A stretch of DNA of 64,000 nucleotides. Source: an uncultured Spirochaetales bacterium (GTDB lineage: Bacteria; UBP6; UBA1177). The DNA is taken from the NCBI GenBank assembly GCA_902774115.1, contig CACYHH010000007.1:1-64000 (forward strand), written 5' to 3'. Positions 1 to 64,000 of this stretch are shown in pieces. The notes beneath the pieces are model-generated. The model did not search any database. It was not told where the DNA came from and saw only the letters and a list, made by a program, of their open reading frames with translations. Position 1 is the stretch's first letter, and every line of letters starts with the position of its first letter. A program made the translations under genes and the position numbers.

Positions 1-68
1 CGGGCGATCCTTTCTTTCTGGGCGATGGTCAGGGAGGCCCACCATATGTCGAGTTCTGTCTTTTTCAT
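1..68 (-). CDS. Partial small protein of Bacteroidota type (N-terminus only)
   Basis: Read on the minus strand from an ATG at 68-66, the frame is open to the window edge and begins MKKTELDIWWASLT. I do not recognise a function; the Trp-rich start resembles short hypothetical proteins of Bacteroidota. A match to the Bacteroidota -7 box lies about 26 bases upstream (94-101). It belongs to the foreign fragment at the window start, not to the organism of the rest. Confidence 0.5.
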   Translation of the reverse strand, partial: MKKTELDIWWASLTIAQKERIA

Positions 69-93
69 GGTTTCTGTCTGTAACTGGTCACTA

Positions 94-101
94 CAAAGAT
101 A
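94..101 (-). promoter_or_regulatory. Bacteroidota-type -7 promoter element (leftward)
   Basis: The minus strand reads TATCTTTG, matching the Bacteroidota consensus TAnnTTTG. It is placed to transcribe the truncated gene at 1-68. Confidence 0.5.
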
Positions 102-142
102 GACATTTTCCCGGACATTATTGTTAATTCGAAGGGAATGGT

Positions 143-150
143 TATTTTTG
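143..150 (+). promoter_or_regulatory. Bacteroidota-type -7 promoter element (rightward)
   Basis: The plus strand reads TATTTTTG, again matching TAnnTTTG, with a TTG at 121-123 about 19 bases upstream that could be the -33 part. It lies 20 bases before the ATG at 171. With 94-101 it forms a divergent pair of Bacteroidota-style promoters, unlike the TTGnnn/TAAAAT promoters elsewhere in the window. Confidence 0.5.
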
Positions 151-170
151 TAAAGAAAAGACTTTTCCCT

Positions 171-321
171 ATGCGTAAGTATCTGTTGCTGCTCGCTTTG
201 CTGCTCCTTCCGCTGGCCCTTTCCGGCCAGGAGGACACGCTCCGGCTGGGCTATTCGGTCCGCGGAACCGTCGTGGACGCGGCGACAGGCCGTCCGCTCG
301 AGGCTGTCCACGTGTCCATTC
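171..321 (+). CDS. Truncated Bacteroidota outer-membrane protein start (carboxypeptidase-like regulatory domain)
   Basis: From the ATG at 171 the protein starts MRKYLLLLALLLLPLALSGQ, a clear signal peptide, then runs into GTVVDAATGRPLEAVHVSIP, typical of the carboxypeptidase-regulatory-like domain at the start of TonB-dependent receptors and related Bacteroidota proteins. Homology ends at about 318-336, where the DNA turns into pyruvate:ferredoxin oxidoreductase sequence in another frame; downstream residues in this frame are out-of-frame noise to a stop at 482. The break is best read as an assembly join. GC-rich codon use also differs from the rest of the window. Confidence 0.6.
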
Positions 322-1866
322 CCGACCGGCACCACGAAATTCGAAAAACGCGGCGTCGCGATCAAACTTCCGAAATGGATCCCCGAAAACTGCATCCAGT
401 GCAACAAATGCTCCTTCGTCTGCCCGCACGCTGCGATCAGACCTGTCCTTCTTACCGAAGAAGAAGCTGCAGAAGCTCCTGAAACCTTCAAAACGATCAA
501 GGCTATCGGCAAAGGTCTCGAAGGTCTCAAGTTCAGAATGCAGGTTTATCCGATGGACTGCCTCGGCTGCGGAAACTGCGCTGATGTCTGCATCGCGAAG
601 AACAAAGCACTCGAAATGGTTCACTTCGGCGAAATCGTTGACGAAGAAGCTGCAAACAACGACTTCTCGATCAACGTTCCGGTAAAGGACGACCTCCTTC
701 CGAAGAACACGGTCAAAGGCAGCCAGCTCCAGCAGCCGCTCTTTGAGTTCAGCGGTGCATGCGAAGGCTGCGGCGAAACTCCGTATGTCAAACTCATCAC
801 TCAGCTTTTCGGCGACAGAATGATAGTTTCCAACGCAACGGGCTGCTCCTCGATCTACGGCGGAACCGCTCCGACGATTCCTTACTGCAAGAACAAAAAC
901 GGCATGGGTCCGGCATGGGCAAACAGCCTTTTTGAAGACAACGCAGAACACGGCTTCGGTATCGCTCTCGCTGTAAAACAGAAAAGAAACACACTCGAAG
1001 CTCTTATGAAGAAAGCTATCGAAAAACCGACATGCGACTGCGGCGACGAGCTTTGCGAAGAAGCTAAGAAACTCTTCCAGGAATGGATCGACAACAAAGA
1101 AGACGCAGAAAAGACGAAAGAGCTCTATCCGAAGATCATGAATGTTCTCGCAAACGGCGATCCGTGCTGCGAAACGCTCGACAGGATCTACGATCTCAGC
1201 GACTACATCGTTAAAAAGTCGATCTGGATCCTCGGCGGCGACGGATGGGCTTACGATATCGGTTACGGCGGTCTTGACCACGTTCTCGCAAGCGGCGAGA
1301 ATGTAAACATCCTCGTTCTCGACACCGAAGTTTACTCCAACACGGGCGGCCAGGCTTCAAAGGCATCCCAGTTCGGCCAGACTGCTAAATTCGCGACAAG
1401 CGGAAAGAAAGTAAGAAAGAAAGATCTCGGAATGATTTCCATGACTTACGGCTACATCTACGTTGCAAGCGTTGCAATGGGCGCAAACCACGATCAGCTT
1501 GTAAAGGCTATGACCGAAGCTGAGAAATACAACGGACCGTCACTCATCATCGCTTACGCTCCGTGCATCAACCACGGTATCGACATGTCACACAGCCAGA
1601 ACGAAGAGAAACTCGCGGTCGAAGCAGGCTACTGGCCTCTTTACAGATTCAACCCGGAACTCAGAAAGGAAGGAAAGAATCCGTTCCAGCTTGACAGCAA
1701 AGAGCCGACCCGCGATCCGCAGGAACTCCTTGACAGAGAAGTCCGCTTCAAATCGCTCACCAAACTCTTCCCGAACGAAGCAGCTAAACTTCACGCTATG
1801 CTCAAGGCTGACCTCAAAGATCGTTACGAGAGACTCAAAAAGCTCAACGACAACGATATACTTTAA
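322..1866 (+). CDS. nifJ: Pyruvate:ferredoxin (flavodoxin) oxidoreductase, C-terminal part
   Basis: The enzyme oxidatively decarboxylates pyruvate to acetyl-CoA and CO2 and passes electrons to ferredoxin; it is the central fermentative enzyme of anaerobes. In-frame sequence starts at PTGTTKFEKRG (322), a conserved stretch in the second half of the family. It continues through two 4Fe-4S motifs, CIQCNKCSFVCP and CLGCGNCADVC, and the thiamine-pyrophosphate domain, with CEGCGETPYVK carrying the third-cluster cysteines and GDGWAYDIGYGGLDH plus NTGGQASKA following. The family is about 1170 residues, so the first ~650 are missing. They are lost at the join with foreign DNA, not by a stop or frameshift inside the gene. 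The internal ATG at 538 is not the real start, because the first ferredoxin motif lies upstream of it. Ends with a terminator at 1930-1955. Confidence 0.93.
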   Translation, partial: PTGTTKFEKRGVAIKLPKWIPENCIQCNKCSFVCPHAAIRPVLLTEEEAAEAPETFKTIKAIGKGLEGLKFRMQVYPMDCLGCGNCADVCIAKNKALEMVHFGEIVDEEAANNDFSINVPVKDDLLPKNTVKGSQLQQPLFEFSGACEGCGETPYVKLITQLFGDRMIVSNATGCSSIYGGTAPTIPYCKNKNGMGPAWANSLFEDNAEHGFGIALAVKQKRNTLEALMKKAIEKPTCDCGDELCEEAKKLFQEWIDNKEDAEKTKELYPKIMNVLANGDPCCETLDRIYDLSDYIVKKSIWILGGDGWAYDIGYGGLDHVLASGENVNILVLDTEVYSNTGGQASKASQFGQTAKFATSGKKVRKKDLGMISMTYGYIYVASVAMGANHDQLVKAMTEAEKYNGPSLIIAYAPCINHGIDMSHSQNEEKLAVEAGYWPLYRFNPELRKEGKNPFQLDSKEPTRDPQELLDREVRFKSLTKLFPNEAAKLHAMLKADLKDRYERLKKLNDNDIL

Positions 1867-1870
1867 TTGA

Positions 1871-1911
1871 CCCCTCAGCCGCTTACGGCAGCTCCCCTAC
1901 TTCAGGGGAGC
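1871..1911. repeat. Two-hairpin palindromic element, copy 1 (intergenic)
   Basis: Consecutive hairpins: GCCG-CTTA-CGGC at 1878-1889, then GCTCCCC-TACTTCA-GGGGAGC at 1891-1911. Similar CCTCAGCC...CAGCTCCCC...GGGGAGCC elements are, from general knowledge, scattered in gut bacterial genomes. A related two-hairpin element is embedded in frame in the gene at 10854-13850 (13574-13615). Confidence 0.6.
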
Positions 1912-1929
1912 CTCAAGAGGAACTTTACG

Positions 1930-1955
1930 CGGGGGCTTCGGCCCCCGTTTTTTTT
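1930..1955 (+). terminator. Rho-independent terminator after nifJ
   Basis: Stem CGGGGGC (1930-1936), loop TTCG, stem GCCCCCG (1941-1947), followed by eight T. It ends the oxidoreductase transcript. Confidence 0.9.
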
Positions 1956-1988
1956 GCCGTAAAAAAACAACTAAAGCAGTTTAATGTA

Positions 1989-2016
1989 TTGACAACAGAC
2001 ATAAAAACAATATAAT
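1989..2016 (+). promoter_or_regulatory. Sigma-70-type promoter of the toxin-antitoxin locus
   Basis: TTGACA at 1989-1994 and TATAAT at 2011-2016, both perfect consensus, separated by 16 bases. The antitoxin ATG is at 2048 with GGAG at 2037-2040. Confidence 0.8.
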
Positions 2017-2047
2017 AATGCTTGTTTTGGTTGGATGGAGATGAATT

Positions 2048-2329
2048 ATGGCAGTAAAAACAGACACAAGCATGACTATCAGGATGAACAGAACCGTAAA
2101 GCAGGAAGCCCAGCAGCTTTTTGCCAATCTCGGAATGGATATGACGACGGCGATCAATGTCTTTTTAAGGCAGGCGATTTACCACAACGGATTACCGTTT
2201 GAGGTTCGTTTTGAGAATCCTAATGCCACAACAATCGCGGCATTGGAAGAAGGCGACCGCATGATCAAAGATCCGGATGCAAAGAGATTTTCGAGCGTTG
2301 ACGAACTTTTTGACGAACTTGAGAACTGA
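2048..2329 (+). CDS. dinJ: RelB/DinJ-family antitoxin
   Basis: A 93-residue ribbon-helix-helix antitoxin. The N-terminal MAVKTDTSMTIRMNRTVKQE and the LGMDMTTAINVFLRQAI stretch are characteristic of DinJ/RelB; such proteins bind their own promoter as dimers and neutralise a YafQ/RelE-type mRNA endonuclease through the C-terminal tail (here SSVDELFDELEN). The start at 2048 is chosen over the out-of-frame ATG at 2041 because GGAG at 2037-2040 is correctly spaced. Its stop overlaps the toxin start (TGATG), so the pair is translationally coupled. The partner toxin is broken (2329-2607), leaving an apparently intact antitoxin alone. Confidence 0.88.
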   Translation: MAVKTDTSMTIRMNRTVKQEAQQLFANLGMDMTTAINVFLRQAIYHNGLPFEVRFENPNATTIAALEEGDRMIKDPDAKRFSSVDELFDELEN

Positions 2330-2607
2330 TGAAATACTCGATCCAGATAACAACTCAGTTCAAGAAAGACTATAAACAAGCGGTAAAGCGCGGCTGCGAC
2401 ATCCCTAAACTGAAAAAAGTCATTTCTATGCTCGCTGACGGCGAAAAACTTCCGCAAAAATACTCGGATCACGCTTAAAAAGGCACTTTCAGCGGCTACC
2501 GCGAATGCCATATCGAACCAGACTGGCTTCTGATTTACAAAATTTCGGAAGATGTCCTTGTTCTCTCTTTGTACAGGACAGGAAGCCAGCGATTTGTTCT
2601 GAATTGA
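2329..2607 (+). pseudogene. yafQ: YafQ-type mRNA interferase toxin, disrupted by a nonsense codon
   Basis: From the ATG at 2329 the frame encodes MKYSIQITTQFKKDYKQ, the usual YafQ start, through LPQKYSDHA, then hits TAA at 2476-2478. The same frame continues without any shift as KGTFSGYRECHIEPDW, LLIYKI and LYRTGSQ to a natural stop at 2605-2607. Family members have HALKG at the break, so a single base change of a leucine codon (TTA or CTA) to TAA explains it. The downstream half holds conserved catalytic-face residues, so the truncated product should be inactive. A consensus error in the assembly is the main alternative. Confidence 0.85.
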
Positions 2608-2858
2608 GTAGCAAGCGTTGCTTTTGTCGCGCAAACTACATATCTTTTATCTATTCGAGAGGAGAACTTCCCGCAGAAAGCGTCAAGGGAGACATGAGAC
2701 TTGTAACTTGCAGACTTGACCATATCCACAGACCGCAGGTTCTTTGTGTCAGATACTAAACACATCGATTTTCTATCTTTCCCCGCTGTTTTTATGCAAA
2801 CATACTATTCATCCATGGAATTTTCCCCTCTCCAGTGTGGCGAAAGGAGAATCTGCAT
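2608..2858. other. Intergenic stretch without recognisable gene
   Basis: Short open frames on both strands show no homology I recognise and no ribosome binding site. A weak 5-bp hairpin followed by a few T (2611-2627) could stop toxin-antitoxin transcription. Nothing else supported. Confidence 0.4.
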
Positions 2859-2915
2859 ATATTTCTTCAATTTTTCGTCATTTATCCTATAATTGCCCGT
2901 TTTTGATTTTTCAGA
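2859..2915 (+). repeat. 57-bp repeated promoter block, copy 1
   Basis: Matches 7358-7414 at 51 of 57 positions. It includes a -10 box TATAAT (2888-2893), then a CCCG patch and GTTTTTGATTTTTCAGA. Here it feeds straight into the Shine-Dalgarno AGAGG and the ATG at 2923, so it is promoter plus leader. Confidence 0.7.
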
Positions 2916-2922
2916 GGTAAAA

Positions 2923-3531
2923 ATGGAAAGAATAAAGGTTCATACAGAAAATCCTGAAAAAAGGGTGATAGACAAAGTTGTAAACGTGCTGGAAAGCGGC
3001 GGAGTCGTGCTTATTCCGGGTGACACGTCCTATCTTCTGGCTGTGAAAATCGGCAAAAAAGGGGCTCTTGACAAACTGAATCGGATAAAACAGAGCAAAA
3101 AAAGGAAGTTCTACTCCCTGATTTTCAAGGATTTGAGCGACATTTCGCGCTACGCCGACATCGACAACCGCCATTTCAGCCTGCTGAAACGCTGCCTTCC
3201 CGGAGCTTACACATTCATTCTTACAGCGAGCCGCGAAATCCCCAAAATCATGCTCGAAAACCGCAAGGAAATCGGAATCAGAATCCCCGAAAGCCGCTTT
3301 CTGAACGATCTTGTCGATGCTTTGGGCGAACCTATAGTCGTTTCGACCGCATCGAATGAGGACGGCGAGGAGTTCTGCGACCCCGAAGAAGACGCTCCCG
3401 ACTGGCTCGGTTTCGTCGATCTGCTGGTAAACGGCGGCTATATCGCGATGGATCAGACAACTATCGTCCAGCTTTCGGGCGACGAATACGAAATCGTCCG
3501 CGAAGGAAAAGGCGATACTGATATTTTTTAA
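2923..3531 (+). CDS. YciO/Sua5/YrdC-family protein
   Basis: A 202-residue single-domain protein of the TsaC/YrdC superfamily. TsaC makes the threonylcarbamoyl-adenylate used for tRNA t6A; the YciO branch is close in fold but its role is less certain. Visible family features are VLIPGDTSYLLAVKIGKKGA, the KQSKKRKFYSLIFKDL basic segment, PGAYTFILTA, and PIVVSTASN near the C-terminus. Length and the late ...DQTTIVQL segment fit YciO. I chose the ATG at 2923 because AGAGG sits at 2913-2917; an upstream in-frame start at 2893 would lie inside the -10 box. Nine bases separate it from the nitroreductase. Confidence 0.85.
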   Translation: MERIKVHTENPEKRVIDKVVNVLESGGVVLIPGDTSYLLAVKIGKKGALDKLNRIKQSKKRKFYSLIFKDLSDISRYADIDNRHFSLLKRCLPGAYTFILTASREIPKIMLENRKEIGIRIPESRFLNDLVDALGEPIVVSTASNEDGEEFCDPEEDAPDWLGFVDLLVNGGYIAMDQTTIVQLSGDEYEIVREGKGDTDIF

Positions 3532-3540
3532 GGAGGAAAC

Positions 3541-4059
3541 ATGGATTTCATCGAACTCGCGAAAAAACGTTACTCTGTCAGGAGTTATTCGGACAAAAAA
3601 GTGGAAAAAGAGCTCCTCGACAAAATTCTCGAAGCAGGAAACATCGCTCCGACCGCGAAAAACCAGCAGCCTCAGCGCATCTACGTCATCGAAGATCCTG
3701 CCCTGCTCGCAAAACTCGACACTCTGACTCCGTGCCGCTACAACGCGCCGACAGTTCTCATTTTCACCTACAATACCGACGAAGACTGGAAAAACCCGAA
3801 TGAAGAAGGGATCCACGCCGGGATCGAAGATGTCAGCATCGTAGCAACCCACATCATGCTTCAGGCGGCGGAACTCGGGCTCGGCACGACCTGGTGCAAT
3901 ATGTTCGGAAACACAGCGCTCGAAAAGGCATTCGACCTCCCGGCAAACGAAAGATCGGTCCTCTTCATGGATCTCGGCTATGCGGCTGCGGATGCGGAAC
4001 CCTCGCCCAGACACACAGAAAAGAAACCGCTGGAAGCGACAGTAAAATATTTGAAATAG
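3541..4059 (+). CDS. Nitroreductase-family FMN-dependent oxidoreductase
   Basis: A 172-residue nitroreductase-fold protein expected to bind FMN as a homodimer and reduce nitro compounds, quinones or similar substrates with NAD(P)H; the real substrate is unknown. It shows the N-terminal RYSVRSYSDKKVEKE motif, IAPTAKNQQPQ (FMN phosphate and ribityl contacts), the mid-protein IVATHIMLQAAELGLGTTWC and a C-terminal FMDLGYAA. AAGGAGGAAAC immediately precedes the ATG. Probably co-transcribed with the YciO gene before it and the small lipoprotein after it (9-base gap). Confidence 0.9.
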   Translation: MDFIELAKKRYSVRSYSDKKVEKELLDKILEAGNIAPTAKNQQPQRIYVIEDPALLAKLDTLTPCRYNAPTVLIFTYNTDEDWKNPNEEGIHAGIEDVSIVATHIMLQAAELGLGTTWCNMFGNTALEKAFDLPANERSVLFMDLGYAAADAEPSPRHTEKKPLEATVKYLK

Positions 4060-4068
4060 GAGACCGGA

Positions 4069-4263
4069 ATGAAAAGATCATCACTTGCCGCGATTTTCGC
4101 TCTTTTGTTCCCGCTTCTTCTCTCCTCATGCGGAAAACAGCCGCCGACCCCCGCAACTGAAGCGCATAAAATGATCGAAATGAAGCAGGAAGCTGAACAG
4201 AAACTCAACGACGCCGTCAAAACAGTCGAAGAAAAAGAAAAGAAAGCTCTGGAAGATATGTAA
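4069..4263 (+). CDS. Small lipoprotein (64 residues) of unknown function
   Basis: MKRSSLAAIFALLFPLLLSSC is a lipoprotein signal peptide with lipobox LLSSC (Cys21). After a short Pro/Thr segment the mature part is a charged, probably helical EMKQEAEQKLNDAVKTVEEK. It resembles short Lpp-like or entericidin-like lipoproteins in size but has no diagnostic motif. AGGAGA at 4058-4063 supports the ATG at 4069. Confidence 0.65.
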   Translation: MKRSSLAAIFALLFPLLLSSCGKQPPTPATEAHKMIEMKQEAEQKLNDAVKTVEEKEKKALEDM

Positions 4264-4267
4264 CCAC

Positions 4268-4313
4268 CAACTGTTGCATTTTTTGCAACACTCCCCGCCC
4301 CCCTCACAAAAGC
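4268..4313. repeat. 46-bp hairpin repeat, copy 1
   Basis: Perfect inverted repeat TGTTGCA (4272-4278), loop TTTTT, TGCAACA (4284-4290), followed by a C-rich tail ending CACAAAAGC. Copy 2 at 4744-4789 is the same length and nearly identical, in the same orientation. It could also work as a terminator for the gene ending at 4263. Confidence 0.75.
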
Positions 4314-4383
4314 AGATAGTTTATCAATTTTCAGGCAGGAACTCGATCTTCAGTCTCATTCCCATTCTATATCTAATTTTCAC

Positions 4384-4411
4384 TTGACAAAAACATCAGA
4401 TGTGTTAGACT
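4384..4411 (+). promoter_or_regulatory. Promoter of the candidate structured RNA
   Basis: TTGACA at 4384-4389, 16-base spacer, TAGACT at 4406-4411. It predicts a start near 4418, right at the 5' strand of the closing stem of the RNA fold. Confidence 0.65.
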
Positions 4412-4418
4412 ACCGACA

Positions 4419-4689
4419 ATGCTGGAGCGTGGGCGGAGACTGCCGCCGCCGTCGGTGTTACACCGAGTGAATCGTGGATTTGGCAACCACCGCGTCAGCA
4501 TACCTTATTTTCATGTTCGTTATGTCGTTCTTGGCATTGCTCAAATAGATTTCAAAATAAATTTAAAAAAATTCGAAACAAGCATTGACAAATCTTTTTA
4601 CCGCATTACATTCCCGACATAAGGATATCGCGCCTTTGACTGCGAACTTTATACGGCCGGAGCAGTTTTTATTGTTCCGGCATTTTTTT
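4419..4689 (+). ncRNA. Candidate structured small RNA, family not recognised
   Basis: No credible protein lies here, but there is a promoter just upstream and a strong terminator at the end, giving a transcript of about 270 nt. The first 83 nt fold as a multibranch: closing stem ATGCTG (4419-4424) with CAGCAT (4496-4501), an inner GCG (4427-4429) with CGC (4491-4493), and three hairpins. These are GGCGG/CCGCC (4432-4447, loop AGACTG), TCGGTG/CACCGA (4452-4466, loop TTA) and GTGG/CCAC (4474-4490, 9-base loop). The fold looks like a cloverleaf but is not a tRNA. The rest is AT-rich and holds a second TTGACA (4585-4590) that might start a shorter RNA into the same terminator. I match it to no riboswitch, SRP RNA, tmRNA, 6S or RNase P RNA. 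Confidence 0.55.
4656..4689 (+). terminator. Rho-independent terminator of the candidate RNA
   Basis: Nine-pair stem GCCGGAGCA (4656-4664) with TGTTCCGGC (4673-4681), one G-T wobble, 8-base loop, then a run of seven T (4683-4689). No protein gene lies just upstream on the plus strand, so it terminates a non-coding transcript. Confidence 0.88.
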
Positions 4690-4743
4690 AGGGTGAAATG
4701 CTGAATATTTACGAGATGGATCCTGATTACATCTGTTAGAGCT

Positions 4744-4789
4744 CAACTGTTGCATTTTTTGCAACACTTCCCCCACCCCGCACAAAAGC
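4744..4789. repeat. 46-bp hairpin repeat, copy 2
   Basis: Direct repeat of 4268-4313 with the TGTTGCA/TGCAACA hairpin (4748-4766) perfectly kept and changes only in the C-rich tail. The two copies bracket the RNA locus. The remaining bases up to the XRE gene at 4927 are AT-rich with no gene. Confidence 0.75.
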
Positions 4790-4926
4790 GCTTCTTCAGT
4801 TCGTTCCGTTTTGGAGCATAGTGAGGAAAAAGCCATAATGTTTTAAGTCTTAATGATACTTATAGTCTGTCGACTAATATAATTCATTCACTAAATTACA
4901 TTTGTTTTACTTGGAGGTCTTAATCC

Positions 4927-5190
4927 ATGGATATCTTAAAAGTATTCGGTACTAATGTAGTAAATTTCCGTAAGCAGAAAAATCTTTCTCAGGAAAAATT
5001 GGCAGAACTAAGCAACCTGCACCGCACATACATCAGCGGCATCGAACGCTGTGGACGTAACGTTTCCCTCGAAAATGTTCAGAGAATCGCGGACGCGTTG
5101 GAGATTGAAACATACAAACTGCTTGTGGAACACAAAGTTTTGAACCAAAACAAAGTGCAAAAAAGGAAAATAATTTCAACTAATGATTAA
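4927..5190 (+). CDS. XRE-family helix-turn-helix regulator
   Basis: An 87-residue Cro/C1-type protein: FGTNVVNFRKQKNLSQEKLAELSNLHR then TYISGIERCGRNVSLENV covers the five-helix HTH, with a short basic tail. Size and position resemble controller proteins of restriction-modification and other defence loci, which repress or time the gene behind them. GGAGG at 4914-4918 sets the ATG. The downstream gene starts inside its last codons (overlap 5183-5190), so the two are translationally coupled. Codon use is more AT-rich than in the housekeeping genes, consistent with acquisition by transfer. Confidence 0.88.
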   Translation: MDILKVFGTNVVNFRKQKNLSQEKLAELSNLHRTYISGIERCGRNVSLENVQRIADALEIETYKLLVEHKVLNQNKVQKRKIISTND

Positions 5191-7237
5191 CCGCTATTTT
5201 TACAAATCATCTCTTTTGGATTTCTTAAATTCTTCCGTTGACAACATTTTTGGCCAAATGTCACGTGCTGACGAAATGGACACCGTGGCTACTCAGAAAT
5301 TTGCATGGTCTGAAGAAATTGAAATTATGAAACGAGTTCTGATTCCATGGCAACAAGAAAATGCAGAAATTCTGTTTGAATATTCAATCCCTCGACTTGG
5401 CAAAAGAATAGATGTCGTTGTTTTATTACGAGAAAGAGTCTTTGTTCTTGAATTTAAGGTTGGAAAAACAGAGTATCAGCATAGTGATGTTGATCAAGTT
5501 TTGGATTATGCTCTTGACTTAAAGAACTTTCATCAAGGCAGCATCGATCGCTTGATAATTCCTATATTGGTTGCAACGGAAGCACCAGAACACTCAACTG
5601 AACATAGACTTTCACATTACAACGATGGAATTTATGAGCCTCTTTTGACAGATGTCAAACATCTTCAAGAGATAATAAACATGGTTTTATCTGATAAAAT
5701 CGAACCTAAAACATATAGCATTGCCTTGGAAGATTGGGCTCGAAGCCGCTATGCACCGACTCCAACTATTATTGAAGCTGCGAGATCACTTTATTTGAAT
5801 CACAGCGTGGAAGATATTACCCGTCACGAAGCTGAAGGTGAACAACTTGAGCGCACCACAAGTTATGTGCAGCAAGTAATACGTGAAACAAAAGCGAGAG
5901 GCGGTAAAAGTATCTGCTTTGTTACAGGCGTTCCTGGCGCCGGCAAAACATTGGTTGGACTTAACGTAGCCGTCCAACAAGAATCCAATGAAGATTTAGC
6001 AGTTTATTTATCAGGAAATGGTCCATTAGTTGCAGTTCTTACCGAAGCTCTGACACGCGATAAACAAGCTCAAGAAAAAGCACGAGGAATAAAAATAACT
6101 AAGAAAACTGCCGAAAGTGAAGTTAAGCGTTTTATCCAAATCATCCATCGTTACCGCGATAATATGCTTAACAAAGTTAAACTGGTGGATGGCAAACTGA
6201 AAATAGATCCGACAAAAGAATTGAAAGACAAATTCGCTGGTTATGGTGAAGTAGAAAACATTGCCATATTCGACGAAGCCCAGCGTTCGTGGGACAAAGA
6301 ACATATCGCTTCTTGGCTTAAACGGAAGAAGGGTTTTGCTGATTTTCCGATGTCGGAAGGCGAATTTCTCATTTGGTCACTTGATCAACGCAAAGATTGG
6401 GCCGTAATAGTTTGCCTTGTAGGTGGTGGTCAGGAAATAAATACCGGAGAAGCCGGTATTGGCGAATGGATTCGTGCTCTAAATGAGACATTTCCAGATT
6501 GGCAGGTTTATATTTCCAGTCAATTAACAGCCAAAGAATACGCAGAAGGAAAAGTTGAAGAGTTATTGCAAAATAATCCTCATGTTATTTATTCTGATGA
6601 CTTACATCTTGCTGTATCTATGCGGAGTTTCCGAGCAGAAAGTTTATCAAATTTAGTCCATAATTTGTTAGATGGAAATATTAGCAAGGCTCGTGAAATA
6701 TACAATTCTATTGCAGACCGATATCCTATTGTCCTGACGAGAGATCTTAAAAAAGCAAAGGATTGGCTAAAACAAAAAGCGAGAGGCCATGAAAGATATG
6801 GAATGGTCGTTTCTTCAAAGGCTTATCGCTTAAAACCACTTGCTATCGATGTGCGTTGCAAACCTGACACTGTCCACTGGTTTTTGGATGATATCAATGA
6901 TGTTCGTTCGTCTTTATTTCTGGAAGATGCCGCAAGTGAATTCGATATTCAAGGCCTTGAATTAGATTGGACTTGCCTTGTCTGGGATGGTGATTTGCGT
7001 AGAAATAAAAATTCCTGGGAATATTACGAGTTCAATGGCGGCTGCAAATGGAACCGCATAAACAAAGAAGAACGCAAATCTTATCAACTTAACGCATATC
7101 GCGTCTTGTTGACCCGCGCAAGACAAGGAATGATTATTTGTGTGCCTGAAGGAAATCCTGAAGATTCAACACGACTTCCACAATTTTATAATGACACTTA
7201 CGAATATCTGAAATCAATCGGATTTAAAGAGATTTAG
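5183..7237 (+). CDS. Nuclease-like plus DUF2075 helicase/ATPase protein (probable defence effector)
   Basis: A 684-residue multidomain protein. The N-terminal third has a PD-(D/E)xK signature, RIDVVV with Asp77 and VLEFK with Glu90 and Lys92, followed by a helix-rich part. From about residue 230 comes a DUF2075-type P-loop domain with Walker A GVPGAGKT (249-256), Walker B IFDEAQ (364-367) and, near the C-terminus, YRVLLTRARQGMIICVPEG, the conserved helicase-like motif of the family. This is known for DUF2075 proteins; a DNA- or RNA-directed nuclease-translocase role is inference. Paired with the overlapping XRE regulator and flanked by repeats, it looks like a two-gene defence module. Transcription probably comes from AT-rich DNA before 4927. 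Confidence 0.8.
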   Translation: MINRYFYKSSLLDFLNSSVDNIFGQMSRADEMDTVATQKFAWSEEIEIMKRVLIPWQQENAEILFEYSIPRLGKRIDVVVLLRERVFVLEFKVGKTEYQHSDVDQVLDYALDLKNFHQGSIDRLIIPILVATEAPEHSTEHRLSHYNDGIYEPLLTDVKHLQEIINMVLSDKIEPKTYSIALEDWARSRYAPTPTIIEAARSLYLNHSVEDITRHEAEGEQLERTTSYVQQVIRETKARGGKSICFVTGVPGAGKTLVGLNVAVQQESNEDLAVYLSGNGPLVAVLTEALTRDKQAQEKARGIKITKKTAESEVKRFIQIIHRYRDNMLNKVKLVDGKLKIDPTKELKDKFAGYGEVENIAIFDEAQRSWDKEHIASWLKRKKGFADFPMSEGEFLIWSLDQRKDWAVIVCLVGGGQEINTGEAGIGEWIRALNETFPDWQVYISSQLTAKEYAEGKVEELLQNNPHVIYSDDLHLAVSMRSFRAESLSNLVHNLLDGNISKAREIYNSIADRYPIVLTRDLKKAKDWLKQKARGHERYGMVVSSKAYRLKPLAIDVRCKPDTVHWFLDDINDVRSSLFLEDAASEFDIQGLELDWTCLVWDGDLRRNKNSWEYYEFNGGCKWNRINKEERKSYQLNAYRVLLTRARQGMIICVPEGNPEDSTRLPQFYNDTYEYLKSIGFKEI

Positions 7238-7357
7238 CCGCAAAAACCTTTTGAATACCCCGCTCCTGACAGCGGTTTCGCCGTCGCAGCAGGCATTTTC
7301 AAAGCGTGAAATTTTGTCACGGTTTCATTTCCAAAGGGCTGAGGTCCCAAAATACAG

Positions 7358-7414
7358 ATATTTCTTCAATTTTTCTTCATATACCCTATAATCACCCGTT
7401 TCTGATTTTTCAGA
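7358..7414 (+). repeat. 57-bp repeated promoter block, copy 2
   Basis: Nearly identical to 2859-2915, with the -10 box TATAAT at 7387-7392. Here the block lies about 60 bases before the gene start at 7473, so only the promoter part seems shared. The rest of 7238-7472 shows a small GTCC-GTCA-GGAC hairpin (7418-7429) and no gene. Confidence 0.7.
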
Positions 7415-7472
7415 ATTGTCCGTCAGGACGAAGGAGATGTTTGGAATTTTTTAACGATTTCAGGTGTTACAC

Positions 7473-8873
7473 ATGAGAAAACTCAATTTTTCGGTTCACT
7501 TTTTTCTTTATTCGATTTTAACTTACATTTTTTATATCATCTATTTCGTACTTATCAAAAAGGTCGATTACTTTTTCGGGCTTTACTATTTCACTCCGGC
7601 TTATATATTCGTTTTCATTAAACTTTTTTCAACCGGAATCAAAAAGCTGCCTTGGGTCGCCCTTTTCGCGTTCATTCCTTTTGCCCTTTCAGTTTTCCTC
7701 ACTTTTGCAGACCATCCTTTCCAGGGCTGGGAAGTTTCGGGCTTTATCCCGGTAGTGATACTTGCTTCATATCTTTTCAAAAGCTCCAAAGGCTCGCCTA
7801 CCCCGCTTGAAATCAGGGTCATGCCCAAAATCATAAAGTGCTTTTTAGCGATAGTTCTCATTTTCGGGCTCATCCATTTTTTCAAGACGAAATCGCTTTA
7901 TGACGCTCTTCTTCTCGTTGTAACGCTTTACTCCCCCGCTCCGATTGCCGCAGCGACCGCCCTTTTCATCAATTTCATCGTTACGACGACCGCGGCTTCG
8001 GTCCTTCTCAACAACATGAAATTCTTCAACAACGAAGCAAAAATCTCGCGCCTCGTCTTCGATACCGACAAGTATCTCAACATCCCTCACCTCAACCTTT
8101 CGGGAATCGAGACAGTTGAAAGTGTCAAAAAAGAGGATTTCATGCAGATGATAGCCAAACTCAATCAGGCCGCCGAAAACGACCCCGAACAGACGAAAGA
8201 TATCGGCAAAAACAAATGCTTCTCGCACACCTTCGAAGACGGAAGAACCCTCACGATGGCGCCGCTCCACGTTCTGGTCTCGGAAAAGCACTGCTCGGCC
8301 GAAGGGCTTCCGATACCGAAAAAAGATGAAAGCAGCGAACACATCGCCCTCGCGGAAGGCAGTAAAGTCATCGGCTACTACACGATCGACAAGGTAAAAC
8401 CGGCCGAAAACGCCGCCTTTCTCGAACTTTTCGACAAAAAATTCGGCATAAAAACAATCATCGCGAATCCTGTGAAGCCGCAACTCTGGCAGAATATCGA
8501 AACAAAAACTTCGCTTGACGAACTCGAATTAAGCCGTAACGATATCCTGATCTCAGGAGAAGAACACGAAAACACTGCTGCGATCCAGGCGCTCTGGGGC
8601 GGAACCGACACCGCGAAAGGAGATGTCTTCATCACCAAACCTTTCATGAAGACACTGTTCAACTTCATCATCGTTTCGAGGAACATTCCCGAAAAAATCG
8701 TGAAAGGGGCCGTTTTCTGCTCGCTCCCGTTCCTCTTCCAGCTTTTCGCAGTATCGTTCGGGATCGTCACGCCGCAACTCTCGTCAGTCATAGTTCTGAC
8801 CTCGTTTTTTATAACGATCGTCTATATTTTCTACATCAGACCGGTTTCAAAGAACTCTCTCGCGGACAAATAA
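7473..8873 (+). CDS. Degenerate P1B-type ATPase-like membrane protein, no actuator domain
   Basis: The 466-residue protein follows the layout of heavy-metal P1B ATPases, with every catalytic signature altered. N-terminal helices (about 8-100) are followed directly by the helix that normally comes after the actuator domain (120-136), so the TGE-bearing domain is absent. LYSPAPIAAATALF (152-165) stands where CPC is expected. ISRLVFDTDKYL (191-202) aligns with xxVxFDKTGTL, keeping only the Asp. KVIGYYTIDKVKPAENAAF...FGIKTIIANP replaces the TGD region, SGEEHEN replaces GDGxND, and GGTDTAKGDVFI mirrors the GTDVAxxxADV segment before the last two helices. ATP-driven transport therefore looks impossible; a sensing or scaffolding role is inference. 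I chose the ATG at 7473 (AGG at 7462-7464) over the GTG at 7464. The stop overlaps the protease start. Confidence 0.65.
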   Translation: MRKLNFSVHFFLYSILTYIFYIIYFVLIKKVDYFFGLYYFTPAYIFVFIKLFSTGIKKLPWVALFAFIPFALSVFLTFADHPFQGWEVSGFIPVVILASYLFKSSKGSPTPLEIRVMPKIIKCFLAIVLIFGLIHFFKTKSLYDALLLVVTLYSPAPIAAATALFINFIVTTTAASVLLNNMKFFNNEAKISRLVFDTDKYLNIPHLNLSGIETVESVKKEDFMQMIAKLNQAAENDPEQTKDIGKNKCFSHTFEDGRTLTMAPLHVLVSEKHCSAEGLPIPKKDESSEHIALAEGSKVIGYYTIDKVKPAENAAFLELFDKKFGIKTIIANPVKPQLWQNIETKTSLDELELSRNDILISGEEHENTAAIQALWGGTDTAKGDVFITKPFMKTLFNFIIVSRNIPEKIVKGAVFCSLPFLFQLFAVSFGIVTPQLSSVIVLTSFFITIVYIFYIRPVSKNSLADK

Positions 8874-9514
8874 TGGCTGAAAAAAAATATTCGAAATTCA
8901 TCGTTCCGTTTGTGCTTATAGCAGCGATATCGGTACTCTCGTTTTTTATGAATGAATACCGCTTTTTTGCAAGGCATTTCGTCTTTCCGGCTGCACTTTT
9001 CTTCCTTCCCATCACCTGTGATCCGTTGTTCAGACCGAAAAAGCTCTTTATCCCGTCGAAAGAAGGCTTGAAACTCTTTCTGTGGGTCACTCTTGCGACT
9101 TTGGTGTTTTATCCGCCGCTCTTTTTCGCATACAACATCACCTTTCTGCACCGTACAATAGCATCTCCTACGACTCAGGAACTTATGCGGGCGGTGACAA
9201 AAGGACTTATCGCTATTGCAGTCGCAGCGATCCCCGAGGAATTCTTTTTCCGCGGATATATTCAGGAGCACGTTTTTGCCGGTTTCGACAAAAAGATCCT
9301 GAAAATAATCTCACTCAAAAACCTCTTCACATCGCTTCTTTTCGGGCTTGTGCACGCCGTTGCCTTTCTTGACATAACGCGGGCGGCGACCTTTTTTCCG
9401 TCGCTTCTCTTCGGGCTTTTCACCGAAAAAAGCAGAGGAAGGATCTTTTACAGCATCTCTTACCACGTCGTTTCGAACATATTAGCTTTCATTCTTTGGA
9501 CATTTATAAAATAA
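8873..9514 (+). CDS. CPBP-family (CAAX/glutamic-type) intramembrane protease
   Basis: A 213-residue polytopic membrane protein with the three motifs of the CPBP (Abi/Rce1-like) family: PEEFFFRGYIQ (EExxxR), FGLVHAV (FxxxH) and YHVVSN (HxxxN). These supply the glutamate and histidine residues of an intramembrane glutamic protease. Family members process prenylated proteins, bacteriocin precursors or sorting-signal proteins (the myxosortase type); the substrate here is unknown. It overlaps the degenerate P-type ATPase by one base (TAATG), so the two are made together and may act together. The next gene begins 11 bases later. Confidence 0.85.
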   Translation: MAEKKYSKFIVPFVLIAAISVLSFFMNEYRFFARHFVFPAALFFLPITCDPLFRPKKLFIPSKEGLKLFLWVTLATLVFYPPLFFAYNITFLHRTIASPTTQELMRAVTKGLIAIAVAAIPEEFFFRGYIQEHVFAGFDKKILKIISLKNLFTSLLFGLVHAVAFLDITRAATFFPSLLFGLFTEKSRGRIFYSISYHVVSNILAFILWTFIK

Positions 9515-9525
9515 TGGAGGAAATC

Positions 9526-10365
9526 ATGGAAAAACTGAAAAACGCGGCTTCGTACATTGCCGGGAAAGTTAAAGAGAAAAATCTCGAAATGCCCGAACTG
9601 CTCATAACTTTGGGCAGCGGACTCGGCGCTTTTGCCGAAAATGCGGAACAGAAACTCGTCATTCCTTACAGTGAGATCCCTGATTTTCCGTCATCGACCG
9701 TAGCCGGTCACAAAGGAAGACTGATCCTTGCTTCCGACAAAGATTCCGGCAGAAATTTCTGGATAATGCAGGGCAGGATCCACTACTACGAGGGTTATTC
9801 GATGGAAGCTGTCGTTTTTCCGCTGCGCACCCTGATCCTTCTCGGAATCAAAAAATTCGTCGTCACGAACGCTGCCGGAGGCATAAACAGGAACTTTGAT
9901 GCAGGCGATTTCATGATAATCCGCGACCACATAAACCTGATGGGGACGAATCCTCTCATCGGCAGAAACAAAGACGATTTCGGTCCGCGTTTTCCCGATA
10001 TGACGAGCGCATACAGCCGCAAAATGGCGATACTCATGCAAAAAGCGGCGATGGAACACGGGATTTCGCTCAAAGAAGGTGTTTACATCGCTTTGACGGG
10101 GCCGACCTACGAAACACCGGCTGAGGTAAGGATGCTCGCAACTCTCGGCGCTGACGCTGTAGGAATGTCGACCGTCCCCGAAGTAATTGCGGCAAAACAC
10201 GCAGGGATAGAAGTTTCGGGCATAAGTTTCATCTCAAACAAGGCTGCAGGACTTTCGGCGACCCCGCTTTCACACGAAGAAGTAAGCGAAAACGCGGCAA
10301 AAGCAGAAAAGCAATTCTCAGCATTCATGAAACGCTTTATATCTCTGGTTTTAGAGGACAAATGA
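9526..10365 (+). CDS. punA: Purine nucleoside phosphorylase (inosine/guanosine type)
   Basis: Catalyses phosphorolysis of purine (deoxy)nucleosides to base plus (deoxy)ribose-1-phosphate in salvage. The 279-residue length and motifs GSGLGAFA, IPDFPSSTVAGHKG (phosphate-binding loop with the active His), VTNAAGGIN and GPTYETPAEVRML identify the trimeric PNP family. GMSTVPEVIAAKH and ISFISNKAAG complete the base pocket, the latter with the conserved Asn. ATGGAGGAAATC gives a good ribosome binding site for the ATG at 9526, so the in-frame ATG at 9496, inside the protease gene, was rejected. It overlaps cdd by four bases, a coupled nucleoside-salvage pair. Confidence 0.93.
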   Translation: MEKLKNAASYIAGKVKEKNLEMPELLITLGSGLGAFAENAEQKLVIPYSEIPDFPSSTVAGHKGRLILASDKDSGRNFWIMQGRIHYYEGYSMEAVVFPLRTLILLGIKKFVVTNAAGGINRNFDAGDFMIIRDHINLMGTNPLIGRNKDDFGPRFPDMTSAYSRKMAILMQKAAMEHGISLKEGVYIALTGPTYETPAEVRMLATLGADAVGMSTVPEVIAAKHAGIEVSGISFISNKAAGLSATPLSHEEVSENAAKAEKQFSAFMKRFISLVLEDK

Positions 10366-10766
10366 AGAACGAAATATTTGAAAAAGCACTTTCCTCCGCG
10401 CTCGAAGTAAGGAAAAACGCCTACGCGCCTTATTCCAATTTCGCAGTCGGAGCGGCGATCGTAACAACAGACGGAACAATCTTCACCGGAGTCAACGTCG
10501 AAAACTCCTCTTTCGGAGCAACCAACTGCGCCGAAAGAACAGCACTTTTCTCGGCAATTACGGCTGGATACAGGGATTTTGAAGCAATAGTCATAGCATC
10601 AAATTTAAACGGAAAAGCGGTCTTTCCGTGCGGGATCTGCCGCCAGGTTTTAGCCGACTTCAACCCCGAAATGCGCGTCATTTTAGTCAACAGCGAAACC
10701 AAAAAAGTCGAGCAGGATCTCCTTTTATCCGATATTTTCCCCGGCGTTTTCGAATTCGGGAAATAA
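10362..10766 (+). CDS. cdd: Cytidine deaminase
   Basis: A 134-residue homotetrameric-type enzyme that deaminates cytidine and deoxycytidine to uridine forms. It shows YAPYSNFAVGAA, the zinc and proton-shuttle motif NCAERTALFSA (Cys-Ala-Glu) and the second zinc motif PCGICRQVLADF. Start overlaps the punA stop (ATGA), so both are one operon with the membrane genes upstream. Standard length, nothing missing. Confidence 0.95.
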   Translation: MKNEIFEKALSSALEVRKNAYAPYSNFAVGAAIVTTDGTIFTGVNVENSSFGATNCAERTALFSAITAGYRDFEAIVIASNLNGKAVFPCGICRQVLADFNPEMRVILVNSETKKVEQDLLLSDIFPGVFEFGK

Positions 10767-10792
10767 TTTCAAATAAAAAAAACACCTAAAAC

Positions 10793-10821
10793 TTGTTTTT
10801 GATTTTTCTATCTGATATACT
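10793..10821 (+). promoter_or_regulatory. Promoter of the first MmeI-like gene
   Basis: TTGTTT at 10793-10798, 17-base spacer, TATACT at 10816-10821, then TGCGCGC and a T-rich leader. It rules out the in-frame start at 10821, which would lie in the -10 box, and supports the ATG at 10854. Confidence 0.6.
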
Positions 10822-10853
10822 TGCGCGCTTTAATTTTGATTAGCGAGGCGGAA

Positions 10854-13850
10854 ATGGCGAAAAGCGGCATAAATCAGAAAAAGGCGGCGAAGGAATTTGC
10901 GGAAAAATGGTGCGGCCGGGGCGACGAAAAGCAGGACACTCAGGCGTTTTGGACATCGCTTTTACGCGATGTTTTCGGTGTTGCAAATCCCGAAGATTCG
11001 ATTCAATTCGAGAAAAGGATCAAACTCGGACACACAAGTTTTATCGATGCCTATATTCCGTCCACAAAAGTGCTGATTGAACAGAAAAGCATTGATGTCG
11101 ATCTGCTGAAACCTGCAAAACAGTCGGACGGAACTCTTCTCACGCCTTATCAGCAGGCAGACAGATACAGAAAAGAACAGAATTATTCGGAAGCCGCGCG
11201 CTGGATCGTAACCTGCAACTTCAAAGAGTTTTTCATTTACGACATGGATCACCGCGAAGCCGAACCAGAACATATATTTCTGAAAGATTTGGATAAAGAT
11301 TTCAATCGCTTGCAGTTTTTAGCAGATCAGAAAAACGCCGCCATAAGCCGTGAAGAGGAAATTTCCCTCAAAGCGGGCGAACTTGTAGGAAAACTTTATG
11401 ATGCGATTTTGAAACAGTACAAAGATCCTGAAAGTGCCGAAACTCTTAAATCATTGAATGTTTTATGTGTAAGACTCGTTTTCCTGCTTTATGCCGAAGA
11501 TGCAGGAATTTTTGCCGAAAAAGATATGTTCGGGCGTTATCTGGCAAAATTCAGACCGGAAGAAACCCGTGAAAAGATTCTGAATCTGTTCAATGTTTTG
11601 AACACAAAACCTGAAGATAGAGATCCTTATTTAAGTGACGATCTTGCAGCTTTTCCTTATGTAAACGGCGGACTTTTTGCCGAACAAAGTATAGAAATCC
11701 CAAGATTTAATGAGGAGATCGTCGATATTCTGGTAAACAAGGCAAGCGCAGGCTTTGACTGGTCGGAAATTTCTCCGACTATTTTCGGAGCCGTTTTTGA
11801 ATCGACTTTGAATCCTGAAACTCGGCGCAAAGGCGGGATGCACTATACAAGCATTGCAAACATCCACAAAGTCATTGATCCGCTCTTTTTGGATGATCTG
11901 AGAGCTGAATTTGCAAAAATAATCCGAAAAAATGCACGCGAGCCGCGTGCGCTCCGACAAAAATTAGAAGATTTCCGCAACAAACTTGCAGGTTTGACTT
12001 TCCTTGATCCCGCCTGCGGAAGCGGCAACTTTCTGACGGAAACCTATATTTCGCTGAGACGCCTGGAAAACGAATGCCTGAAAGTTATTCACGGCTCTCA
12101 GATGCTCCTTTCAAGCAAGGATTTTTCGCCGATAAAAGTGAAAATTTCGCAGTTTTACGGCATTGAGATCAACGATTTTGCGGTAACTGTCGCTAAAACG
12201 GCACTTTGGATCGCCGAAAGCCAGATGATGAAGGAAACCGAAGAAATCGTTGAGCAGAATCTTGATTTCCTGCCTCTTTCCACAAGTGCGACGATTGTTG
12301 AAGGCAACGCTCTCAGAACGGACTGGACAACGCTTGAACCCGAATCAAAACACGATTTTGTTTTTGCCGACAAGCTGAATGTCTACAAAATTGATGAAAA
12401 ATCAGGAATAAATATGGTTGGAGAGCCTGAAATTCCATACGGAGCGCATTATCAGGAACTGAATGTCGCAACAAAAGAAATTACCGAAAGAAAATTTCCG
12501 GGAAAGGATGTGAAACATAGCGTAGTTTACGACTATATTATCGGAAACCCGCCGTTTGTCGGTGCACGCTTTATGGACAAATATCAAAAGGAAGATGTTT
12601 TGCACACTTTCGGCAAGGAGTGGCGCGGTGTAGGAGATCTCGATTATGTCTGCTGCTGGTATAAAAAGGCTTTGACTGTGATAAAAGGTGTGAACACAAG
12701 ATGCGCATTTGTCTCAACAAATTCCGTAACACAGGGAGCATCTGTCGCAAATCTGTGGAAGCCTCTTTTTGCCGAAGGGCTTCATTTTGATTTTGCGTGG
12801 CGCACATTCAAATGGGCGAATGAAACATCGGACAAGAAAAATATGGCGGCTGTTCACTGCGTGATAATCGGATTCAGTGCTACTGAAAACCCAAAAACGA
12901 AAATCATTTTTACAAGCGAACAGGAAAAAATCGAGGCTGAAAACATAAACGGATATCTGCTTGATGCTCCTGATCTTTTTATCGAAAAACGAACAGTGCC
13001 TTTGTGCAGCGTGCCTCCGCTTCTTACTGGCAGCCAGCGTATTGATAACGACGAATTCATATTTACAGATGAAGAAAAAGCTGAATTCATAAAAACAGAA
13101 CCTTTTTCGGAAAAATATTTCCGTAGATGGTATGGGGCGGAGGAATTTTTGTATAATTCTCCGCGCTGGTGTTTATATTTGGGAAATTGTTCGCCGGCAG
13201 AACTTCGTAAAATGAAAAGTTGTATGAAAATTCTAGAAGCGGTGAAACAATATCGCCTTGGCAGCAGAAGAGCGGCAACTGTAAAAGCGGCTTTATATCC
13301 GGCAAGATTCGGACTTGAGGTTATTCCGACAACAAATTTTATGATTGTTCCTGTTGTCTCTTCAGAAAAACGATTTTATCTCCCGATCGGGTTTATGACT
13401 CCCGACAATCTTTGCAGCAATCAGGTAAATCTTATTCCCGATGCCGCACTTTATCATTTCGGGGTGTTGACAAGCTCGGTTCATAATGCTTGGATGCGTG
13501 CTGTCTGCGGAAGGCTTGAAATGCGGTATCGTTATTCAAAAGAGATTGTTTACAACAATTTTCCATGGCCGAACCTCTCCGACTGCTGCGCAGCCACCTC
13601 TCCTAAAAGGCGAGGCAAGGATCTTAAGGCTGACATCGAAGAAACGGCGCAGGCAATTCTTGATGCCCGCGCAAAATATCCCGATTCCTCTCTTGCAGAT
13701 CTTTATGATGAGACTTTGATGCCGCCGGAACTCCGCAAAGCCCACAAAGAAAACGACAAAGCCGTCATGGCTGCTTACGGCTTCAACCAGAAAATGACAG
13801 AAACCGAAATCGTGGCTGAACTTTTTAAGATGTATGAGAAACTTTCCTAA
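10854..13850 (+). CDS. MmeI-like (type IIL/IIG) restriction-modification protein, copy 1
   Basis: A single polypeptide of 998 residues carrying nuclease, adenine methyltransferase and target recognition. N-terminal endonuclease signature: Asp65, Glu76 and Lys78 in FIDAYIPSTKVLIEQKS. Next is the helical spacer (ISLKAGELVGKLYDAIL onward), then methyltransferase motif I FLDPACGSGNFLTETY and motif IV YIIGNPPFVGA. The target-recognition domain runs roughly from DLFIEKR to YNNFPWPN, and the C-terminal YPDSSLADLYDETLMPPELRKAH block is typical of the family. No separate specificity or methylase gene is needed. A paralogue lies at 32130-35165. Odd: a palindromic insert in frame just after FPWPNLSD (13574-13615) and another palindrome at 11934-11950. 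Confidence 0.88.
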   Translation: MAKSGINQKKAAKEFAEKWCGRGDEKQDTQAFWTSLLRDVFGVANPEDSIQFEKRIKLGHTSFIDAYIPSTKVLIEQKSIDVDLLKPAKQSDGTLLTPYQQADRYRKEQNYSEAARWIVTCNFKEFFIYDMDHREAEPEHIFLKDLDKDFNRLQFLADQKNAAISREEEISLKAGELVGKLYDAILKQYKDPESAETLKSLNVLCVRLVFLLYAEDAGIFAEKDMFGRYLAKFRPEETREKILNLFNVLNTKPEDRDPYLSDDLAAFPYVNGGLFAEQSIEIPRFNEEIVDILVNKASAGFDWSEISPTIFGAVFESTLNPETRRKGGMHYTSIANIHKVIDPLFLDDLRAEFAKIIRKNAREPRALRQKLEDFRNKLAGLTFLDPACGSGNFLTETYISLRRLENECLKVIHGSQMLLSSKDFSPIKVKISQFYGIEINDFAVTVAKTALWIAESQMMKETEEIVEQNLDFLPLSTSATIVEGNALRTDWTTLEPESKHDFVFADKLNVYKIDEKSGINMVGEPEIPYGAHYQELNVATKEITERKFPGKDVKHSVVYDYIIGNPPFVGARFMDKYQKEDVLHTFGKEWRGVGDLDYVCCWYKKALTVIKGVNTRCAFVSTNSVTQGASVANLWKPLFAEGLHFDFAWRTFKWANETSDKKNMAAVHCVIIGFSATENPKTKIIFTSEQEKIEAENINGYLLDAPDLFIEKRTVPLCSVPPLLTGSQRIDNDEFIFTDEEKAEFIKTEPFSEKYFRRWYGAEEFLYNSPRWCLYLGNCSPAELRKMKSCMKILEAVKQYRLGSRRAATVKAALYPARFGLEVIPTTNFMIVPVVSSEKRFYLPIGFMTPDNLCSNQVNLIPDAALYHFGVLTSSVHNAWMRAVCGRLEMRYRYSKEIVYNNFPWPNLSDCCAATSPKRRGKDLKADIEETAQAILDARAKYPDSSLADLYDETLMPPELRKAHKENDKAVMAAYGFNQKMTETEIVAELFKMYEKLS
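11934..11950. repeat. Perfect palindrome inside MmeI-like copy 1
   Basis: GCACGCG (11934-11940), AGC, CGCGTGC (11944-11950). It encodes part of a linker just before the methyltransferase domain. The paralogue has a different palindrome in the same linker (34073-34097). Confidence 0.5.
13574..13615. repeat. Two-hairpin palindromic element, in-frame copy
   Basis: GCTGCGCAGC (13585-13594) followed by CCTCTCC-TAAAA-GGCGAGG (13597-13615, one mismatch). It has the same two-hairpin order and CCTC...CAGC...CCTC layout as 1871-1911. It adds about 14 residues (CCAATSPKRRGKDL) absent from the paralogue and keeps the frame. Confidence 0.6.
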
Positions 13851-14123
13851 TCATAATCAGATAAACATAATGGAATTATTGCAGCTTTTTTATACCAAAA
13901 TACTGCTTTATCCTTATCCTTTTCAACACCGTCACCTCTCTCATAACAACGTCCGACCTTTAAAATCTACTATTGTCTCATATTCCTTTTTCTATTCAAA
14001 ATCCATATTTCCTGCAAAAAGATGAAGAGCCTGGGAACCTCTCATTGATATGCAGACAAGTCTTCTGCTCTTCTAACAAGCCCGATACCATTTTAGCCGT
14101 GTCAGACCACGTCTCTACAAATA
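13851..14123. other. Gene-free stretch with a degenerate REP remnant
   Basis: No convincing gene on either strand; the short ATG-started frames here lack ribosome binding sites and homology. Near its end, 14096-14118 reads GCCGTG...CACGTCTCTAC. Its right end CGTCTCTACAA matches the REP elements around 44035-44915, and CGTG/CACG can still pair, so this looks like a decayed copy. Confidence 0.4.
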
Positions 14124-14151
14124 TTGACTTAAATACGGGTGTAAATATCAT
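14124..14151 (+). promoter_or_regulatory. Promoter of the oxygen-defence operon
   Basis: TTGACT at 14124-14129, 16-base spacer, TATCAT at 14146-14151, followed by TACGCGG and a TCGGTTTTTTAGG leader. No obvious Fur/PerR-type operator palindrome overlaps it. Confidence 0.7.
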
Positions 14152-14213
14152 TACGCGGTTCATTTAAAAATCGGTTTTTTAGGTTTTAATAACTAAATTC
14201 AATGGAGCGGATC

Positions 14214-14792
14214 ATGACAAAATCAATCAAAGGAACAAGAACAGAAAAAAATCTTCTCACTTCTTTCGCAGGCGAATCTCAGGCAAGAATGCGCTACAAC
14301 TACTTCGCAAGCAAGGCTAAAAAGGACGGATTCGAGAAAATAGCTGTTATTTTTGAAGAAACTGCAAATCAGGAAAAGGAACACGCTAAAAGAATGTTCA
14401 AATTCCTTGAAGGCGGAAACACCGAAATTACCGCGACATATCCGGCTGGAATGATTTCCGACACGCTCGCAAACCTCAAGGCGGCGGCTGCAGGCGAGCA
14501 TGAAGAGTGGACCGAAGCATATCCTGAATTTGCAAGAATCGCAGACGAAGAAGGCTTCCACGATATCGCTGAAATGTATAGAAAAATCGCTGTTGCAGAA
14601 AAGCACCACGAAGAAAGATACAACGCTTTCATAAAAGACCTTGAAGCAAGCGGAATGTTCGCGAAAGACCGCGAAGTAGTATGGCGCTGCCTCAACTGCG
14701 GATACATCCACGTCGGCAAAGAAGCTCCCGAAAAATGCCCGGCATGCGAGCACCCGCAGGCTTACTTCGAAGTTCTCAACACTAACTGGTAA
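14214..14792 (+). CDS. rbr: Rubrerythrin
   Basis: Reduces hydrogen peroxide with electrons from rubredoxin or NAD(P)H:rubredoxin reductase in the anaerobe cytoplasm. The 192-residue protein has a four-helix diiron domain with ligands in FAGESQARMRYNYF, ETANQEKEHA, AGEHEEW, ADEEGFHDIAEMY and EKHHEERY. The C-terminal rubredoxin-like domain has CLNCGYIHVG and CPACEHPQAYF. GGAGCGG before the ATG at 14214 decides the start over the in-frame ATG at 14202. First gene of an O2-defence operon. Confidence 0.95.
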   Translation: MTKSIKGTRTEKNLLTSFAGESQARMRYNYFASKAKKDGFEKIAVIFEETANQEKEHAKRMFKFLEGGNTEITATYPAGMISDTLANLKAAAAGEHEEWTEAYPEFARIADEEGFHDIAEMYRKIAVAEKHHEERYNAFIKDLEASGMFAKDREVVWRCLNCGYIHVGKEAPEKCPACEHPQAYFEVLNTNW

Positions 14793-14807
14793 TTCCGGGG
14801 AACCGAT

Positions 14808-15191
14808 ATGACAAAAAGGAACGAAGTCTACAAATGCTCACTCTGCGGCAACATCGTAACGGTTTCACACGAAGCCGGTGGAACACTTGTCTGCTGCGGT
14901 CAGGAAATGGAACTTATGCCCTTAAAAACAGCCGATCAGACCATTGAAAAGCATGTCCCTGTCATCGAAAAAACAGCAGGCGGAATCAAAGTAACTGTCG
15001 GCTCGACGGCTCATCCGATGATGGACAACCACTACATCGAATGGATCGAAGTGCTCAAAGGCGATGTCGTCATGAGAAAGTATCTCAAACCAGGAGAGGC
15101 ACCGAGCGCGGAATTTCCGATGGAATTTTCCGACGAAATCATTGCGCGTGAATACTGCAACATCCACGGACTGTGGGCGAACAGAAAGTAG
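14808..15191 (+). CDS. dfx: Desulfoferrodoxin (two-iron superoxide reductase)
   Basis: Reduces superoxide to peroxide without making O2. The N-terminal desulforedoxin domain has CSLCGNIV and the paired cysteines of VCCGQEM (centre I). The C-terminal catalytic domain has GSTAHPMMDNHYIEWIE and CNIHGLW, which provide the His4-Cys iron site (centre II). At 127 residues it is the usual 2Fe length. It sits 15 bases after rbr and 8 before the flavodiiron gene, so peroxide made here can be removed by rubrerythrin. Confidence 0.95.
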   Translation: MTKRNEVYKCSLCGNIVTVSHEAGGTLVCCGQEMELMPLKTADQTIEKHVPVIEKTAGGIKVTVGSTAHPMMDNHYIEWIEVLKGDVVMRKYLKPGEAPSAEFPMEFSDEIIAREYCNIHGLWANRK

Positions 15192-15199
15192 GAGAAAAA

Positions 15200-16399
15200 A
15201 TGCCGAACCTCAACGCAATAAAAATCAGCGATTCAGTCTACTGGGTAGGCGCGATCGACTGGAACATCCGCTACTTTCACGGATATTCGACTCTGAAGGG
15301 AACGACCTACAACGCATATTTAGTCTTGTCCGACAAGATCACCCTCATCGACGGCGTGAAAAAGGGTTTTGAAGACGAACTTCTTGAAAGAGTCGCTTCG
15401 GTCGTTGACCCGAAGAAAATCGAATACATCGTTTCCAACCACGCGGAACCAGATCACAGCGGCGGAATACCGAAAATCGCTGAAATCGTAAAACCTGAGA
15501 AGATCTTTGCTTCAAAAGGCGGAGTACGTGCTCTCGCGGCTTACTATCCCGAACTTCCGGTCAAAGCAGTTGCGGACGGCGGCGAACTCAGCCTCGGCAA
15601 CAAAACGCTGAAATTCATGGAAACGAAAATGCTCCACTGGCCCGACAGCATGTTCTCGTATCTTGCCGAAGAGGAAGTTCTTTTCAGCCAGGACGCTTTC
15701 GGAATGCACTTGGCTACGAGCGAGCGTTTCGATGACGAACTTCCGTGGTCGCTTCTGGTCGATATGTCGACAGGCTACTATGCGAATATCATTACGCTTT
15801 ACAGCCCGTTCGTTCAGAATCTGCTGAAGAAAGTGGCTGCAAGTGGCCTTACTTTCAAAGTTGTCGCACCTGACCACGGCCCGGTTTGGAGAAACATGGA
15901 TAACTTCGCGGAAATGCTGAAGTATTACGACAAATGGTCTGCGAGAAAAACCGACAAAAAAGCTGTCATCGTCTATGATTCGATGTGGCACTCGACAGAA
16001 AAAATGGCGCGCTGCATCGAAGACGGTCTTGTATCGCAGGGGATCAAGGTAAAATCACTGTTTTTGCAGTCATGCGACAGAAGCGAAGTAGCTACCGAAA
16101 TGCTTGACGCATCGGCAGTGATCGCCGGAGCTCCGACGATCAACAACGAGATCTTCCCCTCGATGTCGGATGTTATGTGCTATCTCAAAGGGCTCAAGTT
16201 CAAAACGCCTTTTGGTGCGGCATTCGGCTCATACGGCTGGAGCGGCGAAAGCGTGAAATACCTTTCCCAAATGCTGGCTGACATGGGCTGCGAAGTTATA
16301 GGAAGCGTAAAATCACTTTATGTTCCAAGTGAAGAAGTTAAAAAACAGTGCTTCGAACTCGGTAAAGAGATCGGAGAAAAGATCAACAATAGAAACTAG
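15200..16399 (+). CDS. fprA: Flavodiiron protein (rubredoxin:oxygen/NO oxidoreductase)
   Basis: A 399-residue A-type flavodiiron protein that reduces O2 to water (or NO to N2O) using rubredoxin. The N-terminal metallo-beta-lactamase-like domain shows the diiron ligands HAEPDH, KMLHWPDS, SQDAFGMH and VAPDHGPVW. The C-terminal flavodoxin domain has IVYDSMWHSTEKMA (FMN phosphate loop), SAVIAGAPTIN and AFGSYGWSGE. AGGAG at 15190-15194 supports the ATG at 15200 over the in-frame ATG at 15173 in dfx. The rubredoxin 9 bases later is its likely electron donor. Confidence 0.95.
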   Translation: MPNLNAIKISDSVYWVGAIDWNIRYFHGYSTLKGTTYNAYLVLSDKITLIDGVKKGFEDELLERVASVVDPKKIEYIVSNHAEPDHSGGIPKIAEIVKPEKIFASKGGVRALAAYYPELPVKAVADGGELSLGNKTLKFMETKMLHWPDSMFSYLAEEEVLFSQDAFGMHLATSERFDDELPWSLLVDMSTGYYANIITLYSPFVQNLLKKVAASGLTFKVVAPDHGPVWRNMDNFAEMLKYYDKWSARKTDKKAVIVYDSMWHSTEKMARCIEDGLVSQGIKVKSLFLQSCDRSEVATEMLDASAVIAGAPTINNEIFPSMSDVMCYLKGLKFKTPFGAAFGSYGWSGESVKYLSQMLADMGCEVIGSVKSLYVPSEEVKKQCFELGKEIGEKINNRN

Positions 16400-16408
16400 G
16401 AGGAAACT

Positions 16409-16567
16409 ATGGACAAGTATGTATGCGGAATCTGCGGTTATGTTTACGACCCCGAAAAAGGCGATCCAGACGGCGGAATCGCTCCCGGAACCCCTTTTGA
16501 AGCTATTCCTGAAGACTGGGTATGCCCGGTTTGCGGAGTAAGCAAGGACAATTTCTCGAAAGAGTAA
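16409..16567 (+). CDS. Rubredoxin (52 residues)
   Basis: Small iron-sulfur electron carrier with both Cys pairs of the Fe(Cys)4 site, [15 protein letters not shown] and [14 protein letters not shown]. Preceded by TAGGAGGAAACT. It is the last member of the rbr-dfx-fprA operon and should feed electrons to the flavodiiron protein and rubrerythrin. Length and loop spacing are canonical. Confidence 0.95.
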
Positions 16568-16592
16568 TCTTTAGAATAGTCTTTCAGTCAAA

Positions 16593-17468
16593 ATGACTTT
16601 CAATCCCGAAGATTCTTTTTTTATTATCCTCAACAAACAAAAAGGTTTTTCCTCTAACGGAGAGCTTAACTTCCTGAAAAGACTGCTTAAAATCAAAAAG
16701 GCAGGTTTCTGCGGAACTCTTGACCCTCTGGCCAGCGGAGTTCTTGTGGTCGCGGTGAACAAGGCGACGAAACTGATTTCTCTGGCAACCGATTTCGACA
16801 AAGTTTATTCCGGAAAGATAAAACTCGGTTTCACAAGCCCGAGCTTAGACTTGGGAACGGAACTCGTTGAGTCAGGTGTTGTTCCCGAAGTCATCGACTG
16901 CGACTCAATAGTCAAAAAATTTCAAGGAGTTATTCAACAGATCCCGCCTGTTTACAGCGCGCTCAAAATTGACGGCGAAAGAGCTTACAGACTGGCAAGA
17001 AACGGCAAAACTCCCGAAATGAAGGCTCGAAATGTCGAAATAAAGTCGCTTGAGATCACACGAACCGCTCACGACGAACTTTCGTTTTTCGTAAGATGCT
17101 CGAAAGGGACTTACATCCGCACTTTGGCAGGCGATATCGGCGAATTTTTAGGCTGCGGGGCAGTCCTAACCGAGCTGATCAGACGCGAAGTCGGACCTTT
17201 CAGACTTGAAAACGCCGTTTCGATGGAAGAACTCAAGGAAAATCCGGAAAATGTCTGCAAAGCAGTTCTTTCAGTTTCCGAATTTTTATCGGGCAAAAAC
17301 ACCTGCGCTGTTGACGAAGAAGGATTCAACTATCTCAAAAACGGCAACGATATCAGTAAGTTGAATCTCGACTTAGAAGAAGGACTGAACCTTCTCAAAT
17401 TCAACGGAAAAGTTTTTCTGATAGTCGAAAAAACAGTTGAAAAAGTCTCTTATTTCGCGTTTGTGTGA
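16593..17468 (+). CDS. truB: tRNA pseudouridine synthase B
   Basis: Forms pseudouridine 55 in the T-loop of tRNAs. The catalytic Asp is in GFCGTLDPLASGVLVVAVNKATKL; KVYSGKIKLGFTSPSLDLG, IQQIPPVYSALKIDGERAYRLAR and CSKGTYIRTLAGDIG are standard TruB blocks. 291 residues, normal length, with a short C-terminal extension in place of a full PUA domain. It begins 25 bases after rubredoxin, so it may be read through from that operon. It faces the lipoprotein gene ending at 17485 tail to tail. Confidence 0.95.
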   Translation: MTFNPEDSFFIILNKQKGFSSNGELNFLKRLLKIKKAGFCGTLDPLASGVLVVAVNKATKLISLATDFDKVYSGKIKLGFTSPSLDLGTELVESGVVPEVIDCDSIVKKFQGVIQQIPPVYSALKIDGERAYRLARNGKTPEMKARNVEIKSLEITRTAHDELSFFVRCSKGTYIRTLAGDIGEFLGCGAVLTELIRREVGPFRLENAVSMEELKENPENVCKAVLSVSEFLSGKNTCAVDEEGFNYLKNGNDISKLNLDLEEGLNLLKFNGKVFLIVEKTVEKVSYFAFV

Positions 17469-17484
17469 AGTGTAGTCCGAATAA

Positions 17485-18891
17485 CTATCTTACGCAGCGG
17501 ACATAGTATTTCCATGACTTGGAACCGTTGCCGATACTGCCGGAGTAGAAAATTACAGACCATGCGCTCTCTACATCTAAGCTGTTATTAGTAGATGAAG
17601 ACCAGAATTTGGTTGACGGCATATCGGGAAAATCAGAAGCCGGATCAGATTTTTCGTAATTAACAAGCGATATAAGTTCATTTTTATCAGGAAGCCGCCA
17701 GTCAGTGTATCCTGCATAAGTAAGATCTGCACAGTAGGAAAGAGCCTCCTGCCAGGCTTTGTTTTCCACATAGTTTTTCTGCCACATCAAACCTGTTGCG
17801 CTGTCTGTCACAATGACATCGCCGTTTACAGTATCAGATGTTAAGATGCTTTCAGGCCATGATTCACCTCTCACACAACGGATGTAACCGCTTTCCTCCT
17901 TATTAATGTGGTTCGCATCGCCGTTGTCGAACTCTACATTCCAGACGATATTCGTATAGCCTGCTGTGGCAGATGAAGACCAGAAATAAATCGAAAGACC
18001 TGATGGGGTTTCAGGAAAATATTCAGTGTCGATCGCGGGTTCATATCTGCTGCTGTCAACAATCGTCAGAAGCTCCTGCAGTGTCGGCATCCGCCAGTCG
18101 CCGCTGTATCCTCCGTAAGTCAATCCGCTGCAGTATGAAACGGCGTTTTCCCAAGTGTATTCTTCTGTTGGAATTGTCTGCTGCCACATGAGTCCGGTAT
18201 TGTTGTCAAGAACAACATTCTGGTTTGAAATTGTCTGAACGGTGAAACTATGCGGCAAACATACGCCGAGGCTTGCATAATATGCATCCTGGCCGAAAAA
18301 ACCGGCACTTTCGGAAGCGTAACATGAGATTTCCGTTGCGTCGGTGTAGCACTTTTTCTGACCTGTGCAGATGTTGCCGAGGGATGGAGAGTCAGGAAAT
18401 GACTGCGTTACGCATTCTGAACCGCTCCATCTGTAGCCTTCATTGCAGCCGCAGATATAGCTTGTTCCGCTTACAATACAGTCGCCTGTCGAATTAGTAA
18501 TACCTGCACACAGGTCAGGATTGCACAGATCTTCATCATCGTCTGGCTCGAATTCGGTATCTGTTTCTGTGTCAGAGGTATCAGATGTCTCAGTTGTATC
18601 GGACGAATCAGCGTCATCGTCAGGAGTTGAATCGCTGTTATCTGGTGCAGTATCCGTATCATCATACTGGGAATCGCCGCCGTCTGACTGTTCAGGCATT
18701 GTGTCGGAATCATCTGTGTCCGCAGGTTCGGTGTCAGGATCATCTGTATCCGGTCCGTCTGCAGGCTCAGAAACCGAATCTTCGTCAGTCACAGTTTCGC
18801 CTGTGCCGGTGTTTTCGTTTTTGCCTGAACTTCCGCAGGAAACTGCGAAAAACAGTATGAAAAGTGCAAAAACAAGACTGATTTTCTTCAT
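17485..18891 (-). CDS. Lipoprotein with EGF-like segment and two Lcl/DUF1566-type domains
   Basis: A 468-residue predicted lipoprotein with lipobox FAVSC (Cys19). Then comes an acidic linker rich in Asp, Ser, Thr and Pro (about 20-120), probably a flexible stalk. A Cys-rich EGF-like piece follows (CNPDLCAGITNSTGDC...CGCNEGYRWSG), then two tandem DUF1566 domains, each with DNNTGLMWQ/DSATGLMWQ, DWRMPTLQEL/DWRLPDKNEL, FWSSS and YIRCVRG/YYVRCVR. Such domains occur in secreted or surface proteins; the function is unknown. Paralogues are at 38159-41512 and 44946-45728. GGGAGGAAAA precedes the ATG, and the promoter is at 18936-18963. Confidence 0.8.
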   Translation of the reverse strand: MKKISLVFALFILFFAVSCGSSGKNENTGTGETVTDEDSVSEPADGPDTDDPDTEPADTDDSDTMPEQSDGGDSQYDDTDTAPDNSDSTPDDDADSSDTTETSDTSDTETDTEFEPDDDEDLCNPDLCAGITNSTGDCIVSGTSYICGCNEGYRWSGSECVTQSFPDSPSLGNICTGQKKCYTDATEISCYASESAGFFGQDAYYASLGVCLPHSFTVQTISNQNVVLDNNTGLMWQQTIPTEEYTWENAVSYCSGLTYGGYSGDWRMPTLQELLTIVDSSRYEPAIDTEYFPETPSGLSIYFWSSSATAGYTNIVWNVEFDNGDANHINKEESGYIRCVRGESWPESILTSDTVNGDVIVTDSATGLMWQKNYVENKAWQEALSYCADLTYAGYTDWRLPDKNELISLVNYEKSDPASDFPDMPSTKFWSSSTNNSLDVESAWSVIFYSGSIGNGSKSWKYYVRCVR

Positions 18892-18935
18892 TTTTCCTCC
18901 CTGAAACAGCCGGGTTTTTAAACAAAAAACGCAGT

Positions 18936-18963
18936 ATTTTAAGTATTTTTAGAGTGATGGCAA
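18936..18963 (-). promoter_or_regulatory. Promoter with CG patch and T-tract leader (lipoprotein gene)
   Basis: On the minus strand TTGCCA, 16 bases, TAAAAT, then ACTGCG and TTTTTTGTTT. The string TTAAAATACTGCGTTTTTT is shared with the promoter at 47522-47549. Confidence 0.75.
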
Positions 18964-19001
18964 GTTTTCATGAAAACCTATTTCGCGTTTGTGTAGCGGT
19001 T

Positions 19002-19790
19002 TTATCCGATAAGATTTTTATAAAGTTCGACGAATCTGTCGCTTCTTTTGATGACCGAAATTTTGCCGAGAGAACAAGAAATCAGTCCTTCAAGACCACA
19101 TCCGCCCTCTTTTGTCTGAATCTGTTCAAGGTATTCTTCGCTTGAAACCGTGACGGCGTCGCTGTAAACGATACCGCCTTTCAGGAAGTTGATGTCGCCG
19201 TAGAATTCGAGTTTTTCGGGAACGAAAACTTCGCGTCCGAGGTTCAGAAGTCCGAAGTCATAAGACCAGAATTTGCCTTGGAAACGGATGTCGTGAAGCG
19301 AAAAAACAGTTTTTACATTTCTTAAATTATCGTCCTGTCCGCAGATTTCACGAAGATAAACCGGAACAAGCGCCGTGTGCCAGTCATTGCAGTGGATAAC
19401 GTCCGGACGGAAGATTTTAGCGTACTCGAGAACCGCTCTCGAAAAGAATATGAAACGCTCCGAATTGTCGGGATAGTCGCCGGTTTCGTTACCGTACAAG
19501 CCGTCTCTTTCAAAGTAGGGATTCGATACAAAAACGACTTTTGCGCCGCTTTCTTCGTGAAATGCCTCAAAAATTTCGGCTTTTTCGTATTTTTCGCCGA
19601 CCTTGACATCGAATGAAACCCGGGTCGGAGTTATATCGAATTTTTTCCTGTTGATCGCACTGAAAAACGGAACTATGCACTCCGTCTCGCACTTTTTAGA
19701 AACCGATTTCAACATTTTAAGAACGGCCGCAGCCATATTTCCGGTGGAAACAAAAGGCTTCAGTTCCGATGCAGCAAACAAAATTTTCAT
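19002..19790 (-). CDS. Stand-alone starch/glycogen synthase catalytic N-domain (GT5) lacking the GT1 half
   Basis: The 262 residues match the N-terminal Rossmann domain of GT5 glycogen synthases (about 480 residues): MKILFAASELKPFVSTGN, PDVIHCNDWHTALVPVYL, KTVFSLHDIRFQGKFWSYDF, AVTVSSEEYLEQIQ and CGLEGLI. It stops where the GT1-type C-terminal domain, which binds most of the nucleotide-sugar, should start. The KxGGL glucose-donor loop near the N-terminus is replaced by VSTGNMA, so normal synthase activity is doubtful. It follows serS by 7 bases and is presumably co-transcribed. No second-half gene lies next to it. Confidence 0.78.
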   Translation of the reverse strand: MKILFAASELKPFVSTGNMAAAVLKMLKSVSKKCETECIVPFFSAINRKKFDITPTRVSFDVKVGEKYEKAEIFEAFHEESGAKVVFVSNPYFERDGLYGNETGDYPDNSERFIFFSRAVLEYAKIFRPDVIHCNDWHTALVPVYLREICGQDDNLRNVKTVFSLHDIRFQGKFWSYDFGLLNLGREVFVPEKLEFYGDINFLKGGIVYSDAVTVSSEEYLEQIQTKEGGCGLEGLISCSLGKISVIKRSDRFVELYKNLIG

Positions 19791-19797
19791 AATTTAC

Positions 19798-21072
19798 CTA
19801 CAGTCTTATAAAATCTTCGTTGTTCATGTATTTTTTGAGAACTTCCGGCACTTTGACCGTTCCGTCAGCCTGCTGGTAATTTTCGATTATAGCGACAAGC
19901 GTTCTGTCGATAGCAAGCCCCGAACCGTTGAGAAGATGAACGAGTTCCGGTTTCGACGAAGCATCTCTTCTGAACTTGATGTTCGCCCTTCTCGCCTGGA
20001 AATCGCCGGTGCTCGAGCAGCTTGAAATCTCGCGGTAAGTCCCCTGCCCCGGCAGCCATACTTCGATGTCGAAAGTTTTGACTGCGTTGAAACCCAAGTC
20101 TCCGCTGCAGAGGCAGACGACGCGGTAATGGATACCAAGCCCGCGGAGGATCTCTTCAGCGTTGAAAAGAAGCTGGTCAAGTTCTTTAAGCGACTCTTCG
20201 GGACGGCAGAATTTGACAAGTTCGACCTTGTTGAACTGGTGAAGGCGGATAATTCCCTTCATGTCTTTGCCGTAACTTCCCGCTTCGCGCCTGAAACACG
20301 GCGTGTATGCCGCATATTTGAGCGGAAGGACCGCATCATCCAGAATCTCGTCTCGGTGCATGTTGACGAGGCTGACTTCCGCTGTCGGGATCATGAACAT
20401 GTCGTCAGTCGTCTTGTAGGCATCGTCTTCGAATTTCGGAAGCTGGCCTGAACCGGTCATCGTCTCGCGGCTTACCATAACCGGCGGAACGATTTCGGTG
20501 TAACCGTTTTTCGCAGCATTTTCAAGCATATAATTCATAACAGCTCTTTCAAGACGGGCCATTTCCTTCTTGTAGACAATGAAACGCGAACCGCTGAGTT
20601 TTACGCCGCGCTCGAAGTCGATAGTATTTGTTGCAATGTCGAAATGTTCTTTCGGCTGGAAATCGAAAACAGGCTTCTCGCCCCACATCGAAACGACCGG
20701 ATTCGCGCTGTCGTCCTTGCCGAGCGGCGTGTCGTCAGCCATCATGTTCGGGATCGAAAGAAGGATCGTGTCGATTTTTTCTTCTACTTCCTTTACCAGC
20801 GGCCCGAAAGCCTTGACTTTGTCGCTGAGTTCCTTGAGCTCGTCTTTGATTGCAGCCTTCTCTTCCGGCGTGCCGTTTTTCATGATGAGCGGCATCTCTT
20901 TCGAGCGGGTCATCTGCTTTGCGCGGGTCTGCTCAGACTCGGTGATGAGAGCTTTTCTCTTCTCGCTGAGTTCGATAACCTGGTCAACGACTGTAAGATC
21001 TTTGAAATTTCTGTTCTGAAGGTTGAATTTAACCTTTTCCGGATCTTTGAGTATCAGTTTGATGTCAAACAT
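19798..21072 (-). CDS. serS: Seryl-tRNA synthetase
   Basis: Charges tRNA-Ser. 424 residues with the N-terminal coiled-coil tRNA arm (about 30-105). The class II catalytic core follows: motif 2 in [29 protein letters not shown] and motif 3 in [46 protein letters not shown] is the serine-binding region (written here as VWLPGQ). Start has TAGAGGTG upstream and a clear promoter at 21104-21131. Confidence 0.96.
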   Translation of the reverse strand: [424 protein letters not shown]

Positions 21073-21103
21073 TTTACACCTCTATAAATAAAAAAACCGC
21101 GCT

Positions 21104-21131
21104 ATGATAGGCAGAAAGGCTTTATTTGCAA
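21104..21131 (-). promoter_or_regulatory. Promoter of serS
   Basis: Minus strand TTGCAA, 16-base spacer, TATCAT, then AGCGCGG and TTTTTTT before TAGAGGTG. The -35 box lies in the last codons of rimO. Confidence 0.72.
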
Positions 21132-22447
21132 GTTTTTACTATATCAGCAATAAAATCAGTACCTTCCCTTGAAGTTATCCTGCATTTAAGGATGCTTCCC
21201 TCTTTTTCGCCTTCAAGGTTCGTGATTATCGTGATCCCGTCGATTTCAGGCGCCTGGTTCCAGCATCTGCCGACCGGGACTTTGAGTTCGGGGTCAATTC
21301 CTTCGTAAAGCACTTCGACCTCTTTACCGACGAACCTTTCGAGACGTTTTTCCATGCATTCGTGAGTCGCCTTTTCGATTTCGGCAAACCTTGCATCGGC
21401 TGTTTTTGAAGCGACCGCGCGCATTTTGAACGATGCCGAAGACTCCTCTTTCGAATATTTGAAAGCGCCGATATAGTCGAAAAACCCTCTTTCAATGAAG
21501 GCCTTAAGCAGTTCATGATCCTCTTTTTTCTCAGCCGGGAAAGATGAAATCACTGTCGTCCGGAGAAGATAATTTTCACCGAAAACATCTTTTATCATAT
21601 CAATCAGGTCGTAAATATCCTTCTCCTTGTATCGCCTGTTCATCGCCTTCAGAACTGTACTTGAAATATGCTGGATCGGCACTTCAAGATAGTTGTGCAT
21701 TTTTTCGGAATCCCTGATGGTTTCAAGAAGTTCCCGGTCAATTCCCGAAGGATACAGATACATCACCCGGAATCTGAAACCGCCTTTCAGAGCGTTGAGC
21801 GCGCGTATAAGTTTTTTAAGCGACGAATTGGTTTTCGAGCCGTACTGCGTCGTGTCCTGTGCAATTACAACGATCTCTTTGACACCGGTCTTTATCAGGT
21901 TTTCGGCTTCGGCGACGATGTCTTTCAGCGGACGTTCGCGGTATCTTCCGCGGATATGCGGGATCGAGCAGTAAGCACAGAAGTTGTCGCACCCGTCGGC
22001 GATTTTGAGATAAGCCGTCCAGGGAGAATAAGTAAGGACACGTCCCATCGCGGAGGAATAAAGGAATTCTGACTTTCCGCCTTTTCCTCTGTAGCCTTCG
22101 TTCCAGTGCGCAGATACGATTTTTTCTATATTCGGAATGTCGTTCACGCTGAAAATGAAATCGGCTTCCGGAAGCATCTCTCCCAGATTCGGATAAAGCT
22201 GCGGCAGACAGCCCATGACAGCGATTTTAGCCCCTTTTTTGAGACCGCCGTGAAGTTCGAAAAAAGAGTTGACCGACTCTTCGCGGGCGTCGTTTATAAA
22301 ACTGCATGTGTTGAGAATCACCAGGTCGGCCTTGCCCGAATTTTCGGCAATCCCCCATCCTTTATCGAGAAACTGAGCTATAACGACTTCGGAATCGACC
22401 CTGTTTTTCGGGCATCCTAGCGAGCAGCAGAACAACATTTTTTTCAT
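21122..22447 (-). CDS. rimO: Ribosomal protein S12 methylthiotransferase
   Basis: Radical-SAM enzyme that adds a methylthio group to the conserved Asp of ribosomal protein S12. The N-terminal UPF0004 domain has SLGCPKNRVDSE and LNTCSFINDAREES; the radical-SAM cluster motif is CDNFCAYCSIPHIRGRYRER; EIVVIAQDTTQYG and the C-terminal TRAM domain (EVEVLYEGIDPE onward) complete it. The ATG at 22447 is preceded by GGAGAG; a TTG four codons upstream is less likely. All six cluster cysteines are present. Confidence 0.95.
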   Translation of the reverse strand: MKKMLFCCSLGCPKNRVDSEVVIAQFLDKGWGIAENSGKADLVILNTCSFINDAREESVNSFFELHGGLKKGAKIAVMGCLPQLYPNLGEMLPEADFIFSVNDIPNIEKIVSAHWNEGYRGKGGKSEFLYSSAMGRVLTYSPWTAYLKIADGCDNFCAYCSIPHIRGRYRERPLKDIVAEAENLIKTGVKEIVVIAQDTTQYGSKTNSSLKKLIRALNALKGGFRFRVMYLYPSGIDRELLETIRDSEKMHNYLEVPIQHISSTVLKAMNRRYKEKDIYDLIDMIKDVFGENYLLRTTVISSFPAEKKEDHELLKAFIERGFFDYIGAFKYSKEESSASFKMRAVASKTADARFAEIEKATHECMEKRLERFVGKEVEVLYEGIDPELKVPVGRCWNQAPEIDGITIITNLEGEKEGSILKCRITSREGTDFIADIVKTCK

Positions 22448-22474
22448 AAATCTCTCCAATGAAAAAACAAGGCT

Positions 22475-23233
22475 TTATAACACGCCGGTGTGTTTAAGAA
22501 GTTTATAAGTATTGAGAATTACAACTAGAACTCCGACAAGTCCGAGCATCAGCTTGACCGGGATTTTTTTGCAGAGATAAGCGCCGAGCGGTGCCGCGAT
22601 CATTCCGCCGATGATGAGACCGACGATAATCTGCGTGTAGTTTTTGAAGTCACCGATCATCGCTACAAACGTGGTTGTTTCGGCAATCGTTACGAAAAAC
22701 TCAGCCGTATTGACAGTGCCGATGGTTCTCGGAACATCGTGACCTGAAGCTAAAAGCGTGCTTGTTACGACCGGGCCCCAGCCGCCGCCGCCCATTGCAT
22801 CCGTAAAACCGCCTGCAAAACCGAGCGGGATAGTGTAGTTTCCGTATTCACGCGGCTTTCCCAACTTTCTGAAAATTTTGGAAAAGATAAATCCGCCCAT
22901 GATGAGAAGGTAAATATCGATCGCGATATCGAGTTCCCTGCTTTCAAAGTTGACAAGGAGATAGGCGCCGACGATCCCGCCTAAAATTCCGGTGAAAAGA
23001 AGACGGAAAAAAAGTCCTTTGTGGACATTTTTCATTTTGAGGTGCGAAAGCCCCGAAACGAGAGTCGTGAAAATCTCCGAAACGTGGACGCATGCGCTTG
23101 ATATCGCGCTCGGAACGCCGGCAGTCCTCAAAAATGTGTTGGAACTTACGCCGTAGCCCATGCCGAGCGAACCGTCTATCATTTCAGCAGCAAAACCGAG
23201 AAGAATGTAGATGATTATTTGAGCTGAAAACAT
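22475..23233 (-). CDS. TSUP-family (TauE/SafE) membrane transporter
   Basis: A 252-residue, about eight-helix protein of the sulfite exporter TauE/SafE family. It has the two family half-motifs, LLGFAAEMIDGSLGMGYG near the start and GFAGGFTDAMGGGGWGPVV in the second half. Family members move sulfite, sulfoacetate, sulfonates or other small anions; the substrate is not predictable here. It lies between cstA (15-base gap) and rimO on the same strand. Confidence 0.88.
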   Translation of the reverse strand: MFSAQIIIYILLGFAAEMIDGSLGMGYGVSSNTFLRTAGVPSAISSACVHVSEIFTTLVSGLSHLKMKNVHKGLFFRLLFTGILGGIVGAYLLVNFESRELDIAIDIYLLIMGGFIFSKIFRKLGKPREYGNYTIPLGFAGGFTDAMGGGGWGPVVTSTLLASGHDVPRTIGTVNTAEFFVTIAETTTFVAMIGDFKNYTQIIVGLIIGGMIAAPLGAYLCKKIPVKLMLGLVGVLVVILNTYKLLKHTGVL

Positions 23234-23248
23234 TTTGACTCCTTAAAA

Positions 23249-24892
23249 CTATGCTTTTTTAGCCGAACCGATTTTCTTGCAGCCTTCTATGATCATAAGA
23301 ACTGCAAGAACGACAAGGACGACAGCGACCGAACCAAGGAAGTAATTGGGAGCAGTTACAAAGTATTTCCAGATCATCCAGCAGAGTGCGAAAATCGTCA
23401 TGGCAAGCATGAAAACCGTCGCCCAGAGCGTATATCTGATAGGTTTGTTCTTCGAATAAAGGTAAGCGGTGAGTATTATGAAAACAAGTGCCGCAACAAG
23501 CTGGTTTGCCGCGCCGAAAAGAGGCCATACACTTGCCCACGAATCGGTAATGCCGAGCAGGAATGCCGGAATTATCGCGACTACCGTGTAGAAATACTTG
23601 TTCTGAAGTTTTGCGGGAAGTTTGTCGCCTACCATTTCGTTCGTGAGGAATCTCGCAAGTCTGACGCTTGTGTCGAGAGTCGTCATGATGAAGACGTTGA
23701 CGATAGTAACGCCGATGACAGGACCGACTTCACTGTTGAAAATAAAGTATGTAAGTCTGCCGAAACCGTTTCCGTAAACAGTGAGCGGGCCGCCTGACTT
23801 AAAAATATTCTGAAGCTGGCCGTCTCCGGTTCCCCATGTCAGAGCAGCACCTGCGATGATGACGCAGACGATACCGATGATCGTTTCCATGAGCATTCCG
23901 CCGAAACCGATGAACATCGCGTCTTTCTCTTTGTCAAGCTGTTTGGAAGTCGTTCCCGAAGCGATGATGCTGTGGAAACCCGAAACAGCGCCGCATGCAA
24001 TGATTATGAAAAGGAACGGAACGAGCGGTCCCTGAGCTGAATCTTTGAAAGTTTCTTCAATAATAAAAGGAGCGTTCATGTCGGGATGAACTACAATAAT
24101 CCCGATAAACGCCAGTGTTATGCCGATGATGAGGACCCAGCTTGAAATGTAGTCGCGCGGCTGGAGAAGGATCCAGACCGGTGTTACCGAAGCGACGACT
24201 CCGTAGATCATAAGAAGCGTGAACCAGATCTGATAAGCAGTCTTTTCCGTGCCGACCGTAATCGGGAACTTGAAGCCGAGCCAGATAAGGAAAATCAGTC
24301 CGGCGATCGCGATTATCGTGTTTGCCCAGAGAGGCAGCCATCTGTTTTTATTGATGACACCGAAAAGCATTGCAAGAGGAATGAGCGCGAAAGTCGGGAT
24401 AACAAGTTCAGCTTTTTTGATAAGCGATACTGTCGCCATATTGGCAAAGACCGAGATTACAAGGACGATCGTGAGCCAGACAAAAACCAGAAAGAGGAAT
24501 TTCGCCCGCTTTGAAACATATTTTTCCGCATTATCGGGAATACTTACTCCCTGATGGCGAACTGAGATCATAAGCGAAAGATAATCGTGGACCGCACCGA
24601 TGAAAACACCTGCGACAAGCAGCCATATCGCGGCAGGACCCCAGCCGAAGAATACTACAGCAGTGATCGGGCCTACGATCGGACCTGCACCTGCTATCGA
24701 GGAAAAGTGATGTCCGAAAAGGACGATCGAAGGAGCCGGATAAAAATCGACGCCGTCATTCATGGCATGCGACGGAGTCGGATTCTCATCAACGGGATCG
24801 ATAAGTTTCTTTTTAATTACGTTGTTACCATACCAGAAGTAAGCAACGATGACCCACAAAAGCGAAAAAACAAGAATGTAGATACTGTTCAT
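23249..24892 (-). CDS. cstA: Carbon starvation protein CstA-like transporter
   Basis: A 547-residue inner-membrane carrier of the CstA family, which takes up pyruvate or small peptides in the known cases. NPTPSHAMNDGVDFYPAPS, FGHHFSSIAGAGPIVGPI and FIGAVHDYLSLMISVRHQG are the conserved N-terminal blocks; many helices follow, with GFHSIIASGTTSKQLDKE. Shorter than E. coli CstA (701 residues), like the compact anaerobe form. Context with PFOR makes pyruvate a plausible substrate (inference). Promoter at 24924-24951. Confidence 0.92.
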   Translation of the reverse strand: MNSIYILVFSLLWVIVAYFWYGNNVIKKKLIDPVDENPTPSHAMNDGVDFYPAPSIVLFGHHFSSIAGAGPIVGPITAVVFFGWGPAAIWLLVAGVFIGAVHDYLSLMISVRHQGVSIPDNAEKYVSKRAKFLFLVFVWLTIVLVISVFANMATVSLIKKAELVIPTFALIPLAMLFGVINKNRWLPLWANTIIAIAGLIFLIWLGFKFPITVGTEKTAYQIWFTLLMIYGVVASVTPVWILLQPRDYISSWVLIIGITLAFIGIIVVHPDMNAPFIIEETFKDSAQGPLVPFLFIIIACGAVSGFHSIIASGTTSKQLDKEKDAMFIGFGGMLMETIIGIVCVIIAGAALTWGTGDGQLQNIFKSGGPLTVYGNGFGRLTYFIFNSEVGPVIGVTIVNVFIMTTLDTSVRLARFLTNEMVGDKLPAKLQNKYFYTVVAIIPAFLLGITDSWASVWPLFGAANQLVAALVFIILTAYLYSKNKPIRYTLWATVFMLAMTIFALCWMIWKYFVTAPNYFLGSVAVVLVVLAVLMIIEGCKKIGSAKKA

Positions 24893-24923
24893 TTTTCACC
24901 TCGAAAAATAAAAAAACCGGAGA

Positions 24924-24951
24924 ATTTTAATGAGAAGCCGAAAAAAAACAA
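24924..24951 (-). promoter_or_regulatory. Promoter of cstA
   Basis: Minus strand TTGTTT, 16-base spacer, TAAAAT, then TCTCCGG and TTTTTTTATTTTT before CGAGGTG and the ATG. Same architecture as 18936-18963 and 47522-47549. Confidence 0.7.
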
Positions 24952-24956
24952 GGTCT

Positions 24957-25030
24957 TGTCGTTACGACGTGACATCGTTACGTCGTGACGTTGTTTTATC
25001 GTGACGACGTAACGCCGTGACGACGTGACG
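24957..25030. repeat. Short inverted/direct repeat cluster invading the lnt 3' end
   Basis: Alternating units of the type CGTTACGACGTGAC / CGTGACGACGTAACG. TTACGTCGTGACG (24978-24990) pairs with CGTGACGACGTAA (25000-25012) with one mismatch across TTGTTTTAT. The cluster supplies the last ten or so codons and the stop of lnt. Confidence 0.55.
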
Positions 25031-26663
25031 CCGACGGCGCGCTCTTTCCCGTTTTTTTCTCTGTTCTTCCGAACCTGTCGAGCAGAAAAAGCCCGAAAGT
25101 GATGTAAACGAGCCAGATGAACCAGTTCCCGAATTTCTGGTAGACAGTATCGATTTTGTAAAGCGGAACTTTGCGGTTTATAGTCGTTCTTTCGAGAAAT
25201 CTGGTCGAATTTTCGCATGTTCCGTCTGGAAGGATAACTTCGCTGATCCCGACATTCGCGCTGCGGACTATCGTTCTTCCGGTTTCGACCGCGCGGAAAG
25301 GATAAAACATTCCATGCTGGAAGGTTTCGCTCGAATCACCGAACCACGCGTCGTTACTGATGTTGACTAAGATCTCAGCTCCGTTGTCAACAAAACCTGC
25401 GACGTTTTCGCTGAAAGTTCCGTCGTAGCAGATAAGGATCGACGCCTTGAAATCGCCGTAATCGTAGACTGTGTGTTCGGTTCCGCGGACAAAATCGCCG
25501 GAAAATTCGGGAATGAGTATCGAAAGTCCGAGCGAACGGAGAACTTTGCTGTAAGGAAGGTATTCCCCGAACGGCGCGAGTTTGATTTTCTTATAAATTT
25601 CGCGGATCTTTCCGTCCTGAACAAACCCTGCCGCGTTGTAGTAGCTCATATCTGTCCTGTCAACCATATCCAAACCGACGATCTGCTTCGGAAAGTTGTA
25701 AGCCCGCGGAAAATAGCGATCCATTACATAGTCGAAGTTGTCGAAACCTATAGGAATTCTGAGCGGCATCGCCGCTTCGTACCAGACTACAAGGTCGGTA
25801 TCGCGGTCAAAACTGTTAAGCTGTTCGACAAAAACATCGATCATCTGAAAAACCGTTTCCTCTTTGGCATTAATGTCGTACTGGTTTATCGCGGGCTGCA
25901 TCAGAGCGACTTTTATCTCTTTTTCTGGAACAGCTGACTTGAATGAAATCAGTTTGTAAGCCGAATAGGAAAAAAGTATGCAAAGCACGACTGCGAGAAC
26001 GATCCCCTCTTTTTTATCGTTCTTTTTGAAGAAAAGCGTGTAGGCGTAAAGCGAGATCCACACGATCATGAACGAAATTATGTAGACCGAACCCAACGAC
26101 GCCCATTGAAGGATGACTTTGTTCGAATACTGCGAATGACCGAGCGCCGCCCAGAAGAAATCAACAGGAAAAAATGTACGCAGAAATTCGACCGCAGTCC
26201 ATATCAGAGCGATAAACCACGGTTTGAGCGGAAGCGGAGAACCTTCTCCGGCGGTTATTGCAGCACCGAAAGTACCGGGGGCAGCCGGTCTTTTGGCAAA
26301 AAATCGGCAGAGAATAAAGAATAAAAGCCAGAAAGTGCCGAGGATCAGGAACATCAAAATCAGCGCAAGAATGCCTTCAACCACACCTAAACCGCCGTAA
26401 ACATTAAGAGAATAGAATATCCAGTAAAAAACGAAGGCATTTGCAGGCATCGTTATCAGATATACCGCCCAAACCTTCTTTTTGAATGTCTGACAGCTGT
26501 TCAAAACATGGAAAAAGAGCGGAAGCACCGGAAAAATCAGGACCCGGCCCATAAGCTGGTGCAGAAAAACAGGCTCGCTGCTGCCGGGAATAACGAACGG
26601 AAAACTGAGTGCAAAACAGAAAATGAAGAAAAAAGCTGCGGCAAAAATCTTTATTTTAGACAT
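24996..26663 (-). CDS. lnt: Apolipoprotein N-acyltransferase
   Basis: Transfers the third acyl chain to the N-terminal Cys of lipoproteins in the inner membrane, fitting the many lipoproteins of this window. About eight N-terminal helices are followed by a periplasmic nitrilase-like domain. The catalytic triad is recognisable as Glu in DLVVWYEAAMPLR, Lys in IKLAPFGEYLPYSK and Cys in ASILICYDGTFSE, with NISNDAWFGDS following. 555 residues, slightly long. The last residues (ASRRHGVTSSR) are encoded by the repeat at 24957-25030 and are probably not ancestral. Directly abuts ybeY. Confidence 0.93.
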   Translation of the reverse strand: MSKIKIFAAAFFFIFCFALSFPFVIPGSSEPVFLHQLMGRVLIFPVLPLFFHVLNSCQTFKKKVWAVYLITMPANAFVFYWIFYSLNVYGGLGVVEGILALILMFLILGTFWLLFFILCRFFAKRPAAPGTFGAAITAGEGSPLPLKPWFIALIWTAVEFLRTFFPVDFFWAALGHSQYSNKVILQWASLGSVYIISFMIVWISLYAYTLFFKKNDKKEGIVLAVVLCILFSYSAYKLISFKSAVPEKEIKVALMQPAINQYDINAKEETVFQMIDVFVEQLNSFDRDTDLVVWYEAAMPLRIPIGFDNFDYVMDRYFPRAYNFPKQIVGLDMVDRTDMSYYNAAGFVQDGKIREIYKKIKLAPFGEYLPYSKVLRSLGLSILIPEFSGDFVRGTEHTVYDYGDFKASILICYDGTFSENVAGFVDNGAEILVNISNDAWFGDSSETFQHGMFYPFRAVETGRTIVRSANVGISEVILPDGTCENSTRFLERTTINRKVPLYKIDTVYQKFGNWFIWLVYITFGLFLLDRFGRTEKKTGKSAPSASRRHGVTSSR

Positions 26664-27134
26664 TTACTCTTCGCCGCGCCCTTTCCACTGAGGAAAAATC
26701 TGCTTCATAACCACGATCTCGGCATCACGCATCTTTGCACGTTCCGCCGCTTTGTGATGATCGAAACCCAAAAGGTGAAGAATGCCGTGAACGACCATAA
26801 AAATCATCTCCTCTTCAAAAGTCGTTCCGTATTTTTCGGCATGACTTGCTACAACATCCGTGCAGATAAAGATGTCACCGAGAAGAAACGGCGCGTATTC
26901 GGCTCCCTCACCTTCTGCAAAAGCGAAGGAAATAACATCGGTCGCACGGTCTATATGCCTGTAATTATTATTTATTTCACGGATTCCTTCTTCATCGGTA
27001 AAAATCACCGAAACCTCGTAGGGATCTGTCGATTTCAGATTTTTGTATTTCAGCGCAAGTTTGATCGCTTTGCGCATACCGGCTTTCAAACCGCCTGGCG
27101 CGTAACTGCATTCCGAAAAAAACGCTGTTTTCAT
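26664..27134 (-). CDS. ybeY: Endoribonuclease YbeY (16S rRNA maturation)
   Basis: Single-strand-specific metal-dependent RNase needed for 16S rRNA 3' processing and ribosome quality control. The zinc motif VVHGILHLLGFDHHKA (HGxLHLxGFDH) and the upstream NNNYRHIDRATDVISFAF block are diagnostic. 156 residues. It overlaps the upstream HD-domain gene by four bases and abuts lnt, so pgpH-ybeY-lnt is one operon. A PgpH-like gene beside ybeY is a widely kept arrangement. Confidence 0.95.
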   Translation of the reverse strand: MKTAFFSECSYAPGGLKAGMRKAIKLALKYKNLKSTDPYEVSVIFTDEEGIREINNNYRHIDRATDVISFAFAEGEGAEYAPFLLGDIFICTDVVASHAEKYGTTFEEEMIFMVVHGILHLLGFDHHKAAERAKMRDAEIVVMKQIFPQWKGRGEE

Positions 27135-29776
27135 TTGGTCTCCTGTTCCTTCTGCTCAGCTGCTGCAGACGGTTCCTTAACAACCTTGTCCTGCGGATAT
27201 TTGACCCTGCCGTGATATATTCCGGAGAATGTATTTACAAGCGAATCTTCTATCGTTTGAAGGTCTTTAGTCGTAATATTGCAGTGAACAAACTGATTTT
27301 CCCTGATTTTTCCGGCTATTATCTCCTGAACCCTTGTTTTGATGCCGTTTTCAGTCTTTTTATCCAGCGAACGGATCGCAGCTTCGCAACTGTCGGCAAT
27401 CATAAGGAGTGCAGTCTCTCTCGAACGAGGCGATGGACCTGCATACTTGAATTCCGCTTCAGAAACATTGGGATCAGCCTCTTTCGCCTTTTTGTAGAAA
27501 TATCCGACGAGCGTCGTGCCGTGATGCTCGACTATCGCCGATTCTATCTCTTCTCCGAGATGGTATTTTTTTGCAAGCTCAAGACCGTATTTTACGTGGT
27601 TCGTTATTATTCTTGCAGACATAGTCGGACGGTAGTTGTCGTGCGCGTTCTTTCTGTCCCGCTGGTTTTCAGTAAAATATTCGGGTCTTTCGAGCTTTCC
27701 GATGTCGTGGAAGTAAGCCATGACTTTGCATTTAAGCGGATTAAGCCCGAGTTCACGGGCAGCGACTTCGACAAGCGACGCGACCGTAAGCGAATGCTGG
27801 TATGTTCCGTTGGCATATACCGACATCTGCTTGATGAGTTCGTTACTCATAGTCGAATAACCGACATATTTTATGTTCGTGACATAATCCAAAGTCGATT
27901 CAAAAAGCGGGATCATTATCGTAAGCAGACCGCCGGAAAGCAATGCCGAAACAAACGCACACACGATGGCTGCAAAAACATGGATACCGCTGTGATTCAA
28001 AGAAAAATCAAGCATACCTACAACAAGAGCCAGCCCCATCGAAAAAATCGAAAATTTGAAAGTCTGCCACATGATCTGACCGGAAGATTCGACGTGGAAA
28101 ATGATATACATGAAAATCAGCGAACCGAAGAGGTAAAAAACAGGAATGAAGTAGTTTTCCGGGAACAGCATCGTGAGCACTGCCGAAAGAACAAAGAGAA
28201 AAAAACAGGCCGTTTCGGTATTGACCAGAACCCTCACCGCAGCGACGAAAAACGGCAGCGGGAAGAAAAAATATATCGCCTTGTTGTCATAGGCGACTTC
28301 CTGAATCCACGGCATCGCGTAGCGCAGAAGGAACAGCGACATGAACATCAGCAAAGTCATCAGCAGCAGATCCTTGTTGCGGTATCTGAATTTGCCAATC
28401 GAGCGGGTGAAAACAAGAAAAACTATTGAAACAAACGCCGCGATATAAAAGAAATTGCCGACAAAGAAATGTTCTCCCGAAATGTTGTCGGACTGTTCCT
28501 GCATTACTTTGAAAACTTCGATATCTTCTTTAGTGATAACCGCCTTCGATGAAATGACGCGCTCGCCTCTCGCAATCTTCCGTTCAGACTTCGGAGCGTT
28601 GTTCTTGGCTTCGATTTTGTTAAATTCGGTGATTTCGGAATTGTAGAAAATCGAATCCTTCATCGTCCATGTTCCGACCTCTGCGACTGTTTCAAAGCCG
28701 TGATCCGTAAAATCGGACATGTTAAGTTTATCCTTCATGTGAAGAATCTCGGCTTTGAGAGCCTGGGAATTTATTATTTTACCGGTCTGAATGAAAAACG
28801 AGTTGATCTTTATCGCATCAGATGCCGCTTCCTGGGAATATGAATCCTTTTTCCTGACGACAATATGCTTCGGAACGTAGTCTGCCGGTATCCCTTCCCG
28901 CAGGATGTAGTAGTCGTTCTGGTTGAAGTAGTCTGAAATTTCGGCAATAGCGTCCGGAATGCGGGCCGGAAAAATGTTTTCGGCAAGTTCCCTAAAAACG
29001 TAGTTTGAAAGTGGCGTACCGATTATACGCTCGAAATCGCTCCGTTTTTTAAGAAAAAGAGCCGGGAGCCCCGTTTTAAATTCACGAAGATCGCTGTTTT
29101 TGCCAGAATTTATGACATAATCGGCAAGAATGTCCTGGAATTCAGGCGGAAACGGAAGATTTTTCGCTGTGATAGTCTCTTTTATGTTCTCTCTCGCAGC
29201 ATCGCGCATCATTTTGAACGCTTCGCCGAGAGCTTCTAAATTTTTCCTCTGATCAACGAAATCATAGGTATTAGGCACGTCCTTCTGAGCCCTTTCCTGA
29301 TTTTTCGAAGTCTCTTCCTCGTTGACTATTACGTAGTCCTTGTCAGCGATTATCGAATGGTCAATAGTGTGACCGATATTTCTTTCATCCACAGGATAAT
29401 TTTCTTTTCCGGAATCGGGGATCAGAATCCATGAAAGAAAAAGCGTAAAAACGAAAAATATTATAAAACGCGACTTCGTGTCATTCTGACGCAGCCACCC
29501 GACATATTTTTCAGAAAAATCATCGAATTTTTCAAGCAGGGTGACATAGTAAAATATCGACGAAAACACGAACCAGACCATGAGCTGAGGCGAAGAATCG
29601 CGCCTTTTCTGCCACGAATCATAGATTTTATATGGTTTTTCGAACTTGCTGAACCGCCAGCGGAAAATATCCTCATCTTCGTTTTCAGATGACTTTTCTA
29701 TAATGAATTTCAGCTTTTTGAACTCTTTTACGAGCCTGACATTCAGATTGTCGTTTGTCTCTCTTAAACTTTCCAT
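27131..29776 (-). CDS. 7TM-HD protein, PgpH-like cyclic-di-AMP phosphodiesterase candidate
   Basis: An 881-residue membrane protein in the order of the PgpH family. A cytosolic start and first helix (FIIFFVFTLFLSWILIP) are followed by a large extracytoplasmic domain (to about 445), a seven-helix bundle (about 445-655) and a cytosolic HD phosphohydrolase domain. Metal residues are in YQHSLTVASLVEVAARELG and AYFHDIGKLERPEYFTENQ. Listeria PgpH hydrolyses c-di-AMP; transfer of that function here is inference, and no diadenylate cyclase gene is in the window. CATAAT followed by GCCCCG and TTTTTT lies just upstream (29791-29808). Confidence 0.88.
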   Translation of the reverse strand: MESLRETNDNLNVRLVKEFKKLKFIIEKSSENEDEDIFRWRFSKFEKPYKIYDSWQKRRDSSPQLMVWFVFSSIFYYVTLLEKFDDFSEKYVGWLRQNDTKSRFIIFFVFTLFLSWILIPDSGKENYPVDERNIGHTIDHSIIADKDYVIVNEEETSKNQERAQKDVPNTYDFVDQRKNLEALGEAFKMMRDAARENIKETITAKNLPFPPEFQDILADYVINSGKNSDLREFKTGLPALFLKKRSDFERIIGTPLSNYVFRELAENIFPARIPDAIAEISDYFNQNDYYILREGIPADYVPKHIVVRKKDSYSQEAASDAIKINSFFIQTGKIINSQALKAEILHMKDKLNMSDFTDHGFETVAEVGTWTMKDSIFYNSEITEFNKIEAKNNAPKSERKIARGERVISSKAVITKEDIEVFKVMQEQSDNISGEHFFVGNFFYIAAFVSIVFLVFTRSIGKFRYRNKDLLLMTLLMFMSLFLLRYAMPWIQEVAYDNKAIYFFFPLPFFVAAVRVLVNTETACFFLFVLSAVLTMLFPENYFIPVFYLFGSLIFMYIIFHVESSGQIMWQTFKFSIFSMGLALVVGMLDFSLNHSGIHVFAAIVCAFVSALLSGGLLTIMIPLFESTLDYVTNIKYVGYSTMSNELIKQMSVYANGTYQHSLTVASLVEVAARELGLNPLKCKVMAYFHDIGKLERPEYFTENQRDRKNAHDNYRPTMSARIITNHVKYGLELAKKYHLGEEIESAIVEHHGTTLVGYFYKKAKEADPNVSEAEFKYAGPSPRSRETALLMIADSCEAAIRSLDKKTENGIKTRVQEIIAGKIRENQFVHCNITTKDLQTIEDSLVNTFSGIYHGRVKYPQDKVVKEPSAAAEQKEQETK

Positions 29777-29827
29777 TCTTCTCCGCAGACAAAAAACGGG
29801 GCATTATGAACCAAAACGCCTTTCAAG

Positions 29828-32056
29828 TCAATTCTCTGTTTCAAGAAGCTGACCTTGGAATATTCCTGAATTTTTGATGAAAAATACCGCCTTGAGAGGT
29901 TCCGCAAAAATTTCGAGCTTTTTCGCGTAATCCTCTTCCTCTCCTTTTGCAGGAGTATTCAGTCCGAGGAAAACGACATCCGCTCCGCTGCTTACCCGGC
30001 TGAGGACATGCTCAAAAAGTTCATCTTTTTCCTTAATGATTATCATAGGTTCGGCACTTATTCTCGAATCTGCCGAAAGTTTTCTGAGTTCCGCCTCCGC
30101 GCCATCTTTTTCCGATTCGTCCGAAACCATTCGAAGAAGTTTGATGACAGCATCGTCCCACGCCGGAGATTTCGTAAGAAGATAAGCTAAAAGCAGCATC
30201 AGATCGCCGTTTCTCTGCAAACCGCCCCACCAGACATGAATTGTTTTCTGCGAATTTTTGACATTGAAATCCTGCGAAACCTTGCCGATTACCGTCGATT
30301 TTTTAAGTGTAGCCATCCGGCGCATGACCGAAAGATAACACGGCAGATATTTTTCCACATCGTCAGGCCAGCACATCATTATCGTGTTCGAGCGCAGACC
30401 CGCAATTCCGTTTGACTGAACCGCAGCAAGGATTCCCTCTTCGAAATTTTCCATGACAGTCAATTCAGGAAAAACCGAAAGAGAGTGTTTTTTGTAAAAA
30501 TTCTCCATAAAATCGACTTCTTTCTCGATTTCGAGGTTCTCTTCGCCGAGTCTGCCGAATATGATTTTCGTGACAGTGACTATTCCGCTGCTGAGACCGA
30601 AATCGGAAGCAAATCCGACAAGTTTTATCTGTTTTTCGTTGTCGTTTATGAAAACCTGAATGTAGGGACGCCAGTTTCTCGGAGTCATTTTGAGGTCTTT
30701 CAGCTGAACCAGCGAATTTTTGATGAGATTTTCGTAAACACCGCGCCTTGCGTCACCGACTGCAGAATTTTGCGCAGCGACACGTCTCAGAATGAAGTAA
30801 AGTATCACTTCGATGATTATCGCGACTACGCTGAGCATAGGATCAATGAGGAACATTACGATTATGCAGGCGATGCCGCCGACAAGACTGATGACCGCAG
30901 GAATTTTGAACTGCGGCCGCCATGAAGGTTCGTTGCTGAGCGTTTCAAGCGCCGCCGTTATGTTGACAATACCGTAAACCGTAAGGAAAAATATGGTAAG
31001 GATCGAAGCTACCGTGTTGAGATCTCCGAGAAAAACCGCTCCGCAGGCAATAAGCAGAGAAAGCGCAAACGACGCGTACTCCCCTTTTTTCGACTTCAGA
31101 AAACCGAGAGCTTTTTTGTTTCCGACCTGATCGCACGCCATCGCGATAAAAGTCCGCGGCGCACCGAGCATAGATCCCACAGCACTTGAAAAAATCGCTC
31201 CGAAAAGCCCCGGAAGTATTACGATATTGCCGTTTACAGGTGAAATTCTCGACCAGATCATCGGATCTTTCAGCATTTCAGGATCAGATGTAGAACCCAT
31301 TGAAAGGAAAAGCGGAAGAGTGATATAAAAGGCAAAACCGGTGAGAGTCGCCGCGATCGCGCCGATCGGAATTGATTTCTGAGGATTTTCAAGATCGCCT
31401 GAAAGTCCCAAGCCCGCCATAATGCCGCTTACAGCCGGGAAAAATATCGCCATCGCCGTAAAAAACGAAAGTTCACCGTGTTTTTGGAAAATTTCACCGG
31501 CACTTGCCGGAAAAGTCGAAAAACAATCGGTGAAACTTCCTTTCATAAAGGCGCCGATTATCAGGAAAAGTATTGAAACCGCTACGAAAATCATAACCGG
31601 GATCTGGGTTTTCATCGCAAAACCGGCACCGATGAAAGAAACTGCCGCAACAACCGCGATTATTCCGAAAGTAACCGCATAAAGCGAAAACGAAGTCTCG
31701 AAAAGCATCTTTATGACTTCGGCGAGACCGAACGAATAGAGCGTTATCGAAAGCGCCTGAGAAAGAAAAAGAGGAAGTCCGACAGCACCGCCGATTTCAA
31801 AGCCCAAACTTCTCGAAACAATGTAGTAAGCTCCCCCTACACCCACTTTTTTGTTGGTTGCAATAGATGAAAACGAGAGGGTTGTTATTAAAGTTATCGA
31901 ATTTGATATAAGAACAATAAAAACCATCGGCCAGAGCCCGACAGTTCCGACAAGACTTCCGGCACGCATATACATAATGACACCGAAAATCGTGAGGATC
32001 GTCGGGGTATAAACACCTAAAAAAGTTCCGAGTTTTTTATTTTCACCTTTTTCCAT
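29828..32056 (-). CDS. SLC12-like cation-chloride cotransporter / APC-superfamily permease
   Basis: A 742-residue protein with twelve N-terminal helices of the APC fold, starting KLGTFLGVYTPTILTIFGVIMYMR, typical of the SLC12-type family, with GGAYYIVSRSLGFEIGGAVG. The C-terminal ~290 residues form a soluble SLC12-like domain (NSLVQLKDLKMTPRNWRPYI; VFLGLNTP near the end). Bacterial members are thought to move cations with chloride or amino acids; the substrate is unknown. The ATG at 32056 is chosen because AGAGG sits six bases before it. The ATG two codons upstream directly abuts that Shine-Dalgarno. TATAAT lies at 32087-32092. Confidence 0.88.
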   Translation of the reverse strand: MEKGENKKLGTFLGVYTPTILTIFGVIMYMRAGSLVGTVGLWPMVFIVLISNSITLITTLSFSSIATNKKVGVGGAYYIVSRSLGFEIGGAVGLPLFLSQALSITLYSFGLAEVIKMLFETSFSLYAVTFGIIAVVAAVSFIGAGFAMKTQIPVMIFVAVSILFLIIGAFMKGSFTDCFSTFPASAGEIFQKHGELSFFTAMAIFFPAVSGIMAGLGLSGDLENPQKSIPIGAIAATLTGFAFYITLPLFLSMGSTSDPEMLKDPMIWSRISPVNGNIVILPGLFGAIFSSAVGSMLGAPRTFIAMACDQVGNKKALGFLKSKKGEYASFALSLLIACGAVFLGDLNTVASILTIFFLTVYGIVNITAALETLSNEPSWRPQFKIPAVISLVGGIACIIVMFLIDPMLSVVAIIIEVILYFILRRVAAQNSAVGDARRGVYENLIKNSLVQLKDLKMTPRNWRPYIQVFINDNEKQIKLVGFASDFGLSSGIVTVTKIIFGRLGEENLEIEKEVDFMENFYKKHSLSVFPELTVMENFEEGILAAVQSNGIAGLRSNTIMMCWPDDVEKYLPCYLSVMRRMATLKKSTVIGKVSQDFNVKNSQKTIHVWWGGLQRNGDLMLLLAYLLTKSPAWDDAVIKLLRMVSDESEKDGAEAELRKLSADSRISAEPMIIIKEKDELFEHVLSRVSSGADVVFLGLNTPAKGEEEDYAKKLEIFAEPLKAVFFIKNSGIFQGQLLETEN

Positions 32057-32129
32057 AGTCATCCTCTAAAAAACAAAACTGCGGCATTATAATAAGATTT
32101 TTAAAAATTACGATTCTTTAACTCTCTTT

Positions 32130-35100
32130 TTAATATTCAGCAGGTCTTCTTCTTCGACTTTGAAAAATCTCACTTCTTTTTGTCAGTTTCTCATACATTT
32201 TGAAAAGTTCGGCAACAATTTCAGTTTCACTCATTTTCGGACTAAAACCGTAAGCTGACATAACAGCTTTGTCGTTTTCTTTGTGGGCCTTTCTCAATTC
32301 CGGCGGCATTGTGCTTTCATCGTAAAGGTCGGCAAGTGACGAGTCAGGATATTTCGCTCTCGCATCGAGAATAGCCTGCGCGGTTTGCTCGATTTTTGCT
32401 TTCTGCGCATCTGTCGGATTGCACCACGGAAAATTGTTGTAAACAAGTAATGCCGAATAGCGGTAATCACTTTTTAATCTGCCTGCTACCGTACGCATCC
32501 AAGCATTGTGGACGCCGCTTGTCATAATTCCGAACTCATAAAGCGTTGCATTCGGAATCAGAAGATTTGCGTTGGAAGAGATTACAGCACTGTCAATAAA
32601 TCCAAGCGGAATATAACGTCTGTTTTCAGATGAAGTGCTCGGAACCAAAAGATAGTTTCCGCTTTCAGGATGACGGTTTTCGGTAAAGAGATACGGATAT
32701 GCAGCCCAGTTGCGGGTTGCTTCTTTTTTGCTTGAAGAACGCATTTTTTTTACAGCCTCGATCCGTTTCATAACAAGCGGCATCTTCCGAAGTTCAGCAG
32801 GACTTGCATTTACAAGCCAGAGACAATAACGTTTTGTACCGTTGATAAATTCTTCCGCTCCTAAAAATTCACGGATAAATTTTTTCGCATCAGGTTCTGT
32901 TTTGATGAAATCGTCGTATTCTTCGGCTGAGACAATAAGATTTCCACCATCAGTAGGTTGACTGCCCTTGTTCATTTCCGAAACCGCGCAAAGCGGCTTT
33001 TTCCTGTTTTCAATAAAAACATTCGGCATATCAAGCAGATATCCGTTTATATTCTTAGCTTCGATGACAGTTCCGTCAGCGTTGAAAATCTTTTTATTGT
33101 CACACTTTTTATCTTGATTTTGCGTCAGCAAAATCGAATCCGTGTGGCAACTAAACCCGATAATTACGCAGTGAACCGCCGCCATATTCTTTTTGTCAGT
33201 AGTTTCGTTTTCCCATCGGAATGTCCTCCATGCAAAATCAAAGTGCATTCCGTCAGCAAAGAGCGGTTTCCAGAGATTGGCGACCGTCGCACCTTGCGTT
33301 ATGGAGTTTGTAGAAACAAAAGCACATCTTGTTTTTGTACTTTTAATTGTATCAAATGCCTTTTTATACCAGCAGCAGACATAATCGAGATCGCCCGCGC
33401 CGCTCCAGTCATTGCCGAAAGTGTAAATCACATCTTCTTTCTGATGTTTTTCCAGAAATCTTGCTCCCACAAACGGAGGATTTCCGATTATGTAGTCATA
33501 AATCACAGATTTGCTGCTGTTTTTTTCAGGAAATTTCTTTTCTGTAATCTCTTTGGTTGCAACGTTTAGTTCCTTAAAGTGCGCTCCGTAAGGAATTTCA
33601 GGCTCATGCACGCAGTATTCCCAAGCTTTTTCTCCGGCTTTGTAGACATTCAGTTTGTCGGCATAGACAATTTTCTCATTCTGCTCTTCTTCAAGCGTTG
33701 ACCAATTCATTCTGAGGGCGTTTCCTTCAACAATCGTAGCACTTGTCGAAAGAGGCAGGAAATCGAGGTTTTCCTCAACAATTTCCTCGGTTTCTTTCAT
33801 CATCTGCGATTCTGCGATCCAAAGTGCCGTTTTGGCGACAGTGACAGCAAAATCGTTGATTTCAATGCCGTAAAACTGCGAAATTTTGACTTTTATAGGC
33901 GAGAAGTCATTGCCTAAAAGCTGCTGATTTCCGTGAATCTTTTTAAGAATTTCATTTTCCAGGCGGCGCAGTGAAATATAGGTTTCTGTTAAGAAATTGC
34001 CGCTTCCGCAGGCAGGATCGAGGAACTTCAAATTTGCGATTTTATTGCGGAATTGCTCCAATTTTATCTTTTGAGACGTGCCGCGTGATGTCTCTACAAT
34101 TTTTTTAAATTCGGCACGCAAATCATCTAAAAACAGCGGATCAATGACTTTGTGGATGTTTTCGATGCTCGTGTAATGCATTCCGCCTTTGCGCCGTGTT
34201 TCGGGGTTTAAAGTCGATTCAAAAACTGCTCCGAAAATCGTTGGCGAAATATCGCTCCAGTCAAAACCGGCACTAGCCTTATTCACAAGGATATCTACAA
34301 TCTCCTCATTAAATCTGGGGATTTCGATTTCGCGCTCGGCAAAAAGGCCGCCGTTTACATACGGAAACGCCGCCAGATCATCATTAAGATACGGATCTCT
34401 ACCTTCAGGTTTTGTGTTTAGAATCGCAAATAAATTCAATATCTTTTCACGAGTTTCCTCAGGTCTGAATTTTGCAAGATAACGCCCGAACATATCTTTT
34501 TCAGAGAAAATTCCGGCATCTTCGGCATAAAGCAGAAAAACAAGGCGCACACAGAGAATATTCAGAGATTTGAGAGTTTCTGCACTTTCAGGATTTTTGT
34601 ACTGCTTCAAAATCGCGTCGTAGAGCTTTCCGACAAGTTCTCCGGCTTTGAGTGAAATTTGTTCTTCCGGCGAAATCGAAGTCTTTTTGGTGTCAATCAT
34701 AAACTGCAAACATTCAAATTTATTCGGTAAATCCTCGAGCAGAACCTGAATCGGCTCGCCCTGCGGCTTTTCCATGTCGTAGATCAGAAACTCCTGAAAG
34801 TTGCAGGTTATAATCCAGCGAGGACGGCTTGAATAAGGCAATTCCGAAGAATATCTTTTTGCCTGCTGGAACGGTGTAAGAAGACTGCCGTCGCTTTGCT
34901 TTATCGGTTTGAGTAAATCTTTGTCGAGACTTTTCTGCTCGATCATAACGTGAGTCGAAGGAATATAGGCATCAATAAAACTCGTATGGTCAAGATGGAC
35001 TTTGTCTTCAAAAGTTATGAAATCACTAATGTTTTCGACGTTGTAAACATGCTCAAGTAAATCAATCCAAAAAAGTTGGCTTTCACCCTTTTCGTAGCCT

Positions 35101-35165
35101 TTGCCTTGCCATCTTTCAGTAAATTCCTTAGCCGCTTTTTTGCGATTTATTGCAGTTTTTGCCAT
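32130..35165 (-). CDS. MmeI-like (type IIL/IIG) restriction-modification protein, copy 2
   Basis: A 1011-residue paralogue of the gene at 10854-13850 with the same domain order: nuclease motif FIDAYIPSTHVMIEQKS, spacer, methyltransferase motif I LKFLDPACGSGNFLTETY, motif IV YIIGNPPFVGA, target recognition, C-terminal YPDSSLADLYDESTMPPELRKAH. The central ISLKAGELVGKLYDAILKQY-to-HYTSI stretch is nearly identical in both. The recognition domain (from NVFIENRKKPL to NNFPWCNPTD) is clearly diverged, so the two probably recognise different sites. GGAG lies upstream of the ATG. Oddities: a REP-like palindrome in frame (34073-34097) and a basic tail SRRRRPAEY beyond the paralogue's end. Confidence 0.88.
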   Translation of the reverse strand: MAKTAINRKKAAKEFTERWQGKGYEKGESQLFWIDLLEHVYNVENISDFITFEDKVHLDHTSFIDAYIPSTHVMIEQKSLDKDLLKPIKQSDGSLLTPFQQAKRYSSELPYSSRPRWIITCNFQEFLIYDMEKPQGEPIQVLLEDLPNKFECLQFMIDTKKTSISPEEQISLKAGELVGKLYDAILKQYKNPESAETLKSLNILCVRLVFLLYAEDAGIFSEKDMFGRYLAKFRPEETREKILNLFAILNTKPEGRDPYLNDDLAAFPYVNGGLFAEREIEIPRFNEEIVDILVNKASAGFDWSDISPTIFGAVFESTLNPETRRKGGMHYTSIENIHKVIDPLFLDDLRAEFKKIVETSRGTSQKIKLEQFRNKIANLKFLDPACGSGNFLTETYISLRRLENEILKKIHGNQQLLGNDFSPIKVKISQFYGIEINDFAVTVAKTALWIAESQMMKETEEIVEENLDFLPLSTSATIVEGNALRMNWSTLEEEQNEKIVYADKLNVYKAGEKAWEYCVHEPEIPYGAHFKELNVATKEITEKKFPEKNSSKSVIYDYIIGNPPFVGARFLEKHQKEDVIYTFGNDWSGAGDLDYVCCWYKKAFDTIKSTKTRCAFVSTNSITQGATVANLWKPLFADGMHFDFAWRTFRWENETTDKKNMAAVHCVIIGFSCHTDSILLTQNQDKKCDNKKIFNADGTVIEAKNINGYLLDMPNVFIENRKKPLCAVSEMNKGSQPTDGGNLIVSAEEYDDFIKTEPDAKKFIREFLGAEEFINGTKRYCLWLVNASPAELRKMPLVMKRIEAVKKMRSSSKKEATRNWAAYPYLFTENRHPESGNYLLVPSTSSENRRYIPLGFIDSAVISSNANLLIPNATLYEFGIMTSGVHNAWMRTVAGRLKSDYRYSALLVYNNFPWCNPTDAQKAKIEQTAQAILDARAKYPDSSLADLYDESTMPPELRKAHKENDKAVMSAYGFSPKMSETEIVAELFKMYEKLTKRSEIFQSRRRRPAEY
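34073..34097. repeat. REP-like palindrome inside MmeI-like copy 2
   Basis: GAGAC (34073-34077), 12 bases, GTCTC (34090-34094), then TAC. The ends match the GTAGAGAC...GTCTC frame of the REPs near the RAYT gene; the middle has diverged. It encodes VETSRGTS in the linker before the methyltransferase domain. Confidence 0.4.
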
Positions 35166-35234
35166 ATTTCACTCCGCTAATCACGATTAAAGCATTTTCT
35201 CGTATCACATAAACAAACAGAAAACAATTTAACT

Positions 35235-36929
35235 TTACAGCCCTTCCCGCACCGGCTGTGAATCTGACGAGAAAACAGAGCCGTTGCCGCAGAATGACGA
35301 AGTGGAAAGATTATCTTCCAACACACTGAAATCGTTAAGATTCCATGCATTAACAGCTGTTGTATTGTTACCGAAAAATATCTTTTTGGAGCCGAAACTC
35401 CTAACCTCGGAATCTGCAATGTTCAAACCGTTGTTGTTGTTCAAAAGGCTCATGGAATCAAATCTGAGAAGTGATGACGAATAGAGCGATATTCCGTGCC
35501 CGAAATCGGTCGAAGGGGCAAAAACGCAGCTTTTATCCTCTGTGCATTTTCTCGGCAGAGTGTCTTTTATTTCAATATTTGCCAAAGAAATTTCAGCACT
35601 TACAGCAAGGATTCCCGTTTCTCTGTTTTCTGAAAAAAGACCGTTTTTCATTACGGCTGAAGCTCCATTCTGAATTGCTGCACCGACTCCGAATTCGCCA
35701 GTATAACTATCGGATTTTGTTGAAACAATTTCAAAATCCTCAATATCTGCGCTACAATTTCCGTCAAGCAGCACTCCCGCCTTTTCAGCTGAATTTACCG
35801 AAAGGCGCTTTATGAAACTTCCGCTTCCGTCGACAAGCTGCAAAGCGAAACCGTTTTCTCCGAGACCGTCCGAAAATACAGATTTTACCGTCATATCTTC
35901 GGCATACAGAGTCGCTCCGCGCGAAAAAACGCCGTTTCCCCTGCTGTTTTCTATCAAAATCCGTTCAAAACACCCTTTTACACTGCCGTCAAGGACGATC
36001 CCGCCCTGTTCATCTATAGTTTCGAGCATATTTCCGGCAGTAAAATCAATGAGTTTCAAATTTATTTCGTCACTTTCCGAAGATACAAAAACAAATGAAG
36101 TCGCAGTATCTGAAACGGAGCTGTTTTTTATTACGATATCGGCTGAATTTTCCGCATAAAAACCGTGTCCCTCATAGCTTCTAAGCCCGCCGTAAACTCC
36201 TGAAATCACGGAATGTTCTATATTAACTGAATTTGTATTGCCAGATTCGCCCCAGACCGCTATGGCGAAAGAATTGACTCCCGCAATCTCGCTTCCCAAG
36301 ACACTCAAACTGCCGTTTCCGAAAGAAATTCCGTAACTTATGCCTGATGCAGCTTCATCGATATCACCTATAAAACTGTCAATAACCGTAAGATCAGCTC
36401 GGCATCCCGCTTCATCCGGACAGATGTTTATTCCCCCTTTCGTGCAGTGCGAAAGAACGCTGTTTTTCACAGTTGTTACAGATCCGTTTTCAGCAAAAAT
36501 ACAGCGCACCTTTCCGGAAAGAGAAACATTTTCAATAGAAAGTTCCGCATTCGGAGCAACTTCTATAACACCCTGATTTTCTTCATCATTACACACAACA
36601 AGCGTATTTTCTGCACCGTTTCCAGAAATTCTGAGCTTTTTTCCGGCTTTTATACAGCCAGAAAAACAGCCGTCGCCTAAAATCAATTCTCCGTTTTCAG
36701 GTTCCGGCAGCGGAAAACACTCAAAATTTTTGTCGTATTTCCTTGTTTCAGCAATTTCAGGCTTCTGAGGCAATTCGGGCTTTTGATATGAAACAGCATT
36801 CTCCGCACACTCTTCAGCCGCTTCGTCCGGGATTTCGTCAAAATCACCATTCTCTACCGGAACATTTTCGGAGACTTCTCCGCAAGAAAAGGCAGAAAAC
36901 GCAATAAAAACAACAATAAACGCTATCAT
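35235..36929 (-). CDS. Parallel beta-helix lipoprotein A
   Basis: A 564-residue predicted lipoprotein (lipobox SAFSC, Cys16) with a Glu/Pro-rich spacer. A long array of short beta-strand turns follows, such as VIKNSSVSDTATSFVFVSS and SADIEDFEIVSTKSDS, typical of right-handed parallel beta-helix (pectate-lyase-like) repeats. No polysaccharide-lyase active-site motif is recognisable, so adhesion or carbohydrate binding is as likely as catalysis. Its start overlaps the end of gene 36926-37969 (ATGA), so the two are coupled and probably work together. Confidence 0.7.
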   Translation of the reverse strand: MIAFIVVFIAFSAFSCGEVSENVPVENGDFDEIPDEAAEECAENAVSYQKPELPQKPEIAETRKYDKNFECFPLPEPENGELILGDGCFSGCIKAGKKLRISGNGAENTLVVCNDEENQGVIEVAPNAELSIENVSLSGKVRCIFAENGSVTTVKNSVLSHCTKGGINICPDEAGCRADLTVIDSFIGDIDEAASGISYGISFGNGSLSVLGSEIAGVNSFAIAVWGESGNTNSVNIEHSVISGVYGGLRSYEGHGFYAENSADIVIKNSSVSDTATSFVFVSSESDEINLKLIDFTAGNMLETIDEQGGIVLDGSVKGCFERILIENSRGNGVFSRGATLYAEDMTVKSVFSDGLGENGFALQLVDGSGSFIKRLSVNSAEKAGVLLDGNCSADIEDFEIVSTKSDSYTGEFGVGAAIQNGASAVMKNGLFSENRETGILAVSAEISLANIEIKDTLPRKCTEDKSCVFAPSTDFGHGISLYSSSLLRFDSMSLLNNNNGLNIADSEVRSFGSKKIFFGNNTTAVNAWNLNDFSVLEDNLSTSSFCGNGSVFSSDSQPVREGL

Positions 36930-37969
36930 TGCAACTCAAAAAAAGTATCGATTATAAAAAGTTCTTCGTCGCGCTTTATATCTGCTGATGAAAAGTCATT
37001 CCGCGTGATCCCTTCACGCAAAGAGGGATCTTCAACTGCATTCTGCACTACGAGCCCGAAACTTCCGTTTTCAGAAAAAACCGAAAGATTTCTGAATGTT
37101 GCGCCGACCAAAGAAGAGCCCTCAGCGCCGTCGAGGATCACTCCGGCCCGTGTAAAACCGCTGATCGAGCTGTTTTCGATGGCAACAGAGCCCGCTTCAG
37201 CAAGAAACTGGTTCTTAACGACGAGCCCGTCACCCACGCTTTCAAGCATGACATCCCTCTTTCTCACTCCTTCGATCACACTTCCGGAAATTTGAAAAGC
37301 AGTGTTTCCCAAAATTTCGACTGCAGCGGCGCCGTTATCTGAAAAAGAAGAGCCTGAAACAGACAAAACGCCTCTTTTTCCGCTGTTATTCTGCGCCCAG
37401 AGAGCGGTAAAACCGCATTTTGAAAGAGCGACGTTTTCCAAAGTCACTTTGTGCGCGCCGTTTATCAGAATTCCCGTTCCGTCAGTATGCTCCATTTTCG
37501 AATTTTTTATCAACACTTCCGACTCTTTGCCCGAAATCACAATCCCGCGACCGCCGAAAACGGAAGCAGCGCTTATCCCTGAAAAAGAGATATTTTCCAT
37601 TTCGACAGAGCTTCCCGAAATAAAAAGCGCAGCCGAACCACTTGAAACATCTTTAAAAGAAAAATCGCGCAACAAAACTCCTGAAACATCGGATATTGCG
37701 AGACTTTTCAAATAAGTAGAGCCGTCTTTCCTGCCAAAGACACGAAGCGGTTTTGCAACCAGAACCGAACCTTCAAAAACTCCGCTTCCAAGACAGATAC
37801 AGTTTGAAAAAGCGGCTGAGGAATCAATCAGCGCATCCTGCAAAGAATTGATGTCATGAGCAACATAGCACTTTCCGCTGCACTCTTCGGGCAACGAATA
37901 ATCCGAAGTTCCGTTTTCCGAACACGACAGAATAAAAATGAAAGAAAAGATAAATAATAATTTAGTCAT
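36926..37969 (-). CDS. Parallel beta-helix lipoprotein B
   Basis: A 347-residue predicted lipoprotein (lipobox FILSC, Cys16) built like its downstream neighbour: DVSGVLLRDFSFKDVSSGS, VLIKNSKMEHTDGTGI, KVTLENVALSKCG and similar beta-helix turns. The N-terminal part has paired cysteines (CSGKCYVAHD, FSNCICLGSG). Function unknown. First gene of the two-gene unit. It is divergent from the giant lipoprotein at 38159, with 189 AT-rich bases between them holding both promoters. Confidence 0.7.
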   Translation of the reverse strand: MTKLLFIFSFIFILSCSENGTSDYSLPEECSGKCYVAHDINSLQDALIDSSAAFSNCICLGSGVFEGSVLVAKPLRVFGRKDGSTYLKSLAISDVSGVLLRDFSFKDVSSGSAALFISGSSVEMENISFSGISAASVFGGRGIVISGKESEVLIKNSKMEHTDGTGILINGAHKVTLENVALSKCGFTALWAQNNSGKRGVLSVSGSSFSDNGAAAVEILGNTAFQISGSVIEGVRKRDVMLESVGDGLVVKNQFLAEAGSVAIENSSISGFTRAGVILDGAEGSSLVGATFRNLSVFSENGSFGLVVQNAVEDPSLREGITRNDFSSADIKRDEELFIIDTFFELQ

Positions 37970-38158
37970 TTCGCAACCTCAAAAATCAGTATCACCGCAA
38001 AACAATAATACGAAAAAGATTTTTGTCAAATATAAAATAAAAAATCTGAAAACGGTTTTTCAGGCAGCTGATTCAAAAGTTACAGCAAAAAATTTCTTGC
38101 CTTTATGTTTAAAATTTTAATAATTGTTGAACTTGTCCAAGTTTTTTAGGAGGGTCCC

Positions 38159-41100
38159 ATGAAGCGAGTTTTTTGTTTTATTTTTGTTTTTGTTTTGATT
38201 TCTGCGGTCGCAGCCTGCGGCGGCAAGAAAAAGGAAGTGCCCAATGAAAGCAGCAAACCGCTGCCTCAGGAAGAAGTGTCGCAGGAAATTCCTGCCGAAG
38301 ACGGCGGAACGATCACAAGTTCCGATGAATCGGTAACAATTGAAATTCCGGCGGGCGCTCTTGATTCGGACACAACGATCACGATGAAAGTCTATGATGC
38401 CAAAGGCTATCCGGGAACGGAAGACAAAACCGTGATCAGCAAAGTCGTCGAATTCGAACCTTCCGGCACGATTTTCAAAAAACCGGTCGTTATTTCGATG
38501 GTAAGCCTCGGAAGCGGCGGGGAACAACTCAGAGAAGTCAAAAAAACAACAGCTGTGACTGCCGCTGTTTATAAAGAAGAAAAAAGCGAATGGAGCTACA
38601 GTCCGAAAGGTGCCGCTGTTAAAATCACAGGTCACAGCGAAGCGGGCGATCCTATTATGACAACTGCGGCAGGCGATCCGATCATGCTTAATGCAGCAGG
38701 CGATCCGATAATGCAGAGCACTGGAGAGAGGCTGAGTGCTGCGGGAGATCCGATCATGATTACTTCGGCAGGTGATCCGATCATGACGGCTGCGGCAGGC
38801 GATCCGATCATGATGACGACAGGTCACTTCACGGCTTTCGCTTTCTTCCTTATCGAAGTCGAAGAGGAAGAACCTGCTGAGCCGGACGATGACGAAATCA
38901 CGGATGAAGATGATGACACCGAACCGACAGAAGATGAAGAAGAAATCCCGGAAGAAATCGAAGATGAAACAGTTATCCCTGATGAAGACGAAGATACTGA
39001 CCCCGTCGTTCCGGAACCTGAACCGGAACTTCTCTATTCCAAAGTTCTCTGCACCGGTATGACGATCTGCACCGATGAAAACGGTTCCCAGATTCTGTGC
39101 CCTGAAGAGGAAAATGCGTTCTACGGTCAGGATGCACAGTATGCAGCAAGAAGATCGTGCGTTCCGAATCACAAACTGACAGAAGTCGCAAAACCGGACA
39201 CGCTTGAAAACGATTTTGTTGAGGTGCATGACGGCAACACCGGCCTTACATGGCTTTATCTCGGTGCAAAGGGAACTTACGAAGGAGTTAAAAACGGCTG
39301 CGCCATTTCTTATAACGGTCGTGAGGACTGGAGATTCCCGACCCCGAAAGAACTTATGACTCTTGCCCTGAACGACAGGCTTTTCCGCGGTGTTCCGGTT
39401 GATCCGATCCTTTTTAAAAAGGTAATCGATGACGGATTCGAAAGTTCTTCCTACAGCGATAAATACGGCATTTATCTCTGGAGTTCGATAGAAAATTATA
39501 TGTATGCGCTGGAATACGGCATGACGATTCCTCCGAAAGCCTACGAAAGTTACCAGAGCGTTTTTTACGACGGCATTCTTATGTGCGTAAGCGGTGAAGA
39601 ATACGGAAAAGTCAATGCAGACAACTACGCTTCGATCACCAGAAGCGGTGACGAAATGGTCTTCGATTCATCTACAAACCTTTACTGGCAGAAGGATTCC
39701 GGCAAGGCTGAAACATGGAAAGATGCTCTTAACTACTGCGAAAACCTTGAATACGCAGGTTTCAGCGACTGGAGACTTCCCAACAAAAACGAACTTGTGA
39801 CACTTATCGACCATTCAAAGCTCGGAACGGATGTCGTTTCTTCGTTCCCCGGCATGAAAGCCGATGTCTTCTGGAGCTCGACCAGCGCCGGTGAATACAA
39901 GTGGGTCGTCGATATGACTGACGGAACGGCTTACACTTTCAACGGCAAGACCGCCGGAGGATTTTACATCATGAGACACAGCGAACTGCCGATTTCTGTC
40001 CGCTGCGTCAGATCAAAACTTGATGAAAAAACAGAAATCCCGGTTTGCAACGAAAGCGGAGTTGCACCGTGCAAGGCTGCAGACGGAACGGTCTGGTCTT
40101 CGGTCATATACCCCGAAATTTTTGTAGATTTCGACAAATCAAAGATCTCATCCTATAACGGAGGCGGATGCCTTAACTGCAGAAACAATACGCGCTCGAC
40201 AGACGACGGTGTTTATTCGTGGGATATTGCCGAAATGTGCCGCAACCTTAGAGAAAAGGACTCGAACAACTGGAGACTTCCGACGTTAGACGAGATCCGC
40301 TCGATAGTCACAACGGAAAAACTCAAAAAAGGCGGCTCCTGCGGGATAACGAATGAATGTTTTGAAGAGTCATGCGGAAATGGAGAAACATGCTCCGAAG
40401 ACGAGCCGTCGCAAACGCTTTTCTATGATTACGGAGCTATGTTTTCTGCTACATTCAATCTTGAGCATTCATATCATGATGAGGAAAACGGAAGAGATCT
40501 CTATCCTGCGTTATGGGCTTTAAGCACGGAATACGGCAGCATGGGGCTGTCTTCTGATATTCCTGTTTCAATGCTTTTCCAGAGATGCGTCCTTGACGAA
40601 ACACTTTCCTATGAAACGGCTCCATATACCGATCCGGAAACAGGTTTGACCTGGTCTGACATTTCTTCGGACTACCTGATACTGCCGGATGCAGACGACT
40701 ACTGCTACGAGCTTTCACAAGGAGATCCTGAACACTGGTGGAGAATGCCGACCTTAGATGAAGTTAAAACACTTGTCAGAAACTGCAGTGAAGAGGAAGA
40801 GTGGTGTCCTGTTGATGTTACCGGAAAATATTCGGTTTTCGGTGATATTGACTATGTATGGGCTGCAGACAATGACGGCAAACTCTACTACGTTGAGTTT
40901 TCGGATGCCGGGATCTATGAAACCAGCAATGATGACTGGAACAGAGTCCGCTGCGTTTCCGACGGTTCCAACCCGTGTGCATACGATCCGTGCAACGGGC
41001 TTGCGCGCTGCAATGTTGTCGAGAATGCAGGCGTAAGAACCTACGAGTGCGGCTGTCCTGATTTTTACAAGTGGAACGGTTCAAATTGCGAAAGCATCTG

Positions 41101-41512
41101 TTCGACCGATCCGTGCGGCTCGGTTCTGCATTCCACGGGACTTTGCAAACCTACATCGGAAACGGCGTATGAATGCGGCTGCGCTTCCGGTTACCTGTGG
41201 AGCGGTTCGGCGTGCGTAAATCCGTGCAAAGGCGATCCGTGCGCTGCAGAATCGGTAAATTCTACCGGAGAATGCACTGTAGTATCGGCAGAAGAATACA
41301 AGTGCAGCTGCAACGAAGATGAAGGTTTTTACTGGACGGCAGCGGAGCATAAATGCGTAAATCCCTGCGCGGCTGATCCGAATCCGTGCACCGTTGTTGA
41401 AAATTCCACCGGAGAATGCACTGCAACATCGGCAACGGAATACGAGTGCGGCTGTGACGGAGATTTCGAATGGTATCCGCCTTTACAGGAATGCGTGATG
41501 ACGGCTATATAA
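38159..41512 (+). CDS. Giant modular lipoprotein: ZU5-like, AGDPIM repeats, DUF1566 and EGF-like modules
   Basis: A 1117-residue surface lipoprotein candidate (Cys20 in AVAAC). Order of parts: a ZU5-like domain (about 45-150; GGTITSSDESVTIEIPAGAL) interrupted near its end by six AGDPIM repeats and closed by GHFTAFAFF; an acidic Asp/Glu/Pro stalk; several DUF1566-type modules (GNTGLTWLY, DWRFPTPKEL; LYWQKDSGKAE, DWRLPNKNEL; NWRLPTLDEI; WWRMPTLDEV); and EGF-like cysteine modules at the C-terminus (NPCKGDPC, ECGCASGYLWSG and similar). ZU5 domains elsewhere occur in scaffold and autoproteolytic proteins. Function unknown; the architecture suggests host or particle adhesion. TAGGAGGGTCCC precedes the ATG. 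Confidence 0.8.
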   Translation: MKRVFCFIFVFVLISAVAACGGKKKEVPNESSKPLPQEEVSQEIPAEDGGTITSSDESVTIEIPAGALDSDTTITMKVYDAKGYPGTEDKTVISKVVEFEPSGTIFKKPVVISMVSLGSGGEQLREVKKTTAVTAAVYKEEKSEWSYSPKGAAVKITGHSEAGDPIMTTAAGDPIMLNAAGDPIMQSTGERLSAAGDPIMITSAGDPIMTAAAGDPIMMTTGHFTAFAFFLIEVEEEEPAEPDDDEITDEDDDTEPTEDEEEIPEEIEDETVIPDEDEDTDPVVPEPEPELLYSKVLCTGMTICTDENGSQILCPEEENAFYGQDAQYAARRSCVPNHKLTEVAKPDTLENDFVEVHDGNTGLTWLYLGAKGTYEGVKNGCAISYNGREDWRFPTPKELMTLALNDRLFRGVPVDPILFKKVIDDGFESSSYSDKYGIYLWSSIENYMYALEYGMTIPPKAYESYQSVFYDGILMCVSGEEYGKVNADNYASITRSGDEMVFDSSTNLYWQKDSGKAETWKDALNYCENLEYAGFSDWRLPNKNELVTLIDHSKLGTDVVSSFPGMKADVFWSSTSAGEYKWVVDMTDGTAYTFNGKTAGGFYIMRHSELPISVRCVRSKLDEKTEIPVCNESGVAPCKAADGTVWSSVIYPEIFVDFDKSKISSYNGGGCLNCRNNTRSTDDGVYSWDIAEMCRNLREKDSNNWRLPTLDEIRSIVTTEKLKKGGSCGITNECFEESCGNGETCSEDEPSQTLFYDYGAMFSATFNLEHSYHDEENGRDLYPALWALSTEYGSMGLSSDIPVSMLFQRCVLDETLSYETAPYTDPETGLTWSDISSDYLILPDADDYCYELSQGDPEHWWRMPTLDEVKTLVRNCSEEEEWCPVDVTGKYSVFGDIDYVWAADNDGKLYYVEFSDAGIYETSNDDWNRVRCVSDGSNPCAYDPCNGLARCNVVENAGVRTYECGCPDFYKWNGSNCESICSTDPCGSVLHSTGLCKPTSETAYECGCASGYLWSGSACVNPCKGDPCAAESVNSTGECTVVSAEEYKCSCNEDEGFYWTAAEHKCVNPCAADPNPCTVVENSTGECTATSATEYECGCDGDFEWYPPLQECVMTAI
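38642..38812 (+). repeat. Six-copy AGDPIM coding repeat
   Basis: Six copies of Ala-Gly-Asp-Pro-Ile-Met separated by 2-11 other residues inside the lipoprotein. The copies use different synonymous codons (GCG/GCA, GGC/GGA/GGT, CCT/CCG, ATT/ATC/ATA), so the peptide, not the DNA, is being kept. Confidence 0.85.
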
Positions 41513-41554
41513 AGCCTCTTTATTAAAGAATCTCAATCAATAAATTCAGAAAAA

Positions 41555-43924
41555 CTAGAAATTTACGACATCTTTATTTTCGTTGACATCGTAAACGCCG
41601 TTCAGACCGACGTTGAAGAATTCGTCTTCGTAGATATAACTGTAGATCATGTAGAATTTCATAACTTTTTTGACGTAGTCGCGCGTCTCTTTGTAAGGGA
41701 TCATCTCAACGAAAAGATAGGCTTCCTTCCCGCCGTAGCGTGAGATCCAGTCGGAAACATTGTGCGGCCCTGCATTGTAAGCTGCTGTAGCCGCGATAAG
41801 ATTGTTGTCGAACCGCTTCAGAAGTTTTGAAAGATACCAGACCGATGCCTTCATGCTGTCGTAGGGATCCATCGGGTCTTTTATCTTTATCCCGCCGAAT
41901 TTGCTGATCTTTTCGAATGTCTGCGGCATTATCTGCATGAGTCCGAGCGCTCCGACATTGGAAGAAAGTGATTCGCGGTAGTATGTTTCGGCGCGCATTA
42001 TCGAATAGATGAGCTGAACCGGAACATTGAACTCCCCTGCAAGTTTGAGGACGACTTCGAGGTAAGGCGTCGGATAGAGCAGTCTCCACTCCTCTTTTTT
42101 GCCGTAGTGCGGCGAATAAGTGAGGTCTGGGCTGAGCTGGTTGTAGTAGTAGCTCGTCACCTTTGCCGTTTTCTTGAAAAACTTGTTATAGACGAGGTGA
42201 ATTTTTGAAAGGATTTCTTTGTAGTTTGATGAAAACTCGTCGATTATCTGCGCTTCCGGCATCGGAATTTTCATCGAAGAAGCGTTTTTCGCGTGTTTTG
42301 CCTCATTGTAAGAAGTGTAGATCCGCATCATATCGACATAAAACTCGACTCCGTCAAGATCGTCGGCTTTAAGAAAAATATCGATCATAAAAGCGGGCTC
42401 ACGCTTCTTTATTTTTGGATGAAGCTGGCTTACCGCCTCGATGAACTCCTCTTTCGTAGCACCGATCTCAGCCTTGTTTGAAATCCATTTCTGCGAAGTT
42501 GATGAAACATTGCTGAAGTCCGGTTTCTTTTTGAATTCGTCGCGCTCGATTATGTGGAAATATGTAAAATCGTAGTAGGAAATAAAGCTGCTGACACTTT
42601 CGGAAATGCCGTTTTCATCGACCGAACACTTAAAATTGACATCAGAAAGCGCGGCGCAGTAGCCGTTTATCCTGTCGAGAAGCGCTGTAAGTCCACTTAT
42701 CGCCTCAAAACTCCCCTTCCCGTCAACGAATTTGTCGTAATTAATCTTTTCCGAAAGAAGAAACTCCGACCACATCGTGAAAGCGTAGAGATCGTTCCCT
42801 TCAAAAAGATATATGAGTCCGAGTTTGTAAAGTGAAAGCATGAAATATTTCGAGTTCTGCTTCATTGCGACAATCCCGCCGAGGATCTCCTTGCTCTTTT
42901 CCGACATACCGTTTTCGAAGTAAACGAGCGCGGAAAGGAATTTCATCCTGTCTTTCTGTGTTCCGGCGAATTCATCTGAAGACTTGAGCAGAAAATCGGC
43001 AGCCTCGACCTCTCGCCCGGCCTGATTCAGAACTCTGTATTTCTTATTCACGAGCTTGTATTTCGCATCGTTCGCCTTTGTCTGCTTTGAAATCGCGTCG
43101 TCAAGCATCTTCAGCGCATCGGAATAGCGTTTTGCAGAAATCAGATAGTCGGCTATCTCAAGATTCGCAGGGAACGGCAGATTCAGATATTCGTCAGTAA
43201 AAAACTGTGGAAGTCTGTTTTCGCGCCGCATTATCGAAAGCCATCTCACATAATAAGGCGAAGAAGAGTTCGGAACTCCTTTGTTTTTCTTGAGTTTTAC
43301 GAGCCTCTCCACGACCTGGTTTTTCCACGAAAGAGAGCCGTAACTGTCCATATATTCGACATAATCCTTGAGAAAAGTGACCTGCGGTTCGCCGTTCTTT
43401 TCAAGCGCCAGGATGCGGTTGAAAGCGGCGACACCGTTATCCTGCGCGTCAAGGCATTTGTCGTAAAATTCGATCGCGGAATCATACTGCTTCCTGTAAA
43501 GCGCGACATCGCCTTTCAAGCACTCAAGATCACTGAAAAGATAGTAAAGCGGATACGAACTTTTTATTTCGTCGATAATTTCGAGAGCCTGGTTGAAACG
43601 TTTTCTCGCCGCAAAAGTCTTCACCAGCATAACCTTGTAGTAAAGCGTGTTTTTCACATCGTTCGGCAGAGAATTGATCAGTTTTTCGGTCTCGTCGTAT
43701 CTCGCAAGTTTGACAAGAAGCTCGATTTTCAGAATTGTATAGTCAGTCTTCGAAGCGAACTCAGCCTTGTCTATATGCGACGCGGCAAGTGCAAATTCAC
43801 CGGCTTTGAAAAGATCACGGATACAGTTTTCAGTAATCTGCTCCTCGTTGAGACAGTCGTTGTATGAAAAAAGCCGGAAAGTTAAAAACAGAAGCGAAAA
43901 CAGAACAAAAAGCGACGGTTTCAT
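41555..43924 (-). CDS. Soluble lytic murein transglycosylase (Slt70-like)
   Basis: Cleaves peptidoglycan between MurNAc and GlcNAc to give 1,6-anhydro ends. The 789-residue protein has a signal peptide (LFVLFSLLFLTFRLFS), a long helical, TPR-like superhelix (about 25-600) and a C-terminal SLT domain. Catalytic Glu is in SIMRAETYYRESL, followed by GALGLMQIMPQTFEKI and AATAAYNAGPHNVSDW. It is longer than E. coli Slt70 (about 645 residues), the extra length being in the superhelix. AGAGG precedes the start; a TAATAT box (43949-43954) and GTGCGG leader lie upstream. Confidence 0.92.
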   Translation of the reverse strand: MKPSLFVLFSLLFLTFRLFSYNDCLNEEQITENCIRDLFKAGEFALAASHIDKAEFASKTDYTILKIELLVKLARYDETEKLINSLPNDVKNTLYYKVMLVKTFAARKRFNQALEIIDEIKSSYPLYYLFSDLECLKGDVALYRKQYDSAIEFYDKCLDAQDNGVAAFNRILALEKNGEPQVTFLKDYVEYMDSYGSLSWKNQVVERLVKLKKNKGVPNSSSPYYVRWLSIMRRENRLPQFFTDEYLNLPFPANLEIADYLISAKRYSDALKMLDDAISKQTKANDAKYKLVNKKYRVLNQAGREVEAADFLLKSSDEFAGTQKDRMKFLSALVYFENGMSEKSKEILGGIVAMKQNSKYFMLSLYKLGLIYLFEGNDLYAFTMWSEFLLSEKINYDKFVDGKGSFEAISGLTALLDRINGYCAALSDVNFKCSVDENGISESVSSFISYYDFTYFHIIERDEFKKKPDFSNVSSTSQKWISNKAEIGATKEEFIEAVSQLHPKIKKREPAFMIDIFLKADDLDGVEFYVDMMRIYTSYNEAKHAKNASSMKIPMPEAQIIDEFSSNYKEILSKIHLVYNKFFKKTAKVTSYYYNQLSPDLTYSPHYGKKEEWRLLYPTPYLEVVLKLAGEFNVPVQLIYSIMRAETYYRESLSSNVGALGLMQIMPQTFEKISKFGGIKIKDPMDPYDSMKASVWYLSKLLKRFDNNLIAATAAYNAGPHNVSDWISRYGGKEAYLFVEMIPYKETRDYVKKVMKFYMIYSYIYEDEFFNVGLNGVYDVNENKDVVNF

Positions 43925-44034
43925 GCGAACCTCTTCAAAATCCGCACAATATTAAGAAAACAGGATTTTTTTTCAATGATAAAATTTGTATAAATCAGAT
44001 TTATTGGAATCCGACAAGATTCAATCCGGAACCC

Positions 44035-44060
44035 GTAGAGACGTTTCCTGAAACGTCTCT
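44035..44060. repeat. REP element A
   Basis: GT then AGAGACGTTT-CCTG-AAACGTCTCT, a perfect 10-bp inverted repeat. CCTG-loop orientation; faces element B. Confidence 0.85.
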
Positions 44061-44086
44061 TTCAAAGAACCGAGAATCACATACAT

Positions 44087-44110
44087 GAGACGTTTCAGAA
44101 ACGTATCTAC
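44087..44110. repeat. REP element B (supplies the RAYT stop codon)
   Basis: GAGACGTTTC-A-GAAACGTATCTAC, opposite orientation to A with one arm change. Its conserved CTAC end reads GTAG on the minus strand, and the TAG is the RAYT stop (44107-44109). Confidence 0.75.
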
Positions 44111-44700
44111 AGATTTATGTAAAAACAATCTTCTTCCCATCTTTTCACATTGTTTTCGATATATTCAGAAATAAGATCCAGTTCTTTCTGATTTTTGACA
44201 ATGTGATCGTGGAAGCGGGATTGCCAATAAAATTCAATATTATTCTGCTTTGCAAAGCGCGTTACCGACTGTTTAAATTGGCGTATTACAACAGATAACC
44301 AAGATTGTTTGTTTGTGGCACATTCCATCCCGTTCGTAGAGACGTTTCCTGAAACGTCTTCTGTTCCTGAAATTTTTTCTAAAATAGGAATATCCCGTTT
44401 TTTATGAGGCAGTCTGCCGCCGTCAATCGACACGATAAGGTGAATATGGTTAGGCATTACCGTCCATAAAGGTATTTCTGCATATAAATGATGTTCATGA
44501 ATCATTTTGATTCTTTGTTTTACATATTCTCCTGTTTCAGATAGAATCATTTCACTGTTTTGAATTGTTCCGAAAAAATATTCTCTGTTTTTGGTGCAAA
44601 TGGTTACAAAATAAAATCCGTCATCATAATCATGCCATTTTGCCCGTGCTGAATCTATGCGATATTTGTTTTTGAATTTATCGCAATACATTGTAAACAT
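44107..44700 (-). CDS. REP-associated tyrosine transposase (RAYT, IS200/Y1-like)
   Basis: A 197-residue Y1 HUH protein, the group that handles REP palindromes as single-stranded DNA. Visible: AKWHDYDDGFYFVTICTKNR, the HUH motif VMPNHIHLIV, FYWQSRFHDHIVKNQKELD and the catalytic Tyr in SEYIENNVKRW. No terminal repeats or second IS gene are present, as expected for a domesticated RAYT. The linker between the HUH motif and SVVIRQFKQS contains EDVSGNVSTN, encoded by REP element C (44336-44360). Elements A, B, D, E and F flank the gene. Confidence 0.88.
   Translation of the reverse strand: MFTMYCDKFKNKYRIDSARAKWHDYDDGFYFVTICTKNREYFFGTIQNSEMILSETGEYVKQRIKMIHEHHLYAEIPLWTVMPNHIHLIVSIDGGRLPHKKRDIPILEKISGTEDVSGNVSTNGMECATNKQSWLSVVIRQFKQSVTRFAKQNNIEFYWQSRFHDHIVKNQKELDLISEYIENNVKRWEEDCFYINL
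44336..44360. repeat. REP element C (inside the RAYT gene)
   Basis: GTAG then AGACGTTT-CCTG-AAACGTCT, same orientation as A. It lies in frame in the RAYT coding sequence and encodes the DVSGNVST linker. Confidence 0.85.
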
Positions 44701-44715
44701 TATTTTTTTCCTGCA

Positions 44716-44737
44716 GAGCCGTTTCCTGAAACGGCTC
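44716..44737. repeat. REP element D with compensatory base change
   Basis: GAGCCGTTT-CCTG-AAACGGCTC. Relative to the consensus, A-to-C in one arm and T-to-G in the other keep the pairing. Sixteen bases upstream of the RAYT start. Confidence 0.8.
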
Positions 44738-44765
44738 GAAAAAAAGAACCATGGTTTTCATCTGT

Positions 44766-44790
44766 GAGACGTTTCAGGAAACGTCTCTAC
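44766..44790. repeat. REP element E
   Basis: GAGACGTTT-CAGG-AAACGTCTC then TAC; perfect 9-bp arms, opposite orientation to D, so D and E form an inverted pair. Confidence 0.85.
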
Positions 44791-44889
44791 AATTAGCACA
44801 AATATTGTAATTAAACTTTAGATTAAATCAATTTGAAAGAATTAAATTTATTCAAATTTGTTTTACAAGATATTTTTGCAATATTTTAC

Positions 44890-44915
44890 GAGACGTTTTG
44901 GGGAAACGTCTCTAC
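44890..44915. repeat. REP element F
   Basis: GAGACGTTT (44890-44898), 5-base loop TGGGG, AAACGTCTC (44904-44912) then TAC; same orientation as E. Unpaired copy at the edge of the cluster, 31 bases from the end of the lipoprotein gene at 44946. Confidence 0.8.
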
Positions 44916-44945
44916 GAAAGCGGACGCTAAAATGCGGCCGCAAAC

Positions 44946-45728
44946 CTACCTCACACAGCGGACAAAATTATTGGTGAATTCTTTCTGCTCTATGAAAAAA
45001 CCCCCTGAGTTGAAATTCACACACCATATAAAGTCTGTCAAATATGGAGGTTCTGAACTTAATGACGTGGAGGAAGACCAAAACCTGCCTATATCCCCTA
45101 GTTTGCTGTATCTGCCGTCTTCGTAATAATCACAAGGATAGCAATCGTCATCACACCAGTCTCCCAAACAACTGTCGATAAGACCGCAGTTGCCACCCAT
45201 AACCGTGCCACTACAATTCTTGATAAGTGTGCGTAATTCGCTGATTTTCGGCAATCTCCAGTCAGTAAAAGCGCCTTCTGTCAACTCTTTGCAATAAGCT
45301 GTGGCAGGATATGTTGCTGTTGCAGTATACGGATCGTAGTTTAGCCATTCCATTTCATATTCCGCTTTCGCTGACCAAATCAAGCCGCTTGATGAATCGT
45401 AGCAAGGGGTCTCTGACGATGCGCTGCATTCGGGAAGTTCGATATCAAGATCATCATATTCAGGCGTTGTGTCGAAATCATCATTTTCGATATCTTCATC
45501 ATCGTATTCAGGTGTTGTATCGGGATCATCGTTTTCGACATCTTCCGTTGTTTCGTCGCTCGTTTCCTCATCTGTGGATTCTTCGTCCGAAGTTTCAGGA
45601 GTGACATCAACAATATCTTCGTCAGACACTTCAGAATCCGGCAATCTCTCGCCAGTCGGTTTGGCATCGCCGCAACTCGTTATTGCGAAAAGCAGACACA
45701 AAAAACTGATCATAAAAATTTTTTTCAT
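44946..45728 (-). CDS. DUF1566 lipoprotein with acidic repeated stalk
   Basis: A 260-residue predicted lipoprotein (lipobox AITSC, Cys19). The stalk is strongly acidic and contains a duplicated DTTPEYDD unit. A single DUF1566-type domain follows: DSSSGLIWSAKAEYE, FTDWRLPKISELRTLI, RFWSSSTSL, FVRCVR at the very end. Third member of the family in this window, with one module instead of two or more. It starts 3 bases after rlmH and is the last gene of the long minus-strand unit. Confidence 0.78.
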   Translation of the reverse strand: MKKIFMISFLCLLFAITSCGDAKPTGERLPDSEVSDEDIVDVTPETSDEESTDEETSDETTEDVENDDPDTTPEYDDEDIENDDFDTTPEYDDLDIELPECSASSETPCYDSSSGLIWSAKAEYEMEWLNYDPYTATATYPATAYCKELTEGAFTDWRLPKISELRTLIKNCSGTVMGGNCGLIDSCLGDWCDDDCYPCDYYEDGRYSKLGDIGRFWSSSTSLSSEPPYLTDFIWCVNFNSGGFFIEQKEFTNNFVRCVR

Positions 45729-45731
45729 TTT

Positions 45732-46163
45732 TCACCCGTGATGGTATCCTGAGCCGCTGTTTATCGAGAGTCCGCGGTAAATCTGTTCGAGAAGGTTTAT
45801 ACGCGCAAGCTGGTGCGGAAGCGTCCACGGTGCAATTGAAAGTGTGAGGTTTTCGTTTATGTCGCCGAAGCCGTAAGCGCCCCCTATCACGAAGCAGACC
45901 GAGCCGTGCGAAACCGATTTTTCGCTTAAAAGTTTTGCGAATGCAAGCGAGTCAAGCCCTTTTCCTGTTTCACGCAAAGCGACCACAAACGAATTCACTG
46001 GTATCGATTTTATTATGCTTTCAGTTTCAAGCACGATGTCGTTGCGCTCTTTCAGTTCTATTATTTCAAGCGGAGAATAGATTTTTATCCTTTTCTGGAA
46101 AAAATCATCTATCTCCCTGAACTGGCTTTTGAGTTTTCCTACAACGATTAAAGTGATTTTCAT
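45732..46163 (-). CDS. rlmH: 23S rRNA (pseudouridine1915-N3)-methyltransferase
   Basis: SPOUT-class methyltransferase acting on assembled 70S ribosomes. MKITLIVVGKLKSQF at the start, FVIGGAYGFGD (knot, SAM pocket) and the C-terminal HQLARINLLEQIYRGLSIN plus GSGYHH are diagnostic. 143 residues, normal length. Overlaps the rsfS stop by one base (TAATG); rsfS-rlmH is a common conserved pair. Confidence 0.96.
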   Translation of the reverse strand: MKITLIVVGKLKSQFREIDDFFQKRIKIYSPLEIIELKERNDIVLETESIIKSIPVNSFVVALRETGKGLDSLAFAKLLSEKSVSHGSVCFVIGGAYGFGDINENLTLSIAPWTLPHQLARINLLEQIYRGLSINSGSGYHHG

Positions 46164-46516
46164 TACTGAAGATAAGAACTTATATCGACTTTCGCGCAGC
46201 CGCTCCAGATGTCTTCCAGAGAGTAGTAGTCGCGCAGTTCCTCAAGCATGATGTTGATGACAACGCTTCCCGCATCGACAAGGATCCATTTCGCGCTTGT
46301 CTCGCCTTCGACAAGAGGTTTCGCGAATCCGGCGTTTTTGAGCTCTCTGAAAAGCGAATCCGCCATAGTCGTATTGTGCTGAGTGCTCGTTCCGGTAACA
46401 AAAACCATAAAATCGGTATAACCTGACTTTTTTTCGACATCAAAAACCATGATGTTCACACCTTTTTTATCGGAAAGCGTGCGGATAACTGTCTCTAATT
46501 TTTCATTCTTCGTCAT
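46163..46516 (-). CDS. rsfS: Ribosomal silencing factor RsfS
   Basis: Binds ribosomal protein L14 and blocks subunit joining under starvation. 117 residues with GVNIMVFDVEKKSGYTDFMV, GTSTQHNTTMADSLFRELK and SAKWILVDAGSVVINIMLEE, the standard RsfS core (in most members the segment is WxLxDxGxVVVHxF). Its start overlaps the end of the upstream lipoprotein gene by 14 bases, showing translational coupling. Confidence 0.93.
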   Translation of the reverse strand: MTKNEKLETVIRTLSDKKGVNIMVFDVEKKSGYTDFMVFVTGTSTQHNTTMADSLFRELKNAGFAKPLVEGETSAKWILVDAGSVVINIMLEELRDYYSLEDIWSGCAKVDISSYLQ

Positions 46517-47492
46517 GTTTTTCTTCCTTTTTATCTGCTTTATCTGCCTTTTTTTTCATTATGTTTACAGAAGAATCCAGCGTTCTTCTGTGATATTCCT
46601 CGTTGTATTCAGGTTCCGGAATCGTTTCGGCGAAATCTGTCGAAAGGTTGCGCACACCTTTGATGCTGAAGGTTACGTCTTCGTCGGTGAACCTGAACGA
46701 AAGATCTTCTATTCTCATTTCGGCAACAGCGCCTTCAAGAGAGACAAAAACTGTCATTTTTCCTTTGATATGATCCTTCTTTTTCCCGGACAAACCTGCA
46801 ATGAGAGAGTCGTCACGCATCTCCTCGGTACCCTGAAGGTTCTGGAGATACCTTTTTTCGGGAAGAGCGGCACGATCCGTTTTTTTATCGCTGAAAACGA
46901 TCGTTACGAGATGTCCTTTGAACGAGCCTACCTTCCATCCTTTTTCCGACTCTATCGAAGCATGGTCGCGCAGCATCAGATAAATTGACGGAATAGCGCC
47001 GAAAAGATTGTCTCTGAGTGTAATATGTTCGCCCATGCTGAAAGTTTTCGTAAATTCGCCGCCGAACTGCTTGCGGTAGAAAAAGTTGTTTCTCCAGACT
47101 ATATCCCAGCCTTCGTTTTTGTTGTTCTGGTAACTCATGGAAAAGTTGCCGTTTTTGTCGCTTCTTAACTTTGAAATTTCATGCAGAGCAAGCTTTCTTT
47201 CGGTCTTCTTTTCATTCCCGGCATCATCCGAAGCTGTTTTTATAACGGAAACCGTCTCGTAATCGACACTCTGAGAAAACGAGTAGATCCCGTTTTTGTC
47301 GCGGAAATAGGAAACGGGGGCGACGATCAGCTTTTCGAGTTCGTCAAGCGAAGTGTAAAGCCGGCTTTCGTCTATTTTCGGCTCATATTTCTCTTCATTT
47401 ATGACACGCCACTTGCTCTCGACATTTTCATTGTTCCCTGAACATGAAACAATCATCAAAACAGCAGCGAAACAACATAAAAACTTTTTCAT
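46503..47492 (-). CDS. Lipoprotein of unknown function (329 residues)
   Basis: Lipobox LMIVSC (Cys17) after a 16-residue signal peptide. The mature part alternates beta-rich segments with charged stretches and ends in a Lys/Glu-rich tail (MKKKADKADKKEEKHDEE). I recognise no domain; the overall look (LHEISKLRSDKNGNFSM, GWDIVWRNNFFYRKQF, GHLVTIVFSDKK) could suit a LolA/LolB-like lipid-binding barrel, but that is speculation. It has its own promoter at 47522-47549 and feeds rsfS-rlmH. Confidence 0.6.
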   Translation of the reverse strand: MKKFLCCFAAVLMIVSCSGNNENVESKWRVINEEKYEPKIDESRLYTSLDELEKLIVAPVSYFRDKNGIYSFSQSVDYETVSVIKTASDDAGNEKKTERKLALHEISKLRSDKNGNFSMSYQNNKNEGWDIVWRNNFFYRKQFGGEFTKTFSMGEHITLRDNLFGAIPSIYLMLRDHASIESEKGWKVGSFKGHLVTIVFSDKKTDRAALPEKRYLQNLQGTEEMRDDSLIAGLSGKKKDHIKGKMTVFVSLEGAVAEMRIEDLSFRFTDEDVTFSIKGVRNLSTDFAETIPEPEYNEEYHRRTLDSSVNIMKKKADKADKKEEKHDEE

Positions 47493-47521
47493 TTCTCACC
47501 TACAAAACAAAAAAACGCAGT

Positions 47522-47549
47522 ATTTTAACGATTTTTGTAAAAATTTCAA
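47522..47549 (-). promoter_or_regulatory. Promoter inside the envelope gene cluster
   Basis: Minus strand TTGAAA, 16-base spacer, TAAAAT, then ACTGCG and TTTTTTTGTTTT before TAGGTGAG and the ATG at 47492. Nearly the same core as 18936-18963. Confidence 0.75.
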
Positions 47550-47560
47550 GGAATATTTTC

Positions 47561-48847
47561 TTACTCCGGCACGTCAAAAAACGATTTGAAATCTATTGAT
47601 GAAAGGAATTTTTTTACAACTGAGAGCGAAACCTTTCTGCTTTCTTCCTTAATTTTTTCGTTTCTATTCTGTGCCGTGACAAAAAACGGTTTGTGGTCGT
47701 AGTGTGTGATTTTGAATTTTTCACCGTTTTTAAAAGTGCTGATATCAACCGAAACCGCTATTCTCTCGTAGCCGTCGACCTGTACTGATGCGGTTTTGAC
47801 GATAAGTTCCACATGTTGCGGCAGTTCTTCTTTCCGAGTCGGAACAATACCGAAGTCGAGCAGCGCTTTTTCGATATCCTCTTCCATTCTTACCGGACTT
47901 TCGACTTTTAAGAATATTTCCTGACTGCCTGAAAGTTCCGGAACAAGCGGAATTTCGACAAATTTTTTATCACATTCACTTATATTCAAAGAACCGCTGA
48001 CACTTCGATAACCAGCCAATTTTACTGAGAATTTATAGTTCGCTGGTTTGAGGAATATTTTTTTGTTGAGTTCGTATGACTGTCCTTCGATCTCTACCTC
48101 TCCTTTCACATCGGAAGTCACCTGAAAATATACGGAACCGTGGGATGCCAGCTTTTCGATCTCGGCTTTCAGAGCAGCGAGTGCGGCAATATACTTTTCT
48201 CTTCCGGGGACCTGCCTCTCCGTTACGGCATAAAGCAGCGAATAGGAAAGATAGATCATTGTGAGAACATCGTCATACTTTTCAGGCGGAAGCGTCTCGA
48301 TGTCTCCAGGCATTGTTTTAAGAAGATAAGTCACTGTATTCACTATCGAATTACGAGTCATAAACGCCGTAATTTCCACTATCCCGTCTTTTTTTGCAGG
48401 TTTTGTAAAAAGAACGCCCTTCAGAAAGACATTAGAGCGGACAAGTATGTCATTTTTCAATGATTCCGTATACTTGCCGTCACGCTCCTCCTGCGCTATC
48501 ACCGTTTTCGAAACTATATCTGCGACAATGGAGTTAGCAAGCTGCGACAGAGCGTCGTTTTTAGCAGATTTTTCATCTTCGCCCGTTCCCGTTCCCTTGA
48601 GAACCGCAGCAAAAAGCGCCTCGTCAGCGCTCTCAGCCTCATCAAAAGCCGACTCAGCCCTATCTTTCACCGGTTCAGCATTTTTCTCATCTTGCAGAGA
48701 AACAGACTCTTTTCCTTCAAGTTCGGCGAAAGCGTCTGAAGCATTTTGTCTTACACTTTCGTAGTTCCCGGATTTTGCCGGAGAAGCGCATGAAACAAGA
48801 AAAATCATCAATAGAAACAACAAGTTATAAAAAAGTATTTTTTTCAT
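47561..48847 (-). CDS. LPP20-like lipoprotein with PEGA-type domain
   Basis: A 428-residue predicted lipoprotein (lipobox FLVSC, Cys20). After an Ala/Glu-rich region comes an LPP20/FlgT-like domain (GTGTGEDEKSAKNDALSQLANSI pattern, then KNDILVRSNVFLKGV). A PEGA-like beta domain (VEIEGQSYELNKKIFL, YKFSVKLAGYRS) and a C-terminal alpha/beta domain follow. Such proteins sit in the outer membrane or periplasm and often belong to secretion or motility-associated assemblies. It follows the next gene upstream by 7 bases. Confidence 0.65.
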   Translation of the reverse strand: MKKILFYNLLFLLMIFLVSCASPAKSGNYESVRQNASDAFAELEGKESVSLQDEKNAEPVKDRAESAFDEAESADEALFAAVLKGTGTGEDEKSAKNDALSQLANSIVADIVSKTVIAQEERDGKYTESLKNDILVRSNVFLKGVLFTKPAKKDGIVEITAFMTRNSIVNTVTYLLKTMPGDIETLPPEKYDDVLTMIYLSYSLLYAVTERQVPGREKYIAALAALKAEIEKLASHGSVYFQVTSDVKGEVEIEGQSYELNKKIFLKPANYKFSVKLAGYRSVSGSLNISECDKKFVEIPLVPELSGSQEIFLKVESPVRMEEDIEKALLDFGIVPTRKEELPQHVELIVKTASVQVDGYERIAVSVDISTFKNGEKFKITHYDHKPFFVTAQNRNEKIKEESRKVSLSVVKKFLSSIDFKSFFDVPE

Positions 48848-48854
48848 TCAACAC

Positions 48855-50045
48855 CTATTCTATCGTAAGTTCAACCTCTCCGTTTCCTGCCGCTTTGATA
48901 ACGAGGAACGAACCTGCGTCGCTCACTTTTTCAAGCTGTCCCGGACCGCTGTAAGCCTTTTTGAGTGCCAAGAAAAGCTCATAAGCATTCGGCATATCCT
49001 TGATGTAAACAATGTATGTGAATGTCGATTTTCCGCCAGCCTGACGCTTGATCTGCCTTGAGGCAAGCCCTTTAAGCGCGCCGTAGACCGCCTCGTCGAC
49101 CGCAGCTCCGTCGGAACTGTTCGAAAGGACCGCAACTTTGAACGGTTTTCCTTTTTTTACCATCTCCATCCACTCTTTTCTGATCTGGCTCACAACTTTC
49201 GCACCGGCATCGTTTACAGCTTCCTGAACAAGCGCGTTGGCGTCGGAGACTCTTCTTTCAGCCGAAAAACCGGTCGTCGTTCCGAGCATTTTACCGCTTG
49301 CCGTCTCAAAAACTTCGACTGCGACCGAAGCCTTCGAGCCGGAACCTGAATAGTTTACTTTCGCATATACATCGGTGCCTAAAGAAAGAGCCATATCGTG
49401 CATCGGATCGGTCTCGGCTCCTTCCAAAGCGGCCATCTTGGCAACGATTTTGTTAACGGTGTCGCCCTGTGCAGCCTTGTAAACTTCGAAAGAATTGTCC
49501 TGAAAGTATTCCTGAAGCGCGCTGACGGCAGTTTTTGCGAAATCACCGCCTTTATCGGCAAAAACCGAAACTGTCGGAAGCCCCATGCTTTCGCCCAGAT
49601 CATCGGTAGAAGTGATTATTTCGGCAGCCGCAAGCTCCTGCTGGATCATCGCGACATCGATTTTGAAAAGATAGGTGACCTTCGTTTTTCCGCCCTCTTT
49701 TTTCTTCGATTTTATGTCGGAAATCCAGCGGATATATTTGACCGGATTAGCGTACATCTGCATTTCAAGACCGTAAGCTCTCGTTTTTTCAGCCTGCGTT
49801 TTGAGGATAGGCTTGTCGCCGCCTTCAAGAACGAACCAGACGGCAGTCTTTTTGGCTTCTTCAAGCGCCTCTTCTACCGAGCAGCCGATACCGGTCGCCT
49901 TGATCATCATTTCGCCGGTGCCGCTGCTTTCGACGAAAGTCGCTTCGTAAAGAGCCGGTGTCTGCTGTTTTTTGAAATCGCATTTGTTGGAACAACCGGC
50001 AAGGCAGAGCGCCAAAACAAGCATTAATACCAAAAACTTTCTCAT
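48855..50045 (-). CDS. LPP20/FlgT-like lipoprotein (396 residues)
   Basis: Lipobox LCLAGC (Cys18). The N-terminal part, SSGTGEMMIKATGIGCSVEE with EEAKKTAVWFVL, is the recurring LPP20-like pattern. The middle (LPTVSVFADKGGDF, SFEVYKAAQGDTVNKIV) is a FlgT-M/CsgG-like alpha/beta segment, and FKVAVLSNSSDGAAVDEAV begins a third domain. Function unknown. GGAGG before the ATG at 50045 decides the start; an in-frame ATG at 50069 is upstream of it. Middle gene of the envelope cluster. Confidence 0.62.
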   Translation of the reverse strand: MRKFLVLMLVLALCLAGCSNKCDFKKQQTPALYEATFVESSGTGEMMIKATGIGCSVEEALEEAKKTAVWFVLEGGDKPILKTQAEKTRAYGLEMQMYANPVKYIRWISDIKSKKKEGGKTKVTYLFKIDVAMIQQELAAAEIITSTDDLGESMGLPTVSVFADKGGDFAKTAVSALQEYFQDNSFEVYKAAQGDTVNKIVAKMAALEGAETDPMHDMALSLGTDVYAKVNYSGSGSKASVAVEVFETASGKMLGTTTGFSAERRVSDANALVQEAVNDAGAKVVSQIRKEWMEMVKKGKPFKVAVLSNSSDGAAVDEAVYGALKGLASRQIKRQAGGKSTFTYIVYIKDMPNAYELFLALKKAYSGPGQLEKVSDAGSFLVIKAAGNGEVELTIE

Positions 50046-50072
50046 TTTTTCCTCCATAAAATATTTCATTTA

Positions 50073-51896
50073 TCACCTGCACACATTTGAAGAAGGCGTA
50101 TACATTCTCGCCATCGCGCTCACTATCGGAAGATGGAAGTTGAAATCGAGCGACGCATAAATTCCGTGGACGAAAGGAGAATAGCGGTCCATGACATCAA
50201 TATCGTCTTCTTCCGCTTTCGTGAGAAAACCGAGGTTCCAGCCAGCTTTTATTATAAAATCAAAACCCGGTGTTGCACTGAAACCTAATTGAATCTGCGG
50301 TGTCAATATAAAATGTTGAAAATTCATATCGTCATTCAGAGTTCCGTGATAAGAAGCATCGATAGCCGGCGCAATGAAAAATCCGGCAGATCCTACGTAA
50401 AACCTTTTTGCAATGCCCAGACCACCGCCCAGCCATGAATAAATACTTTGTGTAATAAAAGGTCCTTCAGAAGTAACTTCTGCTTTTCCCGGGGTAAAAT
50501 TCAAATCAAGAAACGCACTCAGATAAAATTCGCTGAGAGCAGAACTGTTCTTCACGTAACCTAAATCAACAGTAGTTCCAAGATGAAATCCGGCACCAAT
50601 TAGAAAAGATCCGATGTCACCGGGTAGATCTTCGCCATTTATCGATATTTCAACCCCGCTGTTTTCCAAACCGAGATTGAAATAAAGACCTGTCCACGGA
50701 TATTCGCGCAGCTGGTCGCCTTCTTCGGCGTTTCCGTTCGTAACTTTGATTATCGTCGGTACGGCACCCTCCTTGCAGTTGAGAGAAACTTCCCTAGCCC
50801 TTGCAAAACCTTTGCGCTGAGTTTTGCCGTCAACAGTTTCAAGGATCTCGAAAGGATGGTCGATTCTGATATCTTCCATAACTCCGAAAGCGCTTTCGAT
50901 TTTTTTGCCGTCGCTGCTTTTTACCGGCATGAAAATAGCGAAATTATCATCCTGCTTAAGCTGATAGTTTGCGTTCAGCGAAGCCGCCTTTATCGCGGTG
51001 CGGAAAGTGTCGTTGAAGACCGACATGACCTGCTTCGGAGTCGGAATTATCTGAAGCGCGGTGTCGGTCGAGCCTGAGATCCCGCCCGAATGTCCCACGA
51101 TGTCGCCGTAATGCTCGAAGCGTTTTGTCTCGTAGTTGTAGCGGTAAATCATGAAAACGACATCGACCGAAAGCTCGATCTCAATATCGAATGAACTGTA
51201 GTAAAGCCCGGTTGTAACCGATTTGTGCCGCGTGCGGACAACTCGCCCCGCGCTGCCGACAGGAGCGACATGAGCCGCAAAAACGTAGGAAGAATTGAGA
51301 AGATTTTTGACAAAAGCCGCCGAAAGACCGAGCTCCTTCGCCTTTGTCACCATGAAAGTCTCCTGCTCTTTTTCTGAAAGTTCGGAATACCTCTGCTCAG
51401 CACTCGCGTCAAGCAGGTTTCCGAAAACTTTTCTGACATCAGAATTTAGATAATGCTCCAAGTGTCTCCTGAAAGTGGCGCGGTCGCTCGTTCCGGCACG
51501 GAAAGAGGGGATTTTTCCACCAAGATCGATCTTAACTTCGCCGCCTTTTGTCCGCATGAAAGCAACGTTGTCGCCAAGAATTATCTTGTCAAAGCGGTTT
51601 GTGATCGTCCACTGGTAGAAAATCTTCGCCGCTTTCAGCTTTTCGCTTGTGTCAAGCGGATAATTCACCGAAAAAGTCCACGGAATGCACCTTCCCTCGC
51701 CTTTTTCGTTGTATTCGCAGTAGCGCATAGGCACTTTCACGGCATCCTGCATGAAGCCGATGTCGCCGAAGCCCATGACCGCCTTTCTTTCGTATGTTTT
51801 CTGAGTCTCGTCCGATTTCAGAAGAGATGCGTCCTCAACGGCGGAAAGCTGAAAAAACGATATCAAACAAAACGCAATAAGCAGGAATTTTTTCAT
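50073..51896 (-). CDS. Secreted, probable outer-membrane beta-barrel protein (607 residues)
   Basis: Signal peptide MKKFLLIAFCLISFFQLSA with signal peptidase I-type cleavage expected (no lipobox). The N-terminal ~350 residues are soluble-looking (helical part near NLLDASAEQRYSELSEKEQE; YSSFDIEIELSVDVVFMIY). The last ~230 have alternating amphipathic strands (GLYFNLGLENSGVEISINGE, FYVGSAGFFIAPAIDASYHG, IQLGFSATPGFDFIIKAGWN) typical of a barrel. No family recognised. First gene of the minus-strand cluster. Confidence 0.6.
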   Translation of the reverse strand: MKKFLLIAFCLISFFQLSAVEDASLLKSDETQKTYERKAVMGFGDIGFMQDAVKVPMRYCEYNEKGEGRCIPWTFSVNYPLDTSEKLKAAKIFYQWTITNRFDKIILGDNVAFMRTKGGEVKIDLGGKIPSFRAGTSDRATFRRHLEHYLNSDVRKVFGNLLDASAEQRYSELSEKEQETFMVTKAKELGLSAAFVKNLLNSSYVFAAHVAPVGSAGRVVRTRHKSVTTGLYYSSFDIEIELSVDVVFMIYRYNYETKRFEHYGDIVGHSGGISGSTDTALQIIPTPKQVMSVFNDTFRTAIKAASLNANYQLKQDDNFAIFMPVKSSDGKKIESAFGVMEDIRIDHPFEILETVDGKTQRKGFARAREVSLNCKEGAVPTIIKVTNGNAEEGDQLREYPWTGLYFNLGLENSGVEISINGEDLPGDIGSFLIGAGFHLGTTVDLGYVKNSSALSEFYLSAFLDLNFTPGKAEVTSEGPFITQSIYSWLGGGLGIAKRFYVGSAGFFIAPAIDASYHGTLNDDMNFQHFILTPQIQLGFSATPGFDFIIKAGWNLGFLTKAEEDDIDVMDRYSPFVHGIYASLDFNFHLPIVSAMARMYTPSSNVCR

Positions 51897-51981
51897 AATC
51901 TCCTCAAAAATAAAAAATCGGATTATTATTAAAAACCATTATAAAAAAGCAATTTTTTGTCTGTCTTTGCCGCCAATTTTA

Positions 51982-52012
51982 TGTCGATATTTCGACATTT
52001 CGATATTTCGAC
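51982..52012. repeat. Short palindromic element upstream of gmd
   Basis: TGTCGA-TATT-TCGACA (51982-51997), a perfect inverted repeat, followed by a partial second copy TTTCGATATTTCGACA. It lies between the divergent genes at 51896 and 52107 and could be an operator or a small dispersed repeat. Confidence 0.5.
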
Positions 52013-52048
52013 AGAAAAACAGCGGCGGCAAAAGCGGCGCGGCAATTC

Positions 52049-52076
52049 TTGCCTTTTCTTCCCTTTTCCTTAAAAT
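52049..52076 (+). promoter_or_regulatory. Promoter of gmd
   Basis: TTGCCT at 52049-52054, 16-base spacer, TAAAAT at 52071-52076, then TTCGGG and a TTTTTT leader before CGGGGG. Confidence 0.7.
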
Positions 52077-52106
52077 TTCGGGTTAATGTTTTTTCGGGGG
52101 TCAAAA

Positions 52107-53246
52107 ATGACGAAAAAAGCTCTCATCACCGGCATCACAGGGCAGGACGGCTCGTATCTGGCGGAACTTCTGCTTGAAAAAGGCTATGAAGTCCACGGCA
52201 TAAAAAGGAGAAGTTCCTCTTTCAATACCGACAGGATCGACCATATTTACAAGGATATCCACGATAAAAACAGGAAGTTCACGCTGCATTACGGCGATCT
52301 CACCGATGCGACGAACCTCATCAGAATAATGCAGGAAGTGAAGCCTGACGAGATCTACAATTTAGCGGCACAGTCGCATGTCAAAGTCTCGTTCGAAACT
52401 GCCGAATATACCGCAAATTCAGACGCTCTCGGCACTTTGAGGCTTCTTGAAGGGATCAGGATCTTAGGCATGGAAAAGACGGCAAAATTCTATCAGGCAT
52501 CGACTTCCGAGCTTTTCGGAAAAGTTGCAGAAATTCCGCAGAGCGAAAAAACGCCGTTCTATCCGCGGAGCCCTTACGCTGCGGCAAAGATCTACGCCTA
52601 CTGGATAACGGTGAACTACCGCGAATCTTACGGGATTTTCGCAAGCAACGGAATACTTTTCAACCACGAATCTCCGCGCAGAGGCGAAACTTTCGTCACG
52701 AGAAAGATAACCAGAGCAGCGGCAAGGATAATCCTCGGTCTTCAGGATATGCTTTACCTCGGGAACTTAGACGCAAAGCGCGACTGGGGACACGCGAAAG
52801 ACTACGTCAAGGCGATGTGGCTCATCCTCCAGCACGAAAAAGCGGACGATTTCGTCATCGCGACAGGCAGAACATCTTCGATCCGCGATTTTGTCAGAAT
52901 GGTTTTCGACTGTGTCGGAATAAAGGTCGCGTTTATTGGAAAAGGAGTTGACGAAAAAGGGGTCATTGACGATATAGATACGGCAAAACTCGCTGAGATT
53001 ACTGACAAAATCACTCTCAAAAAAGGTCAGGAAATAATCAGCGTAGATCCGCGCTATTTCCGTCCGACCGAAGTTGACATCCTTCTCGGAAATCCTGAAA
53101 AAGCCGCAAAAACTCTCGGCTGGAAAGCTGAAACCTCTGTCGAAGAACTTGCAAAAGAAATGATGCTCGCAGATATCGAAGACGCAAAAAAAGAGGCTCT
53201 TCTTATCGGCAACAACTACTTTGTCAGAGAAAATTACGGCGATTAA
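52107..53246 (+). CDS. gmd: GDP-mannose 4,6-dehydratase
   Basis: Converts GDP-mannose to GDP-4-keto-6-deoxymannose, the precursor of GDP-fucose, rhamnose or perosamine for surface polysaccharide. Extended SDR enzyme, 379 residues: [19 protein letters not shown] (nucleotide motif), [25 protein letters not shown] with the catalytic Thr/Ser-Glu, [12 protein letters not shown] (Tyr-x3-Lys) and [23 protein letters not shown] before the ATG at 52107 decides against an in-frame ATG at 52086. No partner epimerase gene is in the window. Confidence 0.95.
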
Positions 53247-53258
53247 ATTTTAGAGGAA

Positions 53259-54500
53259 TCAACTAATTACAGATTTAAAAATCAAAACTGAATTCTGTCC
53301 GCCGAAACCGAATGAATCGGTCATGACGCATTTTACTTCAGCTTTCCGCGCCAACTTCGGAACATAGTCCAGATCACATTCAGGATCAGGCGTTTCAAGG
53401 TTTATTGTCGGCGGGATAACGCCTTCAGCCATCACAGAAACCGCTGCGACCGCTTCAAGTGCCGCAGCAGCGCCGAGAGCGTGCCCGAGCATCGATTTTA
53501 TTGAAATGACAGGCGTTTTATAAGCTTTTTCGCCGAAAACCGCTTTTATTGCCTTTGTTTCGATCGGGTCATTCGCCAAAGTTCCCGTTCCGTGAGCAAC
53601 GACTAAATCGACTTCCGAAGCATCCGTTCCAGAATCAAGAAGCGCAAGCCGCATCGCAGTTTCAGCACCTTTTGCATCGGGATCTGGCGAAGTTATGTGG
53701 TAAGCGTCGGCCGAACTTCCGGTCCCAGAGACTTCTGCATAAATTTTTGCGTTTCTTTTGAGAGCGTGCTCGAAAGATTCTAAAATCACGATTCCGCTCC
53801 CCTCGCCCAGAACAAATCCGTCGCGCTCCTTGTCAAAAGGTCGTGAAGCCTTTTCCGGCTCGTCGTTTCGTTTTGAAAGGGCTTGCATCGATGAAAAAGC
53901 GGCAAGGACAAGCGGATTTATCGGCGCTTCGCTTCCGCCGCAGATAATTATGTCGGCATTTCCTCTCTGAATGAGTCTTGCCGCAGCAGCAATCGCATGC
54001 GAAGCAGAAGCGCAGGCAGTCGAAACCGTTTCGCACACCCCTCTCGCACCGAAAAGGATCGAAAGATTTCCAGCCGCCATATTTGGGATGCACATCGGCA
54101 CACCAAAAGGCGAAACCCGCCTTGGACCTCGTTCGAGCAGGATCTTGTGCTGCTCTAAGATCGTTGAAATCCCGCCGAAACCGACCCCTAAAACAACTCC
54201 GAAACGGCTTTTGTCGAGTTTTTCCAAATCGATTTTTGAATCAAGAAGCGCGTCTTTCGCCGCGACCGCCGCAAACTGCGTGAAACGGTCCATTTTCCGC
54301 GTTTCGTTTTTCGGAAAATATAAACTTGCATCGAAATCTTTGATTTCAGCGGCGATTTTTGTCTTGAAATCCGATGTGTCGAAAGAAGAAATCAGCGAGA
54401 CTGCCGATTTTCCGGCAACGAGGCTCTCAAAAAACGCGCACCTCCCGATACCGAAAGGTGTTACGCATCCAAGGCCGGTGACAGCGACTCTTTTAAGCAT
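53259..54500 (-). CDS. fabF: 3-oxoacyl-ACP synthase II
   Basis: Condensing enzyme of fatty-acid elongation. 413 residues; the active-site Cys in VSTACASASHAI, His in VVAHGTGTLANDPIE and SMLGHALGAAAALEA, and the C-terminal DSFGFGGQNSVLIF are all present. Starts 4 bases after acpP. The order fabD-acpP-fabF on the minus strand makes a compact elongation module. It faces gmd tail to tail with 12 bases between. Confidence 0.96.
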   Translation of the reverse strand: MLKRVAVTGLGCVTPFGIGRCAFFESLVAGKSAVSLISSFDTSDFKTKIAAEIKDFDASLYFPKNETRKMDRFTQFAAVAAKDALLDSKIDLEKLDKSRFGVVLGVGFGGISTILEQHKILLERGPRRVSPFGVPMCIPNMAAGNLSILFGARGVCETVSTACASASHAIAAAARLIQRGNADIIICGGSEAPINPLVLAAFSSMQALSKRNDEPEKASRPFDKERDGFVLGEGSGIVILESFEHALKRNAKIYAEVSGTGSSADAYHITSPDPDAKGAETAMRLALLDSGTDASEVDLVVAHGTGTLANDPIETKAIKAVFGEKAYKTPVISIKSMLGHALGAAAALEAVAAVSVMAEGVIPPTINLETPDPECDLDYVPKLARKAEVKCVMTDSFGFGGQNSVLIFKSVIS

Positions 54501-54503
54501 GAA

Positions 54504-54737
54504 CTAAGACTCTTTTACCGATTTGATATAGTTCGCAAGATCGCCCAAGTTATGGAATTCAGGAAGTTTTTCATCAGGGATCTCGATTTCGAAGGCATCT
54601 TCGATCTTCATAATGATCTCAACTACATCCAGAGAATCGATCTTCATGTCCTTCAGTGAAGTTTCAGGAGTGATCTGAACACTTTCGTCAAGAGCGAGAT
54701 GACTTTTGACGATGTCTGCGATTTTTTCTAAATACAT
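54504..54737 (-). CDS. acpP: Acyl carrier protein
   Basis: 77-residue acidic four-helix carrier. The phosphopantetheine Ser is in KIDSLDVVEIIMKIEDAF (DSL). Ends DLANYIKSVKES as usual. Nine bases after fabD and 4 before fabF, so made in one operon. Confidence 0.96.
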   Translation of the reverse strand: MYLEKIADIVKSHLALDESVQITPETSLKDMKIDSLDVVEIIMKIEDAFEIEIPDEKLPEFHNLGDLANYIKSVKES

Positions 54738-54746
54738 AACTTTCTC

Positions 54747-55691
54747 CTATGATTCCAAGTTCTTAAATGTTTCCATATTTTCGACGTTCCGGATCCTGAC
54801 TTCCTTATCCATCGCGGCTGCGGTCTTTCTGACAAGGCCTGAAAGCGATGTTCCGGGGCCGATCTCAACAAAATCGGTGACTCCGTTCGCGATCATGAAT
54901 TCGACAGACGGCTTCCAGAGAACCGTGCTGTAAAACTGCTTTATGAGTGCAGGTTTCACTTCGGAAATATCGGTGTAAGGCAGACCCGTGACATTCGAAA
55001 CAACGGTTTTATTAAGCTCAAATACACTGTAATTATTGAGTATTTTTTCAAATTCTTTTGAAGCCTCGCGAAGCAGCGACGTGTGGAAAGGAGCGCTCAC
55101 AGGAAGGAAAAGCGCTTTTATCCTTGTTTTTGCGTTTTTCTTTATAAAATCGACAGCCGCTTGGACTGCTTCGATATTTCCCGAAACAACGACCTGCGAG
55201 GGAGAATTGAAATTTGAAATCTCAACAACCCCAAGACCTTTTATTTCCTTAATAAATTCAGCAACTTCGTCGTAAGAAAGCCCTACAACCGGAGCCATCG
55301 CCCCGACACCTTCGGGAACCGCTTCCTGCATTATTCTGCCGCGCTCTTTCGCGATAACGACTGCATCTGCAAAATCAAGAGCGCCTGCATGGACAAGAGC
55401 GGTATATTCACCAAGACTAAGTCCCGCCGCAAAATCGCACGAAAGCCCGGTTTCCTGCGAAATAACCTTGAGTATCGCCGTCGAAACGGTGAGAAGCGCA
55501 GGCTGCGTCACTTCAGTCCGCATCAAGTCTTCTGCAGTTCCATCCATCACGGTTTTAAGCAGATCAAATCCGAGCCTTTCTGACGCCTCTTCAAAAACTT
55601 CTGAAAATACAGGAAATCTCTCAACAAAATCGCGCCCCATTCCGACATATTGCGCCCCCTGACCGGGGAAAATGAAAGCTCTTTTAGCCAT
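54747..55691 (-). CDS. fabD: Malonyl-CoA:ACP transacylase
   Basis: Loads malonyl groups onto ACP. 314 residues with FIFPGQGAQYVGMGRDF, the nucleophile elbow GLSLGEYTALV (Ser), VVVSGNIEAV and the catalytic His in SAPFHTSLL. The last half has the family's VEIGPGTSLSGLVRK. First gene of the fab operon, with TGAGGTGA before the ATG. Confidence 0.95.
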   Translation of the reverse strand: MAKRAFIFPGQGAQYVGMGRDFVERFPVFSEVFEEASERLGFDLLKTVMDGTAEDLMRTEVTQPALLTVSTAILKVISQETGLSCDFAAGLSLGEYTALVHAGALDFADAVVIAKERGRIMQEAVPEGVGAMAPVVGLSYDEVAEFIKEIKGLGVVEISNFNSPSQVVVSGNIEAVQAAVDFIKKNAKTRIKALFLPVSAPFHTSLLREASKEFEKILNNYSVFELNKTVVSNVTGLPYTDISEVKPALIKQFYSTVLWKPSVEFMIANGVTDFVEIGPGTSLSGLVRKTAAAMDKEVRIRNVENMETFKNLES

Positions 55692-55722
55692 ATCACCTCA
55701 AAAACCGCATTCCGGCGCTTTT

Positions 55723-55749
55723 TTATTAAAAATAGTGTGCTTTTGTCAA
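55723..55749 (-). promoter_or_regulatory. Promoter of the fab operon
   Basis: Minus strand TTGACA, 15-base spacer, TAATAA, then GCGCCGG and a GCGGTTTTTGAGGTG leader. Confidence 0.5.
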
Positions 55750-55872
55750 GAATTTGCCGCTACACGGCGGATATATTCTGTTGCAGAGAGTATTGAGAAG
55801 TGAGGTTTCAGAAAAATCGAATAATTTTAAGGAAATTTAAGAAAAAGGCAAGAGATTTAAAATTATGGAGAT

Positions 55873-55941
55873 TACCGCAAAAAGTGGAAGTAAAATACCA
55901 CAAATAATGGAAGTAAAACACCGCAAATAATAGAACTTTAC
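55873..55941. repeat. Three 23-bp tandem repeats
   Basis: Units start at 55873, 55896 and 55919 (TACCGCAAAAAGTGG..., TACCACAAATAATGG..., CACCGCAAATAATAG...). The third is the most diverged. They lie in the gene-free stretch after fabD. Three units without spacers is not a CRISPR. Confidence 0.6.
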
Positions 55942-55956
55942 AAAACAAGCAAGTGA

Positions 55957-56118
55957 AATTATTGCATTAAAAAAGATTTGATAAAAGAGCGGAATAAAGA
56001 GGAAAAACAGGTTCCCATCAGGCTTCCTGATCTGAAATTAGTGATTACAGGAACAAAATACGGTTACAGAAGAGAAGACGGAGTTTTTGTTATTCCGGCA
56101 GGTTGTCTGAAAGATTAA
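55957..56118 (+). pseudogene. C-terminal remnant of an AAA+/DUF4143-type ATPase
   Basis: The open frame encodes about 53 residues ending RLPDLKLVITGTKYGYRRED then GVFVIPAGCLKD and a stop. That pattern resembles the extreme C-terminus of the archaeal-type AAA/DUF4143 ATPase family. There is no start codon context or ribosome binding site, and the frame is closed upstream by TGA (55954-55956). Probably the last trace of a deleted accessory gene; together with the tandem repeats it fills the 453-base gap between fabD and the gene at 56145. Confidence 0.45.
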
Positions 56119-56144
56119 AAATCACGAAAAAGCAATATAAAGCG

Positions 56145-56981
56145 CTATTCCGCGCTGACTATGACTATCCGGCCTTCGCTGAAGCACTCTTTTTTGAGTT
56201 CAGCCCTTATTTTTTCGGCATCGCTGTTTTTTATGACGATTTTCGATTCGGTGATTTTGAATGCGTTTACAGAAAGTGTTTCGCTGGAAAGTCCCTCTCT
56301 TTCAATAATATAATCGGCTTTCTTTTTGGCGAAAAAAACGGATGAGGGGCTTTTTCTGCCGTTTCCGGCTGTCGAAATGTCGTAAATTTTTTCACCTTTT
56401 TCATCCACGACTGAAATCAGAAGCGCGGGCTCGATCTTTTTCACGTTTATGAGAAGGACAGACTTCGTTTTCGCGCTCTCGTCAGAAGCGGCCTCACCCT
56501 TTTCTTCCGCTGGAATAGCCCCTTCCCTCACCGCTTCGGTAATTTTTCTGATGAATCCCGAAACATCAACTTTGTATGTCACGTCGACTGATGAATTCGA
56601 GTAGAATCTTTCGTAGGTGACTTCCCTGAAATCGGCCGCGTTCACAAGCCGCTCGACAAAATCGGGCTGGTTTTTCTCGTCGAAATAAGCTTTGACCGTG
56701 GTTTTGCCCGAAAGAACGAGCGAAGAAAGGATCTTCACCGTTTTCAGCCGCGCGTTGGCCTGAGCCGCCTTTTCCGCAGTGATTCTCGCCGAATTGAGGT
56801 TCGTGACATTAGTCTCGGGAATACCGTTCCCGGTTATAGTCAACTCGAACGAGGAATAGTTCAAAGTTCCGTCAGTCACCTTTTTAACAAACTGGAAATC
56901 TTCCGGCTTTTCAGCGGCCCAAAGTGAAAAAAAGGAGAAAAAAACAAGGAAAAAAAGGACTTTTTTTAAATATTTTTTCAA
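56145..56981 (-). CDS. Exported LPP20-like protein (TTG start)
   Basis: A 278-residue protein with signal peptide KVLFFLVFFSFFSLWA. The mature part has the LPP20-like pattern: DGTLNYSSFELTITGNGIPE, AEKAAQANARLKTVKILSSL, FREVTYERFYSNSSVDVTYK. A C-terminal beta domain follows (VLLINVKKIEPALLISVVDE). It is related in layout to the lipoproteins at 47561 and 48855 but lacks a lipobox. AGGAGG lies five bases before a TTG at 56981, and the signal peptide begins right there, so I take TTG as start; the in-frame ATG at 57017 lies before the ribosome binding site. Confidence 0.6.
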   Translation of the reverse strand: MKKYLKKVLFFLVFFSFFSLWAAEKPEDFQFVKKVTDGTLNYSSFELTITGNGIPETNVTNLNSARITAEKAAQANARLKTVKILSSLVLSGKTTVKAYFDEKNQPDFVERLVNAADFREVTYERFYSNSSVDVTYKVDVSGFIRKITEAVREGAIPAEEKGEAASDESAKTKSVLLINVKKIEPALLISVVDEKGEKIYDISTAGNGRKSPSSVFFAKKKADYIIEREGLSSETLSVNAFKITESKIVIKNSDAEKIRAELKKECFSEGRIVIVSAE

Positions 56982-57038
56982 TCGATCCTCCTGCTTACCG
57001 GAACAACACAAGCGCATTTGCGGGACATTATTCCCTGT

Positions 57039-57066
57039 AATTTATGAATTGCAAGATTACTGTCAA
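57039..57066 (-). promoter_or_regulatory. Promoter of the LPP20-like gene
   Basis: Minus strand TTGACA, 16-base spacer, TAAATT. The remaining bases to 57221 are AT-rich leader for kamA with no gene. Confidence 0.5.
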
Positions 57067-57221
57067 AAAACCGCAGGGTCTATTGCATAAATTTATCAAT
57101 AAAATACTGCACTTGTCGATTTTTAAAAAATTATCTTGCATTTTTTATGAAAAGAGCAGAATAGCTCTCGCTGCGTTCGGCACATTCCTATTAAAAATCA
57201 AACAATTTCAGGAGGTTATCC

Positions 57222-58439
57222 ATGAAAGAAGAATTGCATTCCCTCGAGGATGAGGTCCCGCTTGGCTCAGGCCGGTCGAATTCCGTTCCGTTTTATTCCG
57301 TTCCCCTTGTCTCTGAGGGCGAGGAAGTTCTTTCCGATTTTCAGAAAAAATTTTTCCCGGGCTCGACAAAAGCTGACTGGGACAGCTGGCTTTGGCAGAT
57401 CAAAAACTCGATCACCGATGCCGGAACTCTTTCAAAAATGTTCGATCTGACAGAGGACGAACTTGCGGCGATGAAGGAGATTTCGCTTCCCTTCAGGATC
57501 ACACCCTACTACGCCTCGCTGCTTTACGGCCGCGATCCGGAGTATCCGCTGAGAAAGACCATGATCCCGCGGACATCCGAACTTATAAGGAGCTTCGGTG
57601 AAGCAGCCGACCCTCTTTCGGAGGAATCGATGTCGCCGGTCCCGAACCTTGTCCACCGCTATCCCGACAGAGTCCTTTTTCTGGCGACCGAATTCTGCAG
57701 CTCATACTGCCGCTACTGCACAAGGCACAGAGTCGTAGGAAACAAAAACGAACTTCACAGATTCAACTCGAAGTGCTGGGACGAATCGATCGACTACATC
57801 GCAAGGCACACCGAAGTGCGCGATGTCCTGATTTCAGGCGGCGATCCGCTCACCATGCCCGACGCAAAGATCGACTATCTTCTTTCAAGGATCAGGGCTA
57901 TCCCTCATGTAGAAATAATCAGGCTCGGAACAAAAGTCCCCGCCGTCCTTCCGCAGAGGATCACACCTAAACTCCTGAGAATACTCAAAAAATACCATCC
58001 TCTTATGATAAGCATCCACTTCACCCACCCGGACGAACTCACGCCGGAAAGCTCTGCTGCATGCTCGAGACTTGCCGATGCGGGGATCCCTCTCGGCAGC
58101 CAGACAGTCCTTCTCAAAGGGGTGAACAACGATGCAAAAGTTATGACAGAACTCTTCCTCAAGCTCCTTATGGCAAGAGTCAGACCTTACTATCTCTACC
58201 AGTGCGACCCGGTCATCGGCTCGGCCCACTTCAGGACAAGTGTCGATGAGGGACTCGACATGATCAGGCAGATCCGCGGATTCACGAGCGGCTACGCTGT
58301 TCCCCACTATGTCATAGACGCTCCCGGCGGAGGAGGAAAGATCCCCCTCATCCCGAAATATTTTCAGGGAGAAGACGATGATTACGTCTACCTGAAGAAT
58401 TTCGAAGGCAAAGACTACAAATACCCCAAACATTCATAA
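57222..58439 (+). CDS. kamA: Lysine 2,3-aminomutase (KamA family, radical SAM and PLP)
   Basis: Interconverts L-lysine and L-beta-lysine. 405 residues. The radical-SAM cluster is CSSYCRYC (Cys159, 163, 166). The PLP lysine is in DAPGGGGK, as in the clostridial enzyme. The two Asp residues that read the lysine side chain there are also present (YQCDPVIG and VIDAPGG), which favours lysine over glutamate as substrate. AGGAGG precedes the ATG. No lysine-fermentation genes (kamD/E) and no beta-lysine acetyltransferase (ablB) are nearby; the partner is an ATP-grasp ligase 12 bases downstream, so beta-lysine may be ligated to something. Confidence 0.9.
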   Translation: MKEELHSLEDEVPLGSGRSNSVPFYSVPLVSEGEEVLSDFQKKFFPGSTKADWDSWLWQIKNSITDAGTLSKMFDLTEDELAAMKEISLPFRITPYYASLLYGRDPEYPLRKTMIPRTSELIRSFGEAADPLSEESMSPVPNLVHRYPDRVLFLATEFCSSYCRYCTRHRVVGNKNELHRFNSKCWDESIDYIARHTEVRDVLISGGDPLTMPDAKIDYLLSRIRAIPHVEIIRLGTKVPAVLPQRITPKLLRILKKYHPLMISIHFTHPDELTPESSAACSRLADAGIPLGSQTVLLKGVNNDAKVMTELFLKLLMARVRPYYLYQCDPVIGSAHFRTSVDEGLDMIRQIRGFTSGYAVPHYVIDAPGGGGKIPLIPKYFQGEDDDYVYLKNFEGKDYKYPKHS

Positions 58440-58451
58440 GGGAGGTAAAAA

Positions 58452-59429
58452 ATGAGAATAGGTTTCACATACGATCTGCAGGACGACTATATAAAAGCGG
58501 GATTTTCACTTGAGGAAGCCGCTGAATTCGACGTTGCGGAAACGATAGACGGGATAGAAGATTCACTTAAGAAGCTCGGCTACGAAGTTGACAGGATAGG
58601 AAACGTAAAATCGCTTGTCAGTCGTGTCGCGGCAGGCGAAAGATGGGATCTCGTATTCAACATCGCAGAGGGAGTCAACGGTTTCGGAAGAGAGGCGGAG
58701 GTCCCCGCAGTTCTCGAAGCATACGGCATCCCGTTCGTTTTTTCCGACCCGATGGTCCTCTCCCTTGCTCTCCACAAAGGGATGGCTAAGAGGATCGTCC
58801 GCGATGCCGGGATAGCGACACCCGACTTTCAGATCGTCTATTCGCCGGAAGATATCGACAAGGTAAAGATCGACTTTCCCCTCTTTGCAAAGCCGCTTTC
58901 CGAGGGAACAGGCAAAGGGATAGGAGCAAAATCGATAATAGGCAGCCGCAGAGAGCTGGTCGAAAACGTCACGGCACTCCTTCAAGAACACGGGCAGCCG
59001 GTGCTTGTCGAAAAATTCCTCCCCGGAAGAGAGTTCACAGTCGGGATCACAGGGACGGGAAAAGATGCCAAAGCGGTCGGCGTTATCGAGATCAACTTCC
59101 TGGAAGATGCCGAGAGCAAAGCTTACGGGCTTGTCAACAAAAAGCACTATCAGTCGCTGATGCGCTACACTGTCCCCGAACATGAGATCGCGGAAAAGTG
59201 CATCGAAACGGCCCTTGCAGCGTGGAAAGTCCTTGAATGCCGCGACGGCGGAAGAATAGATCTCCGCTGCAACGAAGCAGGGATCCCCGAGTTTATCGAA
59301 GTAAATCCGCTGGCGGGACTCAACCCCTCCGATTCAGATCTCCCGATCCTCGGCAGGATGAACGGCGTCTCATACGACGAAATCATCGCCAGGATAATGA
59401 AAAGCGCAGAAAAGAGGATCTCCGGCTGA
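58452..59429 (+). CDS. ATP-grasp ligase, D-alanine--D-alanine ligase-like
   Basis: A 325-residue ATP-grasp enzyme: N-terminal MRIGFTYDLQDDYI, NIAEGVNGFGREAEVPAVLE (Ddl-like), FPLFAKPLSEGTGKGIGAKS (ATP lysine), VLVEKFLPGREFTVGI, and the metal-binding end RIDLRCNEAGIPEFIEVNPL with AGLNPSDSDLP. The fold and motifs match Ddl, but the context (directly behind kamA, no mur genes) points to another substrate, perhaps beta-lysine or another amino acid joined through an acyl-phosphate. That assignment is inference. GGGAGG precedes the ATG. Confidence 0.82.
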   Translation: MRIGFTYDLQDDYIKAGFSLEEAAEFDVAETIDGIEDSLKKLGYEVDRIGNVKSLVSRVAAGERWDLVFNIAEGVNGFGREAEVPAVLEAYGIPFVFSDPMVLSLALHKGMAKRIVRDAGIATPDFQIVYSPEDIDKVKIDFPLFAKPLSEGTGKGIGAKSIIGSRRELVENVTALLQEHGQPVLVEKFLPGREFTVGITGTGKDAKAVGVIEINFLEDAESKAYGLVNKKHYQSLMRYTVPEHEIAEKCIETALAAWKVLECRDGGRIDLRCNEAGIPEFIEVNPLAGLNPSDSDLPILGRMNGVSYDEIIARIMKSAEKRISG

Positions 59430-59578
59430 AGCGCCTGATTTATACAAAAACCGCGTATCGTTTTGTTTTTATTCACGAATCCGTAACTCTTCCCTGACCT
59501 TCTCCCGCCTGAAAAATAAATTTTCAAAATTCTTCTGATAAAAATAAAAGAAAAATGGAACTTTCTGAAAAAATTTCC

Positions 59579-59599
59579 TATAGTGTGACGGTTTTTGAT
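59579..59599 (+). promoter_or_regulatory. -10 box and leader of the ptb-buk operon
   Basis: TATAGT at 59579-59584, then GTGACGG and TTTTTGATT, close to the leaders at 2888-2911 and 7387-7410. No strong -35 seen. Confidence 0.5.
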
Positions 59600-59623
59600 T
59601 ATTAACAATCTTCGGAGGGAAAA

Positions 59624-60523
59624 ATGGAATTCAAATCGATCAAAGAGTTTATCGCTATGGCAAAAGGACATGAAACCAGAAGGATCGCTGTTGCAGCTGC
59701 GGAAGACGAGCCGGTACTTGCGGCTATCAAAGATGCGATGGGCGAAGGAATCGTAATTCCTGTTCTTGTTGGTCACGAAGAAAAAATCAGAGAGATCGCG
59801 GCAAAAATCGGTCTTAACCTTGACGGGATCAAAATCATCCACGAGCCGAAACCGAAAGTTGCCTGCCAGAGAGCCGTAAAGGTCATCAAAGACGGTGAAG
59901 CTGAAATCCTTATGAAAGGTCTCGTTCCGACGGCAGACCTGCTCAGAGCCGTGCTTGACAAGGAAAACGGACTCAGAAAAGGGAGCACGATCAGCCATAT
60001 CGCATTTTTCGAAACTCCTTACTACCACAAACTCGTTGTCGTCACCGACGCAGCAATGAACATCGCGCCTGAGTTCAAAGAGAAAGTCGCTATCGTAAAC
60101 AACGCGGTCGAAGCATGCCACAGAGTCGGCATCGAAAACCCGAAAGTCGCAGTTCTCGCGGCTGTTGAAGTTGTCAACGAGAAGATGGAACCCACGGTTC
60201 ACGCTGCAATGCTCACGATGATGAACAGACGCGGACAGATCCCCGGCTGCATCGTTGACGGTCCTTTTGCAATAGACAACGCAATTTCGAAAGAAGCCTG
60301 CGCTCACAAGAAAATCGTTACAGAAGTCGGCGGAGACGCTGATATTCTTATGTGCCCCGATATCGAAGCTGCTAATATCCTCTACAAATCGATGAACTTC
60401 CTTGGCGGAGCTCATTCGGCGGCTGTAATCATGGGAGCAAGCGTTCCGATAGTTCTTACAAGCAGAGCTGATTCCGAAGAATCGAAACTTTATTCAATCG
60501 CACTCGCTGCGGCAATGAAATAG
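59624..60523 (+). CDS. ptb: Phosphate butyryltransferase
   Basis: Converts butyryl-CoA (or a branched acyl-CoA) plus phosphate to the acyl-phosphate. 299 residues of the PTA/PTB family: RRIAVAAAEDEPVLAAIKDA, LMKGLVPTADLLRAVLD, VVVTDAAMNIAPEFKEKV and GADVPIVLTSRADS-like GASVPIVLTSRADS near the end. Length and the tight link to buk favour Ptb over acetate-type Pta. GGAGG precedes the ATG. Forms the terminal ATP-yielding step with the next gene. Confidence 0.92.
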   Translation: MEFKSIKEFIAMAKGHETRRIAVAAAEDEPVLAAIKDAMGEGIVIPVLVGHEEKIREIAAKIGLNLDGIKIIHEPKPKVACQRAVKVIKDGEAEILMKGLVPTADLLRAVLDKENGLRKGSTISHIAFFETPYYHKLVVVTDAAMNIAPEFKEKVAIVNNAVEACHRVGIENPKVAVLAAVEVVNEKMEPTVHAAMLTMMNRRGQIPGCIVDGPFAIDNAISKEACAHKKIVTEVGGDADILMCPDIEAANILYKSMNFLGGAHSAAVIMGASVPIVLTSRADSEESKLYSIALAAAMK

Positions 60524-60532
60524 GAGAAAATC

Positions 60533-61615
60533 ATGAAAATATTGGCAATCAACCCCGGATCAACTTCCACGAAAGTAGCAGTTTACGAAGATACTAAAGA
60601 GATTTTGACTGTAAATATCAAACATGATGTAGAGGAACTGGCTGGTTTTACCTGTGTTTTCGATCAATATGACTTCAGAAAGAATATCGTTCTCAAAAAA
60701 CTTGAGGAAGAAGGGATCGATGTCGCATCCCTTGACGTAATCGCAGGCAGAGGCGGTCTCCACAAACCTATTCTCGGCGGCGTTTACGAAATCAATCCGC
60801 TTATGATCGACGATATCAAACATCCTAAAATCGGCGAGCATGTCTGCAACCTCGGTGCTCCTATCGCTTACGAAATCGCGAAAGAGGCGTCGAAACTCAG
60901 CGGAAAAAATGTAAAAGCGTACACAGTAGACACTTCTGTTGTCGATGAAATGGAGCCCATCGCAAAATTCTCGGGAATGCCGGAAATTGAAAGACGCAGC
61001 ATTTTCCACGCACTCAACCAGAAGGCAGTTGCAAGAAGATATGCCCGCGAAAGAGGCAAAAAATATGAAGATCTGAACTACATTGTCGCTCACATGGGCG
61101 GCGGAATCTCGATCGGCGCACACAGAAACGGCAGAGTTATCGATGTCAACAACGCGCTCAACGGCGAAGGTCCCTTCACTCCTGAAAGAAGCGGCGGCGT
61201 TCCGGTAGGGCAGCTTGTAAACATGTGCTTCAGCGGCGAATACACGAAAGCTGAAATCATGAAGAAAATCAAAGGAAACGGCGGTCTTGTCGCTTACCTC
61301 GGCACGAACAGTGCTTATGAAGTCGAGCAGCGCGTCAAATCTGGCGACAAGGAATGGGAACTTGTTTACAGAGCTATGGCTTATCAGGTCGCAAAAGGAA
61401 TCGGCGCACTCGCTGCGGCTCTTGACGGCAAAGTTGACGTCATCATCCTCACAGGCGGAATCGCTTACGACAAAATGTTCGTCGGCTGGATCAAAGAGAA
61501 AGTTTCATTCATCGCTGATGTCGAAGTTTTCCCCGGCGAAGACGAAATGAAAGCTCTCGCAGAAGGCTGCTACTACGGAATCAAAGGAGAGATCCCGGTT
61601 CACGTCTATGAATAA
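60533..61615 (+). CDS. buk: Butyrate kinase
   Basis: Transfers phosphate from acyl-phosphate to ADP, making butyrate (or isobutyrate/isovalerate) and ATP. 360 residues of the ASKHA fold: ILAINPGSTSTKVAVYED, IAGRGGLHKPILGGVYE, YIVAHMGGGISIGAHRNGRV, ALNGEGPFTPERSGGVP and IILTGGIAYDKMFV are all diagnostic for Buk rather than acetate kinase. Starts 9 bases after ptb. The enzymes that would make butyryl-CoA are not in this window. Confidence 0.95.
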   Translation: MKILAINPGSTSTKVAVYEDTKEILTVNIKHDVEELAGFTCVFDQYDFRKNIVLKKLEEEGIDVASLDVIAGRGGLHKPILGGVYEINPLMIDDIKHPKIGEHVCNLGAPIAYEIAKEASKLSGKNVKAYTVDTSVVDEMEPIAKFSGMPEIERRSIFHALNQKAVARRYARERGKKYEDLNYIVAHMGGGISIGAHRNGRVIDVNNALNGEGPFTPERSGGVPVGQLVNMCFSGEYTKAEIMKKIKGNGGLVAYLGTNSAYEVEQRVKSGDKEWELVYRAMAYQVAKGIGALAAALDGKVDVIILTGGIAYDKMFVGWIKEKVSFIADVEVFPGEDEMKALAEGCYYGIKGEIPVHVYE

Positions 61616-62279
61616 AATCCAGGACTTAGTCCAAAAATTCGAAGAATACATTTCAAGAATTAATTCAGAAAATCCCGATTTTTTTCAGGCCGTTGCAAAA
61701 TTGTGCGAAAGTTACGGCTACACTCTTGAAAACGCTGCAGTCTTCAACAGAAATCTGAAGAATATCACAAATCTCAGATACATTCTTGTCGCCGATAATC
61801 CGGGTGTCACAGAGCAGCGAGAAGAGTGCTATTTAGTCGGAAAAGCGGGAAAAACGGCGCGGAATTTCTTCAAAAACAATTCTCTCGTCAGCGATTTTGA
61901 CGAAGAAGTTGCAGTGCTCAACAAAACCTTTATCCACACTAAAAGCACTCTCGACCTCAAGAAACTCAGGGATTTCAAGGATTTGTTTGAAAATTCCGAG
62001 AAATTCATGGCAAATCTTGCCGCAGATATGCTTGAAGCGACGGAAGCCGAACTCTGGATCACAGGATGCAGCGAACTCGGCGAAAAAAAACTCTTTTCCG
62101 AATATCTCAAAACCTTAAAATCAAGATGCGCGCAAAATCCCGCCTTGAAAGAGAGAATTTTCTTCTACCCCCACTTCTCTTTCGGAAATTTCAGCAAAAA
62201 CATCAACTCAGTTCTCGCGAAAAACCCTGAAATGAGCGTCAAAGAGGCTCTGAAAGCAGCGACGCTTGAAGTTTGGTAG
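61608..62279 (+). CDS. Uracil-DNA glycosylase-like superfamily protein, divergent
   Basis: A 223-residue protein whose core LRYILVADNPGVTEQREECY with LVGKAGKTARNFF parallels the water-activating and phosphate motifs of the uracil-DNA glycosylase superfamily (GEAPGxxExxxGxPFVGxAG in family 4). A late LWITGCSELG and FFYPHFSFGNFSKN fit the second half, where catalytic His motifs lie. No cysteine cluster like family 4 or 5 is visible. Substrate uncertain. Its start overlaps the last codons of buk (8 bases), an unexpected coupling to a fermentation operon. Confidence 0.6.
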   Translation: MNKIQDLVQKFEEYISRINSENPDFFQAVAKLCESYGYTLENAAVFNRNLKNITNLRYILVADNPGVTEQREECYLVGKAGKTARNFFKNNSLVSDFDEEVAVLNKTFIHTKSTLDLKKLRDFKDLFENSEKFMANLAADMLEATEAELWITGCSELGEKKLFSEYLKTLKSRCAQNPALKERIFFYPHFSFGNFSKNINSVLAKNPEMSVKEALKAATLEVW

Positions 62280-62292
62280 AAATAATAAGATT

Positions 62293-62904
62293 TTACTTTT
62301 TACCAGCGAAAAGCGGTGCAAATTTTTTCTCGATATCGCCGTAGATTTCGGAAATTTCAAGGTTTCCGTCAAGATAGACGACTTTAAGTTTGTCCTCGAA
62401 TTCCTTGATCACTTCGCGATAATTCCTGTCGATCTGCTGCAGGAGCTCCTTTTTCTCGTAAAGTTCGGTCGAATCGCGGAATTTCGTAAGTCTTTCCACC
62501 GCTTTGTCGACTTTTACATCAACAAAAACAAGGACATCTGGAAGGGTCGCGAAACGGTTTATTCCTTTGACCCATTCATAGCTTACATTCAGCGACTGAT
62601 ACGCGATCGAGCTGAAAAAGTATCTGTCTGTGATGACTGTCTGTTTTTTTCTGAGCGCGGGCCAGATCTCCTCTCTGAGATGGTTGATCCTGTCGGCCGC
62701 GAATGAAAGGGCAAGCATCTCGTGGATAAGCGGCGTGTCGCTGTTGGTTTCGCCGAGAAAATTGCGGACGATCCTGCCTGTCGCAAGAGATGTCGGCTCG
62801 GCCGTGAGATAAACCGCCTCCCCTTTTGCTTCCAGAAATCTTTTGAGTTCTTTGATAGTTGTGCTTTTGCCGCTTCCGTCAATTCCTTCGACTGCGATAA
62901 ACAT
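62293..62904 (-). CDS. tmk: Thymidylate kinase
   Basis: Phosphorylates dTMP to dTDP. 203 residues: P-loop FIAVEGIDGSGKSTTIKELK, DR(Y/F) motif in VITDRYFFSSIAYQ, and LPDVLVFVDVKVDKAVERL with a lid region rich in charged residues. Its start shares the base at 62904 with the stop of the upstream lipoprotein gene (coupled). Converges with the glycosylase-like gene with 13 bases between. Confidence 0.95.
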   Translation of the reverse strand: MFIAVEGIDGSGKSTTIKELKRFLEAKGEAVYLTAEPTSLATGRIVRNFLGETNSDTPLIHEMLALSFAADRINHLREEIWPALRKKQTVITDRYFFSSIAYQSLNVSYEWVKGINRFATLPDVLVFVDVKVDKAVERLTKFRDSTELYEKKELLQQIDRNYREVIKEFEDKLKVVYLDGNLEISEIYGDIEKKFAPLFAGKK

Positions 62905-63530
62905 TATTTTTCCTCCAGAGAGTAAATTTTCAAATCATCGAATTCAACATCCGATTTCCAGTTTGCGAAAGAGAGTTTTGAATAACCCTCCACTGCTTTG
63001 AGAGGCGTTTCGTCGTTATATTCCAAGAAAAGCTCTCCGTTTACGAACCATTTGATTTTATTGGACGATCTTTCAATTTTCACTTTATATTCCTTTCCTT
63101 TTTCAAGGCCGGCGTTCCTTTTTTCAGCGCGCTTTTTTTCGTGCTCGTCAAGCTTTGAAATGACCGAAATACGGTTGTTCCAGCCGCCCAGAATGAACGA
63201 ATATCCGTCGCCGTGGTCGTGGATCTTTCCGTCACCCCAGAGGTTGAATTTGACATCGACTGCGTCGCTATTGCTTTTCATCGTAAGCTCAATAACGGCG
63301 TTCTGCGGCAGATCGACCGATTTCAGGACGAGATTTCTGTTTTTCGCCGCACTGCACCTGAGTTTTCCATTGGAAATCTGCCAGTCGCCGCCCTGAATTT
63401 CGTAATTTTCCCCTATTTCGGCGCGGTTGAAATCGTCCTCGAAAATTTTGACCAGCTTTTTTTCGGAACTGCACGCAAAAACAAAAAAGAGGGAAAAAAG
63501 GAAAACCAAAGTTTGGGAAAGAAGTTTCAT
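62904..63530 (-). CDS. Lipoprotein with a laminin-G/DUF1080-like beta-sandwich
   Basis: A 208-residue predicted lipoprotein (lipobox VFAC, Cys20). The mature part starts FEDDFNRAEIGENYEIQGGDWQISNGKLRC, then has YSFILGGWNNRISVI, YKVKIERSSNKIKWFVNGEL and SDVEFDDLKIYSLEEK, the usual order of a concanavalin-like (LamG / 3-keto-disaccharide hydrolase) jelly roll. It may bind glycans. Catalytic residues are not evident. The upstream aminotransferase stop is immediately adjacent at 63531. Confidence 0.65.
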   Translation of the reverse strand: MKLLSQTLVFLFSLFFVFACSSEKKLVKIFEDDFNRAEIGENYEIQGGDWQISNGKLRCSAAKNRNLVLKSVDLPQNAVIELTMKSNSDAVDVKFNLWGDGKIHDHGDGYSFILGGWNNRISVISKLDEHEKKRAEKRNAGLEKGKEYKVKIERSSNKIKWFVNGELFLEYNDETPLKAVEGYSKLSFANWKSDVEFDDLKIYSLEEK

Positions 63531-64000
63531 TTAGAAAAATTTCTTAATATTTTCAATAATATAGTTTTGTTCTTCCTTCGTAATGAAAGCCGAAATCGGA
63601 AGGCTTACGATCTCTTTGCTGACACGTTCCGAAACGGGAAAGTCACCTGCCTTGTAACCCAGATTCTCGTAAGCCGCCTGGAGATGAAGCGGTTTCGGAT
63701 AGTGTATTGCCGTCGGAACCCCTGCATTTTTCAAGTGCTCAATGAATTTTTCGCGCTCTTTCACACGGACCGAGAACTGCGCGACGACCGAATTTCTGTC
63801 GCTTCTCACCTTCGGAAGAACGATCCCGCCTATGCCTGCAAGATTGTCGCAGTAATATTTTGCAGCCGAGATCCTCTTTTCAAGAGCTTCGTCGAGATAT
63901 TTCATTTTCACATTGAGAACTGCCGCCTGAACCGAATCAAGCCTGCCGTTCACGCCGACATACTGATGGAAGTATCTCGCCGTCTGGCCGTGAACGCGGA
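63531..64000 (-). CDS. DegT/DnrJ/EryC1/StrS-family sugar aminotransferase, C-terminal part
   Basis: The window ends inside the gene; 156 residues are visible and the frame stays open to 64000. VNGRLDSVQAAVLNVKMKYL (after HGQTARYFHQYVG), QFSVRVKEREKFIEHLKNAG and VPTAIHYPKPLHLQAAYENL are the signature end of PLP-dependent aminotransferases that convert nucleotide-linked keto-sugars to amino-sugars. The PLP-binding lysine lies upstream of the visible part. With gmd at 52107 it suggests a deoxy- or amino-sugar surface polysaccharide. Confidence 0.88.
   Translation of the reverse strand, partial: RVHGQTARYFHQYVGVNGRLDSVQAAVLNVKMKYLDEALEKRISAAKYYCDNLAGIGGIVLPKVRSDRNSVVAQFSVRVKEREKFIEHLKNAGVPTAIHYPKPLHLQAAYENLGYKAGDFPVSERVSKEIVSLPISAFITKEEQNYIIENIKKFF

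Follow-up and report, generated by a model that had tools for sequence, protein, structure and literature searches.

A probable composite relic of two toxin loci, carrying a single-unit variant of the ToxI antitoxin RNA

Do a promoter, a cloverleaf-like fold and a terminator, standing in that order on one strand, make a single RNA gene? A locus in an uncultured Spirochaetales bacterium (assembly GCA_902774115.1, contig CACYHH010000007.1) raises this question. An earlier note, made from the sequence alone, had proposed that positions 4384-4689 are a new structured RNA gene. The stretch that we analysed, hereafter called the window, is 64,000 nt long and forms part of contig C7 of a 2.5 Mb genome; it was compared with 14 other genomes of the genus, all from uncultured UBP6/UBA1177-like bacteria of rumen or gut.

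The locus is very probably something else. We read 4384-4739 with high confidence as a composite relic, in which two decayed toxin loci have become fused within a hotspot of defence and toxin-antitoxin (TA) genes. The right part encodes a real RNA of a known type, a variant of ToxI, and the left part holds a candidate antisense RNA. The features of the locus are collected in Table 1.

Table 1. Features of the composite locus, in positions of the window
Feature	Position	Strand	Remark
Left RNA promoter, TTGACA, 16 nt, TAGACT	4384-4411	+	Reads against the 3' end of intact PBECR3 in congeners
Conserved 85-nt block, three hairpins inside a closing stem; candidate RNA antisense to PBECR3	4418-4502	+	2/85 variable columns
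3' remnant of PBECR3 predicted-RNase gene	4458-4550	-	Last ~30 of 171 codons; stop 4458-4460; identity ends at ~4542
Deletion junction	4542-4553	.	~640 bp of G012 missing in the window
toxI promoter, TTGACA, 16 nt, TACATT	4585-4612	+	-35 invariant in seven aligned toxI loci; -10 TACATT or TATATT
Single ToxI-type antitoxin unit, H-type pseudoknot	4619-4655	+	Pairs covary across ToxI units of the genus
toxI/toxN intergenic Rho-independent terminator	4656-4689	+	Only T-run length differs among aligned copies
toxN remnant, 13 codons (MLNIYEMDPDYIC, then stop)	4698-4739	+	Aligned with intact toxN starts of G001, G005 and G013

Two parts that meet at a deletion

The elements named in the earlier note are all there. 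Its promoter is present (10 of 12 matches, with an extended -10), as is the closing helix with three inner hairpins (minimum free energy -33.9 kcal/mol) and, at 4656-4681, a terminator hairpin with a run of seven T, to which our scan gives 11 pairs rather than nine. No known family claims the interval: an Rfam search returned 0 matches at the gathering cut-off and only chance matches up to E 10, and ARAGORN detected no tRNA or tmRNA. Promoter-like sites are not enriched in the region, however, at 13 against 8.7 ± 3.4. Nor is the 85-nt fold exceptional: its z is -1.29, 21 of 200 shuffles are equally good, and the reverse strand reaches -32.3 kcal/mol. The absence of a protein gene between promoter and terminator holds for the + strand; on the - strand, a PBECR3 gene has its 3' end at 4458-4545. 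The truncated toxN begins just past the claimed RNA interval, at 4698.

Comparison with the congeners splits the locus in two. When 4380-4700 is used as the query, matches break between query positions 163 and 174. Positions 1-163 match G001, G007, G012 and G014, and positions 174-321, whole or in parts, match G012, G011:C8, G005, G013, G001:C18 and G002. The counterparts of window positions 4542 and 4553 are separated by ~640 bp in G012. The two parts, apart in G012 and fused in the window, therefore record a deletion in the window with its junction at ~4542-4553. The fused arrangement is otherwise found only in G011:C48 (99% identity over 321 nt), and G011 is an apparent sister with the same deletion.

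One new structured RNA gene that began at 4418 and closed with the terminator at 4681 would explain why promoter, fold and terminator stand in order on one strand. Moreover, there is no terminator between the halves, so that a read-through RNA may exist in this genome. We nevertheless consider such a gene highly improbable: both halves stand apart in congeners, the terminator is that of toxI/toxN, a unit with a separate promoter at 4585-4612, and the fused order is shared with G011 alone. What had been taken for one gene is two loci joined at a deletion.

A single ToxI-type unit and a broken toxN

Among several roles, the earlier note had suggested that of a toxin or antitoxin RNA. This proves apt for the terminator half, a ToxI-type antitoxin RNA with a promoter of its own, and may hold for the left block.

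In an alignment of seven loci the promoter, a 36-nt unit, the terminator and the toxN start codon are all visible. The unit lies directly before an intact gene for a 161-aa ToxN in G001:C18, G005:C3 and G013:C13. The G001:C18 and G005 proteins match the Pfam ToxN family (PF13958; E 1.8e-45 and 3.5e-45), the G013 protein is 99% identical to that of G001, and a profile built from these and other ToxN sequences in the genus matches ToxN/AbiQ proteins of solved structure (2xd0, 7d8o, 4ato and 4glk). PADLOC names the ToxN toxin AbiQ. In the window, in G011:C48 and in G012, toxN ends after 13 codons.

The unit can form a pseudoknot in which stem S1 pairs 4621-4624 with 4633-4636 (AAGG/CCUU) and stem S2 pairs 4628-4631 with 4642-4645 (UCGC/GCGA). 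This geometry, without G-U pairs, arises in 0.4% of dinucleotide shuffles. When the pseudoknot is aligned with the three-repeat ToxI units of the genus (L028 and L035), 96.7% of cells are paired, against 36-51% in slid controls, two-sided compensatory changes occur in six of the eight pairs, and the covariation score is reached by none of 500 shuffles; the strength of this covariation is approximate, because the L028 and L035 units were read by eye, the units and the register were chosen by hand, and units of the same array are not independent. The fold of ToxI together with the terminator has a z of -3.2 to -4.6.

These are the marks of a type III TA system. The intact congener loci share with Pectobacterium ToxIN, B. 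thuringiensis ToxIN and Lactococcus AbiQ the order promoter, pseudoknot RNA, terminator, toxN, and they likewise combine a ToxN-family toxin with a ~36-nt unit of S1/S2 pseudoknot geometry. The terminator at 4656-4681 separates antitoxin from toxin, the unit forms the pseudoknot to which covariation and shuffles point, and ToxN lies downstream of the RNA in G001:C18, G005 and G013. The window differs in that only the 13-codon start of toxN is left. A further difference is the number of units. The published definition of type III systems requires a tandem antitoxin array, and antiQ needs at least 1.8 repeats (PMC5086642); here each locus has one core copy within 3 mismatches, and ~45 nt lie between the -10 and the terminator in single-unit loci. 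TRF, which also misses the diverged three-unit array at L028, finds no array at L008. Repeat collapse during MAG assembly could in principle produce a single unit, and is unlikely because arrays of three units were assembled normally within this genus. Since the locus has ToxI-like features but one unit, and so departs from one defining feature, we call it a variant: judged by its sequence, the single-unit RNA is a variant of the ToxI antitoxin with predicted antitoxin activity.

The antitoxin has outlasted the toxin at more than one locus. Eight loci in seven genomes carry the ToxI core, AAGGATRTCGCGCCTTTGACTGCGAA, identical but for one R position. Three of these loci have an intact toxN and five do not, namely the window, G011:C48, G012, G011:C8, where toxN has an internal deletion, and G002:C88, where its 5' part is missing near a contig end. 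The exact core is absent from the viral contigs searched, and the phage and plasmid DNA searched gave no relevant match. ToxN-family matches are found in 15 of 15 genomes (G000-G014), up to seven in each, and many are broken. Elsewhere, the genome that holds the window encodes one intact ToxN, at C4:412863, and one broken copy, at C1. The intact one has its own ToxI, with three units of different sequence, and the copy at C1 is broken, so the orphan ToxI has no close cognate toxin at home.

From these observations we infer transcription, antitoxin activity and any present-day role of the RNA as follows. A sigma-70-type promoter at 4585 would start a short RNA at ~4619, which would fold into one ToxI pseudoknot and stop at the terminator. 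In relatives with an intact locus, some transcription would continue past this point into toxN, and ToxI would bind and block the ToxN endoribonuclease. In the window the antidote alone would remain, with no cognate toxin in the genome, either as a neutral leftover or as protection against an incoming cognate ToxIN. A lineage with a functional-looking single-unit ToxI before an intact ToxN, beside congener loci with three units, would allow us to ask how many units are needed, and how the ToxN-ToxI complex assembles without inter-repeat processing. The unchanged ToxI at five loci without intact toxN makes orphan RNA antitoxins testable.

A second ToxN family of ~193 aa (L053, L051, L042, L044, L043, L050, L052 and L045) also has an apparent single antitoxin unit upstream. 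That putative unit has an extra hairpin, both sides of which appear to change together (GCGGATTTCCGC, GCGGGTTACCGC, GCGGCTTGCCGC).

The promoter and conserved block beside PBECR3

The left part is what remains of a different toxin-like locus. Four congeners carry an intact PBECR3 gene of 171-172 aa on the - strand, with its stop side toward 4458. The intact copies match Pfam PF18812 (E 3.9e-15), and the remnant in the window is 93% identical to PBECR3 residues 142-171 (tblastn). PBECR3 stands for phage-Barnase-EndoU-ColicinE5/D-RelE-like nuclease 3, and PBECR domains were described from phage and mobile-element proteins (PMC5512222). Here, by contrast, the gene is a solo chromosomal one with a conserved convergent promoter and RNA block. 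Its neighbours differ in G012, G001, G014 and G007, with no conserved adjoining protein gene. Outside the genus, we found no relatives in viral contigs or plasmids and two weak phage matches, and so there are no diverged homologues for covariation analysis.

The left promoter is conserved in a telling pattern. Among the four aligned intact modules, variable columns number 0 of 6 in the -35 and 1 of 6 in the -10, against 8 of 16 in the spacer and 30 of 46 in the left flank. The 85-nt block varies at two columns, and at 0 of 40 in its coding overlap, compared with 72 of 469 in the rest of the PBECR3 gene (Fisher p 4e-4, indicative only, as the four aligned sequences are related and mosaic). Conserved hexamers between diverged flanks, followed by a constrained block, are what would be expected of a real promoter with a constrained RNA. 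Promoter and block are thus conserved beyond expectation, and a real antisense RNA at 4418-4502 is possible. A covariance model of the block, run on 146 genomes, found only PBECR3 loci and a decayed piece in G009, and the exact core of the left RNA is absent from the viral contigs searched.

What might such an RNA do? It is quite possible, at somewhat less than an even chance, that 4384-4502, with the DNA that once followed it, worked as an RNA antitoxin against the PBECR3 RNase and is now an orphan in the window. With similar reserve, two forms can be proposed: the RNA may be antisense, converging on the toxin gene at its 3' end, or it may be structured and bind the nuclease. The pattern of conservation in promoter and block argues for an antitoxin RNA, as do the constant association of the block with PBECR3 and the lack of a conserved neighbouring protein antitoxin. 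Several observations pull the other way. The covarying pairs by which the earlier note would have judged the fold are absent, all 23 pairs being invariant among three distinct sequences, and the fold does not surpass those of shuffled sequence. At one of the two variable sites, the change would disrupt a possible fifth pair in the middle hairpin of the + strand, while on the - strand it leaves that pair as G-U. The toxicity of PBECR3 is a prediction, its 171 aa are far above the typical size of a type I toxin, and promoter conservation is the one guide to the choice of strand.

That choice matters, because the same block read on the - strand would be a structured element at the 3' end of the PBECR3 mRNA, for example one acting in stability or processing; the + promoter would then be incidental, and the block dead DNA in the window. 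We hold this as a tentative alternative, slightly less likely than the antitoxin RNA. The fold is symmetric between the strands, and its variation, which lies in the region of the PBECR3 stop codon (TAA/TGA), is of the kind that retains the G-U pair on the - strand. Moreover, a second conserved block sits in the 5' leader of PBECR3, so that conservation extends beyond the + strand RNA. An mRNA element nevertheless does not account for a conserved -35 and -10 amid flanks that have diverged. The leader block itself, a conserved hairpin at L005:2130-2200 with 2-4 variable of 43-45 columns, is lost in the window, and no Rfam family was found for it.

An antitoxin RNA at this position would have parallels in type I systems with a 3'-overlapping antisense RNA, such as yonT/SR6 and txpA/RatA of B. 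subtilis; SR6 is convergent on the 3' end of the yonT toxin gene (PMC5848175). In the congeners, likewise, a putative promoter-driven RNA converges on the 3' end of a putative toxin gene, and in four intact modules, where promoter and overlap are conserved, such a transcript would be complementary to the mRNA of the putative toxin. The toxin of a type I system is a small hydrophobic peptide, whereas PBECR3 is a predicted BECR-fold RNase of 171 aa, and in the window the target of the candidate antisense RNA has been deleted. A bolder reading, which we consider rather unlikely, makes the 4418 RNA the antitoxin in a TA system of a new kind, where a convergent, promoter-driven structured RNA is paired with a BECR-fold RNase of the PBECR3 family; the window would then keep two orphan RNA antitoxins side by side after the loss of their toxins.

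As we picture it, the left half would come from a convergent module, of which it keeps the + strand promoter and the 5' block of an antisense RNA over the 3' end of PBECR3; the deletion removed most of the PBECR3 gene. The promoter at 4384, if active, would now give an RNA that continues into toxI and stops at the toxI terminator because no terminator lies before it. Such a transcript could measure ~265 nt, in line with the size expected in the earlier note, but would owe its existence to the deletion. Should the PBECR3-linked RNA be real, it would bring RNA control to a nuclease family so far known mainly from phage and mobile-element proteins.

Two other candidates were rejected. A + strand open reading frame at 4419-4622 has no Pfam match, ranges from 63 to 226 aa in relatives and is antisense to PBECR3. 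An integron attC site, considered because the promoter holds GTTAGAC, has no visible partner core site.

Neighbouring genes and repeats

At the start of the window (1-340), a signal-peptide frame suddenly gives way to mid-gene sequence like that of pyruvate:ferredoxin oxidoreductase, an apparent chimera that is possibly a misassembly. An exact 21-nt hairpin repeat at 4271-4291 and 4747-4767 lies inside a 46-nt direct repeat (91% identity) that is found at only these two places in the genome; one copy of the hairpin follows a lipoprotein gene and the other is at the toxN break. The sequence GGAGCGTGGGCGG occurs at five places in the genome, the other four carrying C for T; a REP-like hairpin origin is at best a weak possibility.

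A RelB-type antitoxin gene at 2048-2329, preceded by a promoter at 1989 with a perfect 12/12 consensus, is followed by a toxin-like frame to 2607 (YafQ-like by eye) that is broken by an in-frame stop. In three toxin loci within 3 kb, those of this frame, PBECR3 and toxN, the toxin is therefore broken. Downstream, at 4927-7237, an HTH control-protein-like gene precedes a Schlafen-group-3 helicase, which matches the candidate defence protein PADLOC PDC-S41 over its full length (8e-269), and 10821-13850 encodes an MmeI-like type IIG restriction enzyme-methyltransferase.
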